From: Oscillospiraceae bacterium
GTDB taxonomy: Bacteria; Bacillota; Clostridia; Oscillospirales; Ruminococcaceae
DNA length: 24,489 nucleotides
Assembly (NCBI GenBank): GCA_018110855.1
Contig: JAGBFZ010000232.1
Coordinates: 1 to 24,489 of the forward strand
Direction of reading: 5' to 3'
Positions 1 to 24,489 of this stretch are shown in pieces. Numbering within the stretch: the first letter of the stretch is position 1; each line of letters begins with the position of its first letter. Position numbers and translations under genes: made by a program. The notes under the pieces were generated by a model. It saw nothing but the letters and a program-made list of their open reading frames with translations. It searched no databases and was not told the origin of the DNA.

Positions 1-367
1 CGATACCGCCTTTTTTATGCCATTCCTCTGCCCGTCTGTTTACGCCGTCAAAATCGTCGTTCATGTAGTCAAGACCCCGTATTGCGGGATATTTTCCCGT
101 CTTTTCATAAATGTATTCAAATTCATACTGCTCGCTGCCCATCCATGTGGATTCCTGCTGTCCTGAAATAATTCCATTTCCATAGGTTCCGCAGATGTAT
201 TTGTAGAGGGCTTTTGCCTCCTTGGTAGCATCGGGGTTTGAAAGGGTCAGTTCCGTGCTTTGTGAAACGGATACGTTTTCCTTTGTTTTGTTATCTCCCC
301 CACCGCAGGCAGCGGATGATACCGCCGTAACAGCGGCGATCAAAAAGGCAAGCAGCTTTTTTATCAT
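1..367 (-). CDS. GH26-like beta-mannanase/glucanase lipoprotein (N-terminal part only)
   Basis: The gene begins at 367 and runs off the left edge, so about 122 N-terminal residues are visible. It opens with a lipoprotein signal peptide: MIKK, a hydrophobic stretch, then a lipobox ending in AAC at Cys21, followed by a short polar linker. The fold region then shows the GH26 N-terminal pattern: ALYKYICGTYG, IISGQQES, a 'TGKYPAIRGLDYMND' stretch and 'RAEEWHKKGGI'. Family 26 enzymes are mostly beta-mannanases, with some beta-1,3-1,4-glucanases; substrate cannot be decided because the two catalytic glutamates lie outside the window. The start overlaps the stop of the upstream HAD gene as ATGA, so translation is probably coupled. 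It is the last visible gene of the SanA-StiP-HAD operon, an odd partner for those genes. Family assignment is by pattern; the product is probably anchored outside the cell. Confidence 0.8.
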   Translation of the reverse strand, partial: MIKKLLAFLIAAVTAVSSAACGGGDNKTKENVSVSQSTELTLSNPDATKEAKALYKYICGTYGNGIISGQQESTWMGSEQYEFEYIYEKTGKYPAIRGLDYMNDDFDGVNRRAEEWHKKGGI

Positions 368-1122
368 ATTACATTCTCCTTTTCATCAAGTATTTTTTTA
401 ACGGTCTCAAGAGTATAATCGGGGTCGTCGCCTTCCTCGGCATACTGAATGGGCGCAAGGCTCTCACCCGAAAGCTCCCCCTGCTTTATCACCGCAATAT
501 CAGCTTTTTGAAGCATTTCTCTGTCAAAAAGGCTGTCTCCTGCGGCAATTATCTCACCGCCCATGCGCTCTCTGAGCAGGCTTACGGCAGCCCCTTTGTT
601 TATCTCCTTGGGAACGGCATATATCTTGTCACCATTGTCAAACAGCTCCACTCTTTCGGGGCAAAGCTTCTCTGCGGTAAGCCGAAGCGTTTCCAAAGGG
701 GTATGGCTTTTTGTAAATATGAACGTATCGTCCACAAAGCGGACTTCAAAATATGTTTCCTCAAGGCTCTCCCAGAATGACTTTATCCTTTCCATTTCTG
801 CCATTGCAGGCAGGATATATTCCATAGCCATCTTGCGCCATAATGGATCGGGAATACCGTTCACGAGGAGATTTCCCCCGTTGTCGCAGACCGCAAAGCA
901 GGGATTCCCACAGGGAAATTTTATCCGCTCATACTGCTCTATGGAACGGGTCGTAACGGGGATAAACATCACCCTTTCCGCAATTTTGCAAAGCAGCTCG
1001 GCGGAACGAGGGGTCATAAAGGATAGCTTTTTGCCGTCCTTCTCCTCAACGCAGAGGTTATCCTCGGACAGCCGCTTGTATGAAAAAATCAGTGTTCGGT
1101 CAAGATCGGACAAAAACAGCAT
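364..1122 (-). CDS. HAD-superfamily phosphatase (Cof/sucrose-phosphatase-like, Ter-cluster type)
   Basis: A 252-residue cytoplasmic HAD hydrolase. Motif I is SDLDRTLI (nucleophile Asp6, acid/base Asp8), motif II is the Thr in FIPVTTRS, and the metal-binding motif IV is AAGDSLFDREML near residue 193-204. A C2-type cap lies between them, as in Cof-like and sucrose-6-phosphate phosphatase-like members. Substrate is unknown. Its position nine bases after the stiP-like stop, with GAGG seven bases before the ATG, matches the HAD phosphatase that accompanies StiP in Ter-dependent stress gene clusters, where it is proposed to act in making a nucleoside-like metabolite. That role is known only from comparative genomics of the family; here it is inferred from the neighbour. 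Confidence 0.85.
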   Translation of the reverse strand: MLFLSDLDRTLIFSYKRLSEDNLCVEEKDGKKLSFMTPRSAELLCKIAERVMFIPVTTRSIEQYERIKFPCGNPCFAVCDNGGNLLVNGIPDPLWRKMAMEYILPAMAEMERIKSFWESLEETYFEVRFVDDTFIFTKSHTPLETLRLTAEKLCPERVELFDNGDKIYAVPKEINKGAAVSLLRERMGGEIIAAGDSLFDREMLQKADIAVIKQGELSGESLAPIQYAEEGDDPDYTLETVKKILDEKENVI

Positions 1123-1131
1123 AGCATAACC

Positions 1132-2196
1132 TCACATATCCGCGGGCATATTCTTGATTATCCCGCAGGCACGATAGCATTTAAGGGGATATGTCTTAAC
1201 GGGCACACCCTTTTCCCCTGCAAGCTCGATTATATGTGCCACATATTCGGGGGGAGCGTCCTCTGCGATAAGAACCATATAGGGAACACGCCTGAGAAGC
1301 ACTCTTGTGGTCTCCCCTATCCCCGGCTTTACAAGATTGATGTCGGATATACCGAAGGTCTTTGCGACCTCAGCTGTTTCAGCACGTCCCGCACCGTATT
1401 CAAAGGGTTCGGCTGAAATGGAGATATCTCCATATTCCATGCAGGCTTCCACTGCGTTTATGTACTCATATGAGCGGTCGAAGCTCTCAAGCTCCCCGTA
1501 ATACGCCGCACCGTGGAAATCTGTCTCACCGATGATATCGCTTCTTAAAAAGGTTCGGCTCATCAGTCCCGACACTACCGAATTAAGGCAGGAGCTTGCT
1601 ATGAGAAAATCCTCATGAGTGCCGCAGAATGGAGTGATATATGCAGGGTCGGAGATAACAGCTATCCTCGGGTCGATGCCCTCATAGTCCTTCATTGCTT
1701 CGTTTACCTGATTCTGAATAGCACCCTTGCCCGTCCAGCCGTCAACAAACTGTATCTGACGAGGGCTGTGCCTTTGAAGAATATATTTCATGGCATTTTT
1801 ATCAATACCCCGTCCTCTGATAATGGAAACGGCATAATGAGGGATATCCAAACCGTATTTTTTCATAAGACAATGCTTTATCATTATCCCCGCAGGCAGT
1901 CCCGCTCTTGCAAGGGATACAAGCACGGGCTTTTCCTTGTCAGCGATTATCCTCTCGGAAACAGCCGCAATGCACCTTGCAGTCACTCCCGAAAAGCGTT
2001 TCAGGGCATTTTCATATTCTCTGATATATGCGGGAGAGGGGTCATATTCCAGAGGGAGCATTTCGCAGTAATGTACTCCGCTCTGAATGAGCGGCTCACG
2101 CTTATCAGCAGGCAATGGCTCCACAAGCCCTGTGATATCCTTGAGAAGCACGGTAACGTCCTTCGGGTCATAGCTTGAGCGCATGAAATTATCCAT
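1132..2196 (-). CDS. stiP: StiP-family protein (putative cysteine protease / PRTase-like, with C-terminal PELOTA-type domain)
   Basis: A 354-residue protein with the hallmarks of the StiP family: N-terminal 'SSYDPKDVTVLLKDITG', 'LIQSGVHYCEMLP', 'VLVSLARAGLPAGI', 'HYAVSIIRGRGIDKNA', 'QFVDGWTGKGAI' and 'SSCLNSVVSGLMSRTFL'. The C-terminal part (about residues 270-354, with GIGETTRVLLRR and VLIAEDAP) fits the PELOTA-like RNA-binding domain found at the end of this family. StiP proteins are known from tellurite/stress (Ter) biosynthetic clusters, usually with a TRSP-domain phosphoribosyltransferase, ATP-grasp, HAD, and TerD genes. Only the HAD gene follows here. The ATG shares one base with the TGA of the sanA-like gene (TGATG), indicating translational coupling. 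Biochemical function of the family is not proven. Confidence 0.88.
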   Translation of the reverse strand: MDNFMRSSYDPKDVTVLLKDITGLVEPLPADKREPLIQSGVHYCEMLPLEYDPSPAYIREYENALKRFSGVTARCIAAVSERIIADKEKPVLVSLARAGLPAGIMIKHCLMKKYGLDIPHYAVSIIRGRGIDKNAMKYILQRHSPRQIQFVDGWTGKGAIQNQVNEAMKDYEGIDPRIAVISDPAYITPFCGTHEDFLIASSCLNSVVSGLMSRTFLRSDIIGETDFHGAAYYGELESFDRSYEYINAVEACMEYGDISISAEPFEYGAGRAETAEVAKTFGISDINLVKPGIGETTRVLLRRVPYMVLIAEDAPPEYVAHIIELAGEKGVPVKTYPLKCYRACGIIKNMPADM

Positions 2197-2897
2197 CAGG
2201 TAAACTCCTTGTCATTAGTCAGGTCTCCGCTGCCGCTTATGGGAATGACTTCTCCCAGATATGTAGGTTCGGGTTTGAAAATTACTTTAACAAAATCCTT
2301 GTCCCGTGCAAGGATTTCACGCATATCGTAATAGGGCTGTCTGATATAGCTTTGCAGGTCGGAATCCACGCCCCATGCCTCAAGCCCCAGCTTTTCGGCA
2401 ATATATACAGCCCTGTACAGATGATAGCTCTGAGTCACGATCATCACCCGTTTTGCAGCAAATACCTCCTTTGCGCGGTACATGGTCTCATAGGTGGAAA
2501 AGCCTGCATGATCCATAAATACGTCCTCGGAAGGAACGCCCCTGTCAATGGCAAACTGCTTCATGGCGTTCACCTCGTCATATTTTACCTGCCCGTGATC
2601 TCCCGACATCAAAAGCTTGGGAGCGGCATTCATATTATAAAGCTCTATGCCCCTTAAAAGCCTGTCGCTGAGCATGGGGCTTGGCGTTTCACCGTTTACC
2701 CGACAGCCCAGAACGATAATGCAGTCGATATCCGTAAGCTCCGCCGCTTTTTCGGGAGACAGCAGCCTGTCCGAAACGGAACGCTTCACATATTCGCTTA
2801 TCCCCAGAGCGGCGCAGAGCATGACTATTCCTATGATAACAAGGATAATGAATATTTTAAGCAGCTTTTTCAGCCTTAGCCTTGCTTTGTCTGTCAT
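2196..2897 (-). CDS. SanA/YdcF-like DUF218 membrane-anchored protein
   Basis: I place the start at the ATG at 2897 because AGGAGG lies six bases upstream; an in-frame TTG at 2918 lacks such a site. The product has 233 residues: a basic N-terminus, one membrane segment (about residues 13-33, IFIILVIIGIVMLCAAL), then a DUF218 domain. DUF218 signatures are IIVLGCRVNGETPSPML with SDRLLRG, LLMSGDHGQVKYDE and VMIVTQSYHLYRAVYIAEK. E. coli SanA affects vancomycin exclusion and envelope permeability; the chemistry of the family is unresolved. It heads the operon with stiP, the HAD gene and GH26. No convincing promoter is visible in the 64 bases after fapA apart from the fapA terminator, so transcription may come partly from read-through. 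Confidence 0.85.
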   Translation of the reverse strand: MTDKARLRLKKLLKIFIILVIIGIVMLCAALGISEYVKRSVSDRLLSPEKAAELTDIDCIIVLGCRVNGETPSPMLSDRLLRGIELYNMNAAPKLLMSGDHGQVKYDEVNAMKQFAIDRGVPSEDVFMDHAGFSTYETMYRAKEVFAAKRVMIVTQSYHLYRAVYIAEKLGLEAWGVDSDLQSYIRQPYYDMREILARDKDFVKVIFKPEPTYLGEVIPISGSGDLTNDKEFT

Positions 2898-2916
2898 AAA
2901 AAACCTCCTGAGCGTC

Positions 2917-2951
2917 AAAAGCCTTTCCTCAGGATTTGCCCGAGGAAAGGC
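2917..2951 (-). terminator. Intrinsic terminator after fapA (possibly bidirectional)
   Basis: A perfect 10-bp stem GCCTTTCCTC / GAGGAAAGGC (2921-2930 with 2942-2951) lies just after the fapA stop. Read on the minus strand it is followed by TTTTG, and on the plus strand by AATTTTTTG. It sits only about 20 bases upstream of the sanA-like start, so leaky termination would let fapA transcription feed that operon. Confidence 0.7.
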
Positions 2952-2961
2952 AATTTTTTGT

Positions 2962-4350
2962 TTATACGGTTCCTGTTATCAGCTGACCGTCCTCGTCAAG
3001 GAAGATCTTGACTCTGGGAGTCTCTGCCTCGAACTTCTTCACAGCCTCGTTGATGACGACCTTGGAGCCGGGATATGCGATACCCTTTACCGCAACGTAG
3101 CACTTCTGTATCTCGCTCAGGCTCTCATCAATGCTGGCAATTCTTTTGCGTATCTGCTTTATCTCGTTCTGGCCCGAGAATTTTGTCTTGATGGCAGAGC
3201 CTAACAGCTCCTCCTTGTCCTCCGGAAGCTTTTTCAGCTCCTTGCGCTTGGCAGTGAGGAACTCGGCTATCTGATTGCACCTGTCAATGGTGGATTCAAG
3301 CTCGGAAATTTTCTTTAAGCACTCTGATTTTTCCTGAGCAAGCATTGCATTATCGCCTGCAGTTATTTCGGTGGGAGCATAATTCTTTGTGCCAAGATAT
3401 GTTACCTCGGTGTTTCCGAGAACGGTATATTTTCCGCCGTTTACTCCCTTTGCCGTAAGATCTCCGCCGCAGTAAACGGTGCAGATAACGAAATTCTGAG
3501 CATTAAGGTCGGAATCGGTGGATATCTCCGAATATTCGCAGAACTGGCACGCAATATTTCCGTGTGCGGTGAGCTTGGAGTTTATTGCGCCCTTTTTTAT
3601 GGTAATGGAGCCGCCTGCCGTAAGCTTTGCTCCTGTAACATTGCCGCCTACGGTGATATCCTTGCCGGCGGTAACGGAAAAGCCCTCCATTATCTCGCCC
3701 TTTATGACTACATCGCCCAGAAAGACGATATTGCCCACTGAAGCGTCCACATCGCCGTTGATGGTTACAGCAGGCTCCACGCAGAAGGCTTTGTCCTTAT
3801 AGCACACATGACCGTCAATAGCTGCCACTATGGAAAGTCCGTCATCAGTAAGCCTTGTTCCCTTTCCTATCGTATAGGGCGCAGGCTTGCCGGGAGCTGC
3901 CTTCATCACGACTCCGCGCACGTCCATGCCGTCCGTACCATTCTCGGGGGGAGTTATTACGGCAATGACATCATTTTCACGGATATTTCTGATAAGACCA
4001 AGATTTTTATAATCCACAAAGCCGTTTTCGTCCTCCTGGGGGGCGATGATCTGCTCCTTGTCGAAATTGTATGTAATAACGCCGTTTTTTCCGTCAACGG
4101 GCATATCTGCCTCTGCCGCCTTTATTTCCCTGTCGAAATCCTTGCTGTCGATGAGGGAGCGTATAAGCTCTGTATTGATATTATGCTTTACGCCTTTGAC
4201 GTTAAGCGCCGAGATAACGCTGTCATAGGTGACGTCCTTTCCGCCGTTGCGGGCAGGATAAACAGACATATATGCCACTGAAAAATTCGGAAGAACATTG
4301 ATTATGACCTCTCCGTCAACGGGAGTGCCTCCATTATTCTGTACTGCCAT
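2962..4350 (-). CDS. FapA-like DUF342 polymer-forming protein
   Basis: A 462-residue protein of the DUF342/FapA family. The N-terminal third contains the DUF342 core with GVKHNIN, DMPVDGKNG, ENDVIAVITPPENGTDG and the GKPAP stretch. Residues of about 190-310 form short glycine-rich beta-helix repeats (VTINGDVDASVGNIVF, VTAGKDITVGGNVTGAKL, LTAGGSITIKKGAI). A coiled coil follows (about 335-425), then a small C-terminal beta segment. FapA was named as a flagellar assembly/localisation factor in Vibrio, but many non-motile Firmicutes carry homologues, and no flagellar gene is near this one. It has its own promoter upstream at 4441-4469 and its own terminator. Family is certain from pattern; role here is unknown. 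Confidence 0.87.
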   Translation of the reverse strand: MAVQNNGGTPVDGEVIINVLPNFSVAYMSVYPARNGGKDVTYDSVISALNVKGVKHNINTELIRSLIDSKDFDREIKAAEADMPVDGKNGVITYNFDKEQIIAPQEDENGFVDYKNLGLIRNIRENDVIAVITPPENGTDGMDVRGVVMKAAPGKPAPYTIGKGTRLTDDGLSIVAAIDGHVCYKDKAFCVEPAVTINGDVDASVGNIVFLGDVVIKGEIMEGFSVTAGKDITVGGNVTGAKLTAGGSITIKKGAINSKLTAHGNIACQFCEYSEISTDSDLNAQNFVICTVYCGGDLTAKGVNGGKYTVLGNTEVTYLGTKNYAPTEITAGDNAMLAQEKSECLKKISELESTIDRCNQIAEFLTAKRKELKKLPEDKEELLGSAIKTKFSGQNEIKQIRKRIASIDESLSEIQKCYVAVKGIAYPGSKVVINEAVKKFEAETPRVKIFLDEDGQLITGTV

Positions 4351-4440
4351 TGCTGTTATCAGTCCTTTCCTTTATAATGTGCAAAAACCATGCATTAATT
4401 ACTGTGATCCCTGCATTTTTATGTATTTCTATGTATTATA

Positions 4441-4469
4441 ATTATACCACAATATACAGCTTTTGGCAA
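4441..4469 (-). promoter_or_regulatory. Sigma-A promoter for fapA
   Basis: On the minus strand TTGCCA (4464-4469) is followed after 17 bases by TATAAT (4441-4446), about 90 bases before the fapA start. The intervening leader is A/T-rich with no clear structure. Confidence 0.75.
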
Positions 4470-4530
4470 CACCTAAATGCCTTTCTGTTTATATTACACA
4501 AAAAGTTTTTTTCTCTTACAGCATATATAC

Positions 4531-4549
4531 AAAAGCTCTGTCAGCTTTT
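4531..4549 (-). terminator. Weak candidate terminator at the end of trmO
   Basis: A 7-bp inverted repeat AAAAGCT/AGCTTTT spans the trmO stop codon (4541-4543) with a five-base loop. The 3' arm ends in TTTT on the minus strand. The stem is short and A/T-rich, so this is tentative. Confidence 0.35.
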
Positions 4550-5221
4550 TCGGATATGGGTGACGGTAAGGACAGTATCATCTGCCGTAAAGGATATCTC
4601 AAAGCCCCCGAAGCTCATGGTATAGACTCTTTCGGGTGAGGACTGATACTGCGGTCTCGGGTCATGGGAAAGTATCTCTTTAAGCCCTGTGAGCTTTTCC
4701 ACGGGAAGCTGCTCTGCAATATGATCGGGTATATCCACCCTGAGCCTTCCCTCTCTTTCGGTAAGTGCAAAGCCCCCCGACGCCTCGGGGTGGGAATCGG
4801 TATAGGCACGATATGGCTTTATGTCGATAATTGGGGTTCCGTTCATAAGATCCGCTCCCGAAACATAAAGCACAGGTCCCTCGGGAGTATGCAGCTCTAT
4901 CCTTTCGAGCTTTACAGAGGAAAGCCCGATGGAATTGGGGCGAAAGGGAGAACGGGTGGCAAAAACTCCCATTCGGGTATTCCCGCCCAGCATGGGGGGA
5001 CGGACGGTGGGCGACCATTTATCCCTCACTGCCTCGGAAAACTGCCACAGCAGCCAGATATGAGTAAAGCCCTCAAGTCCTCTGAATGCCTCGGGGACAC
5101 GGTATTCGGGAGTAAAAACGATCTTCGACACAAGCCCCGTCAGTCCGCTTTGTCTCGGGACTCCGAATTTCTCGGTAAAGTCATTTTCTATCCTTGCGAT
5201 TATTTTAAGTCCGTTATCCAT
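4541..5221 (-). CDS. trmO: tRNA (N6-threonylcarbamoyladenosine37-N6)-methyltransferase TrmO
   Basis: A 226-residue member of the TrmO/YaeB (UPF0066) family, which adds a methyl group from S-adenosylmethionine to t6A37 in certain tRNAs. Seen in sequence: GVPRQSGL, FTPEYRVPEAFRGLEGFTHIW, the signature ATRSPFRPNSIGLSSVKL, and DLMNGTPIIDIKPY. The C-terminal part (SSPERVYTMSFGGFEISF) fits the family's smaller second domain. I choose the ATG at 5221 (MDNGLK) because family homology begins right after it and AGGCGG lies about nine bases upstream; the longer reading frame would run into the deformylase gene. It follows def by 16 bases, so the two are probably co-transcribed translation/tRNA functions. 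Confidence 0.9.
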   Translation of the reverse strand: MDNGLKIIARIENDFTEKFGVPRQSGLTGLVSKIVFTPEYRVPEAFRGLEGFTHIWLLWQFSEAVRDKWSPTVRPPMLGGNTRMGVFATRSPFRPNSIGLSSVKLERIELHTPEGPVLYVSGADLMNGTPIIDIKPYRAYTDSHPEASGGFALTEREGRLRVDIPDHIAEQLPVEKLTGLKEILSHDPRPQYQSSPERVYTMSFGGFEISFTADDTVLTVTHIRKS

Positions 5222-5237
5222 ATTTTTATTCCGCCTG

Positions 5238-5651
5238 TCAGATAATTTTACCCTCAAAATGGTCCATTTCATGCTGGATCACCTGAGCTGTAAATCCCGA
5301 AAATCTCTGCTCCTGCTTTCTGAACCTCATATCGAAATATCGCACGGTTATCCATTCATACCTTTCAGTTTTTCTTTTTCCCGAAAGGGAAAGGCAGCCC
5401 TCTTCTGCGGTATATACCTCCGCTGAATGAGCGGTGATAACGGGATCTATCATCACAAAGGAGCTTTTTCCTGAGGATATTGCCGCTATTCTTTTGTTGA
5501 CCCCGATCATATTTGCCGCCATGCCCACGCATCTGTCCGAATTTGCCTTCAGGGTATCAAGAAGGTCCTTTGCGGTTTTAAGGTCGCTCCTGTGAGCCTC
5601 CTCGGCTTTCTGAGCAAAAATACCCTCGCCCGTTACTATTTCTCTTACCAT
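5238..5651 (-). CDS. def: Short peptide deformylase-like protein
   Basis: A 137-141-residue peptide deformylase. Motif II is EEGCLSLSG (metal Cys) and motif III is QVIQHEMDHFEG (metal His pair and catalytic Glu). Motif I, usually GxGxAAxQ, reads CVGMAANMIG, so the conserved glutamine that helps stabilise the tetrahedral intermediate is methionine. Deformylase removes formyl groups from nascent N-termini in the cytoplasm. The start is uncertain: ATG at 5651 (MVREIV) has AGGAAGG 12 bases upstream, while ATG at 5663 has that site directly against it. The gene follows the terminator of the DUF3592 gene with no clear promoter of its own and precedes trmO. It is probably an accessory deformylase beside a housekeeping copy elsewhere, which is inference. 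Confidence 0.85.
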   Translation of the reverse strand: MVREIVTGEGIFAQKAEEAHRSDLKTAKDLLDTLKANSDRCVGMAANMIGVNKRIAAISSGKSSFVMIDPVITAHSAEVYTAEEGCLSLSGKRKTERYEWITVRYFDMRFRKQEQRFSGFTAQVIQHEMDHFEGKII

Positions 5652-5678
5652 ATTTATGATCATCCTTCCTAACGAATC

Positions 5679-5713
5679 AAAAAGGGTACCCGCAAGACCC
5701 TGCGTGTACCCTT
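5679..5713 (-). terminator. Intrinsic terminator after the DUF3592-like gene
   Basis: AAGGGTAC (5682-5689) pairs with GTACCCTT (5706-5713), and the stem is prolonged by CGCA/TGCG inside. On the minus strand it is followed by TTT. It lies between the membrane-protein gene and def. Confidence 0.75.
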
Positions 5714-5735
5714 GATATTTCTGATTTTTCGTATG

Positions 5736-6431
5736 TCAGAATGCGATCTCGCCCGCCTTGATGCCTTCTGAAATTGCCTCATTTATAACTGTGTATGTGG
5801 AATCTATCTGAATATTGCCGATAAGCATTCCTGCAAAGAATGTGAGGATAAAGCCTGCAACCAGAACCGCCATGGGAATATCCATAATGGTAACAGCTGC
5901 CTCGCTGAAGGTATTGTCCTTCATGCTCTTGTTTACGATACGGCATACGATTATCAGTACGATGGCAGCCACCAGAAGAACCGCAAGAAGGATTATATAT
6001 ATCGTGTAATTTGTTGTTACATATGCAAGCTTCGGATTATCGGGCTTATAGTAAAGGGAAACCTTATCGCCCACCTTGTAGGACTCGCCTGTTTCGGGAT
6101 TCTTGCCGTTGAGTAATACTCCGCCGCCCCATGCGTCCTGACCGTAAGCAACATATTTGCCCCTTACATAGCACTGCTCGCCTATGTAGGGAAAGGCATC
6201 ATCGGGAAAATCCTCACTGCCCTTCTTAACAACAGTAGTTATAAGCAGATCGGAGTTAACACGGTTGCCCACTTCACTGGCTGAGGTTGCAAGCCATGTA
6301 TCGCTTGTTACCTTATTGAGCTTTGCATACCTTGCAAGACCCATCTCAATATTGAACACTCCCACGCATAATGCCACCGCTGCTACACACAGCAGCACGC
6401 AGGCTACGATATAACGCTTTTTAAGTTTCAT
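5736..6431 (-). CDS. DUF3592-like three-helix membrane protein
   Basis: Start at ATG 6431 (MKLKKRY), with GGGAGATGG upstream; the in-frame TTG at 6452 is less likely. The 231-residue product has an N-terminal membrane helix (about residues 7-27), an extracytoplasmic domain of about 100 residues, and two more helices (IIYILL-type segment near 150-170 and IPMAVLVAGFILTFFAGML near 190-210). The phrase YKVGDKVSLYYKPDNPKLAYV just before helix 2 is typical of DUF3592-type proteins, where a beta-rich domain is followed by a membrane segment. No catalytic residues are recognised. It is transcribed from a perfect promoter at 6500-6528, divergent from tetR. Function is unknown. Confidence 0.7.
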   Translation of the reverse strand: MKLKKRYIVACVLLCVAAVALCVGVFNIEMGLARYAKLNKVTSDTWLATSASEVGNRVNSDLLITTVVKKGSEDFPDDAFPYIGEQCYVRGKYVAYGQDAWGGGVLLNGKNPETGESYKVGDKVSLYYKPDNPKLAYVTTNYTIYIILLAVLLVAAIVLIIVCRIVNKSMKDNTFSEAAVTIMDIPMAVLVAGFILTFFAGMLIGNIQIDSTYTVINEAISEGIKAGEIAF

Positions 6432-6499
6432 AAAAAAACCATCTCCCGTCAATATTCAATATGCAGAACATAGTTCTCCGCACTCTTTTTTCAATAAAA

Positions 6500-6528
6500 A
6501 TTATAGCACACAAACATCATAATGTCAA
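6500..6528 (-). promoter_or_regulatory. Consensus sigma-A promoter for the DUF3592-like gene
   Basis: On the minus strand TTGACA (6523-6528), 17-base spacer, TATAAT (6500-6505). This is a perfect match, about 70 bases before the ATG. Confidence 0.85.
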
Positions 6529-6598
6529 GCATTTATATTCCCAAAATACAGCAGAAAAAAACGAGGGAGCATTTTCATATATATTTGCTGATATATGC

Positions 6599-6627
6599 TT
6601 GACATTGTTTACACCATATGCTATAAT
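6599..6627 (+). promoter_or_regulatory. Consensus sigma-A promoter for tetR and the phosphotransferase-like gene
   Basis: TTGACA (6599-6604), 17-base spacer, TATAAT (6622-6627), perfect at both hexamers. The expected transcription start falls inside the palindrome at 6636-6651. Confidence 0.88.
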
Positions 6628-6635
6628 TATCAAAA

Positions 6636-6651
6636 ATTGAACATGTTCAAT
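6636..6651. promoter_or_regulatory. Palindromic TetR operator candidate
   Basis: ATTGAACATGTTCAAT is a perfect 16-bp palindrome placed eight bases after the -10 hexamer, over the predicted +1, and 18 bases before the tetR start. Size and position fit an autoregulatory TetR-family operator blocking RNA polymerase. Binding is inferred. Confidence 0.78.
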
Positions 6652-6669
6652 AATAGAAGGTGAAGCATA

Positions 6670-7248
6670 ATGAAAAAGGACGAAAAGCTTGCCATGACAA
6701 AGGAAAAGCTTATTAATGCCGCAGCGGAGCTTATGCAGAGCTGCACAGACGGCTCGGAGGTCACGTCAAGGGCTGTTGCGGATAAAGCCGGAGTCAGGCT
6801 CTCGATGATAAACTACTGCTTCGGCTCGAAGGAAGCATTGCTTTTTGAGGCTTTTTCACGCAACGAAAAAGCATATCGGGAGAATCCGCAGATACAAAGC
6901 ATTATCTCTTCGGAAGAGTCTCCTAAGGAAAAGCTCAAAAAGCTCCACCTCGCCGCAGCGGATTTTCTTATAAACGGGTACAAATTCACAAGAGCCATAA
7001 CGGGATATGTGCTTCTTCACCGTGACCTTTCAAAAGAGCAGGCAAGCCTTCCCTTTGTTATGGCGCATTTCGGCGGAAATAAGACCGAGCAGGAATGTAA
7101 GCTCATTGCCTATGAGCTTTCAAGCATGATGCAGCTTGCCATATACAGGCTGGATGATATAAAAGAGTACACAGGGCTTGACCTTCGTGACAGAGAACAG
7201 CTCAAGGATTTCATTGATATGCGGATAAATATGCTGTTGGGAGAATAA
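6670..7248 (+). CDS. TetR/AcrR-family transcriptional regulator
   Basis: A 192-residue regulator. The N-terminal helix-turn-helix domain (about residues 8-52) has TKEKLINAAAELM, EVTSRAVADKAGVRLSMINYCFGSKEALLFEAF, the usual TetR layout. The remaining alpha-helical C-terminal half is the ligand and dimer domain and is not closely recognised. AGAAGG lies about 10 bases before the ATG. It is followed two bases later by the phosphotransferase-like gene, so both are one operon from the 6599 promoter. The palindrome at 6636-6651 is the expected target, which would make the operon autorepressed and induced by a small molecule, perhaps the substrate of the downstream enzyme (inference). Confidence 0.92.
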   Translation: MKKDEKLAMTKEKLINAAAELMQSCTDGSEVTSRAVADKAGVRLSMINYCFGSKEALLFEAFSRNEKAYRENPQIQSIISSEESPKEKLKKLHLAAADFLINGYKFTRAITGYVLLHRDLSKEQASLPFVMAHFGGNKTEQECKLIAYELSSMMQLAIYRLDDIKEYTGLDLRDREQLKDFIDMRINMLLGE

Positions 7249-7250
7249 TT

Positions 7251-9563
7251 ATGAAATACATATATTCATTCAAGGAAATATCGGGAGAGGACAGAGCCCG
7301 CTTCGGCGGCAAGGGTGCTTCCCTTGCAAGGCTTACTAAAATGGGACTGCCCGTTCCTGAGGGCTATGTTATAGATGCCTCTGCATTTGATAGGGGCGAA
7401 ATAATTAAAGCTGCGGCAGAGGAGCTTAAAAGGCTTATATCTCAGCTGTCCCCTGAGCACACCTATGCTGTCCGCTCCTCAGCATTATCCGAGGACGGGG
7501 AAAACGCCTCCTTTGCGGGAGCATATGAAACTGTGACCGATGTAAAAAGGGATAACATTTTTTCTGCGGCAAAGCAGGTCGCCATGTCTGCGGACAGCGT
7601 CAGGGTAAAGCAATATGCCGAAAGCTCGGGAGCTGCAAATAACGGCATTGCAGTTGTTATTCAGCGGTTTGTGAGACCCGAGTTTGCGGGAGTTGTATTC
7701 ACCGCCGACCCAATAAGCGGCAATGGGGGCGTTATGACGGGCAATTACGTCAGAGGCGAGGGGGAAGCCCTTGTTTCGGGAGAAAAGAATGCGGAGGAAT
7801 TTTCCTTTAATGCCATGAGATACGCTTATTCGGGCAATAAGGAATTTGAGAAATATGCCAAAAGGCTTTACAAATTCTGCTCTCTTATCAGGGACGGATA
7901 TCGCCGTCCAATGGATATTGAATGGGCAGTCTCGAAAGGAAAGGTATATATTTTGCAGGCTCGTCCCATAACCTCCTTAAAGCGCATCGACAGGGACAGC
8001 TTCACTGTCAACGGCAGCCTTGCGGGGGAATATCTGCTGTCGAAAACCAATGTGGGCGAGATATTTATGCGTCCCGTTTCGCCCATGACCTACAGCGTGC
8101 TTGAGATCATCTGCGAAACAATGGGTATGCCCTGCTTTATCGACAATGTGTGCGGTCAGCCCTATGCCAATCTCAGCGTGATATGCTCGCTGATGGTGGC
8201 AATGGGAGTCCCTGAAAAGACCGTATTTGAAAAAATCAAGGATATTGCGGGAGAGCTGCCACAAGGCATAACCGTTCCTCTGTTTCCATTTGACGATAAA
8301 AATTTCAGGCGGCGAATGAGAAAGCTTTTCTTTTCGGGAAGCAAAAATAAAATGAGCGGCAGGGAAAAGCGTGAATTTTCCGAAAAAATGGGTGATATCG
8401 CAGACGGTCTTATCGCCGAAATAAGGCAGCTCCCCGACAACAGCTCCCTTTATGATTTCTGGGCAACAAAGGGCACAGGTTTCCTGTCCTCGGCTCTCGG
8501 CGCAATAATCCGTGGTGTTAACATCTTCCCACTTTTCGGAACGAAAAAGAAGCTTGCCGATATCTGCGGCGAGGAGCTTGCCAATGAGCTTTGCTCGGGC
8601 GGTGCGGGAGTTCTTGACAGCATGAAGCCCCTTTTGCTCCTTGAGGACGTTATCAACGGCGGCCTGTCCAAGGAGGAATACATAAAGCTCTGCGGTCACA
8701 GAAGCGTGAATGAAATGGAGCTTTCCGCTCCCTATCCCTATGAAAGCCCCGATTTTCCCGATAATTTAATTGAGGAACACAAAAAGTCGGGAGCCAATAT
8801 CCACAAGATGAGGGAGGAGCAGGAAAACCGCTTTAAGGCTTCGGTAAACAAATTCAAGGAGCTTTATCCGAATAAGGCAAAATGGCTCGACAGGACGCTT
8901 CACAGCTTCAAGGAGGCTAACAGAGGCCGTGAAGAGGTAAGAAGCAAGGGTGTAAGGCTTTTCTGCATGATGAGAGAATTTCTTCTCAGGGCGGGTGAGC
9001 TTAACGGCATAGGCGAGGATATTTTCCTGCTGTATTTTTCCGAAGCGATGGAGCTTTTACAGGGCGATAAAAGCGCTTTGGAGAATATCCCCAAAAGGCG
9101 GGAGAGCTATGAGAGATACCTTTCCTATCCCCCGTTCCCGAATCTTGTTTACGGCAGGTTCGACCCCGAAAAATGGCTTTCCGAGGATAATCCCCGTCAT
9201 GATTTTTACTCGGAAAGGGTTACGGACTGTCCCGTTTCGGCGGATATAAAGGGCTTCCCCGGTGCGGCAGGAACGGTAACGGCACGGGTAAGGGTCATTT
9301 TCACCGCAGACTGTGCCGAGGAGCTTATGGAGGGCGAGATACTTGTTGCCCCCGCAACGAACATCGGCTGGACGGTGGTTTTCCCCAGAGCGGCGGCTAT
9401 TATCACCGACATCGGCGCTCCCCTTTCCCATGCGGCTATTGTGGCAAGGGAATTCGGCATTCCTGCGGTGGTGGGCTGCGGCAATGCCACCACTGTTCTT
9501 AAAACGGGCGATATTGTTACGGTGGACGGGGCAGGGGGAATTGTAACGGTTCAAAAAGGATAA
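7251..9563 (+). CDS. Rifampicin phosphotransferase-like / PEP synthase-like dikinase
   Basis: A 770-residue enzyme with the three-part layout of rifampicin phosphotransferase and PEP synthase. The N-terminal ATP-grasp region (about 1-240) has GGKGASLARLTKMGLPVPEGY, YAVRSSALSEDGENASFAGAY, VIQRFVRPEFAGVVFTADP, and ends with MDIEWAVSKGKVYILQARPI. A middle, poorly conserved, probably substrate-binding domain (about 250-650) contains GHRSVNEMELSAPYPYE. The C-terminal swivelling phosphohistidine domain has GFPGAAGTVTARVRVI, LVAPATNIGWTVVFPRAAAI and TDIGAPLSHAAIVAREFGI with the catalytic His near 727. The reaction in the family is ATP to AMP plus phosphate with transfer of the beta-phosphate to the acceptor. 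It lacks the PEP/pyruvate TIM barrel, so an antibiotic or another small hydroxyl compound is a more likely acceptor. It is shorter than typical Rph (about 860). RBS GGGAG lies before the ATG. Confidence 0.85.
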   Translation: MKYIYSFKEISGEDRARFGGKGASLARLTKMGLPVPEGYVIDASAFDRGEIIKAAAEELKRLISQLSPEHTYAVRSSALSEDGENASFAGAYETVTDVKRDNIFSAAKQVAMSADSVRVKQYAESSGAANNGIAVVIQRFVRPEFAGVVFTADPISGNGGVMTGNYVRGEGEALVSGEKNAEEFSFNAMRYAYSGNKEFEKYAKRLYKFCSLIRDGYRRPMDIEWAVSKGKVYILQARPITSLKRIDRDSFTVNGSLAGEYLLSKTNVGEIFMRPVSPMTYSVLEIICETMGMPCFIDNVCGQPYANLSVICSLMVAMGVPEKTVFEKIKDIAGELPQGITVPLFPFDDKNFRRRMRKLFFSGSKNKMSGREKREFSEKMGDIADGLIAEIRQLPDNSSLYDFWATKGTGFLSSALGAIIRGVNIFPLFGTKKKLADICGEELANELCSGGAGVLDSMKPLLLLEDVINGGLSKEEYIKLCGHRSVNEMELSAPYPYESPDFPDNLIEEHKKSGANIHKMREEQENRFKASVNKFKELYPNKAKWLDRTLHSFKEANRGREEVRSKGVRLFCMMREFLLRAGELNGIGEDIFLLYFSEAMELLQGDKSALENIPKRRESYERYLSYPPFPNLVYGRFDPEKWLSEDNPRHDFYSERVTDCPVSADIKGFPGAAGTVTARVRVIFTADCAEELMEGEILVAPATNIGWTVVFPRAAAIITDIGAPLSHAAIVAREFGIPAVVGCGNATTVLKTGDIVTVDGAGGIVTVQKG

Positions 9564-9582
9564 TAAAGATCATATCAAAAAA

Positions 9583-9630
9583 GAAAGACACTTCCGAACT
9601 AAAATCATCGGGAGTGTCTTTCTGATTTTT
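9583..9630. terminator. Bidirectional intrinsic terminator between the dikinase-like gene and nudix gene
   Basis: GAAAGACACTTCCGA (9583-9597) pairs, with one mismatch, with TCGGGAGTGTCTTTC (9608-9622). On the plus strand TGATTTTTT follows; on the minus strand the other flank supplies T-rich sequence. It serves both convergent genes. Confidence 0.82.
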
Positions 9631-10037
9631 TACAGACAAATTGCCGACCTTGCTTTGTTAACAATGGTCTTGTCGTTTTCATAGGTGAGCATGGTTACGG
9701 CATGACCGATATCCACCCAGCGTATCTCGGCAATTTCGTCCTCCTGAGGAGTATAATCATAGGTCTTTGCCTTGGCGATGAAATAGACCACCACCTTCTG
9801 AGTGTCCTTTCTCGGAAAGTAGGTCACGCTTTCCCTGAATGTGGGATCGAGAAGAACGTCAAGCCCCGTTTCTTCCTTTATCTCACGAAGCGCAGTCTCG
9901 GTCTCGGATTCCCCCTGCTCCATGTGTCCCTTGGGGAAGGACCAGTGTCCGCTGTTGATATGCTTTATAAGCAGAATCTCGGTATTCCCATGGTGCTTGC
10001 GGTATACAATCGCACCGCAGGATTTTTCAAAGGTCAT
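9630..10037 (-). CDS. Nudix hydrolase, Ap4A-hydrolase-like
   Basis: A 135-residue Nudix protein. The Nudix box GHMEQGESETETALREIKEETGL (split here as GHMEQGE then REIKEETGL) fits Gx5Ex7REUxEExGU. The N-terminal phrase EKSCGAIVYRKHHGNTEILLIKH and HWSFPKGHMEQ resemble bis(5'-nucleosyl)-tetraphosphatases (asymmetrical), and VVVYFIAKAKTYDYTPQEDEIAEIRWVD fits that subfamily too. It would hydrolyse nucleoside diphosphate-X compounds, probably dinucleoside polyphosphates, in the cytoplasm. It stands alone with its own promoter at 10084-10112; GGGAG lies about 12 bases before the ATG. Exact substrate is not decided by sequence. Confidence 0.9.
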   Translation of the reverse strand: MTFEKSCGAIVYRKHHGNTEILLIKHINSGHWSFPKGHMEQGESETETALREIKEETGLDVLLDPTFRESVTYFPRKDTQKVVVYFIAKAKTYDYTPQEDEIAEIRWVDIGHAVTMLTYENDKTIVNKARSAICL

Positions 10038-10083
10038 ATACTCTGCACACTCCCTTTCGGATATGGTAATTTGAATTAGTATA

Positions 10084-10112
10084 ATTATAACATAAAAAAA
10101 AGTATTTGTCTG
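10084..10112 (-). promoter_or_regulatory. Probable promoter for the nudix gene
   Basis: On the minus strand CAGACA (10107-10112, four matches to TTGACA), 17 bases, TATAAT (10084-10089). The rest of 10038-10197 is very A/T-rich and otherwise featureless. Confidence 0.6.
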
Positions 10113-10197
10113 CTGTTTTTATAAAAAAACACAAAAAATTTGTTTATAAGTAATATTTGCACAAATCATATAAGAAATTTTTGTATATGATAACAGC

Positions 10198-10227
10198 AAA
10201 AAACGCCGCTTGATGAAAAGCAGCGTT
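10198..10227 (-). terminator. Intrinsic terminator of the HEAT-WYL-WYL operon
   Basis: On the minus strand AACGCTGCTT and AAGCGGCGTT (10218-10227 and 10202-10211) form a 10-bp stem with one G-U pair and a six-base loop, followed by TTTTTTGCTG. It begins ten bases beyond the stop of the last WYL gene. Confidence 0.85.
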
Positions 10228-10237
10228 AAAACATATA

Positions 10238-11251
10238 TCATTCAGAAACAGGCTCCGTCAGCACAGCTTCATCGCTCTTCGGATAAAAAAGCTCGTACTG
10301 CCTTTCCACCCTTTCTCTCACCTTTTCAAGGAAATCCTCGGGACCCGTTATTTTCAGCACGGGTCCGAAGCCAAGAAGCATTATAAGCAGCTCTGTTTCG
10401 TCCCGACTGTCATAGTATATTGAAGCGTGACATCTGCCTGTGTCCAGGTCAAGCTCGCTTCGCTTCTCATAGGAAGCAAACTCCATCATAAAACGCTCCA
10501 CCGCATTCCGCTCGCCGCTTACCTCCACTGTTACGGGCTTTTCGCACCGTCTCCTGCGGAAAAAGTCCTCCATATCGGGCTTTGTATCTATATGCTTTCC
10601 TGTTGGAACGGCTTTTTCTATCCTGCCGATATTGAAAAGATACTCCTCATTTTTGGGGAAAGAAATGCAGTAAACTCTGAATTTGTCATTCTTCCGTGAG
10701 TATTCTATCTTAACGGGAAGGACGTTTTTCGTTATCCGAACGCCCCTGCGTGAGGTCAGCTCAACGGATAATATCTCCCTTTCACGGACTGCTTTCAGAA
10801 CTGCGCCGAATATCTCTCTGTAATGGGGGTCGCTATAATCGTCCCCATCGGTGAAGCGGTCAAATTCACGGAAATGTTCCGCATTATACAGGGGCTTCAC
10901 GTCTTTCAGGCGTTCCGAAAGAGCGGCAATATCCTCGTCTGACAGAAACAGACGGAATTTAGGGTCGGACAGCATGGCTTTGATACGGCTTTTCTGCAAA
11001 TTTGTGATTATCCTCGGGGGAGCCTTTGACAGGACGGAACAAAGCTTACCGTTTTCGCCCCGTTTTAACAGTCCCCATGAGGAGTTTCCCGCCTTATCGG
11101 GAATGAGCTTTTCGGGAATGAAAAGCAGCGAATCCCTGAATGCGGTCTCGGTAACTATCTCCCGAAGCCGTTTTTCGTTCACTTCTCCTTCCGAGAGTAT
11201 TCTTTCGGCGCAGCGGAAATATGCCCCGTATATTTCTGAAAAGAGCTTCAT
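10238..11251 (-). CDS. WYL-domain protein (second of pair)
   Basis: A 337-residue protein. The WYL core is near residues 165-235: a beta-rich stretch ILSVELTSRRGVRITKNVLPVKIEYSRKNDKFRVYCIS followed by YLFNIGRIEKAV, where VYCI takes the place of the classical W-Y-L. A WCX-like C-terminal extension follows (PVTVEVSGERNAVERFMMEF, then LLIMLLGFGPVLKITGPEDFLEKVRE). WYL proteins are ligand-sensing regulators, often bound to nucleic acid, common in DNA/RNA defence and repair loci. AGGAGG sits eight bases before the ATG, partly within the end of the preceding WYL gene. No obvious N-terminal HTH is recognised, so it may work as partner of the first WYL protein. Last gene of the operon. Confidence 0.8.
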   Translation of the reverse strand: MKLFSEIYGAYFRCAERILSEGEVNEKRLREIVTETAFRDSLLFIPEKLIPDKAGNSSWGLLKRGENGKLCSVLSKAPPRIITNLQKSRIKAMLSDPKFRLFLSDEDIAALSERLKDVKPLYNAEHFREFDRFTDGDDYSDPHYREIFGAVLKAVREREILSVELTSRRGVRITKNVLPVKIEYSRKNDKFRVYCISFPKNEEYLFNIGRIEKAVPTGKHIDTKPDMEDFFRRRRCEKPVTVEVSGERNAVERFMMEFASYEKRSELDLDTGRCHASIYYDSRDETELLIMLLGFGPVLKITGPEDFLEKVRERVERQYELFYPKSDEAVLTEPVSE

Positions 11252-11254
11252 CTG

Positions 11255-12496
11255 TCATTCCTCCTCCCTGCGGTATATCCGCTTCATTCGGGCAATATCA
11301 CGATAGAGCTTGTCGGTTATCTGCTTGTTTGTGCTTTCGGCGGAAACAATTCTGCCGATAAAGGTCTTTACCCATGACATCATCTCGTTTACGTCAAAGA
11401 CCTCGGCGGTGTATTCAAATAGGTTTTTGTCGATTTTCCGAATATCTCCGCAGCGCTTTTCCCGCAGGAGCCGCTCGAGTACAAAGCCCTCTGTTTCCTC
11501 GTTTATGCTCAGCACCATTCGGAATGTGCCGCCTGCGCCTTCTCCGCTTCTTTCTCCGAAGGACACGCCGAAGCATTTTTCCTCGCAGCGGCGGAGATTT
11601 TCTGCGTATTCATCATATTCGCTGCAGACGCCAAGGGGACGGACGCTTTTTATGTAGTCAAGCCTGAATGAGTTAAACCGCCTGTATTTCGGGATATACA
11701 TCACCGCATACCGCCGCCCCGTCTGAGACGATGAAAAAATTCTCAGCGGCACGCCCTCTGTTTCGGACGCTTTGCCGCCCCTGCCGAAATTGGTTATCAC
11801 AGCAAGCCTTTTTTCCTCCATTATATGAAGAAGCTCAAGCAGAACACTGTCCTCAAGGGTGTGGACGATGTAATTATGCTTGTTAAGGAAAATGTCGTTT
11901 TTAAGCCCTGCTGTCTTTAAGATGCTGTTTCCGACAACGCCGAATTCGGATGACTCGGAGAAGAATTTTACGGCGTCATCAAATCCCTTATACTCCGAAA
12001 AAAAGCTTTCGGCGGTATCGGAGGAAAGGGTGAATATATCCGCACGTCCCTTTTTTTCGCAGAGAATTATTCCCTCGATAACATATTCCTTGAGCTTGTT
12101 TCTTACGGTCTGCTCGTCAAAAAGCTGACCGTATGAGCTGTTCAGGGCTTCGGTTATATCATGGACATTCATCTTTTGTCCGTCAAGGATATCCATAAGC
12201 ATGAAATGGAGCTTTATATCATTGTCGGTGAAGCTTTTGGAATAATAGGCGCTGTAAAGCGGGTTTTCGTCTATATGTCCGCTGTCAACGGTGATTGACA
12301 CCTGCTTGCCGCGGCTGGTGTTATCGTATCTGAAAATATCTCCGAGCCAGCTTTCCGCACGCCGTTTCTCGTCATCATAGGTTCGGGAGCTTTTTCCCGT
12401 AAACTCGTTTCTCACCTTGAAGCCGTAGATGAAAAAGTCTCTGATATAGTCTCTTGTTTTGTCGAAATTCTTGATAAGCTCCGAAAAGCCGCTCAT
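11255..12496 (-). CDS. WYL-domain transcriptional regulator (first of pair)
   Basis: A 413-residue protein. Residues of about 90-160 look like a winged helix (DIKLHFMLMDILDGQKMNVHDITEALNSSYG, then EQTVRNKLKEYVIEGIILCEKKG). The WYL core follows near 225-290 (LAVITNFGRGGKASETEGVPLRIFSS with YAVMYIPKYRRFNSFRLDYIKSV), then a WCX-like region (FRMVLSINEETEGFVLERLL, FEYTAEVFDVNEMMSWVKTFIGRIVSAES). The gene starts five bases after the HEAT-repeat gene and is three bases before the second WYL gene, so all three are one operon. By layout it is the likely DNA-binding member and controller of the divergent rtcB operon; this is inference from context. Confidence 0.83.
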   Translation of the reverse strand: MSGFSELIKNFDKTRDYIRDFFIYGFKVRNEFTGKSSRTYDDEKRRAESWLGDIFRYDNTSRGKQVSITVDSGHIDENPLYSAYYSKSFTDNDIKLHFMLMDILDGQKMNVHDITEALNSSYGQLFDEQTVRNKLKEYVIEGIILCEKKGRADIFTLSSDTAESFFSEYKGFDDAVKFFSESSEFGVVGNSILKTAGLKNDIFLNKHNYIVHTLEDSVLLELLHIMEEKRLAVITNFGRGGKASETEGVPLRIFSSSQTGRRYAVMYIPKYRRFNSFRLDYIKSVRPLGVCSEYDEYAENLRRCEEKCFGVSFGERSGEGAGGTFRMVLSINEETEGFVLERLLREKRCGDIRKIDKNLFEYTAEVFDVNEMMSWVKTFIGRIVSAESTNKQITDKLYRDIARMKRIYRREEE

Positions 12497-12500
12497 GGTC

Positions 12501-14060
12501 TCACTTCCGTTCTATCTGAAATAATATGTCATTTTTTAACTGTTCGGGGATATTTTCCGCATGGGAAAGTATCTCCTTTACCTCGTCTCTGCGATGACTG
12601 CTGCCTATAAAATAACAGCTTCTTGCAAGTATGGTTCGTCTTACCAAATTGCGGACACATTCATCGGGAAAGCTGTACAGCTTTATAAGCTGCGGCATGG
12701 CTTCCCATATTCCCTGAGACGGACGGCAGAGCAGCGCCGCATATCTGCGGCAAAGGCACTGATTATCCGAGCTTTGTAGAACAGCTTCATAGAGCCGTTC
12801 GGGAGAAACATAGCCATCGCAGGATACAAACGCTTTATATGCTGCCTTTGCCGCTTTTGGACGGGGTTCGGACATCATTTCATAGTAAAGCTTATCATAT
12901 TTGTCCGAAGCAAGCTTGCAGAGGGTGTATACAGCTGCCGCTGCGGTTTTTGCATTCTCGGAGTTTATATATTCAAGGGCGATCTGTTCTCCCTCGGGGC
13001 AGTATGCTTCGCCCAATGCCATTATTGCGCTCGGGGCGGGAAGATGTGCTTTGCAGTATGCCGGGATATCAAAATCGGGCTTTGATTTCCGGAAATGATA
13101 CATCATAAGCTCCCTTACCGGTCGGGTGCTGTCAAGGAGCATTTTCTCCGCTCCCTCCCACAATCCGTATGTATCAATGAGCTTCTGCGCCGCAATATGC
13201 CTTATAACGGGATTTTTGTTTTTGAGATATTCCGTCAGCCTTTCTCGGGGAAGATCAAATTTACGGATATACAATAGCTCTGTGCGGTCTTTTATGACGC
13301 CTTTTTCGTTATTGATAATATACTCTGCACATTCTGATGAAATGAGACTTTCCGAAATGAGGGCTGAGTATATTTTCCGGCGGCGGCTCTCGGAGAAATT
13401 CTCCATTTGCCTGAGTGCGGATATATCAAGCTCCTTTGAGAGCCTTTTTCTCATAAGCTCTGCCGCCTCGGAAAGACTCTTATTTTCCCGTCTGCCGCAG
13501 TGTCTGAGGGCGGGGAGCTCGGCAGAGGCTTCGGCTATGGTCATGATATCCGCATTTTGGACAGCCTGTTTAAAGGCATTTTCCGCCGCCTGACGGACAT
13601 TTGATACCCAGTCATTATACATACAAAGTATGAGAGGAAGAAATCTGGGATACTGCCCCATCTGACTTGTGCAGTTCATTCTGACATAACCGTCACAGTG
13701 GCACATTCCTGCCGCAAGGAGTGACGGGAAATCCTCGCCGCACAGCTCCTTATATCTTCCGTAGCTTTTTTCCTTGATATTACGGTACAAATAAGCGGCG
13801 TCAACTCGCAGCTCATACAGATAATCTGCAAGCTCCCTGCCGTTTTGGTCTCCGATAATATCCGTGCAGGCTTTTGCAACTGTTTTTATTTCCTCGCTGT
13901 CATATTTATAAAGCTCGAAAAGGGCGGGATAGAGGTATGCTTTATGTCCGTATGCAAGATCCTCGGCGTAAAAATGATATTCCTTGTTAAATGTTTGCAA
14001 GGTCTTTTCGGTTCGTTCTTTTTCTGCTGTTCTTCCGAATAATATGTCAAATAGTTTCAT
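12501..14060 (-). CDS. HEAT-repeat alpha-solenoid protein
   Basis: I start at ATG 14060 (MKLFDILFG) because AAGGAGG is eight bases upstream; an in-frame GTG at 14096 would include that ribosome site in the coding region. The product has 519 residues and is almost wholly alpha-helical, with irregular HEAT-like pairs: HCDGYVRMNCTSQMGQYPRFLPLIL, NDWVSNVRQAAENAFKQAV, LKNKNPVIRHIAAQKLIDTYG, STRPVRELMMYHF, NSENAKTAAAAVYTLCKLA, RPKAAKAAYKAF and FPDECVRNLVRRTILARS. No enzyme motif, signal peptide or membrane helix is seen. HEAT solenoids usually bind proteins or nucleic acid. It opens the WYL operon and diverges from rtcB, so a scaffold or sensor role in the RNA-repair locus is inferred. Confidence 0.75.
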   Translation of the reverse strand: MKLFDILFGRTAEKERTEKTLQTFNKEYHFYAEDLAYGHKAYLYPALFELYKYDSEEIKTVAKACTDIIGDQNGRELADYLYELRVDAAYLYRNIKEKSYGRYKELCGEDFPSLLAAGMCHCDGYVRMNCTSQMGQYPRFLPLILCMYNDWVSNVRQAAENAFKQAVQNADIMTIAEASAELPALRHCGRRENKSLSEAAELMRKRLSKELDISALRQMENFSESRRRKIYSALISESLISSECAEYIINNEKGVIKDRTELLYIRKFDLPRERLTEYLKNKNPVIRHIAAQKLIDTYGLWEGAEKMLLDSTRPVRELMMYHFRKSKPDFDIPAYCKAHLPAPSAIMALGEAYCPEGEQIALEYINSENAKTAAAAVYTLCKLASDKYDKLYYEMMSEPRPKAAKAAYKAFVSCDGYVSPERLYEAVLQSSDNQCLCRRYAALLCRPSQGIWEAMPQLIKLYSFPDECVRNLVRRTILARSCYFIGSSHRRDEVKEILSHAENIPEQLKNDILFQIERK

Positions 14061-14086
14061 CCTTCCGTCCTCCTTTGTGTATTTCC

Positions 14087-14115
14087 ATAATATCACATTT
14101 TAATTCGCTTTTCAA
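14087..14115 (-). promoter_or_regulatory. Promoter of the HEAT-WYL-WYL operon
   Basis: On the minus strand TTGAAA (14110-14115), 17 bases, TATTAT (14087-14092), 27 bases before the HEAT gene's ATG. Confidence 0.75.
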
Positions 14116-14116
14116 T

Positions 14117-14130
14117 ACACCTTTGAGTGT
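14117..14130. promoter_or_regulatory. Possible operator between the divergent promoters
   Basis: ACAC-CTTTGA-GTGT is a short inverted repeat immediately upstream of the -35 of the WYL operon and between the two promoters. Also nearby is the tandem CGGATCGGATC at 14151-14161, within the rtcB promoter spacer. Either could bind a WYL protein; the match is too short to be firm. Confidence 0.3.
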
Positions 14131-14146
14131 TCGCAGACTTTTTTAA

Positions 14147-14175
14147 ATGACGGATCGGATCTTTTGGATTATAAT
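14147..14175 (+). promoter_or_regulatory. Promoter of the rtcB - RNA array - DUF2828 operon
   Basis: ATGACG (14147-14152, four matches to TTGACA), 17 bases, TATAAT (14170-14175). Transcription would start near 14182, which excludes the in-frame TTG at 14164 as translation start and gives a leader of about 30 bases to ATG 14212. The poor -35 leaves room for activation. Confidence 0.7.
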
Positions 14176-14211
14176 GGGAACATCGAAAGCGACATGAAAG
14201 GAATGAGCAGA

Positions 14212-15438
14212 ATGTTCGTACATAATGTAAATGACAGATTCCCCATTAAAATATGGGCAGAAAGAGATACCATCGAGGAAAGCTGCCTTGAGCAGGCGGA
14301 GCATATCGCTCAGCTTCCCTTTACATACAAATGGGCGGCTTTGATGCCCGATACTCACACGGGAAAGGGTATGCCCATAGGCGGAGTGATTGCCTGCAAC
14401 GGAGCGGTCATTCCCAATGCGGTGGGAGTGGATATCGGCTGCGGAATGGCATTTCTTCAGACGGATATCCCAGTTTCGCTCCTTCGTGAGACAATTACGG
14501 GCAGCGGAACGCTTTTGCAGGCAATTGTGGGAGATATTCTCCGAAACATTCCCACAGGCTTTGCTCATCACAAGACCCCACAGCCCTCGGCTGTTCTTGA
14601 CAGGGCAAAGGAGGAGCTTTCAAAATTTGAGAGCGACCCCGAGCTTGTTAATAACATTGAGGACGGCTATTTTCAGGTGGGTACTCTGGGCGGCGGCAAC
14701 CACTTCATTGAGCTTCAGGAGGACGAAAAGGGGCTTTGCACCATAATGCTCCACTCGGGCAGCAGAAATTTCGGCTTCAGAGTCTGCGAGCATTTTAACG
14801 GCATTGCGGCGGAGCTTAACGAAAAATGGCACAGCTCTGTTCCTTCGGAGTGGCGGCTCCCATTTCTTCCTGCTGATTCGGCGGAGGGAAAGAGATACCT
14901 TGACTGGATGCAGCTTTCCATGGATTTCGCATATGAAAACCGTGTTGCAATGCTTTGCAGGGTCAGGGAAATTTTCTCGCAATATGTGCTTAAATACACA
15001 GGGCTTGAGGCGCATTTCTCTGATGAGATAAACTGTCACCATAACTATGCCGCTCTTGAGAATCATTTCGGAAAGGACGTTTTCGTTCACCGAAAGGGTG
15101 CTATCAGGGCAGGCGAGGGCGAGATGGGAATTATCCCCGGTTCAATGGGGTCTTACAGCTACATTGTCAGAGGAAAGGGCAATCCCGACAGCTTTATGTC
15201 CTCCTCACACGGTGCGGGCAGGCTTTATTCCCGTACTGCGGCAATGCAGAAATTTGCCGTGGATACGGTTATAAACGACCTCAAGGCGAATAACGTTGTT
15301 CTTGGAAAAAACAAGAAATCGGACGTTGCAGAGGAATCCCGCTTCGCCTACAAGGACATTGACACGGTCATGGCTAATCAGCTTGAGCTTACCGAAGCGG
15401 TCAAAAAGCTGTTTACGGTGGGCGTGGTAAAGGGATAA
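14212..15438 (+). CDS. rtcB: RNA-splicing/repair ligase RtcB
   Basis: A 408-residue RtcB, the same length as the E. coli protein. RtcB joins RNA 3'-phosphate or 2',3'-cyclic phosphate ends to 5'-OH ends, using GTP and manganese. Seen: MPDTHTGKGMPIGG, the metal cysteine in GVDIGCGMAF, LGGGNHFIEL, MLHSGSRNFG, CHHNYA, and the guanylylated histidine in SSSHGAGR. The start at ATG 14212 (MFVHNVNDR) has AAAGGA nine bases upstream; ATGs at 14194 and 14203 are in frame, but the first has no such site and the second has it directly adjacent. The gene is followed seven bases later by the first module of the Y-RNA-like array and then the DUF2828 gene, with no terminator between, so ligase, RNAs and RNA-binding candidate are probably made together. 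Confidence 0.95.
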   Translation: MFVHNVNDRFPIKIWAERDTIEESCLEQAEHIAQLPFTYKWAALMPDTHTGKGMPIGGVIACNGAVIPNAVGVDIGCGMAFLQTDIPVSLLRETITGSGTLLQAIVGDILRNIPTGFAHHKTPQPSAVLDRAKEELSKFESDPELVNNIEDGYFQVGTLGGGNHFIELQEDEKGLCTIMLHSGSRNFGFRVCEHFNGIAAELNEKWHSSVPSEWRLPFLPADSAEGKRYLDWMQLSMDFAYENRVAMLCRVREIFSQYVLKYTGLEAHFSDEINCHHNYAALENHFGKDVFVHRKGAIRAGEGEMGIIPGSMGSYSYIVRGKGNPDSFMSSSHGAGRLYSRTAAMQKFAVDTVINDLKANNVVLGKNKKSDVAEESRFAYKDIDTVMANQLELTEAVKKLFTVGVVKG

Positions 15439-15444
15439 TATTTT

Positions 15445-15542
15445 GCGGTACTAACAGCAAATTTAACATAGAGTGTCACAGGTTCGAATCCTGTCGGGGA
15501 GACCCGTAGCTCAGTCAGGCAGAGCATCGAAAAATGTACCGC
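15445..15542 (+). ncRNA. Y-RNA-like module A with circularly permuted tRNA-like domain
   Basis: Closing stem GCGGTAC (15445-15451) / GTACCGC (15536-15542), perfect 7 bp. The 5' side then has TAA plus CAGCAA as a one-sided bulge, and ATTT (15461-15464) pairs AAAT (15532-15535). Inside are, in this order: T-arm ACAGG-TTCGAAT-CCTGT (15478-15494) with canonical T-loop; acceptor-like stem CGGG-GAGA-CCCG (15495-15506) closed by a GNRA tetraloop; TA; and D-arm GCTC-AGTCAGGCA-GAGC (15509-15525) with the GG expected to meet the T-loop. This is tRNA order opened at the anticodon and closed at the acceptor end, as in the tRNA-mimic domain of bacterial Y RNAs (YrlA). It starts seven bases after rtcB. Structure is read from complementarity; expression is not shown. 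Confidence 0.88.
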
Positions 15543-15555
15543 GACAATTTAATAT

Positions 15556-15609
15556 AAGGCGCACACTGCAATTGTGGAATATGAATTATGGCTGATAATT
15601 TTGCGCCTT
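15556..15609 (+). ncRNA. Y-RNA-like module B (short hairpin)
   Basis: Closing stem AAGGCGCA (15556-15563) / TGCGCCTT (15602-15609), perfect 8 bp. The 5' side carries the variant motif CTGCAA three bases after the 7-bp core, followed by AATT (15570-15573) that can pair with AATT (15597-15600). No T-arm. It shares its stem with module C. Confidence 0.68.
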
Positions 15610-15622
15610 GAAAAATGTTTTA

Positions 15623-15680
15623 AAGGCGCATACAGCAATATCATATTCATCTGTCAAATGAAATGAAAATACAGCGCCTT
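15623..15680 (+). ncRNA. Y-RNA-like module C (short hairpin)
   Basis: Closing stem AAGGCGC (15623-15629) / GCGCCTT (15674-15680), perfect 7 bp, then ATA and CAGCAA on the 5' side. An inner TTCAT/ATGAA pairing (15646-15650 with 15659-15663) is possible. No tRNA-like arm. Because B and C have the same stem, the 3' strand of B can also pair with the 5' strand of C. Confidence 0.7.
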
Positions 15681-15702
15681 GTAAAATATTTAATTTCAAT
15701 TT

Positions 15703-15824
15703 ACGGCTCAGACAGCAAATGTTTGATAAATTTATCTCCAAGGCGCTATGATAAGCTTTCAGCTTACCTTGTGTTCGACTCACAGACCCTGCAAAGGGGA
15801 ATAGCAGAAATAAATATGAGCCGT
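15703..15824 (+). ncRNA. Y-RNA-like module D with T-arm and GNRA-capped stem
   Basis: Closing stem ACGGCTCA (15703-15710) / TGAGCCGT (15817-15824), perfect 8 bp, then CAGCAA on the 5' side. An inner stem GCTAT (15745-15749) / ATAGC (15801-15805) encloses three hairpins: TAAGC-TTTCA-GCTTA (15752-15766 region), T-arm TTGTG-TTCGACT-CACAG (15769-15785, with one T-G pair), and CCCT-GCAA-AGGG (15787-15798) closed by a GNRA tetraloop. T-arm followed by a capped acceptor-like stem is the same order as in module A; the D-arm is missing and a hairpin sits where a long variable arm would be. Confidence 0.8.
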
Positions 15825-15838
15825 GTCAGATCCTTATA

Positions 15839-15908
15839 AAGGCTCAGTCAGCAATACTTCCTATGGGACGCAGTATGCTCATAACGGGCGCTGCGAGGAA
15901 AGAGCCTT
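15839..15908 (+). ncRNA. Y-RNA-like module E (two-stem hairpin)
   Basis: Closing stem AAGGCTC (15839-15845) / GAGCCTT (15902-15908), perfect 7 bp, then AGT and CAGCAA. Inside, TTCCT (15858-15862) pairs AGGAA (15896-15900) and CGCAG (15869-15873) pairs CTGCG (15891-15895). No T-arm. Confidence 0.75.
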
Positions 15909-15923
15909 GCCAGCATTATTTTT

Positions 15924-16005
15924 AAGACAGTCACAGCATATTTTAATTGGTCAATGCAGGTTCAAATCCTGCCCGAAATAACATTATTTCGGTAAATCCT
16001 GTCTT
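15924..16005 (+). ncRNA. Y-RNA-like module F with T-arm
   Basis: Closing stem AAGACAG (15924-15930) / CTGTCTT (15999-16005), perfect 7 bp, then TCA and CAGCAT. Inside, T-arm GCAGG-TTCAAAT-CCTGC (15956-15972) with canonical T-loop, followed at once by a 9-bp hairpin CCGAAATAA/TTATTTCGG (15973-15992) in the acceptor position, preceded by a GGTCAAT variable-like segment. No D-arm. Its 3' end lies 20 bases before the DUF2828 start and is close to that gene's ribosome site. Confidence 0.8.
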
Positions 16006-16025
16006 GTAAAAAAGGAGTGTTTTTT

Positions 16026-17498
16026 ATGTTTGATTTTCTGAATGCTTTGAAAGCAAAGGCAAACGAGACCTTCACAGAAAACGGCGGAAGGGCGTACATA
16101 TCCACCCATTCCGACTGCCTTGACCTGTTTTTCAAGGCGGGGGCAATGAGAAATGCCTCCGAGGAGGAAATAGGCGCGGCTGTTTTAAGAGCCTATGCCG
16201 AGGACCCCAACAAGGCAATGAAGATAATCTTCTTTGCAAGGGACGTAAGAGGAGGACTTGGCGAAAGACGCTTTTTCCGCATTGCGGTGAAGCACCTGGC
16301 ATTTTCCGCTCCCGAAAGCGTTATAAAGAATATTCCCCTTTTTGCGGAATACGGAAGATTTGACGATCTCTGCACTCTTCTCGGCACTCCCTGCGAAAAT
16401 GAGGCTGCTGCTGCATTAAAGGAGCAGCTTGATAAGGACATCGCAGGCATGGCAGAGGGAAAGCCTGTTTCTCTTCTTGCTAAGTGGCTTCCCTCTGTGA
16501 ACGCTTCCTCAAAGGAAACGGTGAAAAGCGCCAAAAAGCTCTGCGATATCTTCTGCATGAGCGAAAAAAACTACCGTCAGACCCTTTCCGCACTGAGAAA
16601 ATACACCGACATCACCGAGAACCGTCTCAGAGTCATGGATTACTCCTTTGACTACGGCAAGCAGCCCTCGGGAGCAATGTTCAAGTACAAAAAAGCGTTT
16701 ATACGCAACGACAAGGAGCGGTACTGCGAATTTCTGAAAAACGTCAGCGAGGGAAAGGCTGTTCTTCATGCTGACACGCTTTATCCTTACGAAATAGTTC
16801 GCAGAGTGCTTGCAGAAATGCCCTCAAAAGAAGAAAGAAAGGCTCTTGACGTTACATGGAACAGTCTGCCCGACCATGGTGTTTCAACCGATAATGCCAT
16901 TGCGGTAATTGACGGCTCGGGTTCCATGACTTGGGGAAATAACCCCCGTCCCATTGACGCAGCGCTTTCCCTCGGAATTTACTTTGCGGAGCATAACAAG
17001 GGTGCATTCGGCGGACATTTCATCACATTTTCAAACAAGCCCCGTCTTGTGAAGGTAAAGGGAAGCGACATTTACGAAAAGGCAAATTACTGCGCTTCCT
17101 ATAACGAGTGCGCCAACACCGATCTTGAAGCAGTTTTCCTTCTTATACTGGGCACTGCCGTTGCAAAAAGAGTTCCGAAGAGCGATATGCCCAAAAGGCT
17201 GTACATTCTTTCGGATATGCAGTTTGACTGCTGTGTTGAGGGCGGAAACAGCCTGCCCCTTTTTGAGGCAATGAAGAAAAAATATGCCCGCTATGGCTAT
17301 GAGCTTCCCGAAATTGTTTTCTGGAATCTTTGCAGCAGAGGGGCTGCTATTCCCGTAACGCTTTCGCAGACAGGAGCGGCTCTTGTTTCGGGTTTCTCCC
17401 CTGCCATATTCGATATGGTGAAGTCGGGCAGCATTTCTCCCGAGGCTGTGATGGAAGAGACTATTGGCAGAGAGAGATACAAGGCTGTTGCAGCGTGA
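16026..17498 (+). CDS. DUF2828-family protein (TROVE-like repeats plus vWA domain), candidate Ro60-type RNA-binding protein
   Basis: Start at ATG 16026 (MFDFLNALK), with AAGGAG eight bases upstream; the earlier in-frame GTG at 16017 is too close to that site. The product has 490 residues. The N-terminal alpha-helical part (about 1-285) has the DUF2828 pattern ENGGRAYIST, CLDLFFKAGA, AEDPNKAMKIIFFARDVRGGLGERRFFRIA and IPLFAEYGRFDDLCTLLG, comparable to HEAT-like TROVE modules. The C-terminal vWA domain has a complete MIDAS motif AVIDGSGSMTW (near 296-300) and LYILSDMQFD. Ro60/Rsr proteins share this two-part design and bind Y RNAs. Here the gene follows the Y-RNA-like array and rtcB, so it is the natural binding partner, by inference. 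No membrane or signal segment. It is followed by a strong terminator. Confidence 0.85.
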   Translation: MFDFLNALKAKANETFTENGGRAYISTHSDCLDLFFKAGAMRNASEEEIGAAVLRAYAEDPNKAMKIIFFARDVRGGLGERRFFRIAVKHLAFSAPESVIKNIPLFAEYGRFDDLCTLLGTPCENEAAAALKEQLDKDIAGMAEGKPVSLLAKWLPSVNASSKETVKSAKKLCDIFCMSEKNYRQTLSALRKYTDITENRLRVMDYSFDYGKQPSGAMFKYKKAFIRNDKERYCEFLKNVSEGKAVLHADTLYPYEIVRRVLAEMPSKEERKALDVTWNSLPDHGVSTDNAIAVIDGSGSMTWGNNPRPIDAALSLGIYFAEHNKGAFGGHFITFSNKPRLVKVKGSDIYEKANYCASYNECANTDLEAVFLLILGTAVAKRVPKSDMPKRLYILSDMQFDCCVEGGNSLPLFEAMKKKYARYGYELPEIVFWNLCSRGAAIPVTLSQTGAALVSGFSPAIFDMVKSGSISPEAVMEETIGRERYKAVAA

Positions 17499-17512
17499 CG
17501 AGAATTGAAAAT

Positions 17513-17550
17513 ATCCGCCGTTTGTCTGATCTGGCAAACGGCGGATTTTT
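17513..17550. terminator. Strong intrinsic terminator after the DUF2828 gene
   Basis: Perfect 12-bp stem ATCCGCCGTTTG (17513-17524) / CAAACGGCGGAT (17535-17546), followed by TTTT on the plus strand. On the minus strand ATTTTC follows, so it may also end the convergent gh16 transcript. Confidence 0.9.
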
Positions 17551-17556
17551 CTATTC

Positions 17557-18339
17557 TTATTCATCAAAGGGAACAAAGGAAATGCTTTCATACTCGGCTG
17601 CAAGAGGCATTTTGCTGTCATCGAAGGCTTTGAGCCAGCTGTCTACTCCTATGCCGCACCAAGCGTTCATCATGATTTTTCCCGGGGTAACGGGTATATT
17701 TTCCGAAGCGGTATATACCTCTTCTCCGTCAACGAACCATACTATCTTATCCTTATGCCATTCAAAGGCATAGGTGTGAAAATCCTCCGAGGCGTCAAAG
17801 CCGAGGTCATGCAGATATTCGTGATTTCCCTTGCTGTCGGTGAAATAATTAAACTGAACCTTTGTGGTATCCTTGCCGAGAATCTCAATATCAATCTCAT
17901 CCCATGGATTATTATCGGAAGGTCCTGTATAAGTAAAGAACGAGGATACAACGCCGTCGTTTTTTATTGCCTTCATTCTGACCTCATAGCGTCCGTATCC
18001 GTAAAATTCCTTTGAACGGTATTCGCCTCCCGAATAGGGAACAGTACCTCCTGCGCTGTCCTTATCTATGATAAGCTGCATTTTTCCGTTTTCAAAGGTG
18101 CAGTTATCCTTTCTCCATGTGACATTGAACATACTGCCGTTGCACCAGCCGTCCGCAGGCTCGAAAAGTGATGAAGCTCCCTTTGACAGATCAACCGAGG
18201 AAATATCCTCAGCGGCAATGGCTGTTTCAGTATTTTCCGATGCTATTTCCGTATTATCCGCCTTGCCTGCGCAGGCGCATAACAGGACCGAGCAGGAGAG
18301 AAATACCGAGGCGAGCTTTAATATCATTTTATTTTTCAT
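17557..18339 (-). CDS. GH16 lichenase (beta-1,3-1,4-glucanase) lipoprotein
   Basis: A 260-residue secreted lipoprotein. After MKNKM there is a hydrophobic segment and lipobox region LLCACAG. The GH16 domain holds WDEIDIEILGKDTTKVQFNY, with nucleophile Glu148 and acid/base Glu152 in the EIDIE spacing that marks lichenases rather than laminarinases (which have one extra residue). GRYEVRMKAIKNDGVVSSFF, FHTYAFEWHKDKIVWFVDGEEVY and PGKIMMNAWCGIGVDSWL are close to Bacillus lichenases. It would cut mixed-linkage beta-glucan outside the cell to short oligosaccharides. Start at ATG 18339 is preferred; an in-frame TTG at 18348 is possible. It lies after araC on the same strand and has direct repeats upstream. 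Confidence 0.93.
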   Translation of the reverse strand: MKNKMILKLASVFLSCSVLLCACAGKADNTEIASENTETAIAAEDISSVDLSKGASSLFEPADGWCNGSMFNVTWRKDNCTFENGKMQLIIDKDSAGGTVPYSGGEYRSKEFYGYGRYEVRMKAIKNDGVVSSFFTYTGPSDNNPWDEIDIEILGKDTTKVQFNYFTDSKGNHEYLHDLGFDASEDFHTYAFEWHKDKIVWFVDGEEVYTASENIPVTPGKIMMNAWCGIGVDSWLKAFDDSKMPLAAEYESISFVPFDE

Positions 18340-18398
18340 TATTATCAACCGTCCTTCCTATAATAATCATACTCCTTTGGACAAAAAATAATATTTTA

Positions 18399-18428
18399 AT
18401 TTTGATATGTATATCATGATTTTGATAT
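18399..18428. promoter_or_regulatory. AraC-type direct repeats upstream of gh16
   Basis: ATTTTGATAT occurs twice, at 18399-18408 and 18419-18428, exactly 20 bp apart (two helical turns), with an inverted ATATCA between them at 18411-18416. The second copy touches the stop codon of araC. A possible gh16 -10 (TATTAT, 18388-18393 on the minus strand) lies just downstream. Layout fits a dimeric AraC-family activator site. Confidence 0.6.
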
Positions 18429-19171
18429 TATTTTTCTCCCCAGTTGGAACGGTAATATTTTTTCCTGAATTCATTTGGAGTCATTCCTGTATATTTTTTA
18501 AAGGTGCTTATAAAATGGCTGTGGGAGGAAAATGCAAGATAATTTCCGATATCAAGGGAAGAAAAATCAGAGTATTTCAGCATATTCTGAGCAGTTTCCA
18601 CCCGTTTTACGGCAATATATGCTGTGATGGTAACACCCACCTCCCTGCGGAAAAGCCTTGACAGATAGGCGGTGCTGAGAGAAACATACTCTGCAATATC
18701 CTCCTCGGATATTTTTGAATGAAGATGGTCATATATATAGTCCATTGTCATGATTATGGGCTTTGAATAAATATCTCCCCGGGATATCCTGTTCATCTGC
18801 TCGGTAAAATCAAGGACGGCTTCTCTGTGAAGAGAATGGATATCCTTTTCACTGACGCATTTATCTGCCTTGGAAATGTAAAGGTCGCTTAATGTATAAG
18901 CCGTTTCCATTTCCATTCCGCCCTCAACGCAGAATCTGGTGATAAGGGCTATGGTAATTATAAAATGATATTTGAGATTGCGCAGAGGATCCTCCGAAAG
19001 CACTCCCGCTCCGCTGCCGCCCAAGGGGGTCATGTGGCGTTTTACCCCCTCTGTATCGCCGTTTTTAACGCAGTCATAAAACTCAAATTCCTTTTCAAAG
19101 GGGGAATGCTTGAAGGAATATTCCCTGTTGAGAAAGGATCTGTATGTAAGCTCCTTTTCCGATTGCGGCAT
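18428..19171 (-). CDS. AraC-family transcriptional regulator
   Basis: Start at ATG 19171 (MPQSEKEL), with AAGGAG seven bases upstream, giving 247 residues. The C-terminal about 100 residues form the double helix-turn-helix AraC DNA-binding domain: IMTMDYIYDHLHSKISEEDIAEYVSLSTAYLSRLFRREVGVTI, then RVETAQNMLKYSDFSSLDIGNYLAFSSHSHFISTFKKYTGMTPNEFRK. The N-terminal part is alpha-helical and not recognised; there is no receiver or cupin motif that I can see. It stands between gh16 (downstream, same strand) and the divergent binding-protein gene, and is the probable activator of both. It has its own promoter at 19191-19219. Confidence 0.9.
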   Translation of the reverse strand: MPQSEKELTYRSFLNREYSFKHSPFEKEFEFYDCVKNGDTEGVKRHMTPLGGSGAGVLSEDPLRNLKYHFIITIALITRFCVEGGMEMETAYTLSDLYISKADKCVSEKDIHSLHREAVLDFTEQMNRISRGDIYSKPIIMTMDYIYDHLHSKISEEDIAEYVSLSTAYLSRLFRREVGVTITAYIAVKRVETAQNMLKYSDFSSLDIGNYLAFSSHSHFISTFKKYTGMTPNEFRKKYYRSNWGEK

Positions 19172-19190
19172 AATATCACTCCTTATCAAC

Positions 19191-19219
19191 ATTATACACC
19201 TGCCCGAAAATTTTTGCAA
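19191..19219 (-). promoter_or_regulatory. Promoter of araC
   Basis: On the minus strand TTGCAA (19214-19219), 17 bases, TATAAT (19191-19196), about 20 bases before the start codon. Confidence 0.75.
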
Positions 19220-19292
19220 CAAAAAAAGCTCAACTGACGGAATCAGATTTTTGCATATGATCCCTTTCTTTTTGTAAAACTAAAGATAAAAT

Positions 19293-19327
19293 ATTGATAT
19301 ATAAAGCAAAAATATGATATCTATAAT
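19293..19327 (+). promoter_or_regulatory. AraC-type repeats and -10 of the binding-protein operon
   Basis: TGATAT at 19295-19300 and again at 19315-19320, 20 bp apart, in the contexts ATTGATAT and ATATGATAT. A -10 TATAAT follows at 19322-19327 with no good -35 at the proper distance, as expected for an activator-dependent promoter. The half-site and spacing equal those before gh16. Confidence 0.55.
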
Positions 19328-19396
19328 CATCTGCTTCGGGTAAAATAAAAAGCATAAAGCATCGGCTCAATATAACATCAAAGGAGAGATATTCTT

Positions 19397-20818
19397 ATGA
19401 AAAGCGCAAAAAAAGCACTGGCATTTATGACCGCAGTAATATCCCTTTCGGGTATCATGACAGCCTGCTCGGGTAGCAGCGAGGGCGGCAGCACCGCACA
19501 GGACACCACTTCCATAACCACCGAAACAACTCCTGCAAAGGAGCTTAACGAGGAGGACGCACAGATAGTTGGCGAGATCGACACAGGCGATTCCGAAAAG
19601 CTTGAGAACGGCACAGTAAAGTGGCTTTCCTTCTGGGATCTGAACCCCGCTAACAACAAGCCCAAGTCCGTTGAGCTTGAGCTTTTTGAAACAAAGTACG
19701 GCGGAAAGATCGAGTATATCCCCACTACATACGAGACACGCTACAGCGACCTTTCCACTCAGGTTCTTGGGGGCACATCTCCCGACCTGTTCCCCGCGGC
19801 AGACCTTGACACCTTCCCCGGAAAAGCAGTTGCGGGAATGTTCGAACCCTTCGACGATTATCTTGATTTTGACAGCGACCTCTGGAGCGTGGGTGCAAAG
19901 AAGCTTTCCGACGCTCACACACTGGGCGGCAAGCATTATGTGGCAGTAGTATCCACAGACGCAGGCTGCGTCTGCATTTACAACAAACGCACAATGGAGG
20001 AAAACGGCTTTACCGACCCCGCTGAGCTTCTTGAAGAGGGCAAATGGGATTGGAACGCTTTCAAGGATATGTGCATGGAATTTGCCGACAGAGAGAACAA
20101 CAAATTCGCATTTGACGGCTGGTGGTTTGAGATAAATCTCCTGCTCACAACAGGCAAGCCTGTTGTTGGAATGGAAAACGGCGTTATTACAAGCAATCTT
20201 CTCAGCCCCGAGATGGAGCGTGCGGAGAATTTCATGCTTGATATGAACAAAAACGACCTTCCTCTTCCCAAGGCAGAATTCAGCTGGGTCGAGCAGCCTC
20301 AGCGCATTTCTGAGGGTACAACTCTCTTCTATCCCTGCGGAATCTGGGCTCTTTACGAGGCTGACCTTTCCAAGTTCGGCAAGGAGGGCGAGATCATGTT
20401 CGTTCCCATGCCCAAGGATCCCAACGCTGACAAGTATTATCTGCCTTCAGGCGTTGACGCATACGCTCTCTGCAAATCCGCACCCAATCCCGAGGGAGCA
20501 GCTGCATTTATGAAGTGCAAGCTCCTTGCAGTGGGAGACGAAAAGGCTCAGGCTATCGCTGAAAAGCAGTACCGTGAGGATTACGGCTGGACTGATGAGA
20601 TGATAGATATGTGGTACAAGACCAAGGAGCTTACAAACGAAAATCCCGTAGTTGATTTCTATGCAGGCGTTTCCTCCGACCTTTATGATATAGTGCATAA
20701 TCCTATCAAGGACGCTTCCTACAACGGCAAGGACTGGGCAACAACAAGAGACGAGATCAGCGCACCCGCACAGAATCTTATTGACGAGATGAACAAGCAG
20801 ATCGCAGAAAATTTCTGA
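19397..20818 (+). CDS. ABC transporter sugar-binding lipoprotein
   Basis: A 473-residue family 1 extracellular solute-binding protein. The signal peptide ends in the lipobox IMTAC with lipidated Cys24, followed by a Ser/Thr/Gly/Glu-rich linker. The body has the usual features: VKWLSFWDLNPANNKP, LFETKYGGKIEYIPTTYE, STQVLGGTSPDLFPAAD, and near the C-terminus YYLPSGVDAYALCKSAPNPEGAAAFM. Ligand is probably a beta-glucan oligosaccharide, given the gh16 and gh5 neighbours. AAAGGAGAG lies before the ATG. No permease or ATPase gene follows, so it must use a transporter encoded elsewhere. GH5 starts 15 bases after its stop. Confidence 0.92.
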   Translation: MKSAKKALAFMTAVISLSGIMTACSGSSEGGSTAQDTTSITTETTPAKELNEEDAQIVGEIDTGDSEKLENGTVKWLSFWDLNPANNKPKSVELELFETKYGGKIEYIPTTYETRYSDLSTQVLGGTSPDLFPAADLDTFPGKAVAGMFEPFDDYLDFDSDLWSVGAKKLSDAHTLGGKHYVAVVSTDAGCVCIYNKRTMEENGFTDPAELLEEGKWDWNAFKDMCMEFADRENNKFAFDGWWFEINLLLTTGKPVVGMENGVITSNLLSPEMERAENFMLDMNKNDLPLPKAEFSWVEQPQRISEGTTLFYPCGIWALYEADLSKFGKEGEIMFVPMPKDPNADKYYLPSGVDAYALCKSAPNPEGAAAFMKCKLLAVGDEKAQAIAEKQYREDYGWTDEMIDMWYKTKELTNENPVVDFYAGVSSDLYDIVHNPIKDASYNGKDWATTRDEISAPAQNLIDEMNKQIAENF

Positions 20819-20833
20819 TTTGAGGTATGATAT

Positions 20834-21784
20834 ATGATCAATTTTTCAGGGTATAAAAAGGGCGTCAATCTGGGCGGCTGGCTTTCCCAGTGCTGTCACA
20901 CCACAGAGCATTATGATACATTCATAAGCTCAGAGGATATTGAAAAAATCGCAGAATGGGGCGCAGATCATGTCCGCCTGCCCATTGACTACAATCTTAT
21001 TGAAAATGAGGACGGAAGTGAAAAGGAAAGCGGCTATTCCTATATCGACAATGCGGTAAAATGGTGCAGACTTTTCGGACTTAACCTTATTCTTGATCTT
21101 CATAAGACCTCGGGCTTCTCCTTTGATAAGGGCGAAAATGAGTCGGGCTTCTTTGAAAGCGTGGCTTTGCAGGAGAGATTTTACAAGCTCTGGGAGCGTC
21201 TTGCAAAGCGTTATGCCGTAAATGACGGAACCATTGCTTTTGAGCTGTTGAACGAAGTCACCGAGCAGAGCTATGCAGCTGTATGGAACAATATCATCCG
21301 AAGCTGCATTGAAAGGATACGCCGTATTGCCCCCGATACTGTTATTCTTGTGGGCGGCTACTGGCAGAACAGCCCTGACGCTGTACCGGATCTTGAGTCT
21401 CCCTATGATGACAAGGTGGTTTACAATTTCCACTGCTATGACCCGATGCCATTTACCCATCAGGGCGCATACTGGGTGGAGGATATGGATCCCTCATTCA
21501 GAAAGAGCTTTGACAGCACTGAAATAACTCCCGAATTTTTCATCAAGAGATTTGAGCGTGCCGCAGAAGCCGCAAAAAATAACGGTACTGTTCTCTACTG
21601 CGGTGAATATGGCGTTATTGACAATGCCACTCCCGAGGATACGGTAAAATGGTTTAAAGCCATAAACGCTGCATTTGAAAAAATGGGCATCTGCCGTGCC
21701 GCTTGGAGCTATAAGAAAATGGATTTCGGTCTTTCAGATGACAGAATGTCAGGAGTCATTGACGAGCTGATAAAATACTTATAA
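20834..21784 (+). CDS. Cytoplasmic GH5 beta-glucanase/oligosaccharide hydrolase
   Basis: A 316-residue GH5 enzyme without signal peptide, so intracellular. Seen: GVNLGGWLSQCCHTTEHYDTF near the N-terminus (quoted in part as GVNLGGWL), GADHVRLPIDY, ILDLHKTSGF, the acid/base Glu141 in FELLNEV, His200 and Tyr202 in YNFHCYDP, the nucleophile Glu258 in LYCGEYGV, and AWSYKKMDFG. The GGWL start is common in exo-beta-1,3-glucanase-like and related GH5 subfamilies. It probably degrades imported glucan oligosaccharides brought in via the preceding binding protein. GAGG stands eight bases before the ATG. Exact subfamily is not decided. Confidence 0.9.
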   Translation: MINFSGYKKGVNLGGWLSQCCHTTEHYDTFISSEDIEKIAEWGADHVRLPIDYNLIENEDGSEKESGYSYIDNAVKWCRLFGLNLILDLHKTSGFSFDKGENESGFFESVALQERFYKLWERLAKRYAVNDGTIAFELLNEVTEQSYAAVWNNIIRSCIERIRRIAPDTVILVGGYWQNSPDAVPDLESPYDDKVVYNFHCYDPMPFTHQGAYWVEDMDPSFRKSFDSTEITPEFFIKRFERAAEAAKNNGTVLYCGEYGVIDNATPEDTVKWFKAINAAFEKMGICRAAWSYKKMDFGLSDDRMSGVIDELIKYL

Positions 21785-21818
21785 TGACATCTTCATAATT
21801 TCGACTTCCTAAAAAACG

Positions 21819-21860
21819 CAGCCGATACTGCAGCCTTTGCAGTATCGGCTGTGTTTTTTT
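21819..21860 (+). terminator. Strong intrinsic terminator after gh5
   Basis: Perfect 14-bp stem CAGCCGATACTGCA (21819-21832) / TGCAGTATCGGCTG (21838-21851), five-base loop, then TGTTTTTTT. Confidence 0.93.
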
Positions 21861-21877
21861 GTCCATCTGACAATATG

Positions 21878-21920
21878 CCAAAAAACAAATCCCCCGAAAT
21901 GCTGTTCATAAATGGGATTT
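21878..21920 (-). terminator. Probable terminator after lysS
   Basis: On the minus strand AAATCCC (21914-21920) and GGGATTT (21887-21893) form a 7-bp stem with a long loop, followed by GTTTTTTGG. Moderate quality. Confidence 0.5.
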
Positions 21921-21964
21921 CTGCATTGCGGAGGATATTCATAAATAATATAATACAGACAATA

Positions 21965-23548
21965 TCAGTCCAAAGACTTCATTGTGGGGAACAGCAGAAC
22001 ATCTCTTATAGCACTGCTGTTAGTAAGAAGCATAACAAGTCTGTCGATGCCGAAGCCAATACCGCCCGTTGGGGGCATACCAATCTCCAGCGCACGGAGG
22101 AAGTCCTCGTCAATGCTGTTTGCCTCCTCGTCGCCAAGACGCTTCATCTCCTCCTGAGCCTCGAATCTGCGGCGCTGATCCACAGGATCGTTAAGCTCGG
22201 AGTAGGCATTTGCCATCTCTCTTCCCGTAATGAAAAGCTCAAAGCGCTCAGTATATTCGGGATCTTCGGGCTTCATCTTGGTAAGGGGCGAGATGTCGGT
22301 GGGGTGATCCATAATAAAGGTTGGCTGAATAAGATGCTCCTCAACAAACTCATCAAAGAACAGATTAAGGATATCTCCCTTTTTATGTCTCTTTTCATAC
22401 TCGATATGATGAGCGTCCGCAGCGGCTCTTGCCTCTTCAACGCTGTGTATCTCGTTAAAGTCCACACCTGAGTATTTCTTAACGGCGTCAACCATGGTGA
22501 GCCGCTCAAAGGGCTTGCCGAGGTCGATCTCCACATCGCCGTACATTATCTTTGTAGTGCCGCATACCTCTTGTGCGCAGTGGCGGTACAGGTTCTCGGC
22601 AAGGTCCATCATGCCGTGATAATCGGTGTATGCCTGATAAAGCTCCATAAGGGTGAACTCGGGATTGTGCTTTGTATCAACGCCCTCGTTGCGGAAAACT
22701 CTGCCTATCTCATAAACTCTGTCCAGACCGCCTACGATAAGTCTCTTGAGATAAAGCTCAAGGGAAATTCTCAGCCTTACGTCCTCATTAAGCGCATTAT
22801 AATGGGTCTCAAAGGGACGGGCAGAAGCGCCGCCTGCATTTGCAACAAGCATGGGTGTTTCCACCTCAATAAAGCCCTGAGCATCCAGATATCTTCTTAT
22901 TGCCGCAATGATACGGGAGCGCTTTCTGAAGGTCTCGGCAACGTCGGGATTTACTATAAGGTCAACATAGCGCTGACGGTAACGGGCATCCTGATCCTTG
23001 AGACCATGCCACTTTTCGGGAAGGGGCAGCAGCGACTTGCTGAGCAGGGTGATCTTCTGCGCGTGAACGGTGATCTCTCCTGTTCTCGTCTTGAAAACAA
23101 AGCCCTCAACGCCCACGATATCGCCCATATCCCATGTCTTGAACTCCTTGAACGCTTCTTCTCCGATATCGTTCATGCGGACATATACCTGCATACGGTC
23201 GGTGCTGTCACGGACGTCGATAAAGTTTGCCTTGCCCATGTTGCGCCATGTCATTATTCTGCCGGCGATCTTTACGTTTATTTTATTTGCCTCAAGAGCC
23301 GCCTTGAGGGCTTCCTCGTCTCCCGCTGCCTCGGCGGTAAGACGCTCCTCAAGCTCTGTATACTGCTTTCTTATCTCGGAATTTTTGATATTATAGTCAA
23401 ACTTTGTGATCTCGAAGGGATTTCTGCCCTGAGCCTTGAGATTCTCGAGCTTCTCCATTCTGACCTTCTTTAATATGTGGATATCCTCCTCGGTCTGCTC
23501 CGCTTCCTCTGCGGGGGAGGAGTTAGCCTTGAGCTGTTCTTCTGCCAT
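21965..23548 (-). CDS. lysS: Lysine--tRNA ligase, class II
   Basis: A 527-residue class II lysyl-tRNA synthetase. The N-terminal OB fold (about 65-170) has VKIAGRIMTWRNMGKANFID and the catalytic domain has motif 2-like RVFRNEGVDTKHNPEFT and motif 3 GGIGFGIDRLVMLLTNSS. It charges tRNA-Lys in the cytoplasm. Start at ATG 23548 (MAEEQLK) is chosen because AAAGGA is nine bases upstream; the ATG at 23557 lies directly against that site. It has a short charged N-terminal extension (HILKKVRMEKLENLKAQG typical of the family). It follows greA by 37 bases, a common arrangement in Firmicutes, and is probably transcribed from the greA promoter. Confidence 0.97.
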   Translation of the reverse strand: MAEEQLKANSSPAEEAEQTEEDIHILKKVRMEKLENLKAQGRNPFEITKFDYNIKNSEIRKQYTELEERLTAEAAGDEEALKAALEANKINVKIAGRIMTWRNMGKANFIDVRDSTDRMQVYVRMNDIGEEAFKEFKTWDMGDIVGVEGFVFKTRTGEITVHAQKITLLSKSLLPLPEKWHGLKDQDARYRQRYVDLIVNPDVAETFRKRSRIIAAIRRYLDAQGFIEVETPMLVANAGGASARPFETHYNALNEDVRLRISLELYLKRLIVGGLDRVYEIGRVFRNEGVDTKHNPEFTLMELYQAYTDYHGMMDLAENLYRHCAQEVCGTTKIMYGDVEIDLGKPFERLTMVDAVKKYSGVDFNEIHSVEEARAAADAHHIEYEKRHKKGDILNLFFDEFVEEHLIQPTFIMDHPTDISPLTKMKPEDPEYTERFELFITGREMANAYSELNDPVDQRRRFEAQEEMKRLGDEEANSIDEDFLRALEIGMPPTGGIGFGIDRLVMLLTNSSAIRDVLLFPTMKSLD

Positions 23549-23585
23549 TCTTTTCATTCCTTTGCAATTGTATTGATTTATTTGA

Positions 23586-24062
23586 TTATTTGCTTATCTC
23601 AAGCACTTCCATCTTGATAATGCCCATGGGAGCCTCTACCTCAAGGATATCGCCCACCTTTTTCTTGAGTGCGGCAATTCCTATGGGAGCGTCCTCGGAG
23701 ATCTTGTTATTCTCGGGGTCAGCCTCGGTGGAGCCTACGATCTGGAGATCGAGTATTTCATCAAACTCAAGATCCTTGAGCTTAACATATGAGCCTACGC
23801 CTATCTCATCGGTGGAAAGGTCATCATCGCTTACTACCTCGGCGTTGCTGAGCTTCATCTCAACGTCGGCGATCTCTGCTTCAAGGATAGCCTGCTCGTT
23901 CTTAGCCTCGTCATACTCGGCATTCTCGGAAAGGTCTCCGAAGGAACGGGCTTCCTTCAGCTTCTGTGCCACCTCTGCACGACGGACGTTTTTGAGATAT
24001 TCGAGCTGCTGCTCCAGATCCTTATAGCCTTCAGCGGACATTCTTATCTTCTTGTTATCCAT
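23586..24062 (-). CDS. greA: Transcription elongation factor GreA
   Basis: A 158-residue GreA of normal length. The N-terminal coiled coil ends in the tip signature ARSFGDLSENAEYDEAKNEQ (acidic tip residues that enter the polymerase secondary channel), and the C-terminal FKBP-like domain has IGVGSYVKLKDLE and DAPIGIAALKKKVGD. It rescues backtracked RNA polymerase by stimulating transcript cleavage. AAAGGA lies 12 bases before the ATG. First gene of the greA-lysS operon, transcribed from a perfect sigma-A promoter. Confidence 0.97.
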   Translation of the reverse strand: MDNKKIRMSAEGYKDLEQQLEYLKNVRRAEVAQKLKEARSFGDLSENAEYDEAKNEQAILEAEIADVEMKLSNAEVVSDDDLSTDEIGVGSYVKLKDLEFDEILDLQIVGSTEADPENNKISEDAPIGIAALKKKVGDILEVEAPMGIIKMEVLEISK

Positions 24063-24113
24063 TGTATATTACCATCCTTTCACATTGTTGCGGATATAAT
24101 TACCTAAGTTTAT

Positions 24114-24142
24114 ATTATATAACAAAAGCGCTCTTATGTCAA
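24114..24142 (-). promoter_or_regulatory. Consensus sigma-A promoter for greA-lysS
   Basis: On the minus strand TTGACA (24137-24142), 17 bases, TATAAT (24114-24119); perfect at both hexamers, about 50 bases before the greA start. Confidence 0.9.
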
Positions 24143-24154
24143 GGGATTTTTCAC

Positions 24155-24175
24155 AAAAAGCGGGGTTCGCCCCGC
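24155..24175 (-). terminator. GC-rich hairpin terminator upstream of the greA promoter
   Basis: GCGGGG-TTCG-CCCCGC (24160-24175), a 6-bp GC stem with tetraloop. On the minus strand it is followed by TTTTTG (24154-24159), so it would stop transcripts coming from the right before the greA promoter. Confidence 0.65.
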
Positions 24176-24205
24176 GGCGAGACGTTCTGCAATTTACTTG
24201 GGCGG

Positions 24206-24297
24206 CAGACTGTCGGCTCGGTAACGGTACAAACAATCTGCCCGATAAATCGGAAGCGGGTGACGACCCTTTTTCGGGTCGTCACCCGCACAGTCTG
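24206..24297. repeat. Nested inverted-repeat element
   Basis: Outer arms CAGACTGT (24206-24213) and ACAGTCTG (24290-24297) enclose a small hairpin CCGAT-AA-ATCGG (24242-24253) and a perfect 14-bp hairpin GCGGGTGACGACCC / GGGTCGTCACCCGC (24256-24289) with loop TTTTTC. No open frame with coding character. It could be a structured RNA or a mobile intergenic repeat. Confidence 0.6.
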
Positions 24298-24324
24298 TCG
24301 AAAAAGAAACAATAATTGTATAAT

Positions 24325-24396
24325 GTGCACAAACCCATACAAAGTATTCTTCGTCAAAAACGTTCCACCGGAACGTTTTTGAGGGTAGTTTTGCAC
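24325..24396. repeat. Imperfect palindromic element
   Basis: A 13-bp perfect hairpin TCAAAAACGTTCC / GGAACGTTTTTGA (24354-24382, loop ACC), flanked by imperfect arms GTGCA..CCC (from 24325) and GGG..TGCAC (to 24396). A TATAAT (24319-24324) lies just before it, without a good -35. Confidence 0.55.
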
Positions 24397-24409
24397 AACC
24401 ACCATAGAA

Positions 24410-24455
24410 GGGGCGCGGTCTTGTTCGCGCCCCTCGGAAATGCTGTCGCATTTCC
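24410..24455. repeat. Two adjacent hairpins at the right edge
   Basis: GGGGCGCG (24410-24417) / CGCGCCCC (24426-24433) and GGAAATGC (24436-24443) / GCATTTCC (24448-24455), followed by CTCCG and a run of seven T (plus strand). The last bases ATAAAAGGAG may be the ribosome site of a plus-strand gene beyond the window. GC-rich hairpins of this kind often recur between genes in Clostridia. Confidence 0.5.
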
Positions 24456-24489
24456 TCACCCCTGCTCCGTTTTTTTGGTATAAAAGGAG

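What the first reader, a model, noticed from the sequence alone, without database searches (positions are those of the whole stretch)
15439..16016. Tandem array of six Y-RNA-like modules between rtcB and a DUF2828 gene
The 578 bases have no coding frame of quality yet are fully organised. Six consecutive modules (15445-15542, 15556-15609, 15623-15680, 15703-15824, 15839-15908, 15924-16005) are each closed by a perfect 7-8 bp stem and separated by short A/T-rich or C/A linkers. Each has three bases then C(A/T)GCA after the 5' stem strand. Three carry T-arms. Bacterial Y RNAs near Ro60 and rtcB are established; usually one or two are found. An array of six, mixing tRNA-mimic and plain hairpin forms, beside a DUF2828 protein rather than canonical Ro60, looks undescribed.
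Basis: partly seen in the sequence, partly recalled or inferred. Interest (0 to 1): 0.95.

Follow-up and report, generated by a model that had tools for sequence, protein, structure and literature searches.

The report
Ro-linked array of Y-RNA-like RNAs
Beside a gene for a protein predicted to fold like the Ro60 RNA-binding ring, this bacterium's DNA carries six units with the same short stem 'handle' but different, partly tRNA-like insides; matching arrays sit beside relatives of that gene in dozens of other bacterial and phage sequences, and they likely make a set of interchangeable small RNAs that would plug the ring into RNA repair or quality control.

The parts
15445..15542 (+). Module 1: handle GCGGTAC/GTACCGC + TAA + CAGCA; YrlA-type payload: T-arm 15478-15494, acceptor-mimic hairpin 15495-15506, D-arm 15509-15525 (circularly permuted tRNA-like order)
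   Evidence: YrlA E 1.2e-7; fold; 3 orthologs
15556..15609 (+). Module 2: handle AAGGCGC/GCGCCTT + ACA + CTGCA; short payload; lost in the relative L002
15623..15680 (+). Module 3: handle AAGGCGC/GCGCCTT + ATA + CAGCA; short hairpin payload
15703..15824 (+). Module 4: handle ACGGCTC/GAGCCGT + AGA + CAGCA; payload of three hairpins (third arm, T-arm, acceptor mimic) closed by GCTAT/ATAGC; reads as a tRNA opened at the D loop (inference)
15839..15908 (+). Module 5: handle AAGGCTC/GAGCCTT + AGT + CAGCA; hairpin payload conserved in two relatives
15924..16005 (+). Module 6: handle AAGACAG/CTGTCTT + TCA + CAGCA; T-arm and a hairpin in place of the acceptor; ends 20 nt before the DUF2828 start codon
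16012..16017 (+). AAGGAG, likely ribosome-binding site of the DUF2828 gene
   Evidence: sequence
16026..17498 (+). DUF2828 + DUF7788 (vWA) protein, 490 aa, predicted Ro60 fold
14164..15438 (+). rtcB RNA ligase gene, ends 6 nt before module 1
11255..12496 (-). WYL protein 1; relatives in 24 of 37 loci (WYL match E 2.4e-4, just under the Pfam cut-off)
10238..11251 (-). WYL-type protein 2 (weak WCX match); relatives in 22 of 37 loci
17513..17546 (+). Terminator-like hairpin (14 pairs, T-run) after the DUF2828 gene; none found inside the array

Best explanation
The array is a family of structured RNA modules with one common handle, placed next to a protein predicted to be a Ro60-type ring, and it likely gives rise to several Y-RNA-like small RNAs that this ring would bind by the handle. 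Shown by sequence: the handle (7-bp stem, NNA, CAGCAA, then G after the 3' strand), its covariation, its recurrence beside DUF2828 genes, and the diversity of payloads. Predicted: the Ro60 fold. Inferred: the locus is transcribed with rtcB and the DUF2828 gene and cut into single modules; the ring holds each RNA by its handle on the outside, as Ro60 holds Y RNAs; the payload then gates the ring or tethers a partner. T-arm payloads would draw in tRNA-handling enzymes or stand in for damaged tRNA, and short hairpins may serve as plain gates. With RtcB, and in some relatives RlaP, in the neighbourhood, the ring and its RNAs would sort or guard damaged RNA for repair or decay, as YrlA and Rsr do with PNPase.
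For: Module excess: 117 upstream hits in 37 cellular loci against 2.7 expected from shuffles and 4 antisense; 158 in 80 viral loci against 7.7 and 5 antisense. Blind-partner test: cellular 94 of 105 (partners swapped: mean 19.4, maximum 29 in 200 rounds; shuffled 4.2), 93 of 94 partners followed by G; viral 118 of 165 (17.8, maximum 28). Pair types per stem position over 94 modules, e.g. pair 4 GC 59/AT 34, pair 5 CG 59/TA 35, pair 6 AT 55/GC 26/TA 10. In the window's own genome, 0 of 30 dispersed handle-like halves examined (of 86 hits) close a stem. T-arms: 21 of 112 cellular payloads against 0.22 in shuffles. Ro60 fold. Module 1 matches YrlA. RtcB in 19 and WYL1 in 24 of 37 loci; RlaP, E 1.5e-54, in the one of three cluster members that I scanned. 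Trans-acting position: in phages 20 of 161 and 12 of 32 modules lie downstream of the gene, some between tRNA genes; in G132 the array lies upstream of rtcB. The vertebrate Ro60 site also has a seven-base-pair helix and a three-nucleotide bulge (PMC4726728, passages).
Against: No transcript, processing or binding data. In bacterial loci 113 of 114 modules are upstream of the gene, and in 18 of 35 loci the last module ends 5-31 nt before the start codon, which also suits a cis-acting leader. 26 of 80 viral and 5 of 16 named records have no module by my criteria. Three orthologs alone give modest covariation: module 4 is reached by 19 of 500 shuffles, module 1 by 54 of 500 with one unpaired cell. 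DUF2828 shows no sequence match to TROVE, and hhalign links only the vWA half (probability 69.8, two TROVE sequences). Six TROVE loci of the phylum lack this handle. Most payloads have no T-arm. In the Listeria phage paper the abundant RNAs map elsewhere.
Confidence: 0.68

Rival explanations
1. The array is mainly a cis-acting leader: the Ro-like protein binds its own messenger through repeated handles and so blocks or stabilises it, an autoregulatory buffer, and no free small RNAs matter.
For: 113 of 114 modules in bacterial loci are upstream; the last module ends 5-31 nt before the start in 18 of 35 loci, at 5-6 nt in three; no terminator inside the array.
Against: In phages modules also lie downstream of the gene or between tRNA genes; in G132 the array is upstream of rtcB. 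Conserved tRNA-like payloads have no obvious use in a mere operator. The last module could still do both.
Confidence: 0.17
2. The modules are decoys: tRNA-like payloads on a protein ring soak up tRNA-cutting toxins or phage or host nucleases, while RtcB mends what was cut.
For: T-arm payloads well above chance; five ARAGORN tRNA calls (Met, three Ile, Ser) lie inside modules; RtcB, RlaP and tRNA genes nearby. PMC7790460 (passages) proposes YrlA as a possible competitive inhibitor of the anticodon nuclease.
Against: Most payloads are short hairpins without tRNA features (61 of 112 cellular). No payload matches E. coli rRNA at 28 bits or more, and none holds the rRNA toxin-target words that I tried. 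Module 1 lacks an anticodon arm. No PADLOC match.
Confidence: 0.1
3. The array is a mobile or selfish repeat (integron-like or MITE-like inverted repeats) that happens to sit by the gene.
For: Copy number and payload vary between relatives; L003 module 6 holds a nested inverted repeat.
Against: Stem sequences differ between modules yet stay paired; strand fixed with the gene; modules kept in the same order in close relatives; no closing stem at 30 of 30 dispersed look-alikes examined.
Confidence: 0.02

Closest known systems
Bacterial Y RNA YrlA (Rfam RF02553) with Rsr and PNPase (RYPER)
   Same: Ends paired into a basal stem beside a Ro-type gene; module 1 has the same permuted tRNA-like domain; often beside rtcB (PMC8394870, PMC7790460, passages).
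   Different: Handle sequence differs (CAGCAA box; not found at six TROVE loci); many modules per locus; most payloads short or not YrlA-like; below Rfam's threshold.
Ro60 / Rsr (TROVE) proteins
   Same: Predicted ring of helical repeats plus vWA with DxSxS; best structural matches are all Ro60/TROVE.
   Different: No sequence match to the TROVE model; own families DUF2828/DUF7788 and phrog_850.
Mycobacteriophage 'Ro-like RNA binding protein' loci
   Same: Same protein family (38% identity over 100% of the query in Finnry) and the same handle: three modules downstream of the Finnry gene, the middle one permuted tRNA-like.
   Different: That phage Y RNAs are known is stated in PMC12282133, citing Chen 2014 (passage); I could not read which RNAs were meant. 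The handle family and arrays are not annotated in the records fetched.
Salmonella rsr-yrlBA-rtcBA RNA repair operon
   Same: Ro-type protein, Y RNAs and RtcB together.
   Different: Two WYL-type proteins here instead of RtcR; six modules between rtcB and the Ro-like gene; no RtcA seen.

Membership tests
Ro60/TROVE protein | Ring of helical repeats plus vWA domain | tested here: met
Ro60/TROVE protein | MIDAS-type DxSxS in the vWA domain | tested here: met
   D296, S298, S300 invariant in the 29-sequence alignment A1. The motif's meaning is recalled.
Ro60/TROVE protein | Match to Pfam TROVE PF05731 | tested here: not met
   Pfam scan gives DUF2828 and DUF7788 only; no TROVE match in the own genome. 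So it is filed as Ro60-like, not as a TROVE member.
Ro60/TROVE protein | Binds Y RNA | not testable with these tools
   Needs biochemistry.
Bacterial Y RNA (YrlA) | Score at or above Rfam's gathering cut-off | tested here: not met
   Module 1: 41.3 bits against 69; no YrlA match at gathering in the window or in 26 related loci. Two modules are instead called tRNA there (L153, L011).
Bacterial Y RNA (YrlA) | 5' and 3' ends paired into a basal stem | tested here: met
Bacterial Y RNA (YrlA) | Permuted tRNA-like domain (T-arm, closed acceptor, D-arm) | tested here: met
   Met for module 1 and several relatives; not for the short modules.
Bacterial Y RNA (YrlA) | Length 90-150 nt (as given in PMC8394870) | tested here: inconclusive
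   Modules 1 and 4 are 98 and 122 nt; the other four are 54-82 nt.
Bacterial Y RNA (YrlA) | Encoded beside a Ro-type gene | tested here: met
Bacterial Y RNA (YrlA) | Expressed, stable and bound by Ro/Rsr | not testable with these tools
   No RNA data at hand.
Vertebrate Ro60-binding stem | Seven-bp helix, single bulged C, three-nt bulge on the other strand (PMC4726728) | tested here: inconclusive
   Seven pairs and three unpaired bases are present; no bulged C is evident.

The most novel reading that the evidence does not exclude
A handle-and-payload RNA system: one Ro-type ring served by a cassette of many different RNAs that share only a short binding handle, with that same handle grafted at different points of a tRNA-like fold (anticodon arm, D loop, acceptor stem) so that the ring shows different faces of a tRNA. 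It is spread through chromosomes and phages as a widespread RNA family that Rfam does not hold.
Probability: 0.5. Interest if true: 0.92.

Novelty: new variant of a known kind. Interest (0 to 1): 0.85.

Why it matters
If true, it turns the bacterial Ro/Y-RNA pair from one ring with one or two RNAs into a modular platform with a whole rack of adaptors, gives a function hypothesis to DUF2828 (681 phage records hold a match), and supplies a simple handle rule by which hundreds of unannotated structured RNAs can be found. It makes the old question of what Y RNA payloads do directly testable, because nature has swapped the payload and kept the handle.

Tried and rejected
T-box, riboswitch or other known RNA: apart from YrlA, nothing convincing in the array in Rfam at E up to 5. 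Chance palindromes: rejected by shuffles, swapped partners and dispersed look-alikes. Protein-coding: rejected. rRNA mimicry: 0 of 276 payloads reach 28 bits against E. coli rrnB; 9 reach 26 bits, of which 8 are the T-arm of the tRNA-Glu inside that operon and 1 is 23S; none of five recalled motif words occurs. Listeria phage cka15: I hoped that the abundant RNAs of PMC12282133 were the modules; they are not, CKA15_059-061 lie at L155:2156-2466 and the modules at 3302-3564. MAFFT of nine permuted modules misaligned the handles, so I counted pairs only on close orthologs; a parsing script failed. A profile search of PDB sequences found no Ro60. The tRNA neighbourhood is a trait of DUF2828 phage loci rather than of modules: 36 of 46 loci with listed modules against 22 of 34 others have tRNA genes; 8 of those 34 hold only modules already listed from another locus. 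Literature: searches listed no description of such arrays. Chen 2014, Sim and Wolin 2018 and 2020 and Wang 2018 are not held (ids recalled, also not held); Burroughs and Aravind 2016 was not found. So an earlier description cannot be excluded. Integron attC sites and CRISPR repeats were set aside from recall only.

Full report
What is there. Each is closed by seven perfect pairs, then three bases, then CAGCA (module 2: CTGCA), a payload, the 3' strand and a G. Of 3000 dinucleotide shuffles of 15439-16016, 2837 gave none, 160 one and 3 two modules; 10 other hits in the window lack the following G. The simple promoter scan is noisy: 13 sites against 4.6 expected, three of them on the + strand just before or inside the array (starting 15412, 15658, 15723), so internal promoters are not excluded. 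No terminator-like site lies in the array; a 14-pair one follows the DUF2828 gene at 17513-17546, though the number of terminator sites in the stretch (4) is what shuffles give.

The handle is a conserved family. Upstream of the gene, cellular loci hold 117 hits against 2.7 from shuffles and 4 on the opposite strand; viral loci 158 against 7.7 and 5, plus 33 downstream. With stricter criteria (following G, consensus), 35 of 37 cellular loci have at least one module, 32 at least two, 23 at least three, at most seven; viral 54 of 80; named 11 of 16. The two cellular loci without are L051 and L064; L064's gene is only a fragment.

A test blind to pairing. The finder selects paired stems, so covariation on its output would be circular. 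I therefore chose 5' halves by a consensus of the 5' side alone and asked whether a partner exists: cellular 94 of 105, against a mean of 19.4 (maximum 29 of 200 rounds) with downstream sequences swapped among halves and 4.2 with shuffled ones; 93 of 94 partners are followed by G, which was not asked for. Viral: 118 of 165, against 17.8 and 6.8. Named: 10 of 10, against 1.5 and 0.6. Away from the gene or on the minus strand, 1 of 23 cellular halves but 34 of 61 viral ones have partners, so phages seem to hold more modules farther off. The consensus itself was learned from modules found with the finder, which is a residual weakness. In the 94 cellular modules every stem position has at least two Watson-Crick types, for example GC 59/AT 34 and CG 59/TA 35. 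In the window's own genome a looser 5' pattern has 86 hits; of the 30 loci that I could examine none closes a stem with the handle consensus.

The payloads. Among 276 non-redundant payloads, 226 groups form at E 1e-4 and 198 are singletons. T-arms occur in 21 of 112 cellular, 22 of 132 viral and 6 of 32 named payloads, against 0.22, 0.24 and 0.04 in shuffles. Module 1 has T-arm, closed acceptor and D-arm in permuted order, as in YrlA, so that the handle stands where the anticodon arm would be. Module 4 has three hairpins inside GCTAT/ATAGC and reads best as a tRNA opened in the D loop; three of its pairs change on both sides among three relatives, with all cells paired (32-42% when slid), though 19 of 500 shuffles reach that count. 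In L011 (4871-4965) and L153 (3400-3494) a collinear tRNA body sits in the handle, which takes the place of much of the acceptor stem; ARAGORN calls tRNAs inside modules of L011, L071, L074, L076 and L114. These grafting points are my reading of the folds. Close relatives keep the order of the array, but one lacks module 2 and one has a long insertion in module 6.

Neighbours. In 37 cellular loci relatives of the two WYL-type proteins occur in 24 and 22, RtcB in 19 (upstream or downstream of the gene), and an RlaP-type RNA-repair protein in 3, of which I scanned one. In phages RtcB and RNA ligase genes occur nearby in A511, an RNA ligase in CBB, and tRNA genes at 11 of 14 named phage loci. In G132 the array lies upstream of an rtcB that precedes the DUF2828 gene. 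DUF2828 is patchy: 13 of 148 family genomes, none in the one same-genus genome sampled, 7 of 398 in the phylum sample.

Comparison. At six TROVE loci of the phylum this handle is absent; three have YrlA-like matches with another basal stem. Rfam's YrlA model does not reach its cut-off in the window or in 26 related loci. The vertebrate Ro60 site is a seven-base-pair helix with a bulged C and a three-nucleotide bulge (PMC4726728, passages); the seven pairs and three bases recall it, the bulged C does not show. Bacterial Y RNA tethers Rsr to PNPase (PMC8394870, PMC7790460, passages), which is the model that I extend.

Mechanism and its grades. Shown: modules, covariation, recurrence, neighbours. 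Predicted: Ro60 fold. Inferred: co-transcription, cutting into single RNAs, handle binding, payload as gate or tether, role in RNA repair or quality control. The strongest rival is a cis-acting leader, since bacterial arrays nearly always abut the start of the gene (113 of 114 modules upstream; 18 of 35 loci with 5-31 nt). Against it stand the phage modules downstream of or away from the gene and the G132 order. Both may be true of the last module.

Noticed in passing
window 12501-14096 (-): HEAT-repeat gene between WYL1 and rtcB; among the loci only L002 shares it (71%), so it is probably a recent insertion into the operon.
   Followed up: partly
L145:4452-5112 and L155:2156-2466: Noncoding stretch of Listeria phages A511 and cka15 with a sigma-A-like promoter (my reading); in cka15 it holds CKA15_059-061, reported as very abundant transcripts that are probably not coding (PMC12282133, passages). 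It has no handle module: a different RNA of unknown kind.
   Followed up: partly
L003:4802-4980: Module 6 of this relative carries a long nested inverted repeat absent from the window and L002, as if an element had inserted into the payload without breaking the handle.
   Followed up: no
L198:5059-5193, L200:3337-3401, L202:5272-5386: YrlA-like RNAs beside TROVE genes share a TACTTCG(A/G)CTGTTAA-type box in place of CAGCA: each Ro lineage may have its own handle.
   Followed up: partly
L130, L134, L135, L139, L141, L144, L156: Loci that miss my strict criteria show a variant handle (such as TAAGATG + AGG or TTAGATG + ATT before CAGCA) on both sides of the gene.
   Followed up: no
L009:6848-7642: RlaP, an RNA-repair nucleotidyltransferase (Pfam), downstream of DUF2828 in three loci; in L009, L010 and L019 tRNA genes lie downstream of DUF2828, in L010 and L019 between it and a distant rtcB.
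   Followed up: partly
L145:6001-7521 / CKA15_055: The Listeria phage DUF2828 protein was detected by mass spectrometry in purified phage particles (PMC12282133, passages; the authors are cautious): a Ro-like protein might be packaged or injected.
   Followed up: no
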